From Bifidobacterium callitrichidarum (lineage in GTDB: Bacteria; Actinomycetota; Actinomycetes; Actinomycetales; Bifidobacteriaceae), in NCBI RefSeq assembly GCF_003129905.1, contig NZ_QFFM01000013.1, positions 1-64,000 of the forward strand: 64,000 nucleotides of DNA, written 5' to 3'. The notes beneath the pieces were generated by a model that saw nothing but the letters and a program-made list of their open reading frames with translations, was not told the origin of the DNA and ran no database searches. Each line of letters begins with the position of its first letter. Within the stretch, counting starts at the first letter, position 1. A program made the translations under genes and the position numbers. This document shows, piece by piece, positions 1-64,000 of the stretch.

Positions 1-411
1 GAAGATGAAGAACACCCAGGTGAAGCGGGTGATCAGGGCCGCACCGATGAGAATGAAGATGCCGCGGAAGATCAAGGCGATGGTGATACCCACCGACAGC
101 ACGTACTTCTGGATCTGCTTGGGCACGGCGAAGTTCGACATGATGATGACGAACACGAAGAGGTTATCGATGGACAGCGAGTATTCGGTGAGCCAGCCCG
201 AGTAGAACTCGATGGCCGGCTTCGATCCGGCGAAGAACCAGATGCATCCGCCGAAGATCAACGCCATCACCACGAAGAAGGCGATGTGCTGCACGCACTC
301 CTTGGTGGAGGGCACGTGGGGCCTGCGTCCGATGATGAACAGGTCCACGATGAAGAACAGCGCGAGCACTACAAAGGTAATGATTTCAAATGCAAGAGGG
401 GTTTCTGCCAT
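1..411 (-). CDS. TerC family integral membrane protein (partial, C-terminus outside window)
   Basis: The first 137 codons of a minus-strand gene that runs off the left edge. The translation begins MAETPLAFEI and has several hydrophobic segments. It carries the TerC hallmark SLSIDNLFVF at about residues 80-90, an acidic and polar motif inside the membrane. TerC proteins are multi-pass membrane proteins; several members have been linked to tellurite resistance, metal (often manganese) export or co-translocational metalation. The substrate here cannot be read from sequence. The start ATG at 411 follows a stretch with no strong ribosome-binding site. The next gene on this strand is uvrB, 36 nt upstream of this ATG, so the two could be co-transcribed. 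The family call is secure, the function is not. Confidence 0.85.
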   Translation of the reverse strand, partial: MAETPLAFEIITFVVLALFFIVDLFIIGRRPHVPSTKECVQHIAFFVVMALIFGGCIWFFAGSKPAIEFYSGWLTEYSLSIDNLFVFVIIMSNFAVPKQIQKYVLSVGITIALIFRGIFILIGAALITRFTWVFFIF

Positions 412-446
412 GCTTCACTACCCTAATTTATGGAGTTGACGGAGAA

Positions 447-2588
<2,142 letters not shown>

Positions 2589-2653
2589 TTGTTCGCCTGG
2601 TGGATACCGTTAGGCTCTGTTAACGGATCCGGCGCGACGACGATCAGTCATCA

Positions 2654-3304
2654 CTACATGGACAAAGCCCACTGCCGGTAGAGGGCATCCGCCTGAGCCA
2701 GCATGTCCTGCAAGGGGCGCGTGGAGTCGACGACGACATCGGCGATGGCAAGGCGCTCCTCCTCGTTCGACTGGTGGAGGATGCGGGCCTCTGCCTGGTC
2801 ACTGGTCATGCCGCGATCGGCGATCATGCGTTCGACGCGCACGTCGATGGGCGCTTCGACGGTGACGATGTGGTCGAAGTCGAAGGGAATCGTATTGATG
2901 ACCTCCGCGAGCAGCGGCACGTCATGCACCACGATCAGCGGCCTAGTCGTATCCGTCTCGCTGCGTTCCGCCGCGGCGGCGGCATTCGCCTCGATCCACC
3001 GCGCCTCGTCATAGATCAGCGGGTGTTCGATGGCGTCGAGCCGCTCGCGGGCACCCGGTTCCGCATCGCGCCCGAAGATATGGCCGGCGACCCATGCGCG
3101 GTTCAGGGTGCCGTCCGGGTTCAGGGACTCCGGGCCGAACGCTTCGGCGATGCGAGGCAACGCTTCTCCCCCGGGCTCCACCACCTGCCGGGCCAACGCA
3201 TCGTAATCGATATGCACCGCTCCCAGTTCGCGCCATCGCGCCGCCACCGTGCTCTTGCCCGCGGCGATGCCGCCCGTCAATCCGATTCTCAGCATAAGTG
3301 CCAT
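2654..3304 (-). CDS. coaE: Dephospho-CoA kinase
   Basis: Last step of coenzyme A synthesis: ATP-dependent phosphorylation of the ribose 3'-hydroxyl of dephospho-CoA in the cytosol. The N-terminus reads MALMLRIGLTGGIAAGKST, a P-loop at the very start as in all CoaE proteins. It is followed by DYDALARQVV (substrate-binding Asp) and a C-terminal helical part with EEERLAIADVVVDST. From this start the protein has 216 residues, normal for the family. The open frame continues upstream to 3358, but that part lies inside the rpsA terminator hairpin, so I chose the ATG at 3304; the ATG at 3295 is equally possible. No clear ribosome-binding site is present. It lies between rpsA and uvrB on the same strand. 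Confidence 0.95.
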   Translation of the reverse strand: MALMLRIGLTGGIAAGKSTVAARWRELGAVHIDYDALARQVVEPGGEALPRIAEAFGPESLNPDGTLNRAWVAGHIFGRDAEPGARERLDAIEHPLIYDEARWIEANAAAAAERSETDTTRPLIVVHDVPLLAEVINTIPFDFDHIVTVEAPIDVRVERMIADRGMTSDQAEARILHQSNEEERLAIADVVVDSTRPLQDMLAQADALYRQWALSM

Positions 3305-3328
3305 GCTAATACGGCCGATACGAAGAAA

Positions 3329-3356
3329 CCCGGCCCATAAGGACCGGGTTTCATTC
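3329..3356 (-). terminator. rpsA terminator hairpin
   Basis: Inverted repeat GAAACCCGG / CCGGGTTTC with a short loop, 29 nt after the rpsA stop codon and before coaE. On the minus strand the stem is followed by TTCG rather than a long T run, so termination may be partial. Confidence 0.6.
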
Positions 3357-3384
3357 ACAGGCTAGGCGTTATGCCAGCGGCAAC

Positions 3385-4860
3385 TCACTTGCCGAGCAGC
3401 TGGTCGCGCAGGGCGGCGAGCTGATCGGAGTCGGCGAGGGTACCGGTGGTCGGCGCAGCGGAAGAGTAGTTGGAGGTCTCCTCGACCGGCTTCTCTTCCT
3501 TCGGGCCCTGGCCGTCGGCGGCTGCGGACTCGGCAGCGTTCTCCAGCTCCTTGGCCACGAACTCCTTGTGCTCCTCCCACAGCTCGTGAGCGGCGGCGTA
3601 CTGGGCCTCCCACTCCTCGCGCTGCTTCTCGTAACCAGCGATCCACTCGTTGGTGTTCGGGTCGAAGCCTTCGGGGTACTTGTAGTTGCCCTGCTCGTCG
3701 TACTCGGCCGGCATGCCGTACAGAGCCGGATCGAAGTCCTCGGAAGCCGGGTCAACGGAGTCGTTGGCCTGCTTGAGGGACAGGGAGATGCGGCGACGAT
3801 CGAGATCGACGTCGATCACCTTGACGAACACGGTCTCGCCCGGCTTGACTACGGTCTCCGGGTTCTCGACATGACGGTTGGCGAGCTCGGAGATGTGCAC
3901 CAGGCCCTCGATGCCGTCCTCGACGGAGATGAAGACACCGAACTGGACGATCTTGGTGACCTTGCCCTTGACGATCTGGCCGGGGACGTGGGTGCGAGCG
4001 AAGCGCTGCCACGGATCCTCCTGGGTGGCCTTCAGGGACAGGGAGATGCGCTCACGATCGAGATCGACGTCGAGCACCTCGACGGTGACCTTGTCGCCGA
4101 CCTTGACGACCTCGGACGGGTGATCGATGTGCTTCCAAGACAGCTCGGAGACGTGGATCAGGCCGTCAACACCGCCCAGATCGACGAAGGCGCCGAAGTT
4201 GACGATGGAGGACACCACGCCCTCACGGATCTGGCCCTTCTTGAGCTGGGACAGGAAGGTCTCGCGGACCTCGGACTGGGTCTCCTCGAGGTACTGGCGG
4301 CGGGACAGGACCACGTTGTTGCGGTTCTTGTCGAGCTCAAGGATCTTGGCCTTGATCTTCTGGCCGATGTACGGGGAGAGGTCGCGGACGCGACGCATCT
4401 CAACCAGGGAAGCAGGCAGGAAGCCACGCAGACCGATGTCCACGATGAGGCCGCCCTTGACGGCTTCGATGACGGTGCCCTCAACAACGCCGTCAGCTTC
4501 CTTGATCTTCTCGATGTCGCCCCAGGCACGCTCGTACTGAGCACGCTTCTTGGACAGAATCAGACGGCCTTCCTTGTCTTCCTTGGTGACGACAAGGGCC
4601 TCAATCGGATCGCCAACCTTGACGACCTCGTCGGGATCGACGTCCTTCTTGATGGAAAGCTCGCGGGAGGGAATCACACCCTCGGTCTTGTAGCCGATGT
4701 CGACCAGGACCTCGTCGTGATCAATCTTGACGACGGTACCCTCGACCAGATCACCATCATCGAAGTTCTTGATGGTGGAATCGACTGCCTTGATGAAGTC
4801 CTCTTCGGTGCCGATGTCGTTGATGGCGACCTTGGCGACTTCAGTGTTGTTCTCTGCCAT
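3385..4860 (-). CDS. rpsA: 30S ribosomal protein S1
   Basis: RNA-binding ribosomal protein that helps the 30S subunit engage mRNA. The 491 residues contain four S1 (OB-fold) repeats at roughly 36-105, 125-190, 208-280 and 295-365. The diagnostic strings GLIVDIGLRGFLPASL, NFGAFVDLGGVDGLIHVSEL and QFGVFISVEDGIEGLVHISE are visible. Four repeats followed by an acidic, low-complexity tail is the actinobacterial form; the Escherichia coli protein has six. The gene has no Shine-Dalgarno sequence: the ATG is preceded by an A/T-rich leader (see 4861-4910). It is the upstream neighbour of coaE and is separated from folD by a 261-bp gap with several hairpins. Confidence 0.97.
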   Translation of the reverse strand: MAENNTEVAKVAINDIGTEEDFIKAVDSTIKNFDDGDLVEGTVVKIDHDEVLVDIGYKTEGVIPSRELSIKKDVDPDEVVKVGDPIEALVVTKEDKEGRLILSKKRAQYERAWGDIEKIKEADGVVEGTVIEAVKGGLIVDIGLRGFLPASLVEMRRVRDLSPYIGQKIKAKILELDKNRNNVVLSRRQYLEETQSEVRETFLSQLKKGQIREGVVSSIVNFGAFVDLGGVDGLIHVSELSWKHIDHPSEVVKVGDKVTVEVLDVDLDRERISLSLKATQEDPWQRFARTHVPGQIVKGKVTKIVQFGVFISVEDGIEGLVHISELANRHVENPETVVKPGETVFVKVIDVDLDRRRISLSLKQANDSVDPASEDFDPALYGMPAEYDEQGNYKYPEGFDPNTNEWIAGYEKQREEWEAQYAAAHELWEEHKEFVAKELENAAESAAADGQGPKEEKPVEETSNYSSAAPTTGTLADSDQLAALRDQLLGK

Positions 4861-4910
4861 GTAAATATATGGTTTCTAATAGTGGATGGATAATTGCTCG
4901 TTATTAAGTT
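4861..4910 (-). promoter_or_regulatory. A/U-rich rpsA leader without Shine-Dalgarno
   Basis: On the minus strand the 50 nt before the rpsA ATG are rich in A and T (CCATATATTTACATG) and contain no GGAGG-like element, although most genes here have one. S1 mRNA in E. coli also uses a non-SD, A/U-rich initiation region that S1 itself represses. Similar autoregulation here is an inference. Confidence 0.5.
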
Positions 4911-4975
4911 ATCTGCACACCTTTCGGGCGCACAAATATCCAGAATACAGGCATCTATGGCCAAATTCCTTAGAG

Positions 4976-4999
4976 GAATCCGGGCGTGTCGCCCGGATT
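4976..4999. terminator. Hairpin between folD and rpsA
   Basis: AATCCGGGCG-tgt-CGCCCGGATT is a strong 10-bp stem. It lies downstream of folD on the minus strand and is the best candidate for its terminator, although no T run follows. A second perfect hairpin, CGGCAGTCC-acc-GGACTGCCG, lies at 5042-5062. Confidence 0.45.
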
Positions 5000-5041
5000 C
5001 TGCCTCTTTACCTCGGGGCCCCACCCCCGCGGCGTCGCCTA

Positions 5042-5062
5042 CCGGCAGTCCACCGGACTGCC
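5042..5062. repeat. Perfect short hairpin downstream of folD
   Basis: CGGCAGTCC-acc-GGACTGCCG, a 9-bp stem with a 3-nt loop, 60 nt beyond the folD stop codon. It may act with the hairpin at 4976-4999 to end folD transcription. Confidence 0.4.
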
Positions 5063-5121
5063 GCCTTAACGGCTCCGCGGGTGTGTCGCGGCGGTTCGGA
5101 TCCGTTGACCGCCGCGATGTT

Positions 5122-5997
5122 TCACAGCGAGCGCTCGGCCATCTCCACGACGTTGGCCAGGAGCATGGCACGGGTCATCGGGCCCACGCCGCCGGGGTTC
5201 GGGGTGTAGGCGGAGGCCTTCTCGTAGCAGGCCTTGTCCACGTCGCCCTTGATGCGGTAGCGGCCGGCCTCCTCGTCGAAGACGCGGCTGACGCCCACGT
5301 CCACCAACACGGCACCGTCCTTGATCTTGTCCGGCGTCACGAATCCGGCGGAACCCATGGCAGCCACGATCACGTCCGCACGACGCATGTGGTCGACCAC
5401 GTCCCTGGTACCGGTGTGGCACAGGGTCACGGTGGCGTTCACGGCGTTGCGCGTGAGCATCAGGCCGATGGTGCGGCCGATGGTGATGCCGCGACCGAGC
5501 ACGCACACCTCCTTGCCGTTCAGGTCGATGTCGTAGGCGTTGAGCAGCTCGATGACGCCGCGCGGGGTGCACGGCAGCGGCGTGCTGATGTCGCCGCGCA
5601 CGTGGAGCACCAGCTCGCCGAGGTTGTACGGGTGCATGCCATCGGCGTCCTTGGCCGGGTCGATGAGATCGATGATGGCGTTCTGATCGATGCCCTTGGG
5701 CAACGGCAGCTGCACGATGAAACCGTTGCACGCCGGATCCTCGTTGAGCTCCCTGACCGCCTGCGCGATGTCCTCGAACGTGGCGGTGGCGGGCAGCTCC
5801 TTCTTGACGGAGTTGATGCCCACCTCAGCGCAATCCGCGTGCTTGCCGGCGACGTACTTGACCGAGCCGGGGTCCTCCCCCACCAGCAGCGTGCCGAGGC
5901 CCGGCGTCACGCCCTGGGCCTTGAGCTTGGCCACACGCTCGGCGAGATTCGCCTTGATATCGGCCGCGACCTGCTTGCCGTCGATTTTTGTGGACAT
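5122..5997 (-). CDS. folD: Bifunctional methylenetetrahydrofolate dehydrogenase/cyclohydrolase
   Basis: Interconverts 5,10-methylene-, 5,10-methenyl- and 10-formyl-tetrahydrofolate in the cytosol, using NADP+. The protein has 291 residues, the normal length. Catalytic Tyr48 and Lys52 lie in [12 protein letters not shown]. Further hallmarks are FIVQLPLP, the signature [23 protein letters not shown], and the cofactor-binding [14 protein letters not shown] in the C-terminal Rossmann domain. It is divergent from znuA with about 100 bp between starts. One-carbon partners glyA and thrC are elsewhere in the window. Confidence 0.97.
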
Positions 5998-6095
5998 CGG
6001 TACCCTTCCTGTAGGTTTTCGGTGATTGTTCGCAACGATAGGCTACTGTTGGAACAAGTCCGTTTTGTTTCGCAGCTCAACGAAGAAGGCACGCC

Positions 6096-7382
6096 ATGGG
6101 TATTCGAATCACTCGACTTACGCGGCTTGCGGCCGTCGCCGCGAGTGCGGCACTGCTGTTCGCCACCGCCGCATGCGGTTCCCAGAACACCGCCGAAACC
6201 GAGACCGAAACCGACCAGAACACGTCTTCCAAGGCCACCGGTCCGATCACCGTGGTGGCCTCCATCAACCAGTGGGGTTCGTTGGCGGCCGAACTGGGCG
6301 GCGACGACGTGGACGTCACGTCCATCATGAGCTCCACCAATGTGGACGCCCACGATTTCGAGCCGAAGACCTCGGACGTGGCCAAGCTGTCCAAAGCCCA
6401 GATCGTGGTGGCCAATGGCGCCGGCTACGATTCCTGGGCCACGAAGTCGCTCACCAAGTCCACCACCATCGTCTCCGCCGCATCCGTGGTGGGCGCGATG
6501 GAGGGCGACAACCCGCACCTGTGGTTCTCCAAGGACGCCCGCTCCGGCATGGCCACGGAGATCACCGAGGCCTACATCAAGGCCCTTCCGAGCAAGAAGG
6601 CCGATTTCCAGAAGCGACTCAAGGAATGGCAGGCCGGCGAGAAGCAGCTGGAGTCCTGGGCCGAGGACTTCACCAAGACGCACGAGAATCTGACCTACGC
6701 GGCCACCGAGCCCGTGGCCTATTACCTTATGTCCGACCTCGGCTTCGAGGACTCCACCCCCAAGGGTTATGCGCAGTCGCAGGCCTCAGGCGGCGAGGTG
6801 GCTCCGGCCGACCTGCAGTCGTTCCAGAAGATCATCGAGGGACGCAAGGTGGACGTACTGCTCAACAACACGCAGGAGACCAGCGACGCGACCAACATGA
6901 TCACGGGCACAGCCGGCCGCTCCGACGTGCCGGTGGTGGATGTCAGCGAGCAGATGCCCGCGGACTCCGAAACGCTGGACGACTGGATCAACCAGCTCGT
7001 CAACACAATCATCGACGCCGTGGACCCGAGCTATGGTTGCGAGGACACCTCGGATAACGAGTCGGATTCCTCCGACGGCGATTCCACAGACACCTCAGCG
7101 GACGGCGACGGCGAATCGAGCGACGGCACCGATAGCGACGGCCAGTCCGCCAACGCCAGCGATGGCACCGATTCCTCTTCCTCCGATTCGACCGATTCGG
7201 ATTCCTCCGACAGCTCCTCCGGCACCGCCTCCAAGACCCGCACCTACATCCGCGAATGCAAGGCTACGAAGTCCGACACCTCCAAGGACAACCAGTCCAC
7301 GGACGGCACGCAGGACAACACGGACTCCTTCACCGACTCGCAGGTGCCCTCCAACGAAGGCCAAACCGATCCGGGCAAGTAG
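6096..7382 (+). CDS. znuA: Zinc ABC transporter substrate-binding lipoprotein with acidic Ser/Asp-rich tail
   Basis: Extracellular lipoprotein that captures zinc (possibly manganese) and delivers it to the ZnuCB permease. The signal peptide ends in a lipobox-like ATAACG, with the lipidated Cys near residue 28. Metal-ligand motifs of the cluster A-I (ZnuA/AdcA) family are visible: DAHDFEP and DNPHLWF supply His ligands, ATEPVAYYL fills the third ligand site with Glu as in related actinobacterial proteins, and the fourth is acidic. The last ~120 residues are unusual: almost entirely Ser, Asp, Thr and Gly, with two Cys and no His-rich loop. A GAAGG element 8 nt before the ATG supports the start. 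The gene ends in a strong terminator, yet znuC follows 243 bp later. Confidence 0.88.
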   Translation: MGIRITRLTRLAAVAASAALLFATAACGSQNTAETETETDQNTSSKATGPITVVASINQWGSLAAELGGDDVDVTSIMSSTNVDAHDFEPKTSDVAKLSKAQIVVANGAGYDSWATKSLTKSTTIVSAASVVGAMEGDNPHLWFSKDARSGMATEITEAYIKALPSKKADFQKRLKEWQAGEKQLESWAEDFTKTHENLTYAATEPVAYYLMSDLGFEDSTPKGYAQSQASGGEVAPADLQSFQKIIEGRKVDVLLNNTQETSDATNMITGTAGRSDVPVVDVSEQMPADSETLDDWINQLVNTIIDAVDPSYGCEDTSDNESDSSDGDSTDTSADGDGESSDGTDSDGQSANASDGTDSSSSDSTDSDSSDSSSGTASKTRTYIRECKATKSDTSKDNQSTDGTQDNTDSFTDSQVPSNEGQTDPGK

Positions 7383-7408
7383 CCTGTCCGACCCAACCTG
7401 TTCCCCTG

Positions 7409-7440
7409 GCTCCCCTCGACTCAACGAGGGGAGCTTTTTT
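7409..7440 (+). terminator. znuA rho-independent terminator
   Basis: GCTCCCCTCG-actcaa-CGAGGGGAGC followed by TTTTTT: a 10-bp G+C-rich stem with a clean T run, 26 nt after the znuA stop. The stem sequence is the same half-palindrome found in the dispersed repeat family. Confidence 0.9.
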
Positions 7441-7468
7441 GTTTGGCCCCGTTAATCCCCCCATTCTT

Positions 7469-7517
7469 GGCTCCCTTTGTCAGGGGAGCTGTCGGCACAG
7501 CCGACTGAGGGGTAGTC
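7469..7517 (+). repeat. Dispersed double-palindrome repeat, copy 1
   Basis: Begins GGCTCCCTTTGTCAGGGGAG and ends GCCGACTGAGGGGTAGTC. It contains one hairpin around CTCCC/GGGAG and a second around GTCGGC/GCCGAC. It lies between znuA and znuC, directly after a terminator. See the copies at 23129, 24931, 42673, 55201 and 61164. Confidence 0.8.
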
Positions 7518-7586
7518 AAACCGTTTATACCGATTTCGGTTCAATAGAACCCGTTTATTCCCTCCCTCGTCACACCAAACCGATAT

Positions 7587-7601
7587 TGAGAACGATTGTC
7601 A
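7587..7601. promoter_or_regulatory. Zur-like operator upstream of znuC
   Basis: TGAGAACGATTGTCA is a 7-1-7 near-palindrome that fits the actinobacterial Zur consensus (TGAAAATGATTTTCA-like). It ends 24 nt before the znuC start and would cover its promoter. Zinc-dependent repression of znuCB is therefore likely. I found no comparable site directly upstream of znuA. Confidence 0.65.
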
Positions 7602-7625
7602 GCATCATTTGCCACAATCGGCCTT

Positions 7626-8516
7626 ATGAGTGAATCATCCGATTGCATCGTCTTCCGCGATGCCGCCGTGCGCCGCGGCGACCGCATCATCTGGCAGCAT
7701 GGCAGCTTCGCCATCCCCACCGGATCGGTCACCGCCATCGTGGGCACCAACGGCACCGGCAAAACCACCATGATGAAGGCCGAGCTGGGCCTGCTGCCAT
7801 TGGCCGCCGGTTCGCTGACCGTGCTGGGCCGCCCGGCCGGCGAGCGGAACGCGCAGATCGGCTATGTGCCGCAGAGCTACACCTCGGACATCGATTCCAA
7901 CCTCACCGCCGAGCAGTCGGTGCTCCTGGGTCTAACCGGCACGCGCTTCGGCATCCATCTGGTCACCAAGGCGCAGAAAGCCAAAGTGCGCGAGGCCATG
8001 GAGTTCACCGGCATCGCGGACAAGGCCAAATACCGCCTGTCCGAACTGTCCGGCGGCCTGCGTCAGCGTGTGGCCATCGCCCAGGCGCTGGTGTGCGATC
8101 CCAAGCTGCTCATGCTGGACGAACCGCTCGCGAACCTTGATCTGGCCAGCCAGCGCGCCGCCGTGCATGTGCTCGCCAAGCTCAACCGCGAGCTCGGCAT
8201 GACCATCCAGGTGGTGGCGCATGACCTCAACATGCTGCTGCCGATCCTGACCGGAGCCGTCTACCTGCTGGATGGGCACCCGCATTACGCGGACATGGGC
8301 AAGGTGCTCGATTCCGACCTGCTCACGCACCTGTACGGCACGCAGGTGCAGGTGGTCACCACCCCGCAGGGCGATATGTTCGTGACCCCCACCCCGGACG
8401 AGCCGCTCGACCAGGTGCAGGACATGCATTCGGCCGCCGAGGTGGCGCAGATGCATCATCATTCCCATGATTCCGCGGTATCCGCGCCCGGCGCGGGAAA
8501 GGCAGGCGCGCGATGA
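7626..8516 (+). CDS. znuC: Zinc ABC transporter ATP-binding protein
   Basis: Cytoplasmic ATPase that powers zinc import through ZnuB. The 296 residues show Walker A GTNGTGKTTM near 40, signature LSGGLRQRVAIAQAL, Walker B LLMLDEPLANLD and the switch-His string VAHDLN. The C-terminus has a short His-rich stretch (MHHHSHDS) that could bind metal. The open frame extends to a TTG at 7596, but that lies inside the Zur-like box, so I chose the ATG at 7626. There is no clear ribosome-binding site, which suggests a leaderless or near-leaderless transcript. It overlaps znuB by 4 nt (ATGA). Confidence 0.92.
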   Translation: MSESSDCIVFRDAAVRRGDRIIWQHGSFAIPTGSVTAIVGTNGTGKTTMMKAELGLLPLAAGSLTVLGRPAGERNAQIGYVPQSYTSDIDSNLTAEQSVLLGLTGTRFGIHLVTKAQKAKVREAMEFTGIADKAKYRLSELSGGLRQRVAIAQALVCDPKLLMLDEPLANLDLASQRAAVHVLAKLNRELGMTIQVVAHDLNMLLPILTGAVYLLDGHPHYADMGKVLDSDLLTHLYGTQVQVVTTPQGDMFVTPTPDEPLDQVQDMHSAAEVAQMHHHSHDSAVSAPGAGKAGAR

Positions 8517-9349
8517 GCACCATCGATTTCTCGTTCGATCCCGAATGGATGGGCACGCTCACCGCCCCGTTCATGACCAACGCCTTCGTGGCCGGCCTGT
8601 TCATCGCCCTGGCCGCGGGCGTCATGGGCTATTTCACCATCGCGCGTCATTCCACGTTCGCCGCGCATGCCTTGGCCCACATCGGTCTGCCGGGCGCCAC
8701 CGGCGCGGTGCTGCTGGGGTTGCCGGTCTCATTGGGCATGGGCGTGTTCGCATTGGGCGGCGCACTGGTCATCGGCGCTTTGGGCAAGCGCGTCTCCGAA
8801 CGCGAGATCGCCACCGGCACCGTGCTGGCCTTCGCCACCGGTCTGGGCCTGTTCTTCGCGCGACTGTCCAGTTCCGCGTCCCAGCAGATGCAGTCGATCC
8901 TATTCGGCTCGATCCTGACCATCACCACCGACCAGATCATCGGATTCGCCATCTTCGACGTGCTGCTGCTGGTGCTGCTTGCCGTCATCTACCGTCCGCT
9001 GTTGTTCAGCTCGCTGGACGAGCAGGTGGCGCAGGCCAAGGGCGTGCCAATCGGCGTGATGAACGTGGCGTTCATGGCCATCATGGCCGGCGTGATCACC
9101 ATCGCCGTACCGGCCGTGGGCACGTTGCTGATCTTCGCGCTGGTCATCACCCCGGCCGCCACCGCCAATATCCTGGCGGGCTCGCCGTTCAAGGCCATGG
9201 TCATCGCCAGCGTGCTGTGCCTTGCCTCGATCTGGATTGGATTGGTGCTGTCCGCGATGTTCCCCGCTCCCCCGAGCTTCATCATCGTGACGCTGTCCAC
9301 CTTGTTCTGGGCCATCGCCAAGGCCGTCTCCGCCCTGAAGGCGCGCTGA
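8513..9349 (+). CDS. znuB: Zinc ABC transporter permease
   Basis: Membrane subunit of the metal importer, ABC-3 family, 278 residues with about eight hydrophobic helices. Family features include HSTFAAHALAHIGLPGATGAV near 45-65 and VPAVGTLLIFALVITPAATA near 205-225. Its start codon overlaps the znuC stop (ATGA), so the two are translationally coupled. The metal (zinc rather than manganese or iron) is inferred from the Zur-like box. A 29-bp perfect hairpin follows the stop. Confidence 0.92.
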   Translation: MSTIDFSFDPEWMGTLTAPFMTNAFVAGLFIALAAGVMGYFTIARHSTFAAHALAHIGLPGATGAVLLGLPVSLGMGVFALGGALVIGALGKRVSEREIATGTVLAFATGLGLFFARLSSSASQQMQSILFGSILTITTDQIIGFAIFDVLLLVLLAVIYRPLLFSSLDEQVAQAKGVPIGVMNVAFMAIMAGVITIAVPAVGTLLIFALVITPAATANILAGSPFKAMVIASVLCLASIWIGLVLSAMFPAPPSFIIVTLSTLFWAIAKAVSALKAR

Positions 9350-9366
9350 CGGACCATTCCGAACCG

Positions 9367-9431
9367 ATACGTCATACGAAGGTGCCCTCCGCTGAACCGA
9401 TGTCAGCGGAGGGCACCTTCGTATGACGTAT
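9367..9431. terminator. Bidirectional terminator between znuB and ispF
   Basis: A perfect 29-bp inverted repeat (arms 9367-9395 and 9403-9431, loop ACCGATG) between convergent genes. The core of the stem is GGTGCCCTCCGCTGA. The ends are A/T-rich enough to give short U runs in both directions. Confidence 0.85.
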
Positions 9432-9439
9432 GTTTCAAA

Positions 9440-9979
9440 TCAATCCCGGACGACCAAGGCGTTGGCGATGGCGGCGACGCCTTCGCCCCGGCCGGTGAAG
9501 CCCATCCGGTCGGTGGTCGTGGCGGTCACGGATACGCGGCACCCGACGGCCTCCGACAAGGCCGTCTCCGCCTCGGCACGTCGGGTACCGATCTTCGGAC
9601 GGTTGCCGATCACCGCCACGGACGCCGATACCGGCGTGAATCCATGCTCCGTCAGATGCGCCACCGTCTCCCGTAGCATGTCGGTGCCATGCATGCCGGC
9701 GCCATGGGCATCGGCGCCCACGCCGAACAACGAACCGATATCCCCCAGTCCGGCCGCGGACAGCAACGCATCGATGAGGGCATGGGCCGCCACATCGCCG
9801 TCCGAATCGCCCTCGATGCCTTCGTAACGCGCGGCCTGCACGGCGTCGGCCCCTTCCGGCACTGGCCAGAACAGACCGGCCAGCCACAGCGGACGCCCCG
9901 AACCGGGCTCGGCGAAACGATGGGCATCGAATCCCTGGCCGATCATCGGGGTCGCCGGAATCATCGGGCTGTCATTCAT
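9440..9979 (-). CDS. ispF: 2-C-methyl-D-erythritol 2,4-cyclodiphosphate synthase
   Basis: Zinc-dependent enzyme of the MEP isoprenoid pathway that cyclises CDP-ME 2-phosphate with release of CMP. Motifs include GQGFDAHRF (metal-binding Asp and His), [18 protein letters not shown] (third ligand His) and [16 protein letters not shown] at the C-terminus. About 179 residues, slightly above average. An ATG at 9985 exists, but GGAGG abuts it directly and is 6 nt from the ATG at 9979, so I chose 9979. carD lies just upstream on the same strand, the carD-isp linkage seen in other actinobacteria. Confidence 0.95.
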
Positions 9980-10012
9980 GGGCATCCTCCTCTCGACGGC
10001 ACAGCCCCCGAA

Positions 10013-10052
10013 AAAGCGAAAGCCCGGCCCGCAAGGTGCGGAACCGGGCCGA
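10013..10052 (-). terminator. carD terminator
   Basis: On the minus strand, GCCCGG and CCGGGC arms with a G+C-rich interior hairpin (TCCGCACCTTGCGGG) are followed by TTTCGCTTTTTC. It lies between carD and ispF and should attenuate readthrough into ispF. Confidence 0.75.
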
Positions 10053-10057
10053 AGCGA

Positions 10058-10651
10058 TCACTTCTTCTTCGACTTCTTCTGGGACTCGATGCGGGCCAGC
10101 GTATCGGCGGCGGCTTCCTCGGGCTCCTCGGTGTGGTGCTTCTCGTCACCGGGCTGGGCGGGTTCGTAGCCGAGGTTCACGTCCAGCAGGCGCTGCGCCT
10201 CGGTCTCGTCGATCTTCTCGGACAGCGCGATCTCGGAGGTCAGGATGGAGCGGGCCTTGGTGAGCATGCGCTTCTCGCCGGCGGACAGGCCGTGCTCGTC
10301 CACGTCGCGCTGGGCGAGGTCACGCACCACTTCGGCGATCTTGTTGACGTCACCGGTGGCGATCTTCTCGACGTTCAGCTTGTACCGGCGGGACCAGTTC
10401 ATCTCCTTCTCGACGATCGGGGTGCGCAGGATCTCGAAGACCTTGGCAACCTCGGAGGCGGAGACGATATCTCGCACGCCGACCTTCTTGGCGTTGTCGA
10501 CCGGAACGTTGATGACCAGGCCGTCCGAGGACAGCACGGACAGCTGCAGGTACTGCCGGGTGATTCCCTTGACAGTCCGTTCGGTGATGGCCTCCACCTT
10601 GGCTGCACCATGACGCGGATAGACGACCATATCGCCGACTTTGTAAGACAT
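10058..10651 (-). CDS. carD: CarD family RNA polymerase-binding regulator
   Basis: Binds the RNA polymerase beta subunit and stabilises the open complex at many promoters, including rRNA promoters in mycobacteria. The N-terminal RNAP-interaction domain reads MSYKVGDMVVYPRHGAAKVE. The helical C-terminal DNA-binding part includes WSRRYKLNVEKI and the conserved Trp. A Lys/Glu-rich tail of about 40 residues extends beyond the usual ~160-residue core. The start at 10651 is supported by GGAGG 4 nt upstream; the longer frame to 10684 lacks such support. The divergent gene is glgB. Confidence 0.95.
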   Translation of the reverse strand: MSYKVGDMVVYPRHGAAKVEAITERTVKGITRQYLQLSVLSSDGLVINVPVDNAKKVGVRDIVSASEVAKVFEILRTPIVEKEMNWSRRYKLNVEKIATGDVNKIAEVVRDLAQRDVDEHGLSAGEKRMLTKARSILTSEIALSEKIDETEAQRLLDVNLGYEPAQPGDEKHHTEEPEEAAADTLARIESQKKSKKK

Positions 10652-10724
10652 GTATCCTCCGAGAACTGATCGGCTTACACACAAAAACTCGAATAATTTT
10701 GCCAGATGCCCTGGACCTCGCCTT

Positions 10725-10738
10725 TGAGAACGTTCACA
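10725..10738. promoter_or_regulatory. LacI-type operator between carD and glgB
   Basis: TGAGAACGTTCACA differs from the perfect palindrome TGTGAACGTTCACA by one base. It lies 92 nt before the glgB start. LacI-family regulators such as AraQ and MalR1 are reported to control central carbon genes in bifidobacteria through such motifs. A closely related perfect site lies upstream of eno. Confidence 0.55.
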
Positions 10739-10829
10739 TTAGGGGAAAAACGAAAAAACGGCGGCAACACGCCATTCCTCGACGCGCCAATGTAGCGTTT
10801 CCTTCGTTAACACAAGTACACTTTGGGGC

Positions 10830-13082
10830 ATGGCTAAAGAAACGATCAACGAAGATACCATCACCGTGCCTGTCCCCTCCGGCGAACTGGACTCGGTGAG
10901 CAATGCTGAATTCTACAACCCCCATGCGGTGCTCGGCGGGCACCTCGGCATCGGCAAGCATGCCGACACCGTCACCATCCGCGTGCTGCGTCCCCTCGCC
11001 AAGGCAGTGACCATCCTGACCCAGGACGGCGAGTACCCCATGAGCCATGAGCATAACGGCGTGTTCGTGACCACCGTGCCCGCCGCCGGCACCCCCGACG
11101 AGCCCGGCATCCCGGACTATCGCGTGCGCACCGAATGGGAGGACGGCGAGACCATCGTCGAGGACGACCCGTACCGCTACCTGCCCACCCTCGGCGACAT
11201 GGACACCTACCTGTTCGGCGAAGGCCGCCACGAGAAGCTGTGGGAGGTGCTCGGCGCCCATGTGCTGCGCTATGACGACCCGATGGGCGGCGCCGACGGC
11301 ACCCCCGGCGAGCAGGTGGTGGGCACCGCGTTCTCCGTGTGGGCCCCGAACGCCCACGCCGTGCGCGTGGTGGGTGACTTCAACGGCTGGGACGGCCGCC
11401 GCCACGCCATGCGCGCGCTCGGCTCCTCCGGCGTGTGGGAGATCTTCATCCCGGGCATCGGCGCCGGCGAACACTACAAGTTCCACATCCTCAACGCCAA
11501 CTCCCAGTGGGAGATGAAGGCCGATCCGATGGAGCGCCAGCACGAGATCCCGCCGAACACGGCCTCCATCGTGACCGACTCGCACTACGAGTGGCAGGAC
11601 GACGACTGGATGAACCACCGCCGTGCTAGCGACCCGAGCAACGGCCCTGTCTCCATCTACGAGGTCCACGCCGGCAGCTGGCGCAAGGGCCTGACCTACC
11701 GTGAACTGGCCGACGAACTGGTGGACTACGTCAAGCAGGAGGGCTTCACGCACGTGGAGTTCATGCCGCTGGCCCAGCACCCGTTCTCCGGTTCCTGGGG
11801 TTACCAGGTCACCGGCTACTACGCCGTGGACTCCCGTCTCGGCTCCCCGGACGACTTCCGTTACCTCGTAGACAAGTTCCATCAGGCCGGCATCGGCGTG
11901 ATCATGGACTGGGTGCCCGCCCACTTCCCCAAGGACGGCTTCGCGCTCGGCCGCTTCGACGGCACGCCGCTGTACGAGGATCCGGATCCGCTGCGCGGCG
12001 AGCACCCGGACTGGGGCACCTACGTGTTCAACTTCGGACGCCACGAGGTGCGCAACTTCCTGGTGGCCAACGCCCTGTTCTGGCTTGAGGACCTGCACAT
12101 CGACGCCCTGCGCGTGGATGCCGTCAGCTCCATGCTCTACCTCGACTACAGCCGCGAGCCCGGCCAGTGGAGGCCGAATATCTACGGCGGCCGCGAGAAC
12201 CTGGAGGCCATCGACTTCCTCAAGGAGGCCACGGCCACGGCGTACAAGAACAACCCCGGCATCATGATGATCGCCGAGGAGTCCACCGCATGGCCGGGCA
12301 TCACCGCCCCCACCTCCGCCGGCGGCATCGGCTTCGGCCTCAAGTGGAACATGGGCTGGATGCACGACACCCTCCAGTACCTGCATGAGGAGCCCATCAA
12401 CCGCAAGTGGCACCACAACGAGATCACCTTCTCCATGGTGTATGCCTACTCCGAGCACTACGTGCTGCCGATCAGCCACGACGAGGTCGTGTACGGCAAG
12501 GGCTCCGTGTACGGCAAGATGCCGGGCGACGGCTGGCAGAAGATGGCCGGCGTGCGATCCCTGTTCGCCTATCAGTGGGCCCACCCGGGCAAGAAGCTGT
12601 CCTTCATGGGCAACGAGCTGGCCCAGTGGGGCGAGTGGAACCACGACGCCTCCATCGATTGGGACTGCCTCGACTGGGAGGAGCACCGTCAGATCCAGCA
12701 TTTCGTGGGCGACCTCAACGCCTTCTACAAGGCCAATCCGGCCCTGTGGAGCCAGGACTTCGACCCGGCGGGATTCCAGTGGCTCACCAGCGACGACGCC
12801 GACCACAACACGCTGAGCTTCCTCAGAATCGGCTCCAAGGGCGAGACCCTGGCCGTGGTGGTCAACTTCTCCGGCGAGGCCTGGTCCGACTACAAGGTGG
12901 CCCTGCCCTCCGGCGGCAAGTGGACCGAGGTGTTCACCACCGACGACGCCCAGTACGGCGGCTCCGACATCCACAACGGCACGCTGGAGGCGGTCGAGGG
13001 CGAGTACCACTCCCGTCCGTTCTCCGTGAACATCACCGTGCCGGCCCTCGGAGTTGTATTCTTGAAGCCGGAAGAGGACTGA
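10830..13082 (+). CDS. glgB: 1,4-alpha-glucan branching enzyme
   Basis: Forms alpha-1,6 branches during glycogen synthesis. The 750 residues comprise an N-terminal CBM48/E-set region ([15 protein letters not shown] at the start; [15 protein letters not shown] near 190), the GH13 catalytic barrel and a C-terminal beta domain. Catalytic motifs are [23 protein letters not shown] (nucleophile Asp), [12 protein letters not shown] (acid/base Glu) and [13 protein letters not shown] (transition-state Asp). Length is normal for the two-E-set class. Other glycogen genes are not adjacent. The ATG follows a weak GGGG element. A LacI-type operator upstream suggests carbon-source control. A response regulator gene starts 37 nt downstream. 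Confidence 0.97.
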
Positions 13083-13119
13083 TAGGGGCAACACCGAAAG
13101 GACAAAGGTAACCGGTTTT

Positions 13120-13842
13120 ATGCTCAATACCACAGCGCGTCAGAATTCGGCACCGCACACGGTGCTGGTGGTCGAGGACGAGCCCACGCTCGCCACGGCC
13201 ATCGCCCAGCGCATCACCGCCGAGGGATGGACGGCCCGCGTGGCCGGCGACGGTGCGTCCGCCGTGCAGGCGGCGAACCAGCTGCGTCCCGACCTGGTGA
13301 TCATGGACATCATGCTGCCGGTGATGGACGGTCTGGAGGCCACCAAGCGCATCGTGGCCGAACGTCCGGTGCCGGTGCTGATTCTGACCGCCCGTGACGA
13401 CGAGGCGGACAAGGTCATCGGCCTTGGCGCCGGTGCGGACGACTACATGACCAAGCCGTTCTCCATGCGCGAGCTCATCGCCCGCTGCAAGGCGCTGCTG
13501 CGCCGCGTGGAGCGCGCCAAGGTCATCGCCAAGAACTCCGAGAACGAGAAGATCCTCGATTTCGGGTCCATGGTGATCGATCCCGCCCAGCGCATCGTGA
13601 CCGTCAACGGCCAGCAGGTGCACCTGACCCCCACGGAATTCGATCTGTTGGCCACGCTGGCCCGCCGCCCGAAGTCCGTACTCACCCGCGAGAAGCTGCT
13701 CGAGGAAGTGTGGGATTGGGTGGATGCCTCCGGCACCCGCACGGTGGACAGCCACGTCAAGGCGCTGCGCCACAAGCTCGGCGCGGACACCATCCGCACC
13801 GTGCACGGCGTGGGGTACGCCTTCGAGCCGCCCGCAGCGTGA
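13120..13842 (+). CDS. OmpR/PhoB-family response regulator
   Basis: DNA-binding half of a two-component system. The 240 residues contain a receiver domain (phosphoacceptor Asp63 in IMDIMLPVMDG, conserved Thr90, Lys112 in DDYMTKPF) and a C-terminal winged helix (LTPTEFDLLATLARRPKSVL, then RTVDSHVKALRHKLG and HGVGYAFEP). It begins 37 nt after glgB and may share its transcript. GAAAGGACAAAGGT upstream provides a ribosome-binding site. The partner kinase starts about 110 bp downstream, beyond a hairpin. Target genes cannot be named from sequence. Confidence 0.93.
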   Translation: MLNTTARQNSAPHTVLVVEDEPTLATAIAQRITAEGWTARVAGDGASAVQAANQLRPDLVIMDIMLPVMDGLEATKRIVAERPVPVLILTARDDEADKVIGLGAGADDYMTKPFSMRELIARCKALLRRVERAKVIAKNSENEKILDFGSMVIDPAQRIVTVNGQQVHLTPTEFDLLATLARRPKSVLTREKLLEEVWDWVDASGTRTVDSHVKALRHKLGADTIRTVHGVGYAFEPPAA

Positions 13843-13878
13843 ACGACGGCGCATACCTTCCTATTGTGATTCGATGAT

Positions 13879-13912
13879 GCACCGGGTCCGTCCCTACCGA
13901 CGGGCCCGGTGC
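13879..13912 (+). terminator. Hairpin between response regulator and kinase
   Basis: GCACCGGG-t-CCGTC...GACGG-g-CCCGGTGC, a near-perfect 14-bp stem followed by ATTCTGTTG. With so few T residues it may act as an attenuator that sets regulator-to-kinase stoichiometry. Confidence 0.5.
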
Positions 13913-13950
13913 ATTCTGTTGTACGACGAAACGGCTGGTTCGATCTATCC

Positions 13951-15021
13951 ATGGCAAAGCAAACACCGAAATCCCGGTTTGGCGCGTTGAAGCGGTACAC
14001 CAAGCCGGTTGACTTCTTCTCCTCCCTCAAACTCGAGCTCAGCGCGCTGATCGTGGTGGCCACCGCCATCGCCTTCGCGATGTGCTGGATCCTGCTCAAA
14101 TACGGCTGGTCCGGCTGGATCGCCATGCCGCTGACCCTGGTGGTGGCCCTGAGCATCACCTACGTGTTCTCCCGCGGCATCACCGCTCCCCTGCGCCAGA
14201 TGCGCGACGTCGCCGAAGCCATGGCCGACGGCGACTACAGCGTGCGCGTGGACATCGACCAGGTCCGCCATGACGAGGTAGGTCAGCTCGCCCGCTCGTT
14301 CAACGAAATGGCCGGCGAACTCGAACACGCCAACCAGATGCGCATGGACATGATCGCCAACGTGAGCCATGAACTGCGCACGCCCGTCTCCGCCTTGCAG
14401 GCGATGGTGGAGAACATGGCCGACGGCGTCACCGAGCCGACACCAGCCAATCTCGAAAGCATCCTCACCCAAACTAAGCGCCTGTCCGACCTCATCGCGT
14501 TCCTGCTCGACCTGAGCCGCATGGAGGCCGGTGCCGCGAGCCTCAACGTGGAACGGTTCAACTTCGCCGACTTCCTGGACGAGACCATCGAACCATTGGA
14601 GATCGCAGACGGGGGCCACGCGCACGACATCCTGGTCCAAGTGCCCGACGATATCGCCATGGAGGGCGATCAGGATCGCCTGCGCCAGCTGTTCACCAAT
14701 ATCATCGCCAACGCACTCAAGCACTCGGCGGACGGCACCACCGTGCTGGTCGAGGCCCATGAGGACACGACGATGGGCACCATCGTGACCAATGTGGTCA
14801 ACTTCGGCTCGCAGATCGCCCCCGCCGACCGTTCCGCCATCTTCCGCCGGTTCGTCAAGGGCAAGACCGGCCCCGGCACGGAATCCGGAGGCACCGGCTT
14901 GGGCCTGTCCATCGCGCGCTGGGCGGCGCAGCTCCACGGCGGCACCGTCAAGGTGGTGGATGATGTGCGCGGTGCCGATTTCGAGATCACCCTGCCGAAA
15001 TACCACATCGCCGAAGGCTGA
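13951..15021 (+). CDS. Sensor histidine kinase with minimal sensor region
   Basis: Membrane partner of the upstream response regulator. It has 356 residues from the ATG at 13951, which fits the family better than a GTG at 13909 that lies in the hairpin. TM1 spans about 29-49 and TM2 about 56-74, with only a few residues between, so there is no extracellular sensor domain. A HAMP domain follows, then the H-box MIANVSHELRTPVSAL (His140), N-box TNIIANALKHS and G-box GTGLGLSIARW. This layout is typical of intramembrane-sensing kinases that respond to envelope stress, but the signal is unknown. Confidence 0.92.
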   Translation: MAKQTPKSRFGALKRYTKPVDFFSSLKLELSALIVVATAIAFAMCWILLKYGWSGWIAMPLTLVVALSITYVFSRGITAPLRQMRDVAEAMADGDYSVRVDIDQVRHDEVGQLARSFNEMAGELEHANQMRMDMIANVSHELRTPVSALQAMVENMADGVTEPTPANLESILTQTKRLSDLIAFLLDLSRMEAGAASLNVERFNFADFLDETIEPLEIADGGHAHDILVQVPDDIAMEGDQDRLRQLFTNIIANALKHSADGTTVLVEAHEDTTMGTIVTNVVNFGSQIAPADRSAIFRRFVKGKTGPGTESGGTGLGLSIARWAAQLHGGTVKVVDDVRGADFEITLPKYHIAEG

Positions 15022-15055
15022 AATCCCCGTTGCCGGCATTCCGGCATCACATCTG

Positions 15056-15086
15056 TGGCTCTGTCAATGTACTTGGCGGAGCCACT
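15056..15086 (+). terminator. Hairpin downstream of the kinase
   Basis: GTGGCTC and GAGCCAC arms separated by a ~17-nt loop, 34 nt after the kinase stop. The left arm also resembles the ends of the MITE at 23091 (GGCTCTGT...), so it could be a relic of that element rather than a dedicated terminator. Confidence 0.4.
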
Positions 15087-15112
15087 GATGTTATACACGC
15101 CTTCCGATAGAA

Positions 15113-15128
15113 TCGAACAAACGTTCGA
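15113..15128. promoter_or_regulatory. Perfect LexA (SOS) box
   Basis: TCGAACAAACGTTCGA matches TCGAAC-N4-GTTCGA exactly, and symmetry extends two bases further on each side (15111-15130). It overlaps a likely -10 element TAGAAT (15108-15113) and lies 15 nt before the S24 gene, so LexA would block its transcription until DNA damage. Confidence 0.85.
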
Positions 15129-15143
15129 TTTTGGGGGTGTGTG

Positions 15144-15566
15144 GTGGCAGGGGCGGCCGATGCGCGAGATTCGCTGTTCGTGGTGCAGATGGCGGGCGAT
15201 TCCATGTGCATTCCCGAGCGCGTTGGTGTCATCGTTGACACCAACGTTGACACCAACGATGGCAAGGACCTAAGCGACGGCGGTATACGGGATGGCGACC
15301 TGCTCATTGTGAACCGGTCGCGCGCTCCCCGACCCGGTGATGTGGTGGTGGCCGTACTGGACGGCGAGCTGGCCGTCAAACGGCTGCTGGTACGCGGTTC
15401 GCGCACCATCCTACATGCCGATAACCCGCGCTTCCCCGATTACATGACCCCGGACGGGGTTCGCCCGCTCATCTGGGGTGTGGTGCTCGAGGTGCTTCCC
15501 ATACGGGAGCCTCTGGATGTTCCGGGAACGGGAGTATATGAATCGTCTTCCTCTTCGGATCCGTAG
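15144..15566 (+). CDS. UmuD'-like S24 peptidase-fold protein, SOS-regulated
   Basis: Related to the catalytic domain of UmuD/LexA. Catalytic Ser20 (AGDSM) and Lys79 (ELAVKRLL) are both present. The block GGIRDGDLLIVNRS-APRPGDVV closely follows UmuD. The start (GTG 15144, GGGGG 6 nt upstream; 15141 is an alternative) comes directly after the SOS box and leaves almost no N-terminal arm, so the cleavage site of UmuD is missing. Between Ser20 and GGIRDGD there is an extra ~22-residue stretch, part of it encoded by a 12-bp tandem repeat (VDTN-VDTN). No umuC or other Y-family polymerase gene lies nearby. The 3' end overlaps comF on the other strand by 127 bp. Role in translesion synthesis is inferred. 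Confidence 0.75.
   Translation: MAGAADARDSLFVVQMAGDSMCIPERVGVIVDTNVDTNDGKDLSDGGIRDGDLLIVNRSRAPRPGDVVVAVLDGELAVKRLLVRGSRTILHADNPRFPDYMTPDGVRPLIWGVVLEVLPIREPLDVPGTGVYESSSSSDP
15221..15256 (+). repeat. Inverted plus tandem repeat inside the S24 gene
   Basis: CGTTGGTGTCA-tcgt-TGACACCAACG is a perfect 11-bp hairpin (15221-15246). CGTTGACACCAA is repeated twice in tandem (15233-15256). The repeat is in frame and encodes the extra VDTNVDTN residues absent from UmuD. Confidence 0.85.
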
Positions 15567-16324
15567 CGGACCACCGCATGGGCCAGGGCAAGCGCGCCGA
15601 CCGGTATGGCGCCGGCCCCGCGCAATGCGGCCACGCACTGGCGCAATGTGGAACCTGTGGTGATGATGTCGTCCACCAATACCGTCACCGCGCCCTTCAG
15701 CGGCATGTCTGGGAGGGAAACGGCCTCGATGTGCCCGCCGATGCGCTGGGCCCGCTGGGCGGAGGAAACCTGCTGCACCGATCGCCCGCCGCCCGCGGTG
15801 CTTGCCAGCACCCGCGCTGGTATGGCGTCGATTCCCATGTCGCACAGGGCATCGGCGAGTGCCATGGCCAACGGCATCAGGTGGCGTCTGCCGCGCCGCC
15901 GCGTGGATTGGCGGGAGGACGGTGCGGGAACCACCAGTACGGGACCGCGGGCGGTGTCCTCCTTCAACGTTGCGGCCAGTGATTCCGGCAGATTGGATCT
16001 TCGCAGCACGTCCGTGACGATTTCGGCGAACGGGCCATCCAGTTCCACGTCGTCGTGGTCTTTCCAGTCGAGGATGGCGTGACGGGCGAATCCCTGGTAG
16101 ATGGCGGCGGCGTAGGCCGAACCGGATATGCAGCCCTGCAGTTCCCGTTCATGGCAGCCGCCGAACAACGCACGACAATCGGGGCAGAGCACCTCATCGG
16201 GCCTGTCGCATCCGGCGCATCCGCGGGGCAGGAGCACGTCCCGTATCGCGGGCCAGACATGAGGCAGCAGACCGCCGCTCCCCTGCGTCCGGCGATGGTG
16301 ACCTCTGCCCGCCCGCGTGACCAT
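15440..16324 (-). CDS. comF: ComF family phosphoribosyltransferase-like protein
   Basis: ComF proteins act in DNA uptake in competent bacteria; their role in non-competent actinobacteria is open. The 294-residue protein has an N-terminal zinc finger (CAGCDRPDEVLCPDC, near 36-50) and a type I phosphoribosyltransferase domain with PRPP-binding loop VLVDDIITTGST near 235. An Arg-rich STRRRGRRHL segment is conserved in ComF. The last ~40 residues (Ser/Pro/Thr-rich) are encoded in the overlap with the convergent S24 gene and are probably not part of the fold. It precedes no other competence genes here. Confidence 0.85.
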   Translation of the reverse strand: MVTRAGRGHHRRTQGSGGLLPHVWPAIRDVLLPRGCAGCDRPDEVLCPDCRALFGGCHERELQGCISGSAYAAAIYQGFARHAILDWKDHDDVELDGPFAEIVTDVLRRSNLPESLAATLKEDTARGPVLVVPAPSSRQSTRRRGRRHLMPLAMALADALCDMGIDAIPARVLASTAGGGRSVQQVSSAQRAQRIGGHIEAVSLPDMPLKGAVTVLVDDIITTGSTLRQCVAALRGAGAIPVGALALAHAVVRYGSEEEDDSYTPVPGTSRGSRMGSTSSTTPQMSGRTPSGVM

Positions 16325-16342
16325 GATCCTGACCCGGCGCTG

Positions 16343-17179
16343 CTATTTCGACGATGACGGGGACGGGCCGGCGGTGCCCAATCCCAGACGGGCAAGCAGC
16401 GCGTCCATCAGTCCCAAGGCATCCTGGGGATCGTTCACGCGCATACCCATGGCTCCAGCCTCGACGGCGGGATAGTCGTTGCCGCCCGGACCCATGCGGT
16501 CGCCGGTGAACAGTATCCGGCCGGGCTCGATGCCCAGGGCGGCGGCAAGCGAGCGCACGGCATAGGCCTTGTCCATGCCGTGCTTGCTGACGTCCACGCT
16601 GGAATAGCCGCCCGCGCGGATCTTCAGGTCGGGCAGGTCGGCGCGCACGGCTTCGGCGAGCGCGTGCTTGCGGGTGTTGTCCGGATCCCAAGCCTGCTTG
16701 ACCTCGACCGGCGCGTATTGGCCGCATGCGGAGAAGGTGATCTGGCTGCCGCGGTTTTCGATGCGCGGGCCCCATGTCTCGGCTTCCCATAGTCCGAGTT
16801 CCCGGGCGTGCCGTTCGAGGCTGGATTCGATGACGGCCACGGTTTCGGGGTCAAGGTCATGCGAATAGACCAGCCCCCACCGGGATTCGGCCTCATCCCA
16901 CCGGTAGTAGCGCGAACCCGAGGTGGGCATGACGTGGAGATTAGCGCGGTTCGCGGTGGGGGCGAGCACGTCGAGCACCTGGGAGGCGACCACGGCCATG
17001 CTGCCTCCGGAGATGAGTGCCACCGTGGCGCATGAGGTCAGGGCGCTGAACCGTTCGATCATCGGCGGTTTCATGGGCTGCTTGGAGCTGGCGAGCGTGT
17101 TGTCCAGGTCGAAGCCGAACACCTTGGCCCGCGAGCACAGTTCGTCGAGATTGCATTCGGTCCAGGAGCGCACCATCAT
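16343..17179 (-). CDS. HAD-IIB hydrolase resembling eukaryotic-type phosphomannomutase
   Basis: The 278-residue protein has HAD motif I FGFDLDNTLA (Asp24, Asp26), motif II with ALISGGS, and motif IV GDRMGPGGNDYPAVEAG. The last closely matches the PGGND signature of eukaryotic phosphomannomutases. QITFSACGQ is also PMM-like. It could therefore be a mannose-6-phosphate/mannose-1-phosphate mutase or a sugar phosphatase. It ends 18 nt before comF and probably shares its transcript. Adjacent envelope genes (zincin-like protein, DUF5719, glycosyltransferase) make a role in supplying GDP-mannose attractive, but this is inference. Confidence 0.75.
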   Translation of the reverse strand: MMVRSWTECNLDELCSRAKVFGFDLDNTLASSKQPMKPPMIERFSALTSCATVALISGGSMAVVASQVLDVLAPTANRANLHVMPTSGSRYYRWDEAESRWGLVYSHDLDPETVAVIESSLERHARELGLWEAETWGPRIENRGSQITFSACGQYAPVEVKQAWDPDNTRKHALAEAVRADLPDLKIRAGGYSSVDVSKHGMDKAYAVRSLAAALGIEPGRILFTGDRMGPGGNDYPAVEAGAMGMRVNDPQDALGLMDALLARLGLGTAGPSPSSSK

Positions 17180-17258
17180 CCCCGTGTCCTCCTCACGCGA
17201 GTATCCAATGCACCGATTCTAACGCATATTGCCGTCGCCTTGGCCTATGGTGGGAACC

Positions 17259-17687
17259 ATGCTTCAACCGCCTTGGAACGCCCGCGTGTACCGGAACCGG
17301 CACGGACGCGGCACACGCACCCCAATGTTCGGCACTCGCTTGCCCCGTTACCGCACCCGCACCGGCATGTTCGACGACATGGTGGCCGCGCAGGTACGCC
17401 GTCTCGGTGAGGCGTGGCCCCAGTTGGTGCGCCCGTTGCAGTTCGCGGTGGAGGATGTGCCGCCTTCCGATCCGACGCCTTGGCAGACGGAGCCGAATTT
17501 CACGTCGCAGTGCTTCCCTGCCAGCCATGGCATTCCGGCACGCATCGTGCTGTACCGCATGCCGTTGCAGACGGAGGCGCCGACCAAGATGGAACTCCAG
17601 TTGGCGATCCGCGACGAACTGGTTTCGCGTCTGGCGGAACTGTACGGGCGCCGTCCCGAGGAGATCGACCCCGACTGGGGCCTGTGA
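17259..17687 (+). CDS. Zincin-like (metallopeptidase family) protein lacking HExxH
   Basis: A 142-residue protein. The middle part (MFDDMVAAQVRRLGEAWP, then LQFAVEDVPPSD and PARIVLYRMPL) follows the small actinobacterial metallopeptidase (zincin) family found next to whiB2 in mycobacteria and streptomycetes. Where that family carries HExxH, this protein has LAIRDELVSRLAELYG, so the zinc ligands and catalytic Glu are not in place. The family C-terminal HELGW-like end is replaced by DPDWGL. The start at 17259 is chosen because GGTGGG lies 4-5 nt upstream; 17247 and 17229 are possible. It is convergent with the DUF5719 gene. Assignment rests on pattern and gene order, so it is moderately sure. 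Confidence 0.55.
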   Translation: MLQPPWNARVYRNRHGRGTRTPMFGTRLPRYRTRTGMFDDMVAAQVRRLGEAWPQLVRPLQFAVEDVPPSDPTPWQTEPNFTSQCFPASHGIPARIVLYRMPLQTEAPTKMELQLAIRDELVSRLAELYGRRPEEIDPDWGL

Positions 17688-17706
17688 TCCGCCTGTTACC
17701 ACACGA

Positions 17707-19269
17707 TTACCGCACGATGGTGGAATCGTTGCGGGCCCAGACGTGGGCGATGGACGGTACGAGCGCGGTCGGGCCGATGGCGGCCAGGCCGGCGACCTTG
17801 CCGTCGCCCAGATTATCGTGGCTTAACCGCACGTTCCACCCCACCTGCTTGTCCTGATCCTCGACCATCAGCACGACCGCGGCGTTGTCGCCGTCGGCCA
17901 GATCGGCGGCCTTGACGGCTTGCGCGGCGTTCGCCCCAAGCGTCACGTCGCGGCTCTTGACCGCATGCCCCTTGGCGTCGTAGGCGTGGATCGTCACCTT
18001 CGCTTCCTTGTTCGACAGATTGGCCAGCGTGATGGTTCCGGTCACGTCGTCCGGCAATGCCAGACCGGCGTATGCCGCGGGCTGCGCGGCGTTGATGAGC
18101 GCGAAATCGGCCTGATCGCCGTCACCGGAGCGGGAGGCCTTCACGGTGAGGAACAACTTGTCCTCGGCGGTGGACATCACGCCCAGCGCGCCCTTGGGGG
18201 CATCGCCCAGATCCACGACGGACACCTGGCCCGCCTTGACCGTGACGTCCTGGGCATGCACCAGACCGCTTGCGGTGATCCAGGACAGTTCGGTGCGCGT
18301 ATCGACGTGCGCGAACAGGTAGGCGGTGGCTTTGTCCCCTTCGTTCACCGAGGAGGCCACCGCCGCGTTGGAGGCGGCTCCCAACGGCATGGCGAAATCG
18401 GAGCCCTTGGAGGTCAGGCCGTCCATGCTCACCACGCGCACCACGGCGGCGATCGGCGTCTCCTTGCTGGAGACCGTCGCGTACAGGCCGTCCTGGGCGG
18501 TGGCGGCTGCGGAGAGTTCCAGCGTGCTTTCGCCGCCGGCAGGCACGGTCAGCGTGGATTGGGTGGACATGGTGAGTTTGCCGGCGGATTTGGAGCCCCA
18601 CACGGATACGTCCACGGTGGTGGGCTTGGTGGAGGGGTTGGCCACGATGAGCTGTTGCGTGGTGCCGGTTGCGGTGGAAGGCAGGAGGAACGACTGGCGC
18701 AGGGCCGTGGCCACGCAAGAGGCCGCGGAGACGCCCTTGAGGTCGCCGTCGCTGGCCCAGGAGGCGATGGAGCCGGCGGTGCCAGTGCCGGCCTCGGCCG
18801 TGAGCATGTGGGTGTCGATGAGGCGGGAGCCCTGGCTGATCTTCTCGGAACCGGTCTTCACCTGGTCCTCGTCGGTGGCATCGTCGTCCTTGAGCGTCAC
18901 GGCGCTGGATGCGGACGCCGAATCATCCCCAAACGCGGCGACGGATGCGCTGTACACCGAGCCGAACGCCGCGTAGCGGGCCTGGGTGGCGAGGTTGCCC
19001 ACGGTGGCCTGGAATTCGCTGTCACCGTAGGTGCCGGAATCGGCGAGCGCCATGGGCGCCGGGCAGTATGTCTCGGATTGGGTGGGGCTGACCGTCTGGT
19101 CGATGGCGTCGGTGGTGGCCTGGACCCGGTCGATCAGCGACTTCGGGCCGGGCAGGATCATCAGGGCCGCGAACAGGGCGATGAGCACGATCATGGTGAT
19201 GATGCCGGTCACCACGCGCATGACGCGCCTGGGGACGGACGACGTTGATTTCCTTGCTTTGCGGCTCAT
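17707..19269 (-). CDS. DUF5719 family membrane-anchored extracellular protein
   Basis: A 520-residue protein with a Lys/Arg-rich N-terminus (MSRKARKSTSS), one transmembrane helix at about 17-40 and a large extracytoplasmic beta-rich region without recognisable catalytic motifs. It is Ala/Ser/Thr/Asp-rich, as usual for DUF5719. The start overlaps the stop of the upstream glycosyltransferase (ATGA, 19266-19269), so the two are translationally coupled. The open frame upstream of 19269 is an overlap artefact. In actinobacteria this family sits beside the same glycosyltransferase and WhiB2, which suggests a shared envelope task. Confidence 0.8.
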   Translation of the reverse strand: MSRKARKSTSSVPRRVMRVVTGIITMIVLIALFAALMILPGPKSLIDRVQATTDAIDQTVSPTQSETYCPAPMALADSGTYGDSEFQATVGNLATQARYAAFGSVYSASVAAFGDDSASASSAVTLKDDDATDEDQVKTGSEKISQGSRLIDTHMLTAEAGTGTAGSIASWASDGDLKGVSAASCVATALRQSFLLPSTATGTTQQLIVANPSTKPTTVDVSVWGSKSAGKLTMSTQSTLTVPAGGESTLELSAAATAQDGLYATVSSKETPIAAVVRVVSMDGLTSKGSDFAMPLGAASNAAVASSVNEGDKATAYLFAHVDTRTELSWITASGLVHAQDVTVKAGQVSVVDLGDAPKGALGVMSTAEDKLFLTVKASRSGDGDQADFALINAAQPAAYAGLALPDDVTGTITLANLSNKEAKVTIHAYDAKGHAVKSRDVTLGANAAQAVKAADLADGDNAAVVLMVEDQDKQVGWNVRLSHDNLGDGKVAGLAAIGPTALVPSIAHVWARNDSTIVR

Positions 19270-22200
19270 GCTTCCTCCTCCAAGCCGTCCATGATGCGTC
19301 GGCGCGGCAGGGCCACCAGGCAGTACAGGACGAGCACCACCGCGAGGCAGATGAGCCAGGCGCGCCGCCAGCCGCTGTTCTGGGTGCGCTGCTGCCATGA
19401 GGTGTCCACGTTCTGCGAGGCGGCGGAGCGCAGGGTCAGGCGGTAGTAGGTGCCGGCGTCGGTGCTGACCAGCGCCTGGGTGCCGTTGGATGCGGCGATG
19501 TTGGCGCTCAACTGTTCGTAGGGCGTGGCCGTGGTGGCCGATTCGCCGTCCGAGACCACGTAGATGCCGCCGAAGCCGAGTTGGCTGATGGTGGCGATGG
19601 CGTCCTCGTCCGGATTGGACAGCAGTGTGGCGCATGCCTTGGCGAGCGTCTGGTCGATCTCATCGTGTTCGCCGTCCAGCAGACGTACGCGCTGGGCCGG
19701 GGAGCTGTCGATGAGGTCGCCGCGGGAGGTGCGCATCACGGAATAATCGACCACATTGCGGGTCTGGGCGCTGATGGCCAGTACGCGATGGTCCTCGCCG
19801 GAAGCCAGGTAATCGGTGGTGACCATGGGCAGGCCGGAGCGGGAGATACCCAGTCCCCCATCCTGCTGGCGTTCGAGGCCATACCAGCATTGGATGGCCA
19901 CGCAGCCGGCGAGCACCACGGCAAGCACCATGCGGCCGGATACGATCAGCGGGCGAAGACGGTCACGGGCCGGTGCCTCGATCTCGCCTTGCGCGTTCGA
20001 ATGCAGGGGGTGGAAGCGCTTCACCGCACCGCCGGCCACCAAGCATACGCAGGACAGGAAGCCCATCATCATCAGGAGCATGCCGGGTTCGGCCGAGCCG
20101 GCCACCGGACCTGCGGCGTCCACGTCGATGGCCACGCGCGAGGAGACGAGCGAGAGCGCCGCGCCGCAGACGATGACCACCCACATGAGTCGGGAGGCGC
20201 GCAGGGCGAACGGCAGCACGAGCGAGGCGATGGCGAGCACGGTCACGATGAGGAACAGGAGCGCCACAGCCAGGTCAAGCATGTGCGTGGACAGAAGATT
20301 CCAGCCGAGTGCGCGTTGGGCCACCTGCAGCAGGCTCAACGCCTCAGGAGAACCGTTGGACGCCGTGGAAGGAACCATGATGTCGCCGAACAGCTGACGC
20401 CATGAGCCCAAATGCGCGTACCGAATCGAGTTGACGAGGGTGGGGGCCACGGCGAACGCGGCAGGCACCGGGATGAGCAGGAGCGTGGCGCGTTTGCGGC
20501 GTACGAACATGAGGAAGGCCACGAACGCCACGACGAGAGCCAGCAGGAGCTGCGGCTCGGCGGCCACCACCGGGATGAAGCACAGGGCGGACAATGCCGC
20601 CGCCTGCACGGAGGGGCGGGGCTTCAACGGGTCCTCGGTGTGGTACATGCCCACGGCGCGGAACACGAATGCGAACGCGGCGGGCAGGAAGACCAGCACG
20701 GTGAGCATCGGCAGGTCAGCGCCGGCGTACCAGCCGAACATGATGCCGGAGGAGGCCCACAGGAGGCCGCCGAGCACACGGACCACGTCCGAACGGGTGA
20801 AGATGCCGGCAAGCGCCCAGAAGGACAACGCGGCGAGCGGTGCGGCGGCGAACAACATGAGCGATAGGGCCGCGCCGACGTGGCCGATGGTGAACAGGGA
20901 GGCCACCATCAATACGAGCAGCCATGGTGTGGGAGGCGCTGGGATGCCGATGCCCGAGCCGAACACCCACGGCGTGGTGGCGGCCTGCGCCAGTTGGCGG
21001 AAGCTCGCGCCGGTGGGCAGCAGCGCGTTCGAATACAGCGAGCCGTCCGAGAACGCGGCGCGGAACACCGGCCAGTGGATGGCCATGATGCCCAGGAACG
21101 AGACGAGCGCCATGACCATGGCCCACGACCATCGGCGGATGATGCGGCTTCTCAGATGCGCGCGTTCGAGCGGGCTCAGCAGCACCACGCCCTGCTGGGC
21201 GATGAAGGCGTCGCGCCGGTCGTGGAACTGGGCGATCTGCCGGCGGTCGGCGGTGAGCACCTGCAATGAGGACATCGGCACCTTCGATTGGCGGGCCACC
21301 AGCCTGCGCGAGCGCATGGCTCCGGGGATGGAGGTCAGAGCCAGCCACGGCAGGCACAGTTCGATCCATGCGCCGTAGGGTTTCTTGCCGAACAGCATGG
21401 CAAGGGCCATGCCGAAGCTGCGGATGAAACGCCACAGCCATACCGGGATCCACGAGGACATGGCCATGTCCGTGTACAGGTAGCGCTGTTGGGCGCGGGC
21501 CACGGTCATGGCGTGGCTGATGGTGTGGTGGGAGTTGAGCGCTTCGCCGCCACGGGTGCGTACGCCCTCGTACCGGGCGCGGCGGTGGGCGATCTGCGCC
21601 TGAGGCACGATCACCACACGCCCGCCGCTCTGGCAGACGCGACGGCAGAAGTCCAAGGATTCGCCGTAGGTGGTGAACCAGGGATTGATGCCTTTGAGCC
21701 GTTTGAACGTGCTCAGCGAGACGAGCGCGCCGGCCAGGGAGACGGCGTACACGTCCTGACGGCCGTCGTACTGCTCCTGATCGGGTTCACCGTCCACCAC
21801 AAGGGAATGCACGGTGTGGCGGCCCGCATACATGCCCACGTTGTGCAGTTGCTTGCCGTCCCAGTCGCACTGCTTGCAGCCGAGCACGTTGGCACCCGGC
21901 GTGTTGCGCCAGGATTCCAGCAAGCGTTCCAGACAGGTGTCGTCCGATGGACGCGAGTCGTCGTGCAACAGCCACAGCGCGCGGGTCGAGGGGTCGAGTT
22001 CGGCATAATCAAGGGCCTTGTCCACGGCGTCGCCGAATGAACGGGCTCCCTTGGCCCGAACGACCTGCACGCTGACCTCCTTGGCCTGCGGCATGGCCAT
22101 GACCGGACCGGCCGGCGAGGGGATCACCTCGAAGGATGTCCTGACGGGCTGCCCGGTGGCACCGGTGGCGTCGGCGATGATGATGACGCCCGGCAACACG

Positions 22201-22367
22201 TTCTGGGTGAGCAGGGCCCGCAGCGTGGCCGCAAGGAAACGGGTGTCCTCCTCGACGGTGATCACGGCCGCTATGCCGGCGTCGACATCCTGCCGGTGCG
22301 TGTACGGCCTGGATGCCATGGCTTCGGCCAAGGCCTGCTGAATATCGCTGTTACCTGTCGGACTCAT
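19266..22367 (-). CDS. Large membrane glycosyltransferase, GT2 plus multi-TM domain
   Basis: The 1033-residue protein has an N-terminal cytoplasmic GT2 domain. It opens with IAAVITVEEDTRFLAATLRALLTQ, has an Asp-rich sugar-nucleotide site in LWLLHDDSRPSDD, and continues with GINPWFTTYGESLDFCRRV. About a dozen hydrophobic helices fill residues ~400-900, and a soluble extracytoplasmic segment precedes a final helix near the C-terminus. This resembles actinobacterial GT2 proteins next to whiB2, presumed to build or transfer an envelope glycan. CTGGGGG upstream supports the ATG at 22367 rather than 22418. DUF5719 is coupled downstream. Confidence 0.85.
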   Translation of the reverse strand: MSPTGNSDIQQALAEAMASRPYTHRQDVDAGIAAVITVEEDTRFLAATLRALLTQNVLPGVIIIADATGATGQPVRTSFEVIPSPAGPVMAMPQAKEVSVQVVRAKGARSFGDAVDKALDYAELDPSTRALWLLHDDSRPSDDTCLERLLESWRNTPGANVLGCKQCDWDGKQLHNVGMYAGRHTVHSLVVDGEPDQEQYDGRQDVYAVSLAGALVSLSTFKRLKGINPWFTTYGESLDFCRRVCQSGGRVVIVPQAQIAHRRARYEGVRTRGGEALNSHHTISHAMTVARAQQRYLYTDMAMSSWIPVWLWRFIRSFGMALAMLFGKKPYGAWIELCLPWLALTSIPGAMRSRRLVARQSKVPMSSLQVLTADRRQIAQFHDRRDAFIAQQGVVLLSPLERAHLRSRIIRRWSWAMVMALVSFLGIMAIHWPVFRAAFSDGSLYSNALLPTGASFRQLAQAATTPWVFGSGIGIPAPPTPWLLVLMVASLFTIGHVGAALSLMLFAAAPLAALSFWALAGIFTRSDVVRVLGGLLWASSGIMFGWYAGADLPMLTVLVFLPAAFAFVFRAVGMYHTEDPLKPRPSVQAAALSALCFIPVVAAEPQLLLALVVAFVAFLMFVRRKRATLLLIPVPAAFAVAPTLVNSIRYAHLGSWRQLFGDIMVPSTASNGSPEALSLLQVAQRALGWNLLSTHMLDLAVALLFLIVTVLAIASLVLPFALRASRLMWVVIVCGAALSLVSSRVAIDVDAAGPVAGSAEPGMLLMMMGFLSCVCLVAGGAVKRFHPLHSNAQGEIEAPARDRLRPLIVSGRMVLAVVLAGCVAIQCWYGLERQQDGGLGISRSGLPMVTTDYLASGEDHRVLAISAQTRNVVDYSVMRTSRGDLIDSSPAQRVRLLDGEHDEIDQTLAKACATLLSNPDEDAIATISQLGFGGIYVVSDGESATTATPYEQLSANIAASNGTQALVSTDAGTYYRLTLRSAASQNVDTSWQQRTQNSGWRRAWLICLAVVLVLYCLVALPRRRIMDGLEEEA

Positions 22368-22584
22368 AAACCCCCAGAGTAATAGGCACCACCGCCGAGT
22401 ATCCGTGAATGGCGGCAAATACCTTCATATTCCTTGATTTGCTTACATTCGGTGCCGGGGACGCCGAAACCTGACCGACACGGCCGATCATGGGATACGG
22501 CATTGCCGTGAAGTCCATCAGGGACGAATCGGGGGATGGACGGATACCGTGCCGAGCACGCAACCGCGGCGCCCGCCCCGCGTT

Positions 22585-22884
22585 TCACGCTTGTTCGCGA
22601 TGGCTTTTCTTGTACCGACGGCGTTCGCGTTCGCTCATGCCGCCCCAGATGCCGAAGCGTTCGTCATGGTCGATGGCCCACTTGAGGCACTGCTCGCGCA
22701 CCTCGCACTTGGCGCACACGCGCTTGGCGTCACGGGTGGAGCCGCCTTTTTCGGGGAAGAACGCCTCGGGATCGGTCTGCGCGCAGAGCGCCTTGTGCTG
22801 CCATGAGACGTCGCCGTCCGGCTTGAACAGGCCCCACAGTTCGTTCCACTGCTCTTCGGCGGAATCGTCGACCACACCCCACAT
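22585..22884 (-). CDS. whiB2: WhiB family iron-sulfur transcription regulator (WhiB2 type)
   Basis: Small [4Fe-4S] DNA-associated regulator of 99 residues. Cluster ligands are Cys34, Cys57, Cys60 and Cys66 (ALCAQTD; RVCAKCEVREQC). They are followed by the sigma-factor-binding turn GIWGGMSERERR and a basic tail. WhiB2/WhmD proteins control septation and cell division in mycobacteria and streptomycetes. The start at 22884 is supported by AAGGAG 6 nt upstream; an upstream ATG at 22908 has no such support. A promoter with TTGACA lies about 45 nt upstream. The gene leads into the glycosyltransferase-DUF5719 pair. Confidence 0.92.
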   Translation of the reverse strand: MWGVVDDSAEEQWNELWGLFKPDGDVSWQHKALCAQTDPEAFFPEKGGSTRDAKRVCAKCEVREQCLKWAIDHDERFGIWGGMSERERRRYKKSHREQA

Positions 22885-22927
22885 GCGACTCTCCTTGCCT
22901 TCGAGCATTTCAAAATTTGACGGTTAC

Positions 22928-22957
22928 ATTACACTCATGCCGCCGTGTTTTTGTCAA
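22928..22957 (-). promoter_or_regulatory. Predicted whiB2 promoter
   Basis: On the minus strand TTGACA (22957-22952) and TGTAAT (22933-22928) are separated by 18 bp and lie about 45 nt before the whiB2 ATG. The -35 is a perfect match to the primary sigma consensus. Confidence 0.5.
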
Positions 22958-23090
22958 ATGGTGTCTCGTGTCATTACGCCTGTTTATGAGAAATTGTGCT
23001 ATAAGCGTGTGACTGTCTGCACTGTGCCGGCGAGCTTGGATTCGATTGCGTCCAGGCCCTAGCTGCGGCATACGGCGGGGCTAATTCCAT

Positions 23091-23213
23091 GGCTCTGTTA
23101 AACCAGGATTGACATGCCCCTTATTCTTGGCTCCCCTTGCCAGGGGAGCTGGCGGCGAAGCCGACTGAGGGGTAGTCCAAGGGTATTCATGTCAATCCTG
23201 GTTTAACAGAGCG
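23091..23213. mobile_element. MITE-like element with 26-bp terminal inverted repeats and 8-bp target duplication
   Basis: The left end GGCTCTGTTAAACCAGGATT... and the right end ...AATCCTGGTTTAACAGAGCG form inverted repeats (23091-23116 and 23188-23213) that match perfectly over 25 bp, with only the outermost base unpaired. AATTCCAT occurs directly on both sides (23083-23090 and 23214-23221), an 8-bp target duplication. The interior carries one copy of the dispersed double palindrome (23129-23177) and no ORF. Ends beginning GGCTCT and 8-bp duplications are typical of ISL3-family elements, so an ISL3-type transposase elsewhere may mobilise it. Confidence 0.85.
23129..23177 (+). repeat. Dispersed double-palindrome repeat, copy 2 (inside the MITE)
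   Basis: GGCTCCCCTTGCCAGGGGAG followed by CTGGCGGCGAAGCCG and ACTGAGGGGTAGTC. Nearly identical to the copy at 7469-7517, including the TTCTTGG before it and the TAGTC at the end. Confidence 0.85.
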
Positions 23214-23350
23214 AATTCCATGCCGGGTATGCGTGAGATATGCGCCGGGTATGTGCCGGTCATGCGAAGGAACCGCACCCGTCTGGCCTGTTCGCCGGGC
23301 ACTGTGTCAAAGTGGCTTTCAGACATTTTCGACGGTATGTGGAGGATTGC

Positions 23351-24799
23351 ATGACGCAGGAAACAAGTGGAGCGGACCAGAATATCAATCCGCCGAGCTT
23401 CGTTCCCTCCGCCGGTCGCCGTCAGCGTCCCTCCGCCTCCGCACCGCAGTCCTTTGCTCCGGCGCGTTCTCGTGCGACCGGTGCCGCCGACGCACGTCGA
23501 AGCGATGATGCCGCCGAGGCTTCCCCCGCACGTTCCGTCGCCCCCGGAGACGGCAGTTCCGCCGATTCCGTGACATCTTCCTCACAGCACGCCGTGGGTG
23601 CCGCGACCCCACCACCGAGCTTCTCCCCCAACGCGCGTCGTGCGGCCCGCCGCAGCACGCCGGGCGACGCCATGCCACAGAGCATCGCCCCCACCCGAGC
23701 GCGACGCTCCTCCGGATCCTCCCGTAACGCCGTGCGCCCGGCGTCCGCTCCGGCCGCTCCCCAGATGAGCCGTCCCGCCGCAGCCTCCCTTCGCGCCGGA
23801 CGCGGTTCCGTCTCCCCCGGCGCCGGTGTGGTTCGGGCCGCGCGCCCCCGCCACCGTGCAGGGCGGATCGCGGCCATCGCCGTGGCCGTACTCCTTGCGG
23901 CGCTCGTGGTTTCCGTGTTCGGCGCCTGGACGTGGGTCAACGGCCGGTTGAACAGGGCCGATTGGCTGACCGATTCCGCTGACACGCCCGCCTCCACGTG
24001 GCTGATCCTCGGTTCGGACGAACGTGACGGCTCCACCGATTACGGCGGCGTGGACGATGTCTCCGGTTACCGTACGGACACGATTCTGGTGCTCACCAAG
24101 CCCAAAAGCGGCGCGAGTTCGCTAATCTCCATCCCCCGTGACTCGCTGATGAACGTGGACGGCCAGTACATGAAGATCAATTCCGTGGCCCAGTTCGCCG
24201 GTAACAAGGCACTGGTAGGCGAAATCGAGACCCTGACCGGGCAGCGCATCGATCATGTGGCGCAGATCAAGTTCGGCGGACTGCAGGAAGTGGTCAACGC
24301 GCTGGGCGGCATCGAACTGTGCTACGACCAGGACGTTCAGGACGCCTATTCCGGTCTCAATTGGAAGGCTGGCTGCCATACGGCGGACGGTGCCACCGCA
24401 CTGTCCTTCTCCCGCATGCGCTATGCGGACGCGCAGGGCGACTTCGGGCGCAACGCACGCCAGCGCCAGGTGATCGCGGCCATCATCAAGAAGGCCTCCA
24501 GCGCACAGACGCTGACGAATCCCGCAAAAGTCTCCAAGCTGGCCAACGCCGGACTGGATTCACTGACCGTGGATAATAAGACCACGCCGTTCACCCTGCT
24601 GTCCATGGCGTTGGCATTCAAGGACGCCACCGGCAGCAACGGCATCTCCGGCAGCGTGTACTGGTCCGATCCCGATTACTACGTGGACGGCGTGGGCTCC
24701 TCCGTGCTGTTGGACGACGCGAAGAACACCGAACTGTTCAGCGAACTCGCAGCCGGCACACATGCCGCTGGCACCGTGGGCACCCTCGCCGAAAGCTAA
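23351..24799 (+). CDS. LytR-CpsA-Psr (LCP) family glycopolymer ligase
   Basis: LCP enzymes transfer undecaprenyl-linked glycopolymers to peptidoglycan on the outer face of the membrane. The 482-residue protein has a disordered, basic Ser/Pro/Ala-rich cytoplasmic region of ~165 residues, a transmembrane helix at about 172-194, then the LCP domain. Domain features are LILGSDERDG, GYRTDTILVLTKPKSG, SIPRDSLMNV (conserved Arg/Asp), KINSVAQFAG, GGIELCYDQDVQD and LSFSRMRYADAQGDFGRNARQRQ. GGAGG 6 nt before the ATG at 23351 fixes the start. It is divergent from whiB2. The long cytoplasmic tail is larger than usual. Confidence 0.92.
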   Translation: MTQETSGADQNINPPSFVPSAGRRQRPSASAPQSFAPARSRATGAADARRSDDAAEASPARSVAPGDGSSADSVTSSSQHAVGAATPPPSFSPNARRAARRSTPGDAMPQSIAPTRARRSSGSSRNAVRPASAPAAPQMSRPAAASLRAGRGSVSPGAGVVRAARPRHRAGRIAAIAVAVLLAALVVSVFGAWTWVNGRLNRADWLTDSADTPASTWLILGSDERDGSTDYGGVDDVSGYRTDTILVLTKPKSGASSLISIPRDSLMNVDGQYMKINSVAQFAGNKALVGEIETLTGQRIDHVAQIKFGGLQEVVNALGGIELCYDQDVQDAYSGLNWKAGCHTADGATALSFSRMRYADAQGDFGRNARQRQVIAAIIKKASSAQTLTNPAKVSKLANAGLDSLTVDNKTTPFTLLSMALAFKDATGSNGISGSVYWSDPDYYVDGVGSSVLLDDAKNTELFSELAAGTHAAGTVGTLAES

Positions 24800-24837
24800 T
24801 CCACGGCTTTTTGACAGTAAGACGCATTCCAAGTGTT

Positions 24838-25051
24838 TTCTGGCTCCCCTCTCCGAGGAGAGCTTCCGAACGCCGTGAAGCCGAGGAAACCCTTTTGGCT
24901 CTTAAACCAAGATTGATTCGCCCCCATTCGGGCTCCCCTCTCTGAGGGGAGCTGTCGCCGTAGGCGACTGAGGGGAGCCCACGATCTATTCCATAAGCCT
25001 CCCCATCAGTCCGCTTCGCGGCCCAGCTCCTCTCGGAGAAGGGAGCCAGAA
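24838..25051. repeat. Nested cluster of three double-palindrome repeats
   Basis: Copies lie at 24841-24893 (plus orientation, diverged), 24931-24979 (plus, preceded at 24897-24925 by GGCTCTTAAACCAAGATTGA, a decayed MITE end) and 25001-25047 (minus orientation). The outer two copies are inverted relative to each other (TTCTGGCTCCC / GGGAGCCAGAA), so the middle copy sits inside a larger inverted repeat. This fills most of the 327-bp gap between the LCP and ATPase genes and includes the likely LCP terminator. Confidence 0.75.
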
Positions 25052-25126
25052 CAGCAACATGGAAGCTGGAACCACATAGGCCGGTTCGGCTTGCGTGGGG
25101 CGCATGGACCGGTTCACGCTGGAGGC

Positions 25127-27034
25127 ATGTCCAGACATGCACAGCAACGACGCACCTCCTCCCCACGTCACGAACGGCGCAACCGTCATGGTTCCGACCG
25201 CTCCCCTTCCGGCCGACGTTCCAATCGGGTCGGCTCATCCGCACGCAACGGCACCGCTTCCGACCCGCGTGCCAAACTCATGGTCTTCGCCATGGCGGCA
25301 CCACTGTTCGCCCAGATCATGATGATCGTGGTGATGATCGTCCAAGGTCAGTGGATGTTCGCCATGATGGTGGTGCCCGGTGCCATCGGCTGCCTGGCCT
25401 CGGTGCTCATCGCCCTGCCCTGGGGCTCGCAGGCAGCAGCCGAAGCCACGCCATCGGCCTCGTCCACGGCCTCATCACGCCCCATCACCGTCGATGATGA
25501 CACCGGCGACGCCGTGGCCTTCCATACGATGGCCTCGCAGTCCATCGAGGCGATGCTCGGTTTCGACCGGCTGCCTTGGCGCACCATCGTCGGTCATTGG
25601 ATAGGCCCGGCTGATCTGAACGTGCCGCTTGGCACTGGCGCGCAAGGCCGCTTCGACCTCGACCTGGTCCGTCAAGGTCCGCATGCGCTGGTGGCGGGTA
25701 CCACCGGTTCCGGAAAGTCGGTGCTCCTGCAAAGCTGGTGCTTGGCATTGGCCGCGTGCAACGGTCCGGACCGGCTCAATTTCGTGTTCCTTGATTTCAA
25801 GGGCGGTTCCGCGTTCCGCGCGCTCGAACAGCTGCCGCATACCGTGGGCAACGTGTGCGATCTCGACCTGGCGCACGCGGCCCGCGCCCTGCGCGCGTTG
25901 GAGGCGGAACTGACCCGGCGCGAGCGACTGGCCGCCGAGCATCACGCCGCCCATATCGAGGACATGCCGTTGCCGCCGCCACGACTGATGGTGGTCATCG
26001 ACGAGTTCCACGCATTGAAGGACCAGCTGCCGGACTATATCGGCCGTCTGGTGCGCATCGCCTCGCTGGGCCGCTCGCTCGGCATGCATCTCATCGCCTG
26101 CACGCAGAACCCGCTCGGCCAGGTTAACGCCGACATGAAGGCGAACATGGCCATCAACATCTGCCTGCGCGTGCGCGATACGATGCAGTCCACGGAACTG
26201 CTGGGCGACGGCAGGGCCGCCTCCATCCCGCCCGCATTGCCCGGCTCGGCGTACTGCAATGACGGCGAACAGGTCACGGCATTGCGTTGCGCCCCGGTGG
26301 AGAACATCGCCCGTTGTTGCAGGCAGGTGACGTTGGCGCACCGGTTCATGGGATTCGCTCCTACCCCGCCCCTGTTCACCGCTCCTCTGCCTACGCAGGT
26401 GCCGGCTCCCATCCGTGCGGGGCATGCGCGTAACCGGTTCCCTGACCGGCTGTGGTTCGGTCTTGCGGATGACGGCATCGCCCTGCACGACGCCACCGTT
26501 CCGATTACGACAGGCAACATCGGCGTCATCGGCGCGCACGGTCGGGGGAAAACCACGGTGCTGACCATGCTCGCCCGTTCCGCCGCCGGCATGGACGGCC
26601 TGATGGTGCGATACAGCAGGGTGCAGCGCGGCGAGCGCACCGCCGAACTGCTGCGGGGCGGCGAGGGATCCGGCGCAAGGACGACCACGGAGACTCCGGA
26701 CGTGCCGCATCCGCCGCGGCTGGTGTGGGTGGTCGATGACGCCGATGAACTGTTCGACCCGTTCAACGTCAGCGATGAGGCCGACGAATTCCGCAAGGCG
26801 CTGGCGGATACCGCCGTCACCGTGGTGTTCGCGGTGACGACCGCCCGTCATGTACGGGTGCCCGAACACTGCGTGACGCGCATCGCGTTCCCCTGCGGCG
26901 AGCGGACGGCCGATCTGATGACGGGCATCCCCTCGAACCTGTTGGCCACGCTCAGCCAGCGCGATCTGGACACGCCGGGCAGGGCGGTGCTGGTTGCGGG
27001 TGCCACGGCCTGTCTGGTGCAGTGCGCCGCCTGA
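25127..27034 (+). CDS. FtsK/SpoIIIE-type ATPase resembling EccC/EssC of type VII secretion
   Basis: The protein has about 635 residues. A basic N-terminus is followed by two transmembrane helices (about 52-72 and 76-98), then a complete FtsK/SpoIIIE ATPase domain with Walker A GTTGSGKSVLLQSW near 191 and FVFLDFKGGSAFRALEQLPH. The Walker B is LMVVIDEFHALKD and further strings are LGRSLGMHLIACTQNP and LGDGRAASIPPALPG. These are EccC/EssC-like. A second, weaker P-loop domain follows (GAHGRGKTTVL near 485; VWVVDDADELFDPF). No WXG100, EccB, EccD or mycosin gene is nearby. GGAGG is only 1 nt from the ATG at 25127; a TTG at 25091 is an alternative. Substrate unknown. Confidence 0.75.
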   Translation: MSRHAQQRRTSSPRHERRNRHGSDRSPSGRRSNRVGSSARNGTASDPRAKLMVFAMAAPLFAQIMMIVVMIVQGQWMFAMMVVPGAIGCLASVLIALPWGSQAAAEATPSASSTASSRPITVDDDTGDAVAFHTMASQSIEAMLGFDRLPWRTIVGHWIGPADLNVPLGTGAQGRFDLDLVRQGPHALVAGTTGSGKSVLLQSWCLALAACNGPDRLNFVFLDFKGGSAFRALEQLPHTVGNVCDLDLAHAARALRALEAELTRRERLAAEHHAAHIEDMPLPPPRLMVVIDEFHALKDQLPDYIGRLVRIASLGRSLGMHLIACTQNPLGQVNADMKANMAINICLRVRDTMQSTELLGDGRAASIPPALPGSAYCNDGEQVTALRCAPVENIARCCRQVTLAHRFMGFAPTPPLFTAPLPTQVPAPIRAGHARNRFPDRLWFGLADDGIALHDATVPITTGNIGVIGAHGRGKTTVLTMLARSAAGMDGLMVRYSRVQRGERTAELLRGGEGSGARTTTETPDVPHPPRLVWVVDDADELFDPFNVSDEADEFRKALADTAVTVVFAVTTARHVRVPEHCVTRIAFPCGERTADLMTGIPSNLLATLSQRDLDTPGRAVLVAGATACLVQCAA

Positions 27035-27098
27035 TGTGCCGATGCCGTCGACCGCCGGCCCAAGGCTTGGCGTGTCGTCACTTTCTGGGCGAAAACTC

Positions 27099-27128
27099 TT
27101 GAAAAACGGTATGGTTCGTGGTTACCTT
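27099..27128 (+). promoter_or_regulatory. Possible whiB1 promoter
   Basis: TTGAAA (27099-27104) and TACCTT (27123-27128) with 18-bp spacing, about 57 nt before the whiB1 start. The -10 element is weak. Confidence 0.35.
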
Positions 27129-27184
27129 GTATCTGGGCTTACAGAAACAACAACAGCCAGAGGCTTTAAACAAGGAGGCAAGCA

Positions 27185-27463
27185 TTGAGCAGCGCTTTTG
27201 ATTGGCGAGCCAAGGCCGCATGTCGTGACAAGGATCCGGAGCTTTTCTTCCCGGTGGGCAACACCGGGGCCGCCTACCAGCAGATCGAAGAGGCCAAGGC
27301 CGTGTGCCGTACCTGCAAGGTGATTGACGCATGCCTGAAGTGCGCGCTGGACACCAATCAGGATTACGGTGTGTGGGGCGGCCTGAGCGAGGATGAGCGC
27401 CGCGCCCTGAAGCGCCGCGCCATGCGTGCACGCCGTTCCCAGGCCATGCAGATGCAGATCTGA
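27185..27463 (+). CDS. whiB1: WhiB family iron-sulfur regulator (WhiB1 type)
   Basis: A 92-residue [4Fe-4S] protein. Ligands are Cys13, Cys41, Cys44 and Cys50 (KAACRDKDPELFFP; AVCRTCKVIDAC), followed by GVWGGLSEDERRALKRR and a basic tail. The string DKDPELFFPVGNTG is typical of the WhiB1/WblE branch, an essential nitric-oxide-sensitive regulator in mycobacteria that binds the primary sigma factor. Translation starts at TTG, supported by AAGGAGG 6-7 nt upstream. It stands alone, with a strong terminator after it. Confidence 0.92.
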   Translation: MSSAFDWRAKAACRDKDPELFFPVGNTGAAYQQIEEAKAVCRTCKVIDACLKCALDTNQDYGVWGGLSEDERRALKRRAMRARRSQAMQMQI

Positions 27464-27488
27464 TTCGGCGAACGTATTCCAAGGTTTT

Positions 27489-27530
27489 ATATGCGAAGAC
27501 CCTCCCCTGATCGGGAGGGTCTTCGCATAT
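27489..27530 (+). terminator. whiB1 terminator
   Basis: A perfect 18-bp stem, ATATGCGAAGACCCTCCC against its complement, around a 6-nt loop CTGATC, 26 nt after the whiB1 stop. The A/T ends give a short U-rich tail. Confidence 0.8.
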
Positions 27531-27606
27531 GTGGAGTGTCGGTCGTTTCCGACTCCCAGTGGCACATCACACGACGTGTCACTCCCCTCGAGTCGCCCGG
27601 ATGCGC

Positions 27607-27635
27607 CGGCTCCCCTCTCTTAGCGAGGGGAGCCG
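27607..27635. terminator. Bidirectional terminator using the repeat half-palindrome
   Basis: CGGCTCCCCTC-tcttagc-GAGGGGAGCCG, an 11-bp stem just beyond the stop of the convergent PdtaS-like kinase gene. It is the same half-unit that makes up one hairpin of the dispersed repeat. Confidence 0.6.
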
Positions 27636-27646
27636 CGATGGAATGA

Positions 27647-29134
27647 CTACTCGTCCTGGGCGGCGCGCAGCTTCATGTCAAGGACCACGCGGGTGCCGCC
27701 TTCGCGGCGCGGTTCCCAATGCACGGAACCGCCGAAATCGTTGGTCACGAACGTGTTGATGATCTGCGTGCCCAGGCCCGAGCCGGAGGAACGGGCCATG
27801 CCGCCCTGTTCCTCGGAGCCGAGACCGGTGCCGTCATCCTCCACCACCACGTTGAGGTTGGAGCCGGAGCGGCCCACGGAGATGACGATGTGGCCCTCCT
27901 TGCGTCCCTCGAAACCGTGTTCCACCGAATTGGTGATGAGCTCGGTGAGCACCAGCGAGAGCGGCGTGGCGTCCTGGGCGGGCATCATGCCGAACTTGCC
28001 CATGAAGTTGATGTCGATCTGCTGGTCCTTCATGGTGGCCAGATCCACGGCCATGCGCAGCAGGTTGGAGATCACCTTGTCGAAGTCCACGATCTCGTCC
28101 GCGGTCTGGCTCAGGCCCTCGTGCACCATGGCGATGGTCTGCACGCGGCGCTGCGCTTCCTGCAGCTCCTTCTTGACCTCCTCGGACTTGGTCTTGCGCG
28201 CCTGGAGTCGCAGCAGCGCGGAGACGGCCTGCAGGTTGTTCTTCACACGGTGGTGGATCTCGGAGATCGTGGCGTTCTTGGTCTGCAGCTCCTGCTCGCG
28301 GCGGCGCAGCTCGGTCACGTCGCGGCACAGGACGATGGCGCCCACACGGCCGTTGTTGTCGAACAGCGGCAGCGAACGCATGGACACGGCGGAACGGTTC
28401 GCGCTGAGTTCGGAATCGACCGCGGCCTTGCCGGAGAGCACCAGCGGCAGCGTCTCGGGCACGGAATCGTTCTCCTTGATGAGCTGGGTGCCAAGCTCGC
28501 TCAGATACTGGCCGGGCATAGTGGTCAGCAGGCCCAGTCGGCGGAAGCAGCTGATGGCGTTGGGCGAGGCGTAACGCACCACGCCGTCGAGGGTCAGGAC
28601 GATGAAGCCGTCCGCCACGCGCGCGATGTGGCGCTGGCTCATCACGGAATCCTGGTACGGGAACTGGCCGCGCGGGATCATCTCGTAGAGCTGCTTGCCG
28701 GCGTTGATGCTTTCGGACTCGTAGCGGCCGTTGGATTCCCGGGTGGCCATGTTGGTCTCGCGCACCACCAGGCCCAGGGTCTTGCCGTTGTGACGCACCG
28801 GCGCGTACACGTTGCAGACGGTGGCCTTGCCCACGGTCCTGAGCACGGTGGAGCGGAACACCACGGTGGACTGCATGGCGGCGTCCAGTTCGCCGGCCAT
28901 GTCCTCAGGCATGACCTCGCCCACCACGTCCTCTCCACGGAGCGTCATCACGGTGGAGGGACGGCACTGTTCGGCCACCACGTACCGGCCGGAACCATCC
29001 TGCACGAGCAGCAGCAGGTCGGCGAAGCTGAGGTCGGCGATCACCTGCCAGTCGGCCACCAGATGGTGGAGCCATTCGCGGTCTTCGTCATCGAAATCGG
29101 GGCGCGTTGCGAGGATATGTGAGAAATCTGCCAT
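27647..29134 (-). CDS. pdtaS: PdtaS-like cytosolic sensor histidine kinase (HisKA_2)
   Basis: A soluble kinase of 495 residues with an N-terminal GAF-like domain (about 1-150), a PAS domain (about 165-275) and a HisKA_2/HATPase catalytic region. The H-box is EIHHRVKNNLQAVSALLRLQ (His294/295). The ATP lid includes LTELITNSVEHGF and GSGLGTQIINTFV. In mycobacteria PdtaS phosphorylates PdtaR, an ANTAR RNA-binding antiterminator, in response to metal and nitric oxide cues. No pdtaR is adjacent. An ATG at 29143 is also possible; neither start has a clear ribosome-binding site. No transmembrane segment is present. Confidence 0.88.
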   Translation of the reverse strand: MADFSHILATRPDFDDEDREWLHHLVADWQVIADLSFADLLLLVQDGSGRYVVAEQCRPSTVMTLRGEDVVGEVMPEDMAGELDAAMQSTVVFRSTVLRTVGKATVCNVYAPVRHNGKTLGLVVRETNMATRESNGRYESESINAGKQLYEMIPRGQFPYQDSVMSQRHIARVADGFIVLTLDGVVRYASPNAISCFRRLGLLTTMPGQYLSELGTQLIKENDSVPETLPLVLSGKAAVDSELSANRSAVSMRSLPLFDNNGRVGAIVLCRDVTELRRREQELQTKNATISEIHHRVKNNLQAVSALLRLQARKTKSEEVKKELQEAQRRVQTIAMVHEGLSQTADEIVDFDKVISNLLRMAVDLATMKDQQIDINFMGKFGMMPAQDATPLSLVLTELITNSVEHGFEGRKEGHIVISVGRSGSNLNVVVEDDGTGLGSEEQGGMARSSGSGLGTQIINTFVTNDFGGSVHWEPRREGGTRVVLDMKLRAAQDE

Positions 29135-29173
29135 GCGCACCATAATACGCAGGATTCGGCCGTTGGACGCGCG

Positions 29174-30229
29174 TCAGGAGGTCATCCCCGCGTAGACCGC
29201 GGAGGAGGCCCCGACGATGGCCTGTTGCGCGGTCGCCGAGTCCACGCCGGAGGTCATGACCACGAGCACGTAGTCGCGCGCGGACCCGTCCGCGGCCTTG
29301 CCCCAGACGATGGCGGCGTCGTTCTCCACGCCGGCCAGTTCGCCGGTCTTGTTAGCCACCTGGATGCCGGCCGGGACACCGGAGGGGATCTTGTTGCGCC
29401 GGGTCTGGCCTTCGAGCAGCCCGAGCATGGCTTGGCTCGCCTCGGGCGAAACCAACTTGCCCCGATAGATGGCGGCGAGGAGTTTGCCGCAGTCGGCCGC
29501 GGAGGTCCAGTTCTCGGTGCCGGTTCCATCCGTGCCCGCGTCCGAAAGCGCACGTAGCTGCTTTGAGGAGGCGTATCCGTATTTCGCGGCCGTTTCGGTC
29601 ACGCGCTTGATACCGGTGGCCATGTCGCCGTCACCGATCATCTGCACGAGCTGGTTGGTGGCCGCGTTCGAGCTGACCGTGATCATCTGGTTCAGAAGCG
29701 CGTCCGTGCTTTGCCCGCCGGTGTTCAGGGTGCCGGAAGCAAGCCGGTCGTATACGGTGAGCATCACGTACAGTTTGATTTCCGAGGCGGCCACCATCGG
29801 CTGTTCGTTGAGGCTCACGGTCTTACCGGTGTCGAGGTCCTCGACGTATGCGGACCAGGTGCCGCCGCTCGCCGGCATCGTCGATTCAAGGGCGGACTTG
29901 ACGTTGGTGATGCGGGTTTCGGCCGCGAGGTCGCGAGTATCCGGCCGGGGCGTGGACTTGCGGTCGAGCGTGTCGTGGGTGGGTTTGTCCGCAGTCGCAT
30001 TCGTCGCGGCGTCCGCGGTCGCGGATGTGTCGGACGATGCGGACGGATTCCCCGCGCCCTGCGATGACCGCGCTCCCCCGTCGCCGCCGGCCGTCTGCCT
30101 GTTCGGCAGCCACCATCCGAAGGTGACGGCGAGCGCGACGATGACGGCGATGACCGCCACGGCGGCGCCGATTGTCACGGCTTTGGCCCGCGCCGGACGT
30201 GGCGCGCGGTGGCGTTGATGGCGTGCCAT
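29174..30229 (-). CDS. Membrane-anchored class A beta-lactamase-fold serine hydrolase
   Basis: The 351-residue protein has a short basic N-terminus, a transmembrane helix at about 17-40, a disordered Ser/Thr/Asp linker to ~100 and an extracellular beta-lactamase-like domain. All three catalytic boxes are there: SxxK (Ser149-Lys152 in VAASEIKLYV), SxN (TVSSNAATN, 186-188) and KTG (VANKTGELAG). It could be a beta-lactamase or a peptidoglycan D,D-peptidase; no omega-loop ExxxN is obvious to me, which favours the peptidase side. It starts 5 nt after the stop of the upstream zinc-ribbon gene and is probably co-transcribed with it. Confidence 0.82.
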   Translation of the reverse strand: MARHQRHRAPRPARAKAVTIGAAVAVIAVIVALAVTFGWWLPNRQTAGGDGGARSSQGAGNPSASSDTSATADAATNATADKPTHDTLDRKSTPRPDTRDLAAETRITNVKSALESTMPASGGTWSAYVEDLDTGKTVSLNEQPMVAASEIKLYVMLTVYDRLASGTLNTGGQSTDALLNQMITVSSNAATNQLVQMIGDGDMATGIKRVTETAAKYGYASSKQLRALSDAGTDGTGTENWTSAADCGKLLAAIYRGKLVSPEASQAMLGLLEGQTRRNKIPSGVPAGIQVANKTGELAGVENDAAIVWGKAADGSARDYVLVVMTSGVDSATAQQAIVGASSAVYAGMTS

Positions 30230-30234
30230 GCCGG

Positions 30235-31524
30235 TCACTGCTTCAGGGTGGCGTCGACGCTGGCGAGCACCTTGCTCATCAGCTCGGCGGCCACGGCCTT
30301 GCCTTGATATTGGGTGGTGACGGCCACGGCGGCCTTGCGCCCGTTGGCCTCCACGATGGCGAAGTAGTTCCATGTGTCCTGGATGCCCTGGCCGCGGTGG
30401 GCGTGCACGGTCATGCCGGACGGGATGGTCACGCCTTCGGAGGCGATGTCCACGTTCATGAGCGAAGCACCACCCTTGGCGTCCACGGAGGCGAGCATGA
30501 GTGCGGCGTCGCGTGAGGAGCTGTAGTTTTCGTAGCCGTTGTTGCTGGCGGCCACGTCGCCGTAGTTGCGGGAGAACGTGGTGCCGCTGTAGCCGTGGGA
30601 GGATGCCCACGAGTTGACGGCGTCCCATCCGCCGAGTGCGGCGGCGGCGTTGTTGCCGGAGGCGTTGTCCATCGTGCTCATCATGGTGGCGGCCTGCGCC
30701 TTGGCGTCGTCGTTGCCGCTGTCCATGGCGGCCAGGTAGACGGGCAGGTAGAGGCCGGCGGCCACGAACTGCTTGCCGGACTGTGCGGTGGTGGCGATGA
30801 CCGCGTCCGAGGAGGATTTGGCGTTGGTGACCTTGCTGTCGATCACCACGGCGGAGACGGCCACGTCCGAGGAGGAGTAGGAGTCGGCGATTGCGGAAAG
30901 CTGGCTGGAGGTGATGACCGGGCCGGTTTCCTCCGTTTCTTCGCTCTTCGTGTCCTTCTTGTCCTCGCTGTCCTTGGTCTTGTCCGATTCGCTTTCGGAC
31001 TGCTTCTTGTCCTTGGCTGAGGTGCCGTCCTTGGATTGATCCGTATCGGTTCCGCTCGCGCTCTGGGTGGTCTGCGTGGACTGGCCCGCGCCCCATAGAC
31101 CCATGCTGTGGGTGACGAACAGGCCGATGACCAGCGACACCACGCAGATCAGGGCGATGAGGATGACGATGATGGCCGTGGAACGTTTGCGTTGAGGTTG
31201 GCCCGATATGCCGTTTGCGGGCGGAACCGGTGTACCGGGTACGGCGCCGGCCGGCACGGTGGGTGCGGTGGTGCCGCTGATGGGTCCGGCGGGCGCAGGC
31301 GCGCCGGCCACGGGCGGGACGGGGACCATGCCGGGCGCCGGGGCAGCCGGTGTCGCAGGAGCGGCATATTGCGGTGCTGCGGCGGGTTCCACCAGCGTGC
31401 GATCCGGCGCGGCCGCCGCGGATGGTGCCGCAGCAGCGTCCGGATGCTCCAGCGGCGTGCCGCATTGCGTGCAGAAGGCGTCGCCGTCGTTGTTGGCGAA
31501 GCCACATTCGGTGCAATACACCAT
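30235..31524 (-). CDS. Zinc-ribbon membrane protein with catalytically dead beta-lactamase-like domain
   Basis: A 429-residue protein. The N-terminal cytoplasmic zinc ribbon reads VYCTECGF...FCTQCG (Cys4, 7, 18, 21). An Ala/Pro-rich linker, a transmembrane helix at about 117-137 and a Lys/Ser/Glu-rich stalk follow. The C-terminal domain tracks the downstream hydrolase: FVAAGLYLPVYLAAM occupies the place of the SxxK helix but lacks both Ser and Lys, and SRNYGDVAASNNGYENYSSS follows. KTG is also missing. It is probably a pseudoenzyme that binds rather than cleaves. AAGGGG 7 nt before the ATG supports the start. Confidence 0.72.
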   Translation of the reverse strand: MVYCTECGFANNDGDAFCTQCGTPLEHPDAAAAPSAAAAPDRTLVEPAAAPQYAAPATPAAPAPGMVPVPPVAGAPAPAGPISGTTAPTVPAGAVPGTPVPPANGISGQPQRKRSTAIIVILIALICVVSLVIGLFVTHSMGLWGAGQSTQTTQSASGTDTDQSKDGTSAKDKKQSESESDKTKDSEDKKDTKSEETEETGPVITSSQLSAIADSYSSSDVAVSAVVIDSKVTNAKSSSDAVIATTAQSGKQFVAAGLYLPVYLAAMDSGNDDAKAQAATMMSTMDNASGNNAAAALGGWDAVNSWASSHGYSGTTFSRNYGDVAASNNGYENYSSSRDAALMLASVDAKGGASLMNVDIASEGVTIPSGMTVHAHRGQGIQDTWNYFAIVEANGRKAAVAVTTQYQGKAVAAELMSKVLASVDATLKQ

Positions 31525-31635
31525 GTCAAAACCCCTTGGTTCTTCTCCGATGCTCTCTTGGCTCCATCGTATCGCCACCGCTGGCGGGCACGACCGAAGT
31601 GTTCACGGAGGTGATAGGGTTCACGTGAGTCGCTA

Positions 31636-31680
31636 TTGACAAACGAGTAAGTTACGTTAACGTAGGTTACGGTAGCGTAA
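31636..31680 (+). promoter_or_regulatory. hlyIII promoter with two 14-bp operators
   Basis: TTGACA at 31636-31641 is followed by TTACGTTAACGTAG (31652-31665, containing the perfect palindrome TACGTTAACGTA) and TTACGGTAGCGTAA (31667-31680). Both fit TTACG-N4-CGTA(A/G); centres are 15 bp apart. The first covers the -10 region. This is the pattern of a dimeric repressor, probably TetR- or MarR-like, that binds two adjacent sites. Confidence 0.6.
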
Positions 31681-31715
31681 GCAACGCTCCGCGAGTCCTG
31701 ATGAATGGGGGAACA

Positions 31716-32645
31716 ATGGCATCAACGAACGATGACGAACGGACCGCGACAGACGGACGCCCCCACTGGTCCGATCCGGAAATCGAGGCGAAACGCCAGG
31801 CGGCCATCGAAGCGCGCGAGCAGGCGCTCAAGGCCAAGGCGGACGCGATCCGGGCCAAGGGCCAGTTCAAGGCCGAGGCTATCCGCGCCAAGGCCGAGGT
31901 GAAGGCCCGGCACGCATTGGCCAAGGCGGAGAACCATGCGCTGAAGGTGGAGGGCATCGCCCCTGCCGAGGTGGAGCGTAAGATTCGTCTGGACGTGCAC
32001 GGCCGCCCGAAGCCGCTGATGCGCGGCTGGATTCACGCGATAGCCTCTCCCCTGTCCCTGGCAGCCGGCATCGTGCTTATCTGCCTGGCGCAGGGTGCAG
32101 GCCTCAAGTGGGCGTGCGCGGTCTTCATGACCGCCTCGCTGGTGCTGTTCACCAATTCCGCGGCCTATCATCTGGGTGATTGGAGCCCGCGTGTGACGGA
32201 TGTGCTGCGCCGCATCGACCATGTGAACATCTTCCTGCTCATCGCGGGAACGTACACGCCGGTTTCGTTCGCGTTGGAACCGTTCTGGCGTAATTTCATC
32301 ATCATTTCGATGTGGGCATGCACGCTGGTGGCGCTCATCATCCATGTGATCTGGATCAATGCGCCGCGATGGCTGTACACGGTGGTCTACATCGTATTCG
32401 GCATCTATGGCCTGGCGTTCATGATGCTGTTCTGGAACTCCCCGTATGCCGGCCCTGCCGTGGTAATCCTGCTGTGCTCGGGCGGGGCGTGCTACATCCT
32501 TGGGGCCATCGTCTACGCGCTGCGCAAGCCCGACCCCTGGCCGCGGATCTTCGGATTCCATGAGATCTTCCATTGTGGCACCGTTGCCGGATACGCCTGC
32601 CATATGGTGGCGATCTATATGGTGATCGTCTCGTTGTGGAGTTGA
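31716..32645 (+). CDS. Hemolysin III / PAQR family membrane protein
   Basis: The 309-residue protein has an unusual N-terminal ~90-residue coiled-coil of Ala/Lys/Glu repeats (QAAIEAREQALKAKADAIRA), followed by the seven-helix hemolysin III/PAQR fold. Family metal-site motifs are TNSAAYHLGDW (His), RRIDHVNIFLLIAGTYTPV (Asp, His) and the last helix with FHCGTVAGYACHM (His). Bacterial members are linked to lipid homeostasis rather than haemolysis. GGGGG 4-5 nt before the ATG at 31716 supports this start over 31701. A double operator in the promoter points to tight regulation. The coiled-coil extension is not usual in the family. Confidence 0.85.
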   Translation: MASTNDDERTATDGRPHWSDPEIEAKRQAAIEAREQALKAKADAIRAKGQFKAEAIRAKAEVKARHALAKAENHALKVEGIAPAEVERKIRLDVHGRPKPLMRGWIHAIASPLSLAAGIVLICLAQGAGLKWACAVFMTASLVLFTNSAAYHLGDWSPRVTDVLRRIDHVNIFLLIAGTYTPVSFALEPFWRNFIIISMWACTLVALIIHVIWINAPRWLYTVVYIVFGIYGLAFMMLFWNSPYAGPAVVILLCSGGACYILGAIVYALRKPDPWPRIFGFHEIFHCGTVAGYACHMVAIYMVIVSLWS

Positions 32646-32666
32646 CGGTTTTGGATAGTTGACGCT

Positions 32667-32749
32667 GTTGGCGGGGTGTGGGGGGGGCTCTACCCACTAA
32701 AGGCCGTTCGGCCAAGCCTACGGGCGAGACCCACCAACTCCCCGCCAAC
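32667..32749. repeat. Long imperfect hairpin after hlyIII
   Basis: GTTGGCGGGG (32667-32676) pairs with CCCCGCCAAC (32740-32749). Between them are a G run, the perfect hairpin GGCC-gttc-GGCC (32702-32713) and CCCACCAA. The folded unit spans about 83 nt and lies between hlyIII and the greA terminator. It may be a structured 3' end or a small RNA. Confidence 0.5.
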
Positions 32750-32767
32750 CAGCTTCCGATAAAAACT

Positions 32768-32792
32768 CGGCTCCCCTCAGAGAGGGGAGCCG
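32768..32792. terminator. Bidirectional terminator between hlyIII and greA
   Basis: CGGCTCCCCTC-aga-GAGGGGAGCCG, a perfect 11-bp stem. On the minus strand it is followed by AGTTTTTA (greA terminator), on the plus strand by ATATTTG. The sequence is one half of the dispersed double palindrome. Confidence 0.8.
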
Positions 32793-32817
32793 ATATTTGT
32801 GCGCTATCGATATATGC

Positions 32818-33297
32818 TCAGGCCAGCGGCTTGGCGGCCTTGACGGTCACGGACAGCTGGCGGCCGTTGGGGGCGGTGTAGGAGACCACGTCGCCCACCT
32901 TGGCGCCCTGGATGGCCTGGCCGATCGGGGAATCCGGGGTCATGATGTCGTAGTCGGTGCCGGAGACGATGTCGCGGGTGCCGAGCACGTAGGTCATCTC
33001 GTTGCCGTTGAGGTCGATGGTGACCACGGAACCGTTGCCCACGGTGCCTTCCGGCGCGTTCTCGATGATCTTGGAATCGCGCAGCTTGACGGTGAGCTCG
33101 GCGATGCGGCCCTCGTTCTTGCTCTGGGCCTCGCGGGCGGCCTGGTAGCCGCCGTTCTCGGACAGATCGCCCTCGGCGCGGGCCACGGCGATCTTGTGCG
33201 CGATCTCCTCGCGCAGCTCGCCCTCGCGGTGGGCCAGCTCTTCCTTCATCTTGTTGTACGCTTCCTGCGTGAGCAGGTAAACCTTATCCTCAGCCAT
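32818..33297 (-). CDS. greA: Transcription elongation factor GreA
   Basis: Stimulates RNA cleavage by backtracked RNA polymerase. The 159 residues have an N-terminal coiled-coil that enters the secondary channel, with tip motif ARAEGDLSENGGYQAAREAQ (acidic Asp and Glu at the tip). The C-terminal FKBP-like domain includes DYDIMTPDSPIGQAIQGAKVGD. Length is normal. GAGGAGG a few nt before the ATG is an excellent ribosome-binding site. It follows an FKBP gene on the same strand, separated by a terminator. Confidence 0.97.
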   Translation of the reverse strand: MAEDKVYLLTQEAYNKMKEELAHREGELREEIAHKIAVARAEGDLSENGGYQAAREAQSKNEGRIAELTVKLRDSKIIENAPEGTVGNGSVVTIDLNGNEMTYVLGTRDIVSGTDYDIMTPDSPIGQAIQGAKVGDVVSYTAPNGRQLSVTVKAAKPLA

Positions 33298-33356
33298 GTT
33301 GTCCTCCTCTGATAAGTATTCGGCGAATATTCAACGTTTCAGTGCGCATATAACAA

Positions 33357-33380
33357 AACGCCGGCTTCTACCCCGGCGTT
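33357..33380 (-). terminator. FKBP gene terminator
   Basis: On the minus strand AACGCCGG-ggtagaag-CCGGCGTT followed by TTGTTAT, 30 nt after the FKBP stop. greA begins 60 nt further on. A small palindrome, TATTCGGCGAATA (33317-33329), lies in the greA leader. Confidence 0.75.
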
Positions 33381-33410
33381 CGTCACTGCTGATCCGCTTG
33401 ACGCGGAAGG

Positions 33411-33818
33411 TCAGCGGGTGGAGATGATGTCGATGACGAACACCAGCGTGTCGCCGCCGCCGATGCCGGCCTGCGGAACGCCACGGGAGCCGTAGCCGTA
33501 CTCCGGCGGAATGGACACCACGAGACGGGAGCCCACGTTGTGGCCCGGCACGGTCTGGTCCCAGCCCTTGATGACCTGGCCCACGCCGATACCGAAGCTG
33601 GCCGGCTGATGGCGCTCGAAGCTGGAATCGAAGGCGGTGTCCTTGCCCCACACCACGCCGTGGTAGTTCACGGTCACGGTATCGCCGCGACGGACGATCG
33701 GGCCGTCGCCCTCGGTCAGCTCCACGGCCTTGAGACCCTTCGGGGCCTCCTCGGTCGGGAATTCGATGACGGGCGTGGTACCGAATTCGGCGTTTACCTT
33801 GGGCATCTGATCTGCCAT
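33411..33818 (-). CDS. FKBP-type peptidyl-prolyl cis-trans isomerase
   Basis: Single-domain cytoplasmic prolyl isomerase of 135 residues. Conserved pocket residues are visible in [23 protein letters not shown] (Tyr, Asp, Phe), [18 protein letters not shown] (Val-Ile and Trp) and [30 protein letters not shown] (Tyr and final Phe). No signal peptide or second domain is present. The ATG at 33818 has AAAGGAGG 4 nt upstream, which decides the start over 33839. It probably assists folding of cytosolic proteins; substrates are unknown. Confidence 0.93.
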
Positions 33819-33839
33819 TGGTCCTCCTTTACGACACAA

Positions 33840-34002
33840 TGCGCCCTACAATAGCACTTCCGCGCGATTGCCGTCGAGCCTTTCGCACCTGTCGACACGC
33901 CGAAGCGGAAACCCCGGATTCCTCCGACGATCCCTCAGCCGGTTTCACCGACGCCTCCCCTGACTGGGGACGCCAAAGGGAGCTGCGGCACCGATCCGAA
34001 TC
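33840..34002. other. Short intergenic region with a decayed repeat
   Basis: Between the FKBP start and the sdaA stop. It contains CCTCAGCCGG...CCTCCCCTGACTGGGGAC (about 33933-33972), which looks like a diverged copy of the dispersed double palindrome and may terminate sdaA. Confidence 0.4.
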
Positions 34003-35463
34003 TCAGCACTCCACGACGTTGACGGCCAAACCGCCCTTGGAGGTCTCCTTGTATTTGGCCATCATGTCCTCGCCGGTCTGCTTCATGGTGGCGATGGCCT
34101 GGTCGAGGGTCACGATGTGCGAGCCGTCGCCGAGCATGGCCATGCGCACCGCGTTGATGGCGGTGTTGGCGGCCATGGCGTTGCGCTCGATGCACGGGAT
34201 CTGCACCAGTCCGCCCACCGGGTCGCAGGTCAGGCCCAGGTTGTGTTCGATGCCGATCTCCGCCGCGTTCTCCACCTGCTCCGGCGTGCCTCCCATCACC
34301 GCGGCGAGACCCGCGGCCGCCATCGAACAGGCCGAACCGACCTCGCCCTGGCAGCCGACCTCCGCTCCGGAAATCGAGGCGTTGCGCTTGAACAGGTATC
34401 CGATGGCCCCGGCCGTCAGCAGGAAGGTGACGACGCCCTGTTCGTTGGCGTCGTCCACGAAATGCCAGTAGTAGTGGAGCACCGCGGGGATGATGCCGGC
34501 CGATCCGTTGGTGGGGGCGGTGACGATGCGGCCGCCGCCGGCGTTCTCCTCGGAAACGGCGAGCGCAAACAGGTCCACCCATGCGGCGTCCGAGGATTCC
34601 AGCACGGCGTCCTTGCGCCGGCTGTCGCGGCGCAGCACGTCCGAATTCGAGGCGAGACGCTGGTACATGCGCGGGGCACGGCGAGGCACCTCGAGGCCGC
34701 CCGGCAATGTTTTCTCCTCGGAGGTGCAGCCGTGGTTGACGCATTCGCGCATCACGCGCCACACGTTGTCGATGGTGGAGCGCACCTGGATGGCCGACCG
34801 AGTGGCGGTCTCGTTGGCCCAGACCAGTTCGGCGATGCTCATGTGGTGCTCGCGGCACAGGGCCACGAGTTCGGCGCAGGAGGAGAACGGGTAGGGTGTT
34901 TCCGGGCCGAAGTCGGTGGAGGCCGATTCGTCCTCGTCGGCGAAGGAGGTGCCCGCCGGCGGACGGTCGTGGATGCCGATCATGAGGTCGTCGGGACTGC
35001 CCTGGCGGATGAAGCCGCCGCCGATGGAGTACCAGACCTGCTCGTCCACGAGGCTGCCGGCGGCGTCGAAGGCCTGGAACCGCATGCCGTTGGGGTGGGC
35101 GGCCATGCGCTTCCACATCTCGAAGACCATGTCCCGGTCATAGTCGAAGCCGATGCGCGTGGTGCCGGCCAGGTTGATGGTGTTGTCCAGCGCGGCGGTC
35201 TCGCGGATGTGCAGCATGTGCTGCGTGTCCACGGTGGCGGGCACGTTGCCCTCGAGCCCGGCCATGACGGCGCGGTCGGTGCCGTGGCCCAGTCCGGTCA
35301 GGGCCAGCGAGCCGTAGAGCGTGACCTTGACGCGGGCGGTGCGTGCGGTCAGGCCGTCGCGTTCCAACGCGGCGACGAAGGCATGTGCGGCAACCATCGG
35401 TCCCACGGTGTGCGAGGAGGACGGTCCCACGCCGATGGTGAACATGTCAAGCACACTGAACAT
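34003..35463 (-). CDS. sdaA: Iron-sulfur L-serine dehydratase (L-serine ammonia-lyase)
   Basis: Deaminates L-serine to pyruvate with a labile [4Fe-4S] cluster. The 486-residue protein is the fused (type 2) form, with a beta domain at the N-terminus ([23 protein letters not shown]) and an alpha/catalytic domain. Cluster cysteines lie in [16 protein letters not shown] and GLTCDPVGG. The protein ends in Cys (NVVEC): in the Legionella enzyme such a C-terminal Cys occupies the active site as the fourth cluster ligand (tail-in-mouth). Substrate motif [15 protein letters not shown] is present. A 197-residue membrane protein gene lies 7 nt upstream. Confidence 0.95.
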
Positions 35464-35470
35464 GGCGTAC

Positions 35471-36064
35471 CTACTTCGTGGACGGAATCTGGCCGAAGAT
35501 CATGAACAGCACGATGCCGCCGAGCACGGCGAGCACGATCTGGACGACGAGCAGCACAATGACGGCGGTCTTGCGGGTGGCGAGCTTGGCACCATACGCC
35601 TGGGCCAGCAAGAAGGCGATGAAGCCGAAAACGGCGTAGTTGGCGGTCACGGCGAGGATGTCCTGGTTGGCGAGCACCACACCGTTGACGGCCTGGTCGA
35701 GCGAATTCATGGTGGTGCCCATCACGAACATGCCCCAGATGGCGTACCCGATGAGTCCCACCACGGCGTACGCCCATGGCTTGAACGTGTCCTTCATGCG
35801 GTTGGTGAAGGATTCGGCGCACCAGAGCAGCGCGAAGCCGACCACGTAGGAGAACACGACGGCGATGAACACGGTCACAACCATCCACGGCACCAAGGCC
35901 ACCACGGGGCCGCCGGTCTTCGGATCGGCGATCATATTGAGGTAGAAGCCGGAGCAGGCGATGGCACCGACCGTCAGCGCGGTGCCTACGATGACCGCCT
36001 GTGCGAGCATGGTGGGCAGCGCGCCTTGTTCGACTCGTTCGACTTCGGTCCAGCGTGACGCCAT
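35471..36064 (-). CDS. Conserved membrane protein of unknown function next to sdaA
   Basis: A 197-residue protein with four to five hydrophobic helices (about 20-40, 55-80, 98-117, 135-157 and 165-190) and no motif I recognise. It stops 7 nt before the sdaA start, so the two genes are very likely one transcript. The context would allow a role in serine supply or export, but the protein does not resemble SdaC-type transporters in size or motifs. The ATG at 36064 begins MASRWTEVERVEQG. Function unknown. Confidence 0.75.
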   Translation of the reverse strand: MASRWTEVERVEQGALPTMLAQAVIVGTALTVGAIACSGFYLNMIADPKTGGPVVALVPWMVVTVFIAVVFSYVVGFALLWCAESFTNRMKDTFKPWAYAVVGLIGYAIWGMFVMGTTMNSLDQAVNGVVLANQDILAVTANYAVFGFIAFLLAQAYGAKLATRKTAVIVLLVVQIVLAVLGGIVLFMIFGQIPSTK

Positions 36065-36247
36065 GGGATTTGCCTCGTTTCGGGTTCGGATGCGATTACG
36101 ACGAAGAACAGGGTAACGGGGTTATGTTTCGGGAATTTGCCCACATCTTGCCCACACTATTCCGGATGAGGCAGCGATTCGCGGAACATGGGGGCGTCCG
36201 ATCCCACTCGTATAAGGCTTCCGGCCATTCCGCGCGCCTTGTGAAAG

Positions 36248-36327
36248 TGCCTCCAGCGGGACTCGAACCCGCAAGCCGAAGCGATCGATTTTAAGTCGAC
36301 TGCGTATACCAATTTCGCCATGGAGGC
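36248..36327 (-). tRNA. tRNA-Leu (anticodon UAA)
   Basis: On the minus strand the acceptor arms GCCTCCA / TGGAGGC pair perfectly. The anticodon stem GTCGA/TCGAT frames loop CTTAAAA with anticodon TAA. A short variable arm (CGCTTCGGCT) and the T-arm GCGGG-TTCGAGT-CCCGC follow. Discriminator base A, no encoded CCA. It reads UUA and, by wobble, UUG codons, which are rare in this high-G+C genome. It is between ppx and the sdaA operon; I see no integrase or duplicated tRNA 3' end beside it. Confidence 0.95.
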
Positions 36328-36359
36328 GTTGGCCCGTGGGCCAACCGTTTCATTGTACG

Positions 36360-37361
36360 CTATCGCGCGAGCAGGCGGCGTCCGTAGTCGAGGACGATGC
36401 CGTCGAGCAGGCCGTGCTCGCTGGCCACGTACGAGTCGATGGGCTCGCCGTGGTCGGCCGCGGCGGCCTCGCTCACCTTGGCGAGCACGCGGTTCCACAC
36501 CACGGCGCCGCCGCCCACCACGTCCACACGGCCGGGGTGGATGGTCTTGTACTCGCGACGTTCCGCGCGGGACATGTTGAGGAATTTGTCGTCCACCGCG
36601 TACGCCTCCTCAAGGCTCAGGCGGTGGCCGTCCACCACGGTGTGGTCGTATTCGGTCAGGCCGAGGGCGAGCGCGGTCATGGTGGTCACCGTGCCGGACA
36701 CGCCGATGATGGTGCGCGCCTTGCCGGCGTCCACCGTACGGAACGCCTCGTCGATGTGCTCGTCCACGTCCTTGATGGCGGCGTCGATCTCCTCCTGGGT
36801 GGGCGGATCGGTCTTCAGGTGACGTTCGGTCATGCGCACGGAGCCGATGTTCATCGAGAAGGCGCTTTGGACCTGCGTGGCGGGCGCGTTCACGCCGTCG
36901 CCGCCGATGACGAGTTCGGTGGAGCCGCCGCCCAGATCGACCACCAGGTATGGGGCCTTGAGTTCGCCGCGGTTGACCACGGAGGTGGCGCCGAGGAAGC
37001 TCAGGTCGGCCTCCTCCGTGCCGGGGATCACTTCGGGGCGCACGCCGAGGATGGATTCGATGCCGTCCTCGAACTCCTCGCGGTTCTCGGCGTCGCGTGT
37101 GGCGGAGGTGGCCACGAAGCGCAGGCCGTCCACCGGGTGTTCGGCAAGCACACCGGCGAATTCGCGGGCGGCCACGTAGGCGCGTTCGAGCGCCTCGTCG
37201 GCGAATCGGTGGGTCTTGTCCACATCCTGGCCGAGCCGGATCACGCGCAAGATGCGCGGCACCACTTCATGCATGCCGTCGGCGTCCACACGGGCGATCT
37301 TCAGCCTGATCGAGTTGGTGCCGCAGTCGATGCCGGCTACGGTCACGGATTCCTTGCTCAT
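36360..37361 (-). CDS. ppx: Ppx/GppA family exopolyphosphatase
   Basis: Hydrolyses polyphosphate and/or pppGpp. It has 333 residues and the ASKHA fold. Visible motifs are VAGIDCGTNSIRLKIA (phosphate 1), FVATSATRDAENREEF (family signature), YLVVDLGGGSTELVIGG (phosphate 2), and NIGSVRMTERHL. It is the short actinobacterial two-domain form, as in mycobacterial PPX1/PPX2. AAGGAG 8 nt before the ATG at 37361 supports this start. The frame upstream of it belongs to a shadow of the DUF501 gene, which ends 34 nt upstream. Confidence 0.93.
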   Translation of the reverse strand: MSKESVTVAGIDCGTNSIRLKIARVDADGMHEVVPRILRVIRLGQDVDKTHRFADEALERAYVAAREFAGVLAEHPVDGLRFVATSATRDAENREEFEDGIESILGVRPEVIPGTEEADLSFLGATSVVNRGELKAPYLVVDLGGGSTELVIGGDGVNAPATQVQSAFSMNIGSVRMTERHLKTDPPTQEEIDAAIKDVDEHIDEAFRTVDAGKARTIIGVSGTVTTMTALALGLTEYDHTVVDGHRLSLEEAYAVDDKFLNMSRAERREYKTIHPGRVDVVGGGAVVWNRVLAKVSEAAAADHGEPIDSYVASEHGLLDGIVLDYGRRLLAR

Positions 37362-37395
37362 TGCCTTCTCCTTCGGGTCCAGTCGATGGACGGTT

Positions 37396-37962
37396 TCAGT
37401 CTTCCAGCGTGCAGCGGCACACGGACGGGTCGAACTCATCCTTGACTCGTTCAAGCACCAGATCGCCGATCGGGTTCGCGCCCGGTCCCATGACCAGCGA
37501 CTGGGCCAGCAGGGCGTGCAGGCACTTGACGCGCACGGGCATGCCGCCGGCCGACGTGCCTTCGATGTGCTCCTCACTATCGCCGAGCCTGGCGGCCAGT
37601 TCGTGGCGGAACGCCAGATACAGTTCGTGGGCCCGTGCGTAGGCGGCGCGAAGCTCCTCATCAGCGGCGAGCATGTCGTTGTACTGTTGCATCACGCCCG
37701 CGGCCTCCACATGGGAAGCGGCCTTGACGGCTTCCGGGCCGGTCAGGTAGCAGGTGGTGGGGAACGGGATACCACCGGGCAGCACCGGACGGGTGATCAC
37801 CGCCAGTGGACGGCCGCACACGCATCGGGCGCCCACGGCAACCATGCCTCGCGGATAACGGCCGAGCTGGCGCTGGACCAGATCGATGTCATGGTCGTTC
37901 GCGGGTTCGGCGAGCACGGCGTCCACGAGGGACACGGCCTTGGCGGTGATGTCGGTGGTCAC
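37396..37962 (-). CDS. DUF501 domain-containing protein
   Basis: A 188-residue protein of an actinobacterial family of unknown function. The region DIDLVQRQLGRYPRGMVAVGARC...GRPLAVITRPVLPGGIPFPTTCYLTGPEAVKA is the DUF501 core; the C-terminus holds VKCLHALLAQSLVMGPGANPIGD. Conserved Cys, His and Asp suggest a metal or catalytic site. It starts at GTG 37962, with GGGGAGG about 10 nt upstream. The order divIC-DUF501-ppx after eno is conserved in actinobacteria, so all four may belong to one transcription unit. Confidence 0.88.
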   Translation of the reverse strand: MTTDITAKAVSLVDAVLAEPANDHDIDLVQRQLGRYPRGMVAVGARCVCGRPLAVITRPVLPGGIPFPTTCYLTGPEAVKAASHVEAAGVMQQYNDMLAADEELRAAYARAHELYLAFRHELAARLGDSEEHIEGTSAGGMPVRVKCLHALLAQSLVMGPGANPIGDLVLERVKDEFDPSVCRCTLED

Positions 37963-38021
37963 GGTTGGGTTTCCTCCCCTGATGGTCGATGATGGTTGAT
38001 GCGATGGAAAGACTATGGGTG

Positions 38022-38621
38022 TCACTGTCCGCTTTGGTCCGCGCCGCCCGTGCCGGAATCGGCGGACCGTCCGGATGAATCGGACTTGGACTTGCTGGAT
38101 TTGCCGGACTTGTCGGACGAAGACGAGTCGGATGCGGACGAATCGTCGGACGATGTGCCGGACTTGGCGTCGGTCACGGGCTCGTCGGCCTTTTTGAAGG
38201 CGTACGACAGTTCGCTGTACCACGGCAGGACGTTCTTGTCCGAGCTGGATGAGGAGTCGGACGAATCGGTGCCGGTTTCGGTGCCGGTCACTGCCTCCGG
38301 GTGCAGTACGCGGACCGCCTGCTCGCCGGGGAACACGAAGCCGAGTCGTTCGCGGGCTTGGGCGGTGATGTAGGCCTTGTCGTTCCAGCGTTTGATGTCG
38401 TTTTCCAGTTCCTGTTTCTTGGCGATCAGCGACGCCTCCTCACGCTTCAAACCGTTGAGTTCGGCGAGGTTAAGCGCGTAGGTGTGGAAGGTGGCGACCA
38501 GTTGGATGGTGCCGAGGGCCACGATGAACAGGGAGACGAAGAAGGCGATGGGTCCCGCACCGCTCTTCCTCTTTTTGGCTTTTGCTGTGCCGGACTTGCC
38601 GGCTCGGGACTGCTTGCTCAT
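38022..38621 (-). CDS. Septum formation initiator (DivIC/FtsB family)
   Basis: Bitopic division protein of 199 residues. The cytoplasmic N-terminus is basic (SKQSRAGKSGTAKAKKRKS), a transmembrane helix spans about 24-46, and a coiled-coil follows (LNGLKREEASLIAKKQELENDIKRWND). The DivIC-typical AYITAQARERLGFVFPGEQAV comes next. The C-terminal ~90 residues are a Ser/Asp/Lys-rich disordered tail, longer than in most family members. The ATG at 38621 is chosen because the upstream part of the frame lies in the eno terminator. No clear ribosome-binding site. Confidence 0.88.
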   Translation of the reverse strand: MSKQSRAGKSGTAKAKKRKSGAGPIAFFVSLFIVALGTIQLVATFHTYALNLAELNGLKREEASLIAKKQELENDIKRWNDKAYITAQARERLGFVFPGEQAVRVLHPEAVTGTETGTDSSDSSSSSDKNVLPWYSELSYAFKKADEPVTDAKSGTSSDDSSASDSSSSDKSGKSSKSKSDSSGRSADSGTGGADQSGQ

Positions 38622-38631
38622 GACATACGAA

Positions 38632-38671
38632 AATACCCGTCGCATTCGACCGAACGGATGCGACGGGTATC
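38632..38671 (-). terminator. eno terminator
   Basis: ATACCCGTCGCAT and ATGCGACGGGTAT arms (13 bp) around a 12-nt loop; on the minus strand followed by TTTTCG. It lies about 50 nt beyond the eno stop and directly before divIC. Confidence 0.8.
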
Positions 38672-38721
38672 AGGATTCACCGGAACCTCACGCCTTCACG
38701 GGCGTTTTCGGTTCCTCGTGC

Positions 38722-40029
<1,308 letters not shown>

Positions 40030-40060
40030 TTAAACGGTTGTGTATCTAATGACAGTCCTA

Positions 40061-40089
40061 AGAATAGTGCGATTTGTGGACGTTGTGAA
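40061..40089 (-). promoter_or_regulatory. Predicted eno promoter
   Basis: On the minus strand TTCACA (40089-40084) and TATTCT (40066-40061) with a 17-bp spacer, about 40 nt before the GTG start. Confidence 0.5.
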
Positions 40090-40107
40090 CGACACGCCCA
40101 AAAATGG

Positions 40108-40121
40108 TGTGAGCGCTCACA
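40108..40121. promoter_or_regulatory. Perfect LacI-type operator upstream of eno
   Basis: TGTGAGCGCTCACA is a perfect 14-bp palindrome, identical to the core of the ideal lac operator. It lies about 18 bp upstream of the predicted -35 element, a position that suits activation as well as repression. A half-matching TGTGAACGACACG overlaps the -35 (40084-40096). LacI-family regulators AraQ and MalR1 of bifidobacteria are the likely candidates. Confidence 0.75.
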
Positions 40122-40160
40122 TTCTTGTGATGCCACATTCGATAGCCGACCGGCCGTGCT

Positions 40161-41153
40161 TTACGCCACCCCGTTGAGGTAGTCGATTTCCTCCGTGCCG
40201 AGGTCCAACGCCGCTGCCTGGAAGGAATCACCGATCTCCTGCGGGTTGCGCGCCGAGGGAATCGTGAACAGGCGGGGGTACCGGGCAAGTTCCCAAGCCA
40301 ACGTGACCCGCTGGTGCGAGCAACCGTGATGGGCGGCGACCTCACGGAAACGGTCGAAGCAATGCTCGTTGAACGGGTCGAGGAACCCGCCGAGCGGCGA
40401 CCAGCAGACGAAGGCCAAGCCGAGTCGTTCGCAGGTGTCCATCGTGCCGTCCGGGTCGCGGTAGACCGGCGAGAACTGGTTCTGCACGGCCACTAGTCGG
40501 TCGCCGAGGATCTCGCGGGCGAGGGCAATCTCCTCGTTGCCCACGCGGGAGATGCCCACGGCCTTGGCCACGCCCGCGTCCACGAGTTCCTTCAGCGCGC
40601 CCATCTGGTCCTCGTAGGGCACCTGAGGGTCGTTGCAATGCGAGTAGAACAGGTCGAGGGCGTCCACGCCGAGGCGCTGGCAGGATTCCTTGGCGTTGGC
40701 GATCATGGTCTTGGGGCGCGCATCCGCCTGCCATCCGTAGTGGCCATGGTTATCCAGCGTGCGCAGCCAGCCGGTTTTGGTGGCCACGAGCACATCGTCC
40801 TTCGGACCGTCCCATGAATTCAGGGCGTCGCGGACGAGGTATTCGCCGTAGCCCATGTCTTCCGGCTCGCCGGTGCCGGGTTTGCTGGGCAGATAGTAGG
40901 ACCATGCGGTGTCGAGATAGCGTACACCGGCGTCAAGGGCGGCATGGATGGTCTCGATGGCCTGATCACGGCTCTCGGGACGGCCTTCGATGGCGAGCGC
41001 CATGGTGCCCATACCGAGACGAGGAATGGTGAAACCGGCGAGGGTGCCGGTGTTGCGGGGCGCGACGGGCATTGCCTGCGCGCCGGTCGTTTCGGTTGCG
41101 TTGTTGGAAACGTCATCTGCGACGGTTGCGGAAACTTCGGTCATACCCGTCAC
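40161..41153 (-). CDS. Aldo/keto reductase
   Basis: NADPH-dependent oxidoreductase of the AKR superfamily, 330 residues with a (beta/alpha)8 barrel. The catalytic tetrad can be placed: Asp in GVRYLDTAWSYY, Tyr in WSYYLPSKP, Lys in VATKTGW and His in LDLFYSHCNDP. Cofactor region IPSARNPQEIGDSF is near the C-terminus. The first ~30 residues are a variable extension. Start is uncertain: GTG 41153 has GGGG upstream, ATG 41144 is in frame 9 nt later. Substrate unknown. It stands alone between eno and a divergent zinc-ribbon gene. Confidence 0.9.
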   Translation of the reverse strand: MTGMTEVSATVADDVSNNATETTGAQAMPVAPRNTGTLAGFTIPRLGMGTMALAIEGRPESRDQAIETIHAALDAGVRYLDTAWSYYLPSKPGTGEPEDMGYGEYLVRDALNSWDGPKDDVLVATKTGWLRTLDNHGHYGWQADARPKTMIANAKESCQRLGVDALDLFYSHCNDPQVPYEDQMGALKELVDAGVAKAVGISRVGNEEIALAREILGDRLVAVQNQFSPVYRDPDGTMDTCERLGLAFVCWSPLGGFLDPFNEHCFDRFREVAAHHGCSHQRVTLAWELARYPRLFTIPSARNPQEIGDSFQAAALDLGTEEIDYLNGVA

Positions 41154-41273
41154 TTAAACCCCGCCGCTGGACAGTGCCGTGCGCATTCACCGTATCGCCG
41201 ATGCCACATCCAGCCGCCACTGTATAGGGCACGGACGTATGGTAGATGGCAAGCGGCATGAGAGGAGATATCG

Positions 41274-42557
41274 ATGGCGGACGAGGACGGCGGACAAGCG
41301 GCGCGCTGCCCGCATTGCGGTGCAGAGGTGACCGGTCGAGGCAGGTTCTGCGCGAAATGCGGGCAGGCGTTGCCGCCGGAAGCATTGGCGGGCACCAATC
41401 CGAGTATGCAGGCCGGCGCGAGCGTTCAGGCGGATCGGCCCGCCGTCAATGGCGGTGAGTCCGTTCCGGGTCCCGTCCACTCCCCTACCCCTGTGCCGAC
41501 GGTACCGCCCGTTCCGTTGCCGAATGTCGAGGATGCGCGGAACGCCAAGTATGCAAACAGCAAGGGCCCGAACCGGAAAATGGTCGTCATCGCCACGATC
41601 GTCACAGTGGTAATCGTGCTGGCGGCGATCGGCGGATTCGTGGCGTATCGCATGGCACACGATCATGCAGTGGCCTCCTGCCAGGAGTCGGTGTTGCAGC
41701 TGAAGGACAAGCAGGCGAAGCTGAGCAAGATCATCGGAGAGGCGCAGCAGACTGCGGATGCGGCCGGTGCCGATTCGTCCGCTTCATCGACGCTTTCGGA
41801 TGCGCTGGGCAAGGCGAAGGAGAAGGCCGACGCGAGCGTCATGTCATGCTCGGCCGATCCGAAGACCGCGCAAGGCAGCGCCGAGACGCTGATCAGGGAG
41901 ATCGGCGAGGTTGAAAAGACATTGACCGGGGCGGACACCGACCAGCAGAAGCAAACGCTGTCGGAGGCGAAAGACAAACTCAAGAGCGCCATCGACACGG
42001 CGACCTCGACGCTGAACTCCTCAGACGGCAAGGTGGACGACCAGGCCGTGCGCGACACATTGTCCAAGGCGTTGGAAAGCGCGAACACAACGCTCAATTC
42101 CGGCAAGACCGCCAAGGAGTTTTCTCAGGCCGCTACCACGCTCGATACCGCTCGCAGCGCGGTCGAGGCCGCCGTGACCAAATGGAATTCCGAGGACGGC
42201 AGCCGTTGTTCGGCATATGCAGCAGATCTTTATGCCGGAGACATGGGCGGGCACCCTATTTTGTTGGCTGACTGCACCGTGCAGACGGTGGCGGGCCCCA
42301 CTCCGGATACCACCATCTACACCATCGAAGCCGCATATGTTCCCGGAACATTCCACAAGAATGCCGATGGTAGTGCGAGCTGGAGCGGAAGGGACCCTTC
42401 AGGCAACACCGGTACTTGGACGTATTACCCGACAGGTTCTATGGCTCCGGTACCTTCGGATATGGCTTCTTATTGGAGCGAACGCTTCAACTGGACAGCA
42501 GACCCCGTGCTAATCGGACCGAATGACGAGGTCTATTCCGGACACCAATTCTCATAG
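41274..42557 (+). CDS. Zinc-ribbon, coiled-coil membrane protein of unknown function
   Basis: The 427-residue protein starts with a zinc ribbon, RCPHCGAEV...FCAKCGQ (Cys12, 15, 26, 29), then a Pro/Ala linker, one transmembrane helix at about 103-124, an extracellular Ala/Lys/Ser coiled-coil (about 130-310), and a compact C-terminal domain. That domain holds two Cys (GSRCSAY and LLADCTV) that could form a disulfide, and it is aromatic-rich (GTWTYYPTG, SYWSERFNWTADP). AGAGGAG 6 nt before the ATG supports the start. The plan is like that of the protein at 30235-31524, but the C-terminal domains differ. I do not recognise the family. Confidence 0.75.
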   Translation: MADEDGGQAARCPHCGAEVTGRGRFCAKCGQALPPEALAGTNPSMQAGASVQADRPAVNGGESVPGPVHSPTPVPTVPPVPLPNVEDARNAKYANSKGPNRKMVVIATIVTVVIVLAAIGGFVAYRMAHDHAVASCQESVLQLKDKQAKLSKIIGEAQQTADAAGADSSASSTLSDALGKAKEKADASVMSCSADPKTAQGSAETLIREIGEVEKTLTGADTDQQKQTLSEAKDKLKSAIDTATSTLNSSDGKVDDQAVRDTLSKALESANTTLNSGKTAKEFSQAATTLDTARSAVEAAVTKWNSEDGSRCSAYAADLYAGDMGGHPILLADCTVQTVAGPTPDTTIYTIEAAYVPGTFHKNADGSASWSGRDPSGNTGTWTYYPTGSMAPVPSDMASYWSERFNWTADPVLIGPNDEVYSGHQFS

Positions 42558-42563
42558 ACCACC

Positions 42564-42592
42564 CCTCTTAGTCAGCTGCGCTGACTAAGAGG
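42564..42592 (+). terminator. Terminator of the zinc-ribbon gene
   Basis: CCTCTTAGTCAGC-tgc-GCTGACTAAGAGG, a perfect 13-bp stem 6 nt after the stop codon. No long T run follows. Confidence 0.65.
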
Positions 42593-42672
42593 CGATAGAA
42601 CAGCGGCATGCGAGCCTGCGAATACCCATTTCACTCTGCCCTTAGCCGCTTAATTCCCCCGTCCTTGAGGCT

Positions 42673-42721
42673 GCTCCCCTCAGTCCGCGTTCGCGGACAG
42701 CTCCCCTCAGAGAGGGGAGCC
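42673..42721 (-). repeat. Dispersed double-palindrome repeat, inverted copy before mfd stop
   Basis: GCTCCCCTCAGTCCGCGTTC...GCGGACAGCTCCCCTC-aga-GAGGGGAGCC. Two hairpins: GTCCGC/GCGGAC and GGCTCCCCTC/GAGGGGAGCC. It probably terminates mfd. Confidence 0.8.
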
Positions 42722-42735
42722 AACAAAATGTGACA

Positions 42736-45700
42736 CTACTTGCGCGGCTGGGGGCGGTATGCCAGGTCGTCGAGGAGCTGGTTGGCCCACAGGACGATCT
42801 GGTCGGAGTTCATCGGGCCCTGGCCGAGCGAGCCGTTGAAGGGCGCGGGAACCAGCAGCTGGTGGGTGACCGGGCGGTACTGGGTGCCCTTGTAGATGCG
42901 GGCCATGCGCATCTGCACGGATTCGGGCGGGTCGATGCGGCCGATGCGCACGCGGTTGGACTGCGCCAGAATCTCCGAGACGCCGAGCTTGCGGGCTTTG
43001 AACTTCAGACGCGCCACGTCGAACAGGGTCTCGAATTCCACAGGCGGCTTGCCGTAACGGTCGGTGAGCTCCTCCTGAAGGTCCTTCAAGTCGGCCTCGT
43101 TGCGGGCGGAGGCGAGCTTGCGGTACGCCTCCAAACGCAGCTTGTCCGAGTCGATGTACTCCACCGGGATGGACGCCTCGATGGGCAGATCCACGGACAC
43201 GGCGATTGGTTCGACGTTCTCCTCGGGCTCCTTGTACTTCTCCACGGCCTCGGAGACCATGCGCACGTACAGGTCGAAGCCCACGCCCTCGATGTGGCCG
43301 GACTGCTCGTCGCCGAGCAGGTTGCCGGTGCCACGCAGCTCCAGATCCTTCATGGCCACGTCAAAACCGGAGCCAAGCGCGGTGTTCTGTGCGATGGTGG
43401 CGAGTCGGTCGTGTGACTGCTGGGTCATCAGCTTGGCCGGATCGTACAGGAAGTAGGCGTACGCGCGTTCGCGGCCACGGCCCACGCGACCACGCAACTG
43501 GTGCAGCTGGGACAGGCCGAAGCGGTCGGCGTGGTCCACGATCAGCGTGTTGGCGTTGGAGATATCAAGGCCGGTCTCGATGATCGTGGTGCACACGAGC
43601 ACGTCGATGTCGCGATGCCAGAAGTCGCGGATGATCTGGTCGAGCTGCTTCTCCCCCATCTTGCCGTGGGCGATGCCCACCTTGGCCTCGGGTACGAGCG
43701 TGTGAATCTTGTCCGCCACATGCGAGATGTCCTGCACGCGGTTGTGCACGTAGAACACCTGGCCGCCGCGCAGCAGCTCGCGGCGCACGGCCGCGGTGAC
43801 CTGCGCGTCCTCGTAGGCGCCCACGTAGGTGAGCACCGGCAAACGGTCCTCGGGCGGGGTGGCCAGCGTGGACATCTCACGGATGCCGGTCACGGCCATC
43901 TCCAACGTGCGCGGGATAGGCGTGGCGGAGAGCGAGAGCACGTCCACATTGGTACGCAGCGCCTTCAGGGTCTCCTTGTGCTCCACGCCGAAGCGTTGCT
44001 CCTCGTCGATGATCACGAGGCCCAGATCCTTGAACTTGATCTTGGGGTTGAGGAGCTTGTGCGTGCCGATGACCACGTCCACCGTGCCCTCTTCAAGCCC
44101 GGTGATGGTCTCGTTGATCTCCTTGGTGGTCTGGAAGCGGCTCATGGCGGCCACGTTCACCGGGAAGCCCTCGAAGCGTTCGGTGAAGGTCTCGTAGTGC
44201 TGCTGCACGAGCAGCGTGGTGGGCACGAGCACAGCCACCTGCTTGCCGTCCTGCACGGCCTTGAAGGCGGCGCGCACGGCGATTTCGGTCTTGCCGAAGC
44301 CCACGTCGCCGCAGATGAGTCGGTCCATCGGCACGGGCTTCTCCATGTCCGCCTTGACTTCGTCGATGGTGGTGAGCTGGTCGGCGGTCTCCTGGTACGG
44401 GAAGGCGTCCTCCAATTCCTTCTGCCACGGGGTGTCCGGGCTGAAGGCGAATCCGCGGGCGCGCTGGCGGGCGGAGTAGAGCTTGATGAGGTCGTCCGCG
44501 ATCTCGTGGACGTGCTTGCGGGCCTTGGCCTTGGTGGCGGCCCAGTCGGAGCCGCCGAGCTTGTTGAGCTTCGGTGCCTCGGCGCCGATGTACTTGCTGA
44601 CCTGGTCGAGCTGGTCGGTGGGGATGAACAGCTTGTCCGCGGGGGCACCGCGCTTGGAGGGCGCGTATTCGATGACGAGGTATTCGCGGGTGGTGCGGTT
44701 CGCGCCGGTGCCGATGGTGCGTTGGCGCATCTCTACGAACCGGCCGATGCCATGCTGTTCGTGGACCACGTAGTCACCGGCCTTGAGCTCCATGAGGTCG
44801 ATGGCCTTGCGACGGCGTTTCGGCGTCTTGGCCACGGCGACCGCCGAGGTGCGGCCCGTCAGGTCACGTTCGGTCAGCAGCGCGATTTTGGCGGCGTTGT
44901 CCACGAAGCCGTCGATGGCACGGGAGCGGACGGTGTCGAACGTGGCGATGCCGGTGGTGTTGATGGCGCGCTTGAGCCTGGCGAGCGTGCCGGCGGCGGC
45001 CGCGGTGATGGTCACGGCGAATCCGGCGCTGATGAGGCCTTCGATGCCGCGCGTGGCCTTGGCCTCGTCGCCGCGGAATTCGGCCGGGTTCTGCGCGTCG
45101 AGCTGCACATGACCGGGCAGGGTGGCGTCCACGCCGAAGCTGGTGAGACGGATTACGTCATGCTCGGAGTATTCGAGGGCGCTGATGGTCTCCTCGAAGT
45201 CCAGGAAGCTGGCCTCGTCGAAGCTGATGGGTGTGCCGGCGCCGTGGCCGGATGCGGCCACATGCCAGCTGGCGGCGAGGAACTCGTTGGCGGTCTTGGC
45301 CAGGTCCTCGGCGGAGCGGCGTAGTTTTTCGGGGTCGCTGAGCATGATGACGGCGTCCTTGGCCAGCATGGAGCTCACCGGTTCCAGATGGTCCACGAGC
45401 GCGGGCATCAGCGATTCCATGCCTTCCACCGGAATGGCGTTGGCGATGGATTCGAGCATGTCCTCGGCGTTGGGGATGGAGCCGATCAGGGCTTTGGCGC
45501 GTTTGCGTACGGCGTCCGTGAGCTGCAGTTCACGGCAGGCGGTGGCCCAGATGGTCTTGATGCCGTTGCCATAGGTGCGCTGGTCGGATGCGTGGAATTC
45601 CTTGATGGTGTCGATTTCGTCGCCGAAGAACTCGATGCGCACCGGATGCGGCGCGGTGGGCGGGAACACGTCGAGGATGCCGCCGCGCACGGCGAATTCG

Positions 45701-46437
45701 CCGCGGTCCATCACGAGGTCCACGCGCGTGTAGGCGTTCTCGATGAGGCGTTTGGCGGCTTCGTCCAGCGCCAGCTCCTCCCCTACCGTGAAGACGAGCG
45801 GCTCCACGTCGCCCAGTCCTTTGACCACGGGCTGGATGAGGGAGCGCACGGGCATGACGAGGATGCGGATCGGCCCGAACATCGGGTCGTCGGCGCTGGG
45901 GTGCTTGAGCCTGCGGAACACGGCCATGCGGCTGGCCACGGTGTCCGCGCGGGGGCTCAGTCGCTCGTGCGGCAGTGTTTCCCAGGCTTCGAGCTGGGCG
46001 ATGTCGTTTGGGTCGCCGTCATACCAGGAGCGCAGCGCGCCCACGGTCTCCTCGGCTTCGCGACCGGAAGCCACGACGAGCACCACGGGCTTGCCTGCAG
46101 CGGCACGGCCACGATCGTTCTCATCGGCGGAATCCCGACCGCCGATTCCCTGGGCGATGGCGGCGGCGAGCGCCGGACGCAGGCCTTCGGGGATGCCGAC
46201 CGTGATGGATGGGTCGGCGGCGGCCTCCTCGCCGGGCTGCACGTCGCCGGCCGCCACCCTGCGGAATGCGGGATCGCGCAGCACATCGTGCAGGATGCCG
46301 GTAAGCGAGCCGTTGATGGGTTCGCCGTTCAATGCCGCGGCCGAGACCACGGACTGTGCGGATGCGGCGGAGGTGGGGCCAGCCGGCGCGGTCCGGGAGC
46401 CGGCGGAAGCGTATGCAGATGCGGCGTCAGCGGCCAT
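42736..46437 (-). CDS. mfd: Transcription-repair coupling factor
   Basis: ATP-dependent translocase that removes RNA polymerase stalled at lesions and recruits UvrA. It has 1233 residues. The order is: UvrB-like N-terminal region; CarD-like RNAP-interaction domain (DYVVHEQHGIGRFVEM, near 560); RecG-like helicase with Walker A ICGDVGFGKTEIAV, DEEQ box VIIDEEQRFGVEHKE and SATPIPRTL; a TRG region; and a C-terminal regulatory domain. The first ~40 residues form a variable Ala/Ser-rich extension. Its start overlaps the stop of pth by 11 nt. Confidence 0.97.
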   Translation of the reverse strand: MAADAASAYASAGSRTAPAGPTSAASAQSVVSAAALNGEPINGSLTGILHDVLRDPAFRRVAAGDVQPGEEAAADPSITVGIPEGLRPALAAAIAQGIGGRDSADENDRGRAAAGKPVVLVVASGREAEETVGALRSWYDGDPNDIAQLEAWETLPHERLSPRADTVASRMAVFRRLKHPSADDPMFGPIRILVMPVRSLIQPVVKGLGDVEPLVFTVGEELALDEAAKRLIENAYTRVDLVMDRGEFAVRGGILDVFPPTAPHPVRIEFFGDEIDTIKEFHASDQRTYGNGIKTIWATACRELQLTDAVRKRAKALIGSIPNAEDMLESIANAIPVEGMESLMPALVDHLEPVSSMLAKDAVIMLSDPEKLRRSAEDLAKTANEFLAASWHVAASGHGAGTPISFDEASFLDFEETISALEYSEHDVIRLTSFGVDATLPGHVQLDAQNPAEFRGDEAKATRGIEGLISAGFAVTITAAAAGTLARLKRAINTTGIATFDTVRSRAIDGFVDNAAKIALLTERDLTGRTSAVAVAKTPKRRRKAIDLMELKAGDYVVHEQHGIGRFVEMRQRTIGTGANRTTREYLVIEYAPSKRGAPADKLFIPTDQLDQVSKYIGAEAPKLNKLGGSDWAATKAKARKHVHEIADDLIKLYSARQRARGFAFSPDTPWQKELEDAFPYQETADQLTTIDEVKADMEKPVPMDRLICGDVGFGKTEIAVRAAFKAVQDGKQVAVLVPTTLLVQQHYETFTERFEGFPVNVAAMSRFQTTKEINETITGLEEGTVDVVIGTHKLLNPKIKFKDLGLVIIDEEQRFGVEHKETLKALRTNVDVLSLSATPIPRTLEMAVTGIREMSTLATPPEDRLPVLTYVGAYEDAQVTAAVRRELLRGGQVFYVHNRVQDISHVADKIHTLVPEAKVGIAHGKMGEKQLDQIIRDFWHRDIDVLVCTTIIETGLDISNANTLIVDHADRFGLSQLHQLRGRVGRGRERAYAYFLYDPAKLMTQQSHDRLATIAQNTALGSGFDVAMKDLELRGTGNLLGDEQSGHIEGVGFDLYVRMVSEAVEKYKEPEENVEPIAVSVDLPIEASIPVEYIDSDKLRLEAYRKLASARNEADLKDLQEELTDRYGKPPVEFETLFDVARLKFKARKLGVSEILAQSNRVRIGRIDPPESVQMRMARIYKGTQYRPVTHQLLVPAPFNGSLGQGPMNSDQIVLWANQLLDDLAYRPQPRK

Positions 46438-47026
46438 TGAACATCTCCTGGGTCTTGGCCAGACCCTTGAAGATGATATCCTCGGCGGCGTCGGCGCCGT
46501 CGGCCAGGAATTCGGGCAGCTGCTTGCGCTGGTCGGGGCCGAAGCCGCCGAGCACCCAGTTCACGGTGTTATCGTGCGCGTTGGGGCCGCGCTTGGCATG
46601 GCCCACGCCCATGCGTACGCGCGCGTACTTCGGCGTGCCCAGGGAGCGGTCGATGGACTTGATGCCGTTGTGGCCGCCCGCGGAGCCGCCGGCCTTGACC
46701 TTGATGCGGCCGAATTCCAAATCCATGTCGTCGTGGATCACCACGATGTGGTCCGGTTCGATCTGGTAGTAGGCAGAGATGGAGGCCACGGCGTTGCCGG
46801 AGTCGTTCATGTAGGTCAGCGGCTTGGCCAGGAAGAACTTGACGGTGCGACCCTCGAGGTTCATGGCGCCCTTGCCGAGCATGGCCAGGCCCTTATGGTC
46901 GGCGAAGTTCACCGACCAGCGTTCGGCCAGCAGGTCGGCGGTCATGAAGCCCATGTTGTGCCGGGTGTCCTCATACTTCTTGCCGGGGTTGCCCAGGCCC
47001 ACGATCAGCCAGAAATCCGATGCCAT
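46427..47026 (-). CDS. pth: Peptidyl-tRNA hydrolase
   Basis: Releases tRNA from peptidyl-tRNAs that drop off the ribosome. The 199 residues carry LIVGLGNPGKKYEDTRHNMGF (catalytic His), LAKPLTYMNDSG (Asn), VVIHDDMDLEFG (Asp) and GGSAGGHNGIKSI (Asn). Length is normal. It overlaps the downstream mfd start by 11 nt (46427-46437), so mfd translation is probably coupled to it. GGAGCGGATATGG upstream gives a ribosome-binding site. Confidence 0.97.
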   Translation of the reverse strand: MASDFWLIVGLGNPGKKYEDTRHNMGFMTADLLAERWSVNFADHKGLAMLGKGAMNLEGRTVKFFLAKPLTYMNDSGNAVASISAYYQIEPDHIVVIHDDMDLEFGRIKVKAGGSAGGHNGIKSIDRSLGTPKYARVRMGVGHAKRGPNAHDNTVNWVLGGFGPDQRKQLPEFLADGADAAEDIIFKGLAKTQEMFNGR

Positions 47027-47092
47027 ATCCGCTCCTTTACTCGGTCAAACCGTACAGATTGTACTCAACGCCGCAGTCAAGGCCGTGTATGG

Positions 47093-47617
47093 TCACAGGT
47101 CCAGGTACCAGTAGGACATGTCACGCATGGTGCCGGTGGAGTCGGTGGCGGCAGCGGGCATGAGGCCGAAGCGGGTGAAGCCGAAACGTTTCATCAGGGC
47201 GATGGAGCCGGCGTTGTCCGCGAAGATGATGCCGCAGGCCTTGCGCATGCGGCGGGCGCGCGCCTCGTCCAGCAGCTTGTCCAGCAGGAACGTGCCCGCT
47301 CCCCGGCCCTGCCATGCGGGGTCGATGTAGTAGGCCAGATCGGTGACACCGTCGTAGCCGGCGCGGTCGTAGAAGACGGAGAGCGCGCCGAAGCCGACGA
47401 CCTGCGGGGCGGCGTCCGTCTCTTCGCCCGTTTCTCCGGTTGATTCCACCACGAAGACGCCGTACGGGGGCTTGTGTGATTCCACCCAGTCGCGGCGCTG
47501 GTCGAGGGTGCGTGGCGTGAGGTCGGCGGTGGAGCCGCCGGCGATGACGGAAGCGTTGTAGATGTCGGTGATGGGCTGGACGTCCCGCGGCTCGGCGGGA
47601 CGGAATACGAATGGCAT
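47093..47617 (-). CDS. GNAT family N-acetyltransferase
   Basis: A 174-residue acetyl-CoA-dependent acyltransferase. It opens FRPAEPRDVQPITDIYNASV, like the phosphinothricin/methionine-sulfone acetyltransferase branch. The CoA-binding motif is DPAWQGRGAGTFLLDKLLDEAR near 105-125, and FADNAGSIALMKRFGFTRFG follows. Substrate unknown; amino-acid analogues are typical for this branch. It lies between UPF0182 and pth on the same strand. Confidence 0.88.
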   Translation of the reverse strand: MPFVFRPAEPRDVQPITDIYNASVIAGGSTADLTPRTLDQRRDWVESHKPPYGVFVVESTGETGEETDAAPQVVGFGALSVFYDRAGYDGVTDLAYYIDPAWQGRGAGTFLLDKLLDEARARRMRKACGIIFADNAGSIALMKRFGFTRFGLMPAAATDSTGTMRDMSYWYLDL

Positions 47618-47637
47618 GGAAATCCTTGGTGATATGC

Positions 47638-47673
47638 GTGTGGCCCGTCCTCAGATGCGAGGACGGGCCACAC
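47638..47673 (-). terminator. UPF0182 gene terminator
   Basis: GTGTGGCCCGTCCTC-agatgc-GAGGACGGGCCACAC, a perfect 15-bp stem 11 nt after the UPF0182 stop, without a T run. Confidence 0.7.
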
Positions 47674-47683
47674 GGTCGTTGGG

Positions 47684-50600
47684 CTACTTGTCGAGTTCGA
47701 GGGCCCTGTTGAGGGCGTCCTCAAGCTCCTGCTGCGCCTTGCCGTAGGCGGTCCAGTCGCCGTTCTTCATGGCGGACTGGCTGTCCTTCATGGCCTGCGC
47801 GGCGTCTTCAAGCGCCTGCTGGAGTTCGGGGCTGGCCGTCGTGCCGGAGGAACCAGACGAAGTGCCGGAGTCGCCACCGTTCTGGTCGGACTTGCCCTGG
47901 TCGCCGGACTGGCCGGACGAATCGGACTTATCCGACTTGTCGCCGTCGGACGAACCAGTCGAACCGGAACCGTTCTGGCCGGACGAATCCGAGCCTCCCG
48001 CGTTCTGCGCGTCGCCCGCGGCCGCGCCGGAGTCGCCGCCGAACACCTGATCCAGCGCCTCGTCGAGCGTGTCCGCGAAGCCCACCTGGTCACCGAAGGC
48101 CACCAGCGTCTTCTTGAGCAGCGGGAAGGACGTGGCACCCGAGGACTTCACGTACACGGGCTGCACGTACACCAGGCCGCCGCCGAGCGGCAGGGTCAGG
48201 AGGTTGCCTCGCACCACCTGCGTGTCGCCGGACTGCAGGAGGTTGAGCTCCTTGGACACGTCCGCGTTGGCGTTGAAGTTGTTCTGCGCCTGGCCGGGGC
48301 CGGGCACGTTGGAGTCCTTGGGCAGCTCTTGCAATCTCAGGGTGCCGTAGTTCGGCCCGATCTTGCCTTTCTCGCTGCCCGCGTCCGAATCGACCGAGAG
48401 GAATCCTGTGAGGATCTCACGGGTGGACTGGCCGGCCGGGATGTACGTGGAGGTCAGCGAGAAGATAGGCTCCTCGGTGCCGCCGGTCTGCAAGGTCAGG
48501 TAGTAGGGCGGCTGCAGGATGTCCTGATCCTGCTGGGCCTGGGATTCGGTGGGATCCACTGGCGTCTGCCAGAAGTCCTCGCCGGAGTAGTACTGGTTGG
48601 CGGAGGTGACGTGGTACTTGGACAGCAGGTTGCGCTGCACCTTGAACAGGCCCTCCGGGTAGCGCAGGTGGCTCATGAGGTCGCCGGAGATCTCACTCAG
48701 CTGGTGGTACTGGCCGGGGAAGATCTGCTCCCAGGCCTTGATCACCGGGTCGGAAGTGTCCCACACGTACAGATCCACGGAACCGTCGTAGGCATCCACG
48801 GTGGCCTTGACCGAGTTGCGGATGTAGTTGGCCTGCTGCGAGCCCAAGGAGGAGACCGTGTCCGAGGAGACGGTGGTGGAATCCTGGGTGGAGGTGCCGA
48901 GGTTGGTCATCTGCGAGTACGGGTAGGCGTCGGAGGTGGTGTAGCCGTCCACGATCCACTTGACGCGGCCGTCCACCACCGCCGGGTAGACACGGCCGTC
49001 GAGCGTGAGGTACGGCGCGACCTTGGCCACGCGCTCCTTCGGGGAGCGGTCGTAGAGAATCTGCGAGGCGCTGGTCACACGGTCGGAGAAGAGGATCTGG
49101 TCCGAGCCGAAGCGAATCGCGTAGAGGATGCGGGCGAACAGGTTGCCCACGGACGGACCGCCGTTGCCCTTGAAGGTGGTCAGGGCACCTTCGGAACCGG
49201 TCGGATAGTCGAACTCCCAGGCCTGCGTGCCCTCGGGCGCGCCGACGATGGAGTATTCGGTGGTGTTCGGGGAGAAGTAGATGCGCGGCTCGTACTTCTC
49301 GGAGTCGGTGAGCTTGCCCTGGGTGGGGATGCCGGATTCGAAGAACTCCGGCTGGCCGTCCGCGGTCACCTTGTTGCCGTAGGCGGCCACGATGCCGTAG
49401 CCGTGCGTGTAGACGGTATGGTCGTTGACCCAGTTGCGGTTGTCGTTGCCGTCGAGGTCCAGCTCGCGGGCGGCGATCACGGTGTCCTGGGAGACGCCGT
49501 CGATGTCGTACTTGTCCACGGCGAGCGTGTCCGCGAAGGTGTAGTACTGCTTGGACTGCTGGAGCTGCTTGAACGTGGGGCTGACCACCTGCGGGTCGAG
49601 CAGTCGGATCTGCGCGGTGGTGTCCGCCTCCTTGGCCAGGGCCCCCTGCTCGCCCTTGTTGGTCACCTTGTACTGCTCGGTCTTGAGCTTGTCGAGGCCG
49701 TAGGCGGCGCGGGTGGCGTCGATGTTGCGCTGGATGTAGGTGGATTCCATCTCCTGCGCGTTCGGGTTCACGCGGAAGCGCTGGAGCAGCACCGGCCATG
49801 CCACGGTGAGCACCATGCCCACCACCACGGTGGCGGCGATGGCCACCACCGGCACACGCCAGGCCCTGAGGGCGGCGGAGGCGCGCACGCCGAGCGGCGC
49901 CTGGCCTTCGAGCGCATGCGAGCGCATGAGCCACACACCCAGCACCACACCGAGGATGGCGGTCAGGGCGGCCATGATGAAGGTGACCGGGATGTTGGCG
50001 TGCACGGCGGTGTAGGAGGCGCCGGTGATGCGCGAACCCTGCACGGTGAGCTGATCGAACACGCCGATGACCTGGCGCACCGCCCAGGCGAACATGTTGA
50101 GCATCAGCCAGATGCCGAGCTGGCGGCGGCAACGCTTGGTGATGGCGAAGAGGCCCCGGCCGTTGACCGGCATGGTGATACGGATGCCGCCCATGAGCAC
50201 ATGCGTGATGAGCGAGAAGATGAGGCCCACGCCCAGCAGCATGGACACTGCGGCGAGCACGAGCTTCAAGCCCGGCAATACGAATACGTAGAAGCCGTTG
50301 TCCAAGCCGAACTGCGGGTCGGTGGTGCCGAAGCTCTGCGCGTTGAACATGAGCAGGATCTCGCTCCAGTTGGCGTTGAACTGCGCGCCGAACACCACGC
50401 CCACGATGAGCGAGACGCCGGCGGCCACACGGCGCGCGGTCTTGGAGCTGAAGGATTTGGCCACTTCGATGACGTCGCCGTTGATGCGGATGGTGGAGCC
50501 GTCCGCCGCGTCCGGACGGGCGCGGATTGCCAGCCACGCGGACACGAAGCCGGTCAGCGCCATGAGCAGCGCGTACGCCACCCACAGGCCCACCTTGACG

Positions 50601-50983
50601 CCGAGCTGGGTCCAGACCACGGACTGGAAGCCGAGCTGGCCATACCACATGAGGTCGGTGATGAAGCGGGACAGGGCGAAGAACAGGCTCACGGCGATGA
50701 CCAGCGCGAGCACTATGCCGAGCATGATCTTGGTGCCGCGAGAGCTCTGGGTGTTGCGCGGGCGCCCGCCGGACGGCCGGTTGGTCAGGCGCGGGTTCGC
50801 GGGTCCGTGCGGCGGCCGGCCGGAGCCGGACTGGCTGGAAGCATTGGCGTTGCCGCCGTTTGCGGGGCCGTCCCCATCGGCCTCGACATTGAGAATGATC
50901 GGATCGTCATCGCCGGACTTGCCGCGGTGGCCGTCGCCGTCACCGTTGCCGAACAGTATTGAGAAAGGATCGTTGAAAGACAT
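47684..50983 (-). CDS. UPF0182 family large membrane protein
   Basis: A 1099-residue actinobacterial protein of unknown biochemical function. After a disordered, acidic N-terminus come seven hydrophobic helices between about 95 and 430. A large extracytoplasmic domain follows (about 440-970), with family strings such as YIQRNIDATRAAYGL, YIRNSVKATVDAYDGSVDLYVWD and LRYPEGLFKVQRNLLSKYHV. The C-terminal ~130 residues are a Ser/Gly/Asp-rich stretch ending in a helical segment (LEDAAQAMKDSQSAMKNGDW), which is common in the family. It is monocistronic by appearance. The divergent gene is the GH3 protein. Confidence 0.92.
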   Translation of the reverse strand: MSFNDPFSILFGNGDGDGHRGKSGDDDPIILNVEADGDGPANGGNANASSQSGSGRPPHGPANPRLTNRPSGGRPRNTQSSRGTKIMLGIVLALVIAVSLFFALSRFITDLMWYGQLGFQSVVWTQLGVKVGLWVAYALLMALTGFVSAWLAIRARPDAADGSTIRINGDVIEVAKSFSSKTARRVAAGVSLIVGVVFGAQFNANWSEILLMFNAQSFGTTDPQFGLDNGFYVFVLPGLKLVLAAVSMLLGVGLIFSLITHVLMGGIRITMPVNGRGLFAITKRCRRQLGIWLMLNMFAWAVRQVIGVFDQLTVQGSRITGASYTAVHANIPVTFIMAALTAILGVVLGVWLMRSHALEGQAPLGVRASAALRAWRVPVVAIAATVVVGMVLTVAWPVLLQRFRVNPNAQEMESTYIQRNIDATRAAYGLDKLKTEQYKVTNKGEQGALAKEADTTAQIRLLDPQVVSPTFKQLQQSKQYYTFADTLAVDKYDIDGVSQDTVIAARELDLDGNDNRNWVNDHTVYTHGYGIVAAYGNKVTADGQPEFFESGIPTQGKLTDSEKYEPRIYFSPNTTEYSIVGAPEGTQAWEFDYPTGSEGALTTFKGNGGPSVGNLFARILYAIRFGSDQILFSDRVTSASQILYDRSPKERVAKVAPYLTLDGRVYPAVVDGRVKWIVDGYTTSDAYPYSQMTNLGTSTQDSTTVSSDTVSSLGSQQANYIRNSVKATVDAYDGSVDLYVWDTSDPVIKAWEQIFPGQYHQLSEISGDLMSHLRYPEGLFKVQRNLLSKYHVTSANQYYSGEDFWQTPVDPTESQAQQDQDILQPPYYLTLQTGGTEEPIFSLTSTYIPAGQSTREILTGFLSVDSDAGSEKGKIGPNYGTLRLQELPKDSNVPGPGQAQNNFNANADVSKELNLLQSGDTQVVRGNLLTLPLGGGLVYVQPVYVKSSGATSFPLLKKTLVAFGDQVGFADTLDEALDQVFGGDSGAAAGDAQNAGGSDSSGQNGSGSTGSSDGDKSDKSDSSGQSGDQGKSDQNGGDSGTSSGSSGTTASPELQQALEDAAQAMKDSQSAMKNGDWTAYGKAQQELEDALNRALELDK

Positions 50984-51088
50984 GTTCCCAGCCTACCGGC
51001 AGCCAAGGAAGGGTGATTATGCCGCCAGCGCACAGGTGATTCGCAGGAAACACAATATCGGAACATACCCTGTCATAGGCTTGGAGGC

Positions 51089-52393
51089 ATGAGAAGAGAA
51101 CGTCCGCAACATCTGCATGCCTCCCACGCCGCGTCCAAGGCCTCCCATATCGGCACGGTGGTCGTGGCCGTGATCTGCGTGCTGGTCCTGGCCCTGGCCG
51201 GCACGGTGGCCTATGGATGGCATACCGGCGCGTTCGATTTCCTGCACGGCTCCGGCGCGGCCGGTGGCGGCAACGGCACGCAGCAGTCCGCCACGGGCAC
51301 GCAAAAGCAATCGCAGACGCTCAATCGCAAGGACTCCCCCAAGCCCGACGATTCCGCCGCCGCCCGGGCCCGGAAGCTGGTCTCCTCGATGTCGCTCGGC
51401 GAGCGCGTGGGCCAGCTGGTGATGGTGCCGTTGTTCGCCGGCACCGACCCGTCCTCGCTGGCCTCGACCATTCAGAACGACCATGCCGGTTCCGTGCTCA
51501 TCATCGGCAACTGGACCGGCGGCACCGCGAACGTTAAGGCTGCGGTCGACCAGTTGCAGGGATACGCGCCGGACGGCAACGGACTCATCATCGCCACCGA
51601 TCAGGAGGGCGGTCAGGTACAGCATCTGACCGGCACCGGGTTCGATACGATGCCCTCGGCCGTCGAACAGGGCGCGATGACCACCGATCAGCTGCGCGCC
51701 TCCGCCAAGGTGTGGGGTTCGCAGCTGGCGTCCGCCGGCGTGAACGTCAATCTGGCGCCGGTGCTGGGCACGGTGACGGTGAATCGCGCCTCGAACGCCC
51801 CGATCGGCGCGCTGAACCGTGATTTCGGTCTGGACGCCGCCGGCAACGCCGCTCATGGCGTGGCGTTCATCCAAGGTATGAAGGACGCCTCTGTGCAGAC
51901 GTCGGTCAAGCATTATCCCGGTCTGGGCGCGGTGACCGGCAACACCGATTTCACCTCGCAGGGCATCCTCGACACCACCACCGCGTTGGGCGGCGATGAG
52001 ATCGGCGCGTTCGACACGGCCATCAAGCAGGCCGACCCGGCGATGGTGATGATGTCGCTGGCCACGTATCAGGCCATCGATCCGAACAATCCCGCGGTGT
52101 TCTCGTCCGCGCTCATCACCGACCACCTGCGCGGCGAACTGGGCTATGACGGCGTGGTGGCCTCCGATTCGCTGTCCGCCGAGGCGCTGAGCGGCTACGC
52201 TGCCACGCAGTTGGGCGTGAAGATGATTGATGCGGGTGCCGACCTGGCCTGCATCGGTCAGGTGGAGTATGTGGAGCCGATTTTGCAAGGTCTCAACACG
52301 CAGGCCTCGGCAGATGAGGCGTTCGCCAAGAAGGTCACGGAATCCGCGGTGCGCGTGATGACGTTGAAGATCGAAATGGGATTGGTGAAGTAG
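51089..52393 (+). CDS. Membrane-anchored glycoside hydrolase family 3 protein (NagZ-like)
   Basis: Probable extracellular beta-N-acetylhexosaminidase acting on peptidoglycan-derived sugars. The 434 residues hold a basic N-terminus, a transmembrane or signal helix at about 23-46, a linker, then the GH3 TIM barrel. Motifs are SSMSLGERVGQLVMVP, IATDQEGGQVQHL, LAPVLGTVTVNR...NAPIGALNRDFG, VKHYPGLGAVTGNTDF and the nucleophile string VVASDSLSAEAL. The KHFPGHG...DSH loop of E. coli/Bacillus NagZ is altered (no His dyad), as in some actinobacterial relatives. GGAGG lies only 1 nt before the ATG. Confidence 0.87.
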   Translation: MRRERPQHLHASHAASKASHIGTVVVAVICVLVLALAGTVAYGWHTGAFDFLHGSGAAGGGNGTQQSATGTQKQSQTLNRKDSPKPDDSAAARARKLVSSMSLGERVGQLVMVPLFAGTDPSSLASTIQNDHAGSVLIIGNWTGGTANVKAAVDQLQGYAPDGNGLIIATDQEGGQVQHLTGTGFDTMPSAVEQGAMTTDQLRASAKVWGSQLASAGVNVNLAPVLGTVTVNRASNAPIGALNRDFGLDAAGNAAHGVAFIQGMKDASVQTSVKHYPGLGAVTGNTDFTSQGILDTTTALGGDEIGAFDTAIKQADPAMVMMSLATYQAIDPNNPAVFSSALITDHLRGELGYDGVVASDSLSAEALSGYAATQLGVKMIDAGADLACIGQVEYVEPILQGLNTQASADEAFAKKVTESAVRVMTLKIEMGLVK

Positions 52394-52463
52394 CGGCAAT
52401 AGCGGCGGAAGAACCGGAACGCGACAGCCTCACGCTTTTCCGCAAGCCCTGATTACGTAATCC

Positions 52464-52521
52464 GTTGCGCGGAGGCCGGGGCGGGGCGCACCCCGCCCCC
52501 CCCCCCCGGCCCCCGCGCAAC
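52464..52521. terminator. G+C hairpin with a 12-C tract between GH3 and nadD
   Basis: GTTGCGCGG pairs with CCGCGCAAC (9 bp), and GGGGCGGGG pairs with CCCCGCCCC around loop CGCA. A run of 12 C (52496-52507) leaves about eight unpaired bases. It lies between convergent genes, so it is probably a bidirectional terminator. Confidence 0.65.
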
Positions 52522-52539
52522 TTATTCCGTTTGAATCCA

Positions 52540-53280
52540 CTACTCCCCCTGCGCGTACAGGCCGTGCTTGCCGATGTACTGCACCACACCGTCGGGCACC
52601 AGATACCAGACGGGCTCGTTGTGTTCGGCGCGGCGGCGCACGTCGGTCGAGGAGATGGCCAGAGCCGGGATCTCCAGCGTGTCCACCTTGCCTTCGGGCA
52701 GCTTCACGCCGGTCGGGCTGGAGTATCCGGGCCGGGTCACTGCCACGAAGTGCGCCAGATCCCACATCTTCTCGGCGTCCTTCCACTGCATGATCTCAGC
52801 CACGGCGTCCGCACCGGTGATGAAGAACAGCTCCGCATCCGGGTGCTGGGCGCGGATGTCGCGCAGCGTGTCGATGGTGTAGGTGACGCCCGGACGGTCG
52901 ATATCCACTCGGGAGACCGTGAACTTGGGATTAGAGGCCGTGGCGATCACGGTCATGAGGTACCGGTCCTCGGCGTTGGTCACATGCTTGTCCAGCTTGA
53001 ACACCGGCCGGCCGGTGGGCACGAAGATGACCTCGTCCAGATCGTAGACCCACGCCACCTCCGAAGCGGCGACCAGGTGACCGTTGTGGATCGGGTCGAA
53101 CGTGCCGCCCATGATGCCGATGCGCAGTCGCGTATGCCAGTTGCCGCGCGCCGAAAGCCGTCCGCGGCCGTGACCGGAGTGCTCGTCCTGACCGGACAGA
53201 TCGGACATGCGACGCATGGGTTCCGCCGCACCCGCCGCCTGCTGCAGGGCCGCGAGTTCGGTAGGTTCGGCGGCGCTCAT
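52540..53280 (-). CDS. nadD: Nicotinate-nucleotide adenylyltransferase
   Basis: Adenylates nicotinate mononucleotide in NAD synthesis. The nucleotidyltransferase core begins with [18 protein letters not shown] near residue 52 and includes the [15 protein letters not shown] loop and the ISSTDVRRR motif near 225. The total length of 246 includes a ~50-residue N-terminal extension rich in Ala, Gly and Arg that is not part of the fold. The start overlaps the upstream gene's stop by 4 nt (ATGA), which supports 53280. It is the last gene of the proA operon. Confidence 0.95.
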
Positions 53281-53852
53281 GCCTGGCCGCCTTCGTCCGC
53301 CACCTGCGTCTCCTGCTCGATCTCGTCGGCGGTGGGGTCGGCCTCCTGCGGATCAATCTTGCCCATGTCCTCATCCCATTCGTCCTGCACCACACGGCGG
53401 ATCTCGGCGAAGGTGGGCAGCGGGAATCCGGGCTGGTAGAGTCGACGCACCTCGGCCACGCGCTCGGTGATGCGGATGAGCGTGTCCGTCATACCGTCGA
53501 TGTCGCCGTCACGCTCCATCTGGGAGAACTTGCCGATGTAGCCTTCCATGAGCTCCATGTGCTCGCGCACGGTGTGCAGCCGGGCCTCGTCCAGATCCAC
53601 CACGTCGGGCGAATCGGTTTCGGGCCAGCCGATGAGCACGGCGTCCGCGTATTCCAACGAGGCGCGCTGGGCGGCGGAGGCGATGCCGTCCTCGATTTGC
53701 ACGAGGAAGACATAGCGTACGATGCTCAGGCGCTCGGCCGCGATCTTGAGCCCAAGTTTGGGATCGTTCAGGTCGATGTCGTTGCGCAGGTCGGTCACCT
53801 GGCCGCCCTCCTTGGTCGTGCCGTTGACGACGTTGCCGTTGTTCTCGCTCAT
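53277..53852 (-). CDS. Uncharacterised protein coupled to proA and nadD
   Basis: A 191-residue soluble, acidic and mostly helical protein. It overlaps proA (ATGA, 53849-53852) and nadD (53277-53280) by 4 nt on each side, so all three are translationally coupled. The stretch [42 protein letters not shown] is the most ordered part; both ends are Asp/Glu-rich and likely disordered. I do not recognise the family or a catalytic motif. Tight coupling suggests a function connected to one of the flanking enzymes or to the ribosome-associated genes often found nearby in other actinobacteria, but this is inference. Confidence 0.75.
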
Positions 53853-55144
53853 GCGCGCACCTGTCCTGTTCCGTATCCGATCCACTTGGTGGTGGTCATT
53901 TCACGCAGTCCCATGGGTCCGCGCGCGTGCATCTTCTGGGTGGAGATGCCGAGTTCGGCGCCGAAGCCGAACACGCCGCCGTCCGTGAAGCGTGTGGAGG
54001 CGTTGACCATGACCACTGCCGAGTCTATACGCTTGGTGAACGTTTCGATGGCTTCGTAATCCTCGGCGATGATGGATTCGGTATGGCCGGTGGAGTGCTC
54101 GTTGATGTGCGCGATGGCCTCGTCCAGATCATCGACCACCTTGACGCCCATCTTGAGGGCCAGGTATTCGGTGTCCCAGTCCTCCTCGGTGGCGTGGTTG
54201 AGCGTCAGCCCCTCGATCGAGGCGCCCTGGATGATGTCGTAGGAGATGGCGTCCGCCTGCAGCACCACGTCCGCCTGGCCCAGGGCCGTGGCGATGGCGG
54301 GCAGGAAGTCGGCGGCGACATCCTTGTGGACCAGCAGCTTTTCGGCGGCGTTGCACACGCCCACGCGCTGGGTCTTGGCGTTGAGGATGATCGGGATGGC
54401 CTTGTCGAGGTCGCCGGAACGGTCCACGTAGATGTGCACGTTGCCGGCTCCGGTTTCGATGACCGGCACCTTGGAGTTGCGCACCACGGCCTGGATGAGT
54501 CCCGCGCCGCCTCGCGGCACGAGCACGTCGATGTGGCCGCGCGCTTCCATCATGGCGGTGGCGCCGGCGCGTCCGAACTGATCCACGGACTGCACGAGGG
54601 CCGGGTCGAAGCCATAGGCCTCAAGCACGGGGGCGATCACGGACAGCGTGGCGGCGTTGGTGCGTTCGGCGGCGTGGCCTCCTCGAAGCAGCGCAGCGTT
54701 GCCGGATTTGAGGCACAGGCTGGCCACGTCCACGGTGACGTTCGGGCGGGCCTCGTAGATCATGCCGATCACGCCCATCGGCACGCGCGTCTGCGTCAGG
54801 CGCAGGCCGTTGGGCAGGTTGTATCCGCGCACGATCTTCCCTACCGGGTCGGGCAGGGTGGCCACGTGACGCACGCCGTTGGCTGCGGCGGCCACGCGCG
54901 GGATGTCGAAGAGCAGACGGTCGAGTTTGCCCGCGTCCATGCCGTTTTCCTTGGATTCGAGCATGTCGAGGGCGTTGGCGGCTTCGATCTCGCCGGCGTG
55001 CGCGTCCAGTGCGTCCGCGATGGCGAGCAGCAGCTCGTTCTTGGATTCGGTGTTTGCCCGGGCGAGGCGCTCCTGTGCGCGGGCGGCCCGATCGGCCTGG
55101 CCGCACACCGCGCTGAACACCTCGGGACTCAATGCTTCGCTCAT
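53849..55144 (-). CDS. proA: Gamma-glutamyl phosphate reductase
   Basis: Second enzyme of proline synthesis: NADPH-dependent reduction of gamma-glutamyl phosphate to glutamate semialdehyde. From the ATG at 55144 it has 431 residues. Hallmarks: [36 protein letters not shown], catalytic Cys in [15 protein letters not shown], and near the end [27 protein letters not shown]. The open frame extends further upstream through a palindromic repeat and is not used. proB is not adjacent. There is no strong ribosome-binding site. First gene of the proA-unknown-nadD unit. Confidence 0.96.
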
Positions 55145-55200
55145 AGAAGACAAGGGTAACGCACAATGCGGCATGGCGCTTGTTTCGGGCCAGATACGCG

Positions 55201-55380
55201 CTTGGCTCCCTCTGACGAGGGAGCTGGCAGCGAAGCTGACTGAGGGAGAGAAGCCGAGGCGATACCATCGCCGTGGAATCGTATCGACTGTAAGCCAATG
55301 CCTTTCCCAAACGGCTGACGCCGTACTTCTCTCCCTCAGTCTTGCTTCGCAAGCCAGCTCCCTCATCAGAGGGAGCCAAG
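55201..55380. repeat. Large inverted pair of double-palindrome repeats
   Basis: The left copy 55201-55253 begins CTTGGCTCCCTCTGACGAGG and ends GAGGGAGAGAAG. The right copy 55326-55380 is its inverse complement with a few differences. They flank about 72 bp of unique sequence. The whole can fold into a long cruciform and looks like a small non-autonomous element. I see no convincing target duplication. It separates glyA and proA. Confidence 0.8.
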
Positions 55381-55390
55381 ATGCTTACGA

Positions 55391-56698
55391 TCAGTGAATC
55401 TGGTCGAGGCCCGGGTAGAGCGGGAAGTCCTCGACGAGCTTGTCCACGCGGGCCTTGAGGGTCTCCACGTCGGCGGACGGGCCGGCGGCGAGCGCGGTGC
55501 CGATGATGTCGGCCACCTCCTCGTATTCCTTCGGTCCGAAGCCGCGGGTGGCCAGGGCGGAGGTGCCGATGCGCAGGCCGGAGGCCACGGAGGCCGGACG
55601 CGGATCGAACGGCACGGTGTTGCGGTTGATGGTGATGCCGCAGGCGGCGAGCAGGTCCTCGCCCTGCTTGCCGTCCATCTCGGAGTTGCGCAGATCCACC
55701 ATGACCAGGTGCACGTCGGTGCCGCCGGTCAGCACGGAGATGCCGTTGGCCTTGACGTCGTCCGCCATAAGGCGGTCGGCCAGGATCTTGGCGCCGTCGA
55801 GGGTGCGCTGCATGCGGTCCTTGAACTCCGGGGTGCCGGCCACCTTGAAGCTGACGGCCTTGCCGGCCACCACGTGCATGAGCGGGCCGCCCTGCTGGCC
55901 CGGGAACACGGAGGAGTTGAGCTTCTTGGCGTACTCCTCCTTGGCCAGGATGAAGCCGGAACGCGGACCGCCGAGCGTCTTGTGTGCCGTGGAGGAGACC
56001 ACGTCGGCGTACGGCACCGGGCTCGGGTGCAGGCCGGCGGCCACAAGGCCGGCGAAGTGGGCCATGTCGACCCAGAACTTGGCGCCCACCTCGTCGGCGA
56101 TCTCCTTGATGGCCTTGAAGTCCTCGATGCGCGGGTAGGCGGACCAGCCGCCGATGATCATGGCCGGGTGCACCTCGAGGGCGCGCTGGCGGATAATCTC
56201 CGGGTCGATGCGGAAGGTCTCGGGGTTCACGCCGTAGGCTTCGGCGTGGTAGAACTTGCCGGAGAAGTTGATCTTCATGCCGTGGGTCAGGTGGCCGCCG
56301 TGGTCGAGGGCCAGACCGAGCACGGTGTCGCCGGGCTTGACGAGCGCCTGGTAGACGGCGGCGTTGGCCTGGGCGCCGGAGTGCGGCTGGACGTTGGCGT
56401 ATTCGGCGCCGAACAGCTTCTTGGCGCGTTCGCGGGCGATGGTCTCGATCTGGTCCACGAACTCGCAGCCACCGTAGTAGCGGCGTCCCGGATAGCCTTC
56501 GGCGTACTTGTTGGTGAGCACGGAACCCTGGCACTGCAGCACGGCGCGCGGTACGAAGTTTTCGGAGGCGATCATCTCCAGGCCGCCCTGCTGGCGGTGC
56601 AGCTCGGAGTCGAGCAGCTGGGCGATCTCGGGATCGGTCTCGCTGATGGGCGCGTTGAAGGCGTCGGTTGCGGTCTGTGCGAGGGGTGAAGCGGTCAT
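55391..56698 (-). CDS. glyA: Serine hydroxymethyltransferase
   Basis: PLP enzyme that converts serine and tetrahydrofolate to glycine and methylene-tetrahydrofolate, feeding FolD. 435 residues, typical length. Motifs: [64 protein letters not shown] and the PLP lysine in [17 protein letters not shown]... loop residues [12 protein letters not shown] are near the C-terminus. AAGGAG 5-6 nt before the ATG fixes the start. It is divergent from thrC. Confidence 0.98.
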
Positions 56699-57103
56699 GG
56701 GTGCTCCTTAGTGGTGTGGATAACGACTGGTTTGCCGTTCGGGGCTACTGTACGTTCCGTTTGTGGCCGTTCTGTTTCCGTACGACGATTCCGCCGGTGT
56801 TTCACAGGTCGTTTCACGACCGGTGCGCACATCATGCGCCATCGCCGGCCTTGCGTCCGGCAGACCCGCACGCGGCCCGTATACCGGCCATCATGGCCCG
56901 GATCGCACATGACGGGAAGGCAAAGTCCCATATCCCGGACATCGCGACGCGCCGTCTCACCATGCGGACGCGCAGCTCCCTCGCGTCACACATCCGGCGG
57001 CTTTCCTCCATCATGCGGGAACCCCCGCTCCCCTGACCGAGGCCCACGGTAGACTTAAGAGGATTCAATCATCCCTTAAGGCTTCAAGGATTAAGGATTC
57101 ACC
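56699..57103. other. 405-bp divergent region between glyA and thrC
   Basis: No convincing gene: the only frames are short and overlap on both strands. It contains the hairpin GGTCGT-ttc-ACGACC (56807-56821) and a GTTTCAC direct repeat around it. A GCCGG...CCGGC inverted pair lies near 56846-56863. I searched by eye for glycine, ZTP and SAM riboswitch cores in the glyA orientation and did not find one. Both promoters must lie here, but I cannot place them with confidence. Confidence 0.5.
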
Positions 57104-58594
57104 GTGGCTACCACCTTCCATTCCACCCGCAGCACCACCGACTCGCTGACCGCCAAGCAGGCCATCCGCAAGGGCATCGCCGACGACGGCGGCCTGTTCG
57201 TCTCGGATGACCTGGGCAAGACCAAGGTGGACATCGCCTCCCTGCCCGGCAAGACGTATCAGGAGATCGCCGCGGAGGTGCTCGGCGTGCTGCTGCCGGA
57301 CTTCACGGCCGAGGAGCTGGGCCAGTGCATCGTGGACGCCTACGGCGACCAGTGGTCGGACGAGCGCATCACGCCGCTCAAGCCCCTGGGCGACGACTAC
57401 ATCCTCGAGCTGTTCAACGGCCCGACCTCCGCATTCAAGGACGTGGCCCTGCAGATCCTTCCGCGCTTCATGGCGCACACCACCCCGGCCGACGGCGACC
57501 CGGACGAGAAGATCATGATCCTCACCGCCACCTCCGGCGACACGGGTAAGGCCGCGCTGGCCGGTTTCGCGGACGCCCCGGGCACCGCCATCACCGTCTT
57601 CTACCCGGAAGGCAAGGTGAGCCAGGTCCAGGAGCTGCAGATGACCACGCAGACCGGCGCGAACGTGAACGTGGCGGCCGTGCAGGGCAACTTCGACGAC
57701 GCACAGTCCGCGGTCAAGCGCATCTTCGGCGACCGCGTGCTGGCGGACAAGCTCGCCGCCGAATCGCATGTGGTGCTTTCCTCCGCCAACTCCATCAATG
57801 TGGGCCGCCTGGTGCCGCAGGTGGTCTACTACTTCTCCGCGTACGCGCAGCTGCTCGCCGACCAGGTGATCAACGTGGGCGACGAGGTGGAGTTCGTGGT
57901 GCCCACCGGCAACTTCGGCGACATCCTGGCCGGCTACTACGCCAAGCTGCTGGGCCTGCCGGTCAAGCACCTCGTGGTGGCATCCGACAAGAACAACGTG
58001 CTGTTCGACTTCCTGACCACCGGCACGTACAACCGCCAGCGCCCGTTCTTCCAGACCATCTCCCCCTCGATGGATATCCTCATCTCCTCCAACCTGGAGC
58101 GCATGCTCTACTACTTCTCCGAGGGCGACACCCGTCTGATCTCCATGCTCATGAACGACCTCAACAAGTGGGGCGCTTATGAGGTGCCGGAGCCGCTGCT
58201 GGCCCAGATCCGCCAGATCTTCGGCACCGGCTGGGCCGACGAGGACCAGGTGCGCGAGGCCATCAAGCACTGCTGGGACGAGAACCACTACGTCATCGAC
58301 CCGCACACCGCCTGCGGCTACTACCTGCTGGAGCAGATGCCGCGCGACCCGCTGACCCCGCGCGTGCTGCTATCCACCGCGAGCCCGTACAAGTTCCCGC
58401 GCGTGGTGAACGAGGCCCTGGGCTTCGACGCCACCGGCACCGACTTCGAATGCATGGACGTGCTCTCCCGCGAGACCGGCACCACCGCCCCCGCCGCGCT
58501 GCGCGGTCTGGAGCATGCCGAGGTGCGTTTCGACACGGTCGTGCCGATCGACGGCATGGAGCGTTTCGTGGCCAACGCCGCCGAAGCGCTGTAA
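57104..58594 (+). CDS. thrC: Threonine synthase
   Basis: PLP enzyme that converts O-phosphohomoserine to threonine. The 496 residues match the longer fungal/enterobacterial-type form. The N-terminus holds FHSTRSTTDSLTAKQAIRKGIADDGGLFV. The PLP lysine lies in LFNGPTSAFKDVALQ, ILTATSGDTGKAAL binds the phosphate, and further motifs are NSINVGRLVPQVVYYF and VPTGNFGDILAGYYAK. It starts at GTG 57104 with AAGGA about 6 nt upstream. It stands alone, divergent from glyA, and ends in two tandem hairpins. Confidence 0.97.
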   Translation: MATTFHSTRSTTDSLTAKQAIRKGIADDGGLFVSDDLGKTKVDIASLPGKTYQEIAAEVLGVLLPDFTAEELGQCIVDAYGDQWSDERITPLKPLGDDYILELFNGPTSAFKDVALQILPRFMAHTTPADGDPDEKIMILTATSGDTGKAALAGFADAPGTAITVFYPEGKVSQVQELQMTTQTGANVNVAAVQGNFDDAQSAVKRIFGDRVLADKLAAESHVVLSSANSINVGRLVPQVVYYFSAYAQLLADQVINVGDEVEFVVPTGNFGDILAGYYAKLLGLPVKHLVVASDKNNVLFDFLTTGTYNRQRPFFQTISPSMDILISSNLERMLYYFSEGDTRLISMLMNDLNKWGAYEVPEPLLAQIRQIFGTGWADEDQVREAIKHCWDENHYVIDPHTACGYYLLEQMPRDPLTPRVLLSTASPYKFPRVVNEALGFDATGTDFECMDVLSRETGTTAPAALRGLEHAEVRFDTVVPIDGMERFVANAAEAL

Positions 58595-58596
58595 AC

Positions 58597-58711
58597 GGCA
58601 CGAAACGCAAGTTCCGAACGTCGTCGACTTGCGTTTCGTGCCATATCGAGACACCGAAACGGGGCGAAACGCAACATCGCATCGTCGCGAACTTGCGTTT
58701 CGCCCCGTTTC
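58597..58711. terminator. Twin related hairpins after thrC
   Basis: First stem 58597-58612/58627-58642 (GGCACGAAACGCAAGT, 16 bp). Second stem 58656-58674/58693-58711 (GAAACGGGGCGAAACGCAA, 19 bp). Both are perfect, share CGAAACGCAA, and have loops with similar sequence (CGAACGTCGTCG, CATCGTCGCGAAC). They sit between convergent thrC and the ABC permease gene and probably terminate both. Confidence 0.75.
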
Positions 58712-58743
58712 CATTGGACGGAGGCCCCTGCGGACCATGAGAC

Positions 58744-59463
58744 CTACAGTTCCTTGGCGCTCCAGATGCGCAGGGAGATGCGGTAGGACACCGTGATGGC
58801 CAGAATGGCTACGGCGGTGATCACGACCCATCCGACCGGGGACACCGTGACGGACGTGGACAATATCTGCAGGCGCAGACCGTCAGGCAGAAGCAGCATG
58901 ATGATCTGCGCGGCGAAGAACACGGTGATGGCACCGACGAACAGCCTCGAATAGGCCTTGACGAAATCGCCGCAGGAGTAGAACACCGGAATCACTATGG
59001 ATGCCAGCACCACGAATGCGGCCATGGCAAGCGGCACGACCGTGGCGAGCGCGCTCAGGCCGATGCCGAACCACAGTCTGGACAGTGCGATTTCGATGCC
59101 GAGCTCCGTAAAGCAAATCACAAACAGCACGCCCGCGGAGCAGTAGCGCATATTGACCTGCGTGCGGCGGGACACCGGCATCACGCCGATCATCCGGGCC
59201 GAGGCCAGCTGATTGTCGCTGTTGAACTGGAACATCACGGCGATGGACGCCACCCAGTACATGACGGTCAGATACGACATGACCGTGAGCGGCAGTCCCG
59301 ATTCCTCCGGCCCCGATTGCCAGGTGAACGCGGTGAATACCAGTGGGGCCAGGAATGCGATGACGTTCATCACCATGGAGTTGCCGGTGATGGCGGCGAA
59401 ATCCATGCGCATGGCGATGCGCTCGGCATGCGCATGAATGTTGTTATCCGCTATGAATGCCAT
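58744..59463 (-). CDS. ABC-2 type transporter permease (second subunit)
   Basis: A 239-residue protein with six hydrophobic helices and no other domain. It is similar in length and ending (SLRIWSAKEL against SLHIYLAKEF) to the upstream gene product, so the two permeases are diverged paralogues that probably pair as a heterodimer. The conserved segment ARMIGVMPVSRRTQVNMRY matches NNWMNGVIPVRRVHQVIGRY of the partner. Its start overlaps the partner's stop (TGATG). It belongs to the GntR-ATPase-permease-permease operon. Transported substrate unknown; export of antibiotics or lipids is common in YtrA-regulated systems. Confidence 0.82.
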   Translation of the reverse strand: MAFIADNNIHAHAERIAMRMDFAAITGNSMVMNVIAFLAPLVFTAFTWQSGPEESGLPLTVMSYLTVMYWVASIAVMFQFNSDNQLASARMIGVMPVSRRTQVNMRYCSAGVLFVICFTELGIEIALSRLWFGIGLSALATVVPLAMAAFVVLASIVIPVFYSCGDFVKAYSRLFVGAITVFFAAQIIMLLLPDGLRLQILSTSVTVSPVGWVVITAVAILAITVSYRISLRIWSAKEL

Positions 59464-60182
59464 CAGAACTCCTTAGCGAGATAAATGTGCAACGACACGG
59501 CGAGCGAGGAAGCCACGGCGACCGCCGCCAAAACCACTCCACCCAAAGCCGGCCAGATTACGTCCGCGCCCGACATGACCTCGGTCGACGACACCACCCA
59601 TGAAATCAGGGCGTCAATCACCGCAGGAACTAGTTTGGCGAGCAGTGCGAATGCAGCGGCCACCACCGCACCGAACCCTATGCAGATGAGCATCATCGTC
59701 AGCAACGCCTTCTGATAGGTGAACCGGTAGCACAATGGGAGCATCACCGCTTCCAGCAATGCATACGCCACGACCGCAATCAGCACGGACACCGCCAACT
59801 CGGGCAGCAGCAGCGTTCCGGATTCGAACCACATGCCGGCTCCAGCGCAGAGCGCGACCTCCAACGCCAATATCAGCATGCACACGGCCATCACAAGATA
59901 CCGGCCGATCACCTGATGGACACGACGAACCGGAATCACGCCGTTCATCCAATTGTTCCGCCCCTGCTGCTCAAAGGTGAATGTATTGAGCGGCAACAAG
60001 GCGAGCATCGCGGAGACACCACCAACGGCGGCTCCAGGCATATAGCTGACACCGCCCGAGATGCTCCCGAGCAGTATCATCGCAGCCGGAAACCCTATGA
60101 GCAGGACCACTATCGAGAACATGCCCTGTGAAGCAACTCGCCGCACATCCAATACGAACGCGCGCAGTACCCCGGTCATCAT
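59463..60182 (-). CDS. ABC-2 type transporter permease (first subunit)
   Basis: A 239-residue, six-helix membrane protein. Its ATG at 60182 overlaps the ATPase stop by 4 nt (ATGA), which decides the start against the longer frame that runs back into the ATPase gene. Cytoplasmic loop EQQGRNNWMNGVIPVRRVHQV probably contacts the ATPase. The paralogue follows with a TGATG overlap. Together with the ATPase it forms a complete exporter. Confidence 0.82.
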   Translation of the reverse strand: MMTGVLRAFVLDVRRVASQGMFSIVVLLIGFPAAMILLGSISGGVSYMPGAAVGGVSAMLALLPLNTFTFEQQGRNNWMNGVIPVRRVHQVIGRYLVMAVCMLILALEVALCAGAGMWFESGTLLLPELAVSVLIAVVAYALLEAVMLPLCYRFTYQKALLTMMLICIGFGAVVAAAFALLAKLVPAVIDALISWVVSSTEVMSGADVIWPALGGVVLAAVAVASSLAVSLHIYLAKEF

Positions 60183-61105
60183 GCCACCTCCATGGCGCGC
60201 GCGGCGTCGTCCGTATTGGTCAGTCGGATGATGTCGTCGATGGAGGCGGGTTCGGCGGTGAGCGGAGCCGCCCAATGCTGTCCGCCCTCGGCCTTGAGAC
60301 CCCCGATTTTGCCGAGATCCTCGGTGCGCACGAGTGCGTCGAAGCCGGTTTCGTATCGGTGGACGCCGACCGCGACACCTTTGACGTCGGGCGCCAGGTC
60401 GTCCGGCCCGCCCTTGACCAGGCGGAAGGATTCCTCGAATTCGTCCTTGGGGCCGGTGAAGTAGAGCTTGCCGCGCGTGATGTAGGTGATGAAGTCGGCG
60501 GCGCGTTCGAGGTCGGCGGTGATGTGCGTGGAGAACAGCACGCTGCGCTCGCCGTCCGTGATGTAGTTCTGGAGGATGTCCATGAGTTCGTCGCGGGCAA
60601 GCACGTCAAGGCCGCTGGTGGGTTCGTCCAACACCAGCAGTTTGGCGTCGTGGCTCAGCGCCACGGCGAGCATGAGCTTCATCTGCATGCCGCGGGAGAG
60701 TTCCTTCACGCGCTTCTTGCGGTCCAGGCCGAAGCGCTTGAGGTAATTGTCGAAAGTCTCATGGTTCCATGCGAGATACATCGCCGCCATGGTCTGTTCG
60801 ACCTTGTTCACCGTCCACGTCTCGATGAAGTAGCTGGAGTCGAAGACCACGCCGAGGTTTTCCTTGACGGTTTCCTCGTCGGCGAGGTTGTCGAGGCCGA
60901 ACACGTGGATTTCGCCGGCATCTCGGCGAATCATGTTCAAGATGAGCTTGATGAGCGTGGACTTGCCGGCGCCGTTCGGGCCGATGAGGCCCATGATGTA
61001 GCCGGCCGGCAGGTCGAAGGTGACGTCGTCCAGCGTGAAGCCGGAATCGTAATGCTTGGTTGCGCCGGTGATGGACAGCGCCATCGGCGATTGGTCAATG
61101 GTCAT
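60179..61105 (-). CDS. ABC transporter ATP-binding protein
   Basis: A 308-residue ATPase. Walker A is GLIGPNGAGKSTLIKL near 40, the Q-loop lies near GVVFDSSYF, the signature is ELSRGMQMKLMLAVAL, Walker B is LLVLDEPTSGLD and the switch His lies in LFSTHITADLE. The last ~80 residues are a variable extension common in ABC-2 exporters of the YtrB/bacitracin-type class. The ATG at 61105 is chosen because the extra N-terminus from 61156 does not match the family. The GntR gene lies 109 bp upstream, beyond a double-palindrome repeat. Confidence 0.9.
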   Translation of the reverse strand: MTIDQSPMALSITGATKHYDSGFTLDDVTFDLPAGYIMGLIGPNGAGKSTLIKLILNMIRRDAGEIHVFGLDNLADEETVKENLGVVFDSSYFIETWTVNKVEQTMAAMYLAWNHETFDNYLKRFGLDRKKRVKELSRGMQMKLMLAVALSHDAKLLVLDEPTSGLDVLARDELMDILQNYITDGERSVLFSTHITADLERAADFITYITRGKLYFTGPKDEFEESFRLVKGGPDDLAPDVKGVAVGVHRYETGFDALVRTEDLGKIGGLKAEGGQHWAAPLTAEPASIDDIIRLTNTDDAARAMEVA

Positions 61106-61163
61106 AACAATGCCTTGCCTTTCATCGGATGATAAGCAATGCCAAATGCATGTCATCCATGTG

Positions 61164-61213
61164 ACTACCCCTCAGTCGTGCTTCGCACGCCAGCTCCTCT
61201 GACAAGGGGAGCC
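61164..61213 (-). repeat. Dispersed double-palindrome repeat between gntR and the ATPase gene
   Basis: ACTACCCCTCAGTCGTGCTT...GCACGCCAGCTCCTCT-GACA-AGGGGAGCC. It starts directly after the GntR stop codon (1 nt away) and lies inside the operon, so it may act as an attenuator between repressor and transporter. Confidence 0.8.
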
Positions 61214-61594
61214 CTAGGAGGGGAGTTTTTCGTATTCCTCGGCGAGCATCCGGGTCAGATCGGTCAGCGGCATGTCCGCGGCCTTGGCGGCGCGGACGGC
61301 TTCGGCGAGGCTCGTGCGGGCCTGGGCCTCGAGCTGATTGCGCATCAGCTCGTTGCCCTTGTCCATCACGAAGGTGCCCTTGCCTTGGATGTTCTGCACC
61401 ACGCCCTCATCGGCCAGTTCGTTGTATGCCCTGGTGACGGTGAGCACGGAGATGCGCAGTTCCTTGGCGAGCTTCCTCAGGGAAGGCAGAGCTTCCCCCG
61501 CCTTGAGCTCGCCGTTCAGGACGCTAGCGCGAATCTGATTCTTGATCTGCTCGTAGATGGGTTCGCCGGACACGGATGAGATGATCAGTTTCAT
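61214..61594 (-). CDS. GntR family regulator, YtrA subfamily
   Basis: A 126-residue repressor. The N-terminal winged helix reads PIYEQIKNQIRASVLNGELKAGEALPSLRKLAKEL, then ISVLTVTRAYNELADEGVVQNIQGKGTFV. Only ~45 residues follow, as in the YtrA subfamily, which lacks a large effector domain and controls adjacent ABC-2 transporters. AGGGG 6 nt before the ATG at 61594 supports the start. Its promoter carries inverted repeats (61654-61666), so it probably represses itself and the transporter. Confidence 0.92.
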   Translation of the reverse strand: MKLIISSVSGEPIYEQIKNQIRASVLNGELKAGEALPSLRKLAKELRISVLTVTRAYNELADEGVVQNIQGKGTFVMDKGNELMRNQLEAQARTSLAEAVRAAKAADMPLTDLTRMLAEEYEKLPS

Positions 61595-61653
61595 CTATGC
61601 CCCTTTCGGTTGGTTTCGTTATAGCGCTCGCAGCTGTTCAGCTGTTATATATC

Positions 61654-61666
61654 ACAGTATAACTGT
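61654..61666. promoter_or_regulatory. Probable GntR/YtrA operator
   Basis: ACAGT-ATA-ACTGT is an inverted repeat overlapping the likely -10 of gntR. On the minus strand TTGACA is followed by TATACT at 15 bp. Related half-sites (TGTTATA, TATAACA) occur at 61642-61648 and 61690-61698, which suggests cooperative binding. Confidence 0.55.
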
Positions 61667-61846
61667 TATGGTTCACTGTCAAGGTGTGTTGTATAACAGT
61701 AGAACAGCACGGGTGCCACGCAGGGTCGATGATGGGCAACGAAGAGACCGACAATGAACAGTTAGCGAACAATCCCGGGAGAGCCCCGACCGACCACGAG
61801 TCGAAACATTCGTCATGCCTACAATGGCCCCGGAAAGGGGCCTGAT

Positions 61847-62467
61847 ATGCCAAACAACGTTGTTACCTTGCGCGCAACAGAGCCAAGTGATTATCCCTAT
61901 CTTGAAGCCTGGTGGAACGACGTGTCCGTCGCGGACGGATGCCGTGCCACATTGGACGATCTTCCCCGCGAACGGGTGGACGCATTGTTCCACGGCTGGA
62001 GCGACATCAACGACGAGCATCGCTTCGGACGCACCGTGCTCGACCCGGGCGGCATGCCCATCGGCCATATCGCCGCATGGGACTGCGAAGATCCGGACCG
62101 CGACGCCACAATGGGCATTCTCATCGGACCGTACTTCCAGGGCCTCGGCTACGGCAATCAGGCCATGAAACTCGGCATCCGCATCGCCGCCGACCAGCTC
62201 AAGGCCAAAACCATCACCGTGAAGGTGTGGTCATTCAACCTGCGTGCGCGGCATATGTACGAATCACTGGGATTCAAGGAGGTGGACCGCACAGCCAAGG
62301 CCGTGGAGCGCAACGGCACCTCGTTCGACGAAGTGGTGTACCGCGCGCCGATCGACGTACTGCTGGAGCGTATCGCCGCCGAGCAGACGGAACGCACCGA
62401 AGGCGAGGAGATGGAACGTCAGCGTTTCGCCGCGCAACGTCCGGGAGACAAGCTGCCGTTGCGGTGA
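61847..62467 (+). CDS. GNAT family N-acetyltransferase (RimJ/RimL-like)
   Basis: A 206-residue acetyltransferase. VVTLRATEPSDYPYLEAWWND at the start and MGILIGPYFQGLGYGNQAMKL (acetyl-CoA pocket, near 87-108) place it in the RimJ/RimL or spermidine-acetyltransferase branch. VWSFNLRARHMYESLGFKEVDR completes the fold. About 40 charged residues at the C-terminus extend beyond the domain. AAAGGGG lies about 7 nt before the ATG. Substrate unknown. A hairpin follows at 62474-62499. Confidence 0.88.
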   Translation: MPNNVVTLRATEPSDYPYLEAWWNDVSVADGCRATLDDLPRERVDALFHGWSDINDEHRFGRTVLDPGGMPIGHIAAWDCEDPDRDATMGILIGPYFQGLGYGNQAMKLGIRIAADQLKAKTITVKVWSFNLRARHMYESLGFKEVDRTAKAVERNGTSFDEVVYRAPIDVLLERIAAEQTERTEGEEMERQRFAAQRPGDKLPLR

Positions 62468-62473
62468 TGTATT

Positions 62474-62499
62474 CGGTATCAGCCTCACGGCTGATACCG
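62474..62499 (+). terminator. Terminator after the GNAT gene
   Basis: CGGTATCAGCC-tcac-GGCTGATACCG, a perfect 11-bp stem 6 nt beyond the stop, followed by TATCC. Confidence 0.65.
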
Positions 62500-62528
62500 T
62501 ATCCCCCGCAGGCTTTCGCCTGCTGACT

Positions 62529-62678
62529 ACTACCCTTCAGTCGGCTTCGCCATCAGCTCGTCCAGCAATTAATGACGGGCTATGCCCGCACTTTGTTAGC
62601 TCGACTGTCGTCTCGCACATCGCCTACAAACAGCTCTGCTGTTTGCTTCACGGCAATGTCCCACAGAGGGGAGCCAAG
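62529..62678 (-). repeat. Interrupted double-palindrome repeat
   Basis: 62529-62559 (ACTACCCTTCAGTCGGCTTC...CAGCTC) and 62665-62678 (AGAGGGGAGCCAAG) are the two ends of one repeat unit, which is normally ~49 bp. About 105 bp of other sequence lies between them. The insert contains GCGGGC-type and CAGC/GCTG hairpins and no gene. Confidence 0.6.
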
Positions 62679-63332
62679 CTAAAGCTGCGGGGCGGTGCGG
62701 AAGTCGCGGAGGGTGCCGTCGGCGATGCGGGTGATTTCGGGCCAGTCGGTGGCCGAGGAGTCGTCGTACATGGCCCAGACCCGCATGCCGGCGGACTTGG
62801 CCGAGCGGATGCCGGCCAGCAGGTCCTCGAACACGGTGCAGTCGGCCGGCGCCGCGCCAAGACGCGAGGCGGCCAGCAGATAGACGTCCGGCTGATCCTT
62901 GCCCACGCCATGTGCGTCGTCCACGGAGACGATGGTGTCGAAGAGGTCGCGCATACTGAGATGGCCGAGCGCGGCCTCGCGCAATTCCGGCAACAGGGTG
63001 GTGGCCACACCGAGCTTCACGCCGGCGGCTTTGAGCTCATGCAGGTATTCGATTGCCCCGGGCTTGGCTTTGACGGTGGTGGCGTAGGCTTCACGGGCCA
63101 TCTCATTCCATTCGGCCATCAGCGCCTCGGGCGTGTCCTTGAGGCCGAACCGGTCGATGGTGTATTCGGCGATCTGCCGGAATTGCATCGAGGCCACGGT
63201 GGCCATGTAATCGTCCGGTACGGCGAGGCCTCGCTTACCAAGGAAGTCGATGTCGATCTGGTTCCAGACGCCCATCGAGTCGAGCAGCGTGCCATCGAGA
63301 TCGAAGATGGCGGCTTTGGTGTGCTGGACCAT
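62679..63332 (-). CDS. HAD superfamily phosphatase (beta-phosphoglucomutase-like)
   Basis: A 217-residue cytosolic hydrolase. Motif I is AIFDLDGTLLDSM (Asp10, Asp12), with an alpha-helical cap (about 18-85). Motif II is GVATTLLPE, and motif III/IV is KDQPDVYLLAASRLG...CTVFEDLLAGIRSAKSAGMRV. This is the subclass of sugar phosphatases and beta-phosphoglucomutases; a nucleophile plus cap of this type most often acts on small sugar phosphates. It is 81 nt downstream of recN on the same strand, with a fragment of the palindromic repeat between. Confidence 0.88.
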   Translation of the reverse strand: MVQHTKAAIFDLDGTLLDSMGVWNQIDIDFLGKRGLAVPDDYMATVASMQFRQIAEYTIDRFGLKDTPEALMAEWNEMAREAYATTVKAKPGAIEYLHELKAAGVKLGVATTLLPELREAALGHLSMRDLFDTIVSVDDAHGVGKDQPDVYLLAASRLGAAPADCTVFEDLLAGIRSAKSAGMRVWAMYDDSSATDWPEITRIADGTLRDFRTAPQL

Positions 63333-63413
63333 TGCAAAATCCTTCCCTCTGACTTCCCTCAGACAGGGGAGCCGAGATTACATCCCGTTAATCATGATGC
63401 ATCTGAACCGGAA

Positions 63414-64000
63414 TCATAACGTTGACGAGGAGAGCAGTTCGCGGGCGTGGTCGAGGGATGCCTCGGATTCACTGCCAGAGAGCATGCGGGCCACCTCGTG
63501 CACGCGCGCGTCGTCCTGCACTTCGGCCACGGTGGTGACGACGCCCACCGCATCGTCGTCCGCATCCGGCGGCTCCTTGGTCACCACGAACTGCGCGTCC
63601 GCCCAGGAAGCCACCTGTGCCAGGTGCGTGACGACGATGACCTGCGAGGTGCGGGCCAGCCGGGCGAGACGACGGCCGAGCTCCGCGGCCGCCTTGCCGC
63701 CCACGCCGGCGTCGACCTCGTCGAAGATGAACGTCATATCGGACGGTGCGGCATCGGCGGATCCGGCATTGTCACCGGCATCACCAGCTTCGGAAGCGGG
63801 CTGGCGACTCTCCCCCGCACCGCCATCCGCACCGGCGTGCATATCCGCGGCGGACAGCTCCAAAGCAAGCATCAGTCGGCTCAGCTCACCGCCGGATGCG
63901 CTCTTGCCCATCGGCAGTTGCGGCGATCCCTCGTATGGGGTGAACAGGAATGCGATGTCGTCTCCGCCGTTCTGGTCGAGCCCGCGCTCCCCCGCCGCGC
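63414..64000 (-). CDS. recN: DNA repair protein RecN (partial, N-terminus outside window)
   Basis: SMC-like ATPase of recombinational repair. Only the C-terminal ~195 residues are in the window. They include FLFTPYEGSPQLPMGKSASGGELSRLMLAL (ABC signature), the Walker B/D-loop FIFDEVDAGVGGKAAAELGRRLA, and VIVVTHLAQVASWADAQFVV (switch His). Between signature and Walker B there is an extra ~40-residue Ala/Gly/Asp/Ser-rich insertion (from about AADMHAGADGG) that ordinary RecN proteins lack. A second low-complexity stretch (EPPDADDDAVG) follows. recN is commonly SOS-controlled, but its promoter lies outside. Confidence 0.95.
   Translation of the reverse strand, partial: AAGERGLDQNGGDDIAFLFTPYEGSPQLPMGKSASGGELSRLMLALELSAADMHAGADGGAGESRQPASEAGDAGDNAGSADAAPSDMTFIFDEVDAGVGGKAAAELGRRLARLARTSQVIVVTHLAQVASWADAQFVVTKEPPDADDDAVGVVTTVAEVQDDARVHEVARMLSGSESEASLDHARELLSSSTL

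Follow-up and report, generated by a model that had tools for sequence, protein, structure and literature searches.

Between the divergent whiB-type and LytR-CpsA-Psr (LCP) family genes of Bifidobacterium callitrichidarum lies a short, gene-less stretch bounded by inverted repeats. What kind of element is it, and which transposase family would move it? We addressed these questions within a window of 64,000 nucleotides, the whole stretch of DNA that was analyzed, and in the rest of the genome and its relatives.

A 123-bp Element Between whiB and LCP Genes

The original prediction described a complete MITE with near-perfect 26-bp ends, an 8-bp target duplication and no internal ORF, and this description holds in every part. 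The intergenic element spans positions 23091-23213 (123 bp), is gene-less, and is flanked by an exact 8-bp duplication (Table 1). Its inverted arms (23092-23116 versus 23188-23212) are complementary at 25/25 positions, and the outermost bases of the 26-bp ends (G at 23091, G at 23213) are unpaired, giving a match of 25/26. No ORF of at least 90 aa overlaps the element, and 123 bp is too short for any longer one. Within the window, the 26-bp end has no occurrence outside this element. As single-stranded DNA, the element is predicted to fold into one long hairpin (-44 kcal/mol, z = -11). No promoter or terminator was found within the MITE, where such signals are no more frequent than in shuffles. 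The flanking LCP gene may have its real start further downstream.

Table 1. Features of the MITE, its flanking genes and the IS1595-type transposons compared with it.
Feature	Position	Strand	Basis
Left target duplication, AATTCCAT	23083..23090	.	Sequence; 8/8 versus right copy
Left terminal inverted repeat, GGCTCTGTTAAACCAGGATTGACATG	23091..23116	+	24/26 to both ends of IS1595-type donor
Interior: one double-hairpin repeat unit and short linkers	23117..23187	+	Unit also found without MITE ends
Hairpin 1 of unit, GCTCCCC...GGGGAGC	23130..23149	+	Fold; sequence
Hairpin 2 of unit, CGGC-GAA-GCCG	23153..23163	+	Compensatory changes across copies
Right terminal inverted repeat	23188..23213	-	Arm complementarity; genome-wide end matches
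Right target duplication	23214..23221	.	8/8 versus left copy
whiB-type gene (PF02467), flanking	22585..22908	-	
LytR-CpsA-Psr (LCP) family gene (PF03816), flanking	23240..24799	+	
IS1595-type transposons, five Bifidobacterium genomes	L069:2252-6758; L118:5928-9243; L119:5932-9859; L120:5487-9407; L121:3253-7178		

One Member of a High-Copy Family

Because the 26-bp end gave 0 matches in 100 shuffles of the window, and its pattern matches the genome 138 times versus 0 for a reversed control pattern, a chance origin of the ends is excluded. Pairing of neighboring ends in the fetched loci yielded 44 gene-less elements and one element of 4507 bp; the copies were sampled as loci in a draft genome of 72 contigs, and this catalogue is itself a sample. 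The gene-less elements fall into two size classes, of 107-124 bp (around 123 bp) and 217-224 bp (around 222 bp). In the alignment, the short elements have common ends and a double-hairpin interior; in the long ones, about 100 additional bases separate the two halves of this interior.

The 8-bp flank pairs are exact in 17/45 cases (the 44 MITEs and the donor described below) and have at most one mismatch in 28/45. For random flank pairings at 8 bp, at most one mismatch was reached in 0.8%; lengths of 6, 7, and 9 gave about 2-4%. The target duplications are 78% A+T versus 39% in the flanks, and their positions 1-3 and 7-8 are enriched in A/T. Some of them are badly decayed, hence many MITE copies are old. 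The window element is a genuine, recently inserted MITE, one of at least 40 gene-less copies in the genome.

Like bacterial MITEs in general, it is short and gene-less, has terminal inverted repeats and a target duplication, occurs in tens of near-identical copies, and would depend on a related element for its transposase, acting in trans. It departs from them in its interior, which is an independently dispersed hairpin repeat and not a deleted donor, and in the presence of two interior variants in one genome and of other interiors in related species. The MITE ends had no match in viral contigs, and a phage or plasmid origin was rejected, only a core of about 45 bp being matched in one plasmid and one phage record. 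Our search of open-access papers found nothing on a Bifidobacterium MITE of IS1595 type.

An IS1595-Type Transposon Carries the Same Ends

The 4507-bp element is a transposon on contig 23 (G000:C23:105251-109757) with its own target duplication, AAAATAAT (8/8). It encodes a 343-aa transposase and a 1029-aa N6-methyltransferase-like protein, together with a RelB-like ORF, and thus supplies the transposase with matching ends that the original prediction called for. The left end of the window copy is identical to both donor ends at 24/26 positions, and the MITE consensus ends (CCAAGATTGACATG) differ at three positions from each of the donor ends (CCAGAATTGACGTG and ...CATA). The transposase scores 130.8 bits against the NCBIfam IS1595 model NF033547 (cut-off 75) and 22.5 against Pfam PF12762 (DDE_Tnp_IS1595), below the curated cut-off of 27; no other protein of the genome matches PF12762. 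Its N-terminal zinc ribbon is above the cut-off of NF050000, the IS1/IS1595 zinc-binding model, and the CxxC motifs of this ribbon are conserved in the aligned homologs.

The IS1595 family is known for 8-bp duplications and a zinc ribbon, and the related Merlin elements have a terminal GG (PMC8101967); the target sites duplicated by the experimentally studied member ISEc69 are 8 bp long and AT-rich, and have A/T at positions 1, 2, 7, and 8 (PMC7835479). The system described here resembles this family and its eukaryotic Merlin relatives in the 26-bp ends beginning GG, in the AT-rich 8-bp duplication, and in a donor transposase that joins an N-terminal zinc ribbon to an IS1595 DDE domain; it differs in that the MITE itself is gene-less. 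Compared with a simple IS, the donors are larger, each having in addition a methyltransferase or restriction-modification gene and a RelB-like ORF. The coding sequence of a 745-aa MmeI-like methyltransferase-specificity gene (L069:36-2273) terminates within the 4.5-kb transposon's left terminal repeat, a position suggesting that the transposon landed at the gene's 3' end.

Relatives of the donor with the same ends on both sides were found in B. saguini, B. rousetti, B. felsineum, and B. aesculapii, three of the four with exact target duplications. Across the five IS1595-type transposons compared, there are 3-4 mismatches to the 26-bp MITE end on both sides. The five have in common their ends, transposase, and RelB-like ORF (intact or partly decayed), and their cargo differs, being of N6/N4 methyltransferase, type I-like with specificity domain, or Eco57I-like kind. 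It is as if methyltransferase/restriction-modification cargo had been swapped behind a fixed mobile module.

The proposed search for the ends across Bifidobacterium covered 112 congeners. The ends occur in 10/12 genomes with the transposase vs 8/100 others (Fisher, 4e-8), a co-occurrence test that ignores phylogeny and counts the transposons' own ends. Orphan MITE families exist in two genomes, here called G089 (86 ends) and G092 (33 ends), with no IS1595-type transposase detected in either.

The Interior Is an Independently Dispersed Double Hairpin

As predicted, the interior holds a single copy of a dispersed double palindrome. Within the window, units without MITE ends lie at about 7450-7525, 55195-55250, and 62538-62676 (the last a long form), and another adjoins a decayed MITE end at about 24910-24990. 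The unit is present in 27/112 Bifidobacterium genomes, with 135 copies in this genome and 137 in G089, and is almost absent from the 395 other Actinomycetota genomes sampled. Depending on the pattern used, the count is 135-203 copies, and GGAG precedes hairpin 2. In hairpin 2, pair 10-18 is G-C, A-T, or C-G and pair 11-17 is G-C, C-G, T-A, or A-T, with 97% paired; on the evidence of these copies, its stem is maintained through compensatory changes.

The solo long form at 62538-62676 (minus strand, about 140 nt) is predicted to be well folded (z = -2.9), and its insert of about 100 nt also occurs inside the 222-bp MITEs. A known RNA family was rejected for the interior, as an Rfam search of the window returned only a tRNA and the long form scored below all gathering thresholds. 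The hairpin unit also has a 44-bp match (89%) on a plasmid of a distant bacterium, Deinococcus grandis (AP021850.1:24492-24535).

A third genome, G080, contains tail-to-tail inverted unit pairs (L233-L236), spaced by about 60 bp with a small palindrome at the center, an arrangement that is REPIN-like. In the MITE of this genome, the unit is joined directly to the end and the linkers are different, and G092 has other hairpins between the same ends. These arrangements indicate that enclosure of the unit by IS1595-type ends probably took place more than once. The original prediction had also tied the palindrome family to transposition, which is right to the extent that the MITE is one vehicle for the unit. 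The MITE is not its general mover: the unit is abundant outside MITEs and in genomes lacking the ends, and the MITE thus accounts for its dispersal only in part. As a candidate member of the REP and REPIN sequences, the unit resembles them in being a short repeat whose hairpin is preserved by compensatory change, in the GGAG before hairpin 2, and in the inverted pairs seen in one species; it differs in having two hairpins and in that no dedicated RAYT-type transposase was found next to it.

Empty Alleles and Age of the Insertion

The comparison of empty and filled whiB-LCP regions that had been proposed could be made with G089, the nearest relative sampled (96% identical in the whiB gene). Its whiB-LCP region is without the element and has a single target copy, reading GGTTCCGT in place of AATTCCAT. 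A second clean empty site in G089 corresponds to the L005 locus on contig 32; the other insertion sites with G089 orthologs mostly lie in diverged sequence and gave no clean empty allele. No insertion common to both genomes was seen in the roughly one quarter of G089 examined. Together with the empty sites, this makes it seem that both species gained insertions after their split. The window insertion most likely postdates the split from this sister species, the formal alternative being a loss from G089 instead of a gain here.

Which Transposase Moved the Element?

We are highly confident that what inserted between the whiB and LCP genes is a non-autonomous MITE belonging to an IS1595-family transposon. 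Its repeats, target duplication, copy number, and empty site, and the ends that it has in common with the donor, are direct observations. Most likely, the 26-bp GGCTCTGTTAAACC... ends are recognized in trans by an IS1595 DDE transposase, which would excise or copy the element and insert it at an AT-rich 8-bp site, duplicating that site. The only such transposase found in the genome is encoded by the 4507-bp transposon with its RelB-like ORF and DNA methyltransferase, and we infer that this resident enzyme moves the MITE copies. As to how the hairpin was captured, the independently dispersed, structure-conserved repeat would have become enclosed between two IS1595-type ends and then been multiplied as the cargo of short and long MITEs.

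The original prediction had named ISL3 as family and donor, with an ISL3 transposase moving a MITE of an ISL3-family element. This was a reasonable guess, because the first six bases (GGCTCT) and the 8-bp duplication are shared: ISL3-type elements of Bifidobacterium likewise start GGCTCTT, the family is known for 8-bp duplications, and some loci begin GGCTCTTCCC with an 8-bp repeat (ACTAAAAG, L280). The rest of the end sequence and the transposase do not match. The genome has a single ISL3 match, to an incomplete gene of 228 aa that covers positions 2-176 of the 370-position ISL3 model and is below its cut-off, and when its flanks were aligned to the MITE end, as had been suggested, at least 9 of the 26 positions mismatched. 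In 30 ISL3 loci taken from other genomes of the genus, which often have ends of their own, such as GGCTCTTCCC... or GGCCTTTCGC..., the best figure was 8 of 26, versus the 3-4 mismatches on both sides of the five IS1595-type transposons. We therefore rejected an ISL3 donor, since its ends diverge beyond the first six bases and no intact ISL3 transposase is present in the genome, and consider this origin very improbable; IS1595 takes its place. Even less credible is that the hairpin repeat is self-mobile in the manner of REP sequences, for example through an IS200/IS605-type Y1 transposase, with the IS1595-like ends as coincidental flanks. The dispersal of the unit without ends in many genomes, its covarying stem, and the tail-to-tail pairs of G080 would fit such mobility, as would three Y1_Tnp genes in this genome, but none of these three has a hairpin unit beside it, and RAYT or IS605 was rejected as the mover of the interior. 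Moreover, the outer ends of the IS1595-like repeats coincide precisely with the duplications and empty sites, and G092 has these ends around unrelated interiors, which refutes self-mobility for the MITE copies but not for the solo units.

The IS1595 assignment leaves a choice of transposase copy. The MITE ends differ from those of the donor, and G089 and G092 are rich in MITEs with no transposase detected, so that another IS1595-type transposase, now lost, may have driven the amplification, the resident 4.5-kb transposon sharing its ends by descent and moving none of the copies. The MITE ends are also nearer to each other than to the donor ends, and a Collinsella IS1595 relative has one end only two mismatches from the MITE consensus. 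The close match of the window copy's left end to both donor ends argues against this scenario, as does the presence of just one IS1595-type gene in the genome. We regard it as possible, at rather less than even chances; as it overlaps our preferred reading (same family, different copy), the confidence placed in the two need not add up to certainty. More speculatively, and on balance doubtfully, the whole may be a two-layer mobile system: a REP-like hairpin with its own spread would have been captured at least twice in IS1595-type ends and would now travel as MITE cargo, the hairpin might aid transposition or insertion tolerance, and the donors might exchange DNA-methyltransferase cargo behind a fixed transposase-RelB module.

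Significance

With these results, a high-copy bifidobacterial MITE family can be linked to a named transposase family and to a candidate donor in the same genome, and a family call suggested by six matching bases is corrected. The empty allele dates the window insertion, most likely, after the species split. The widespread hairpin repeat and the MITE are separate mobile layers, so the copy counts of one are no measure of the activity of the other. The MITE itself is of a known kind; of more interest are its nested payload and the donors that appear to swap methyltransferases.
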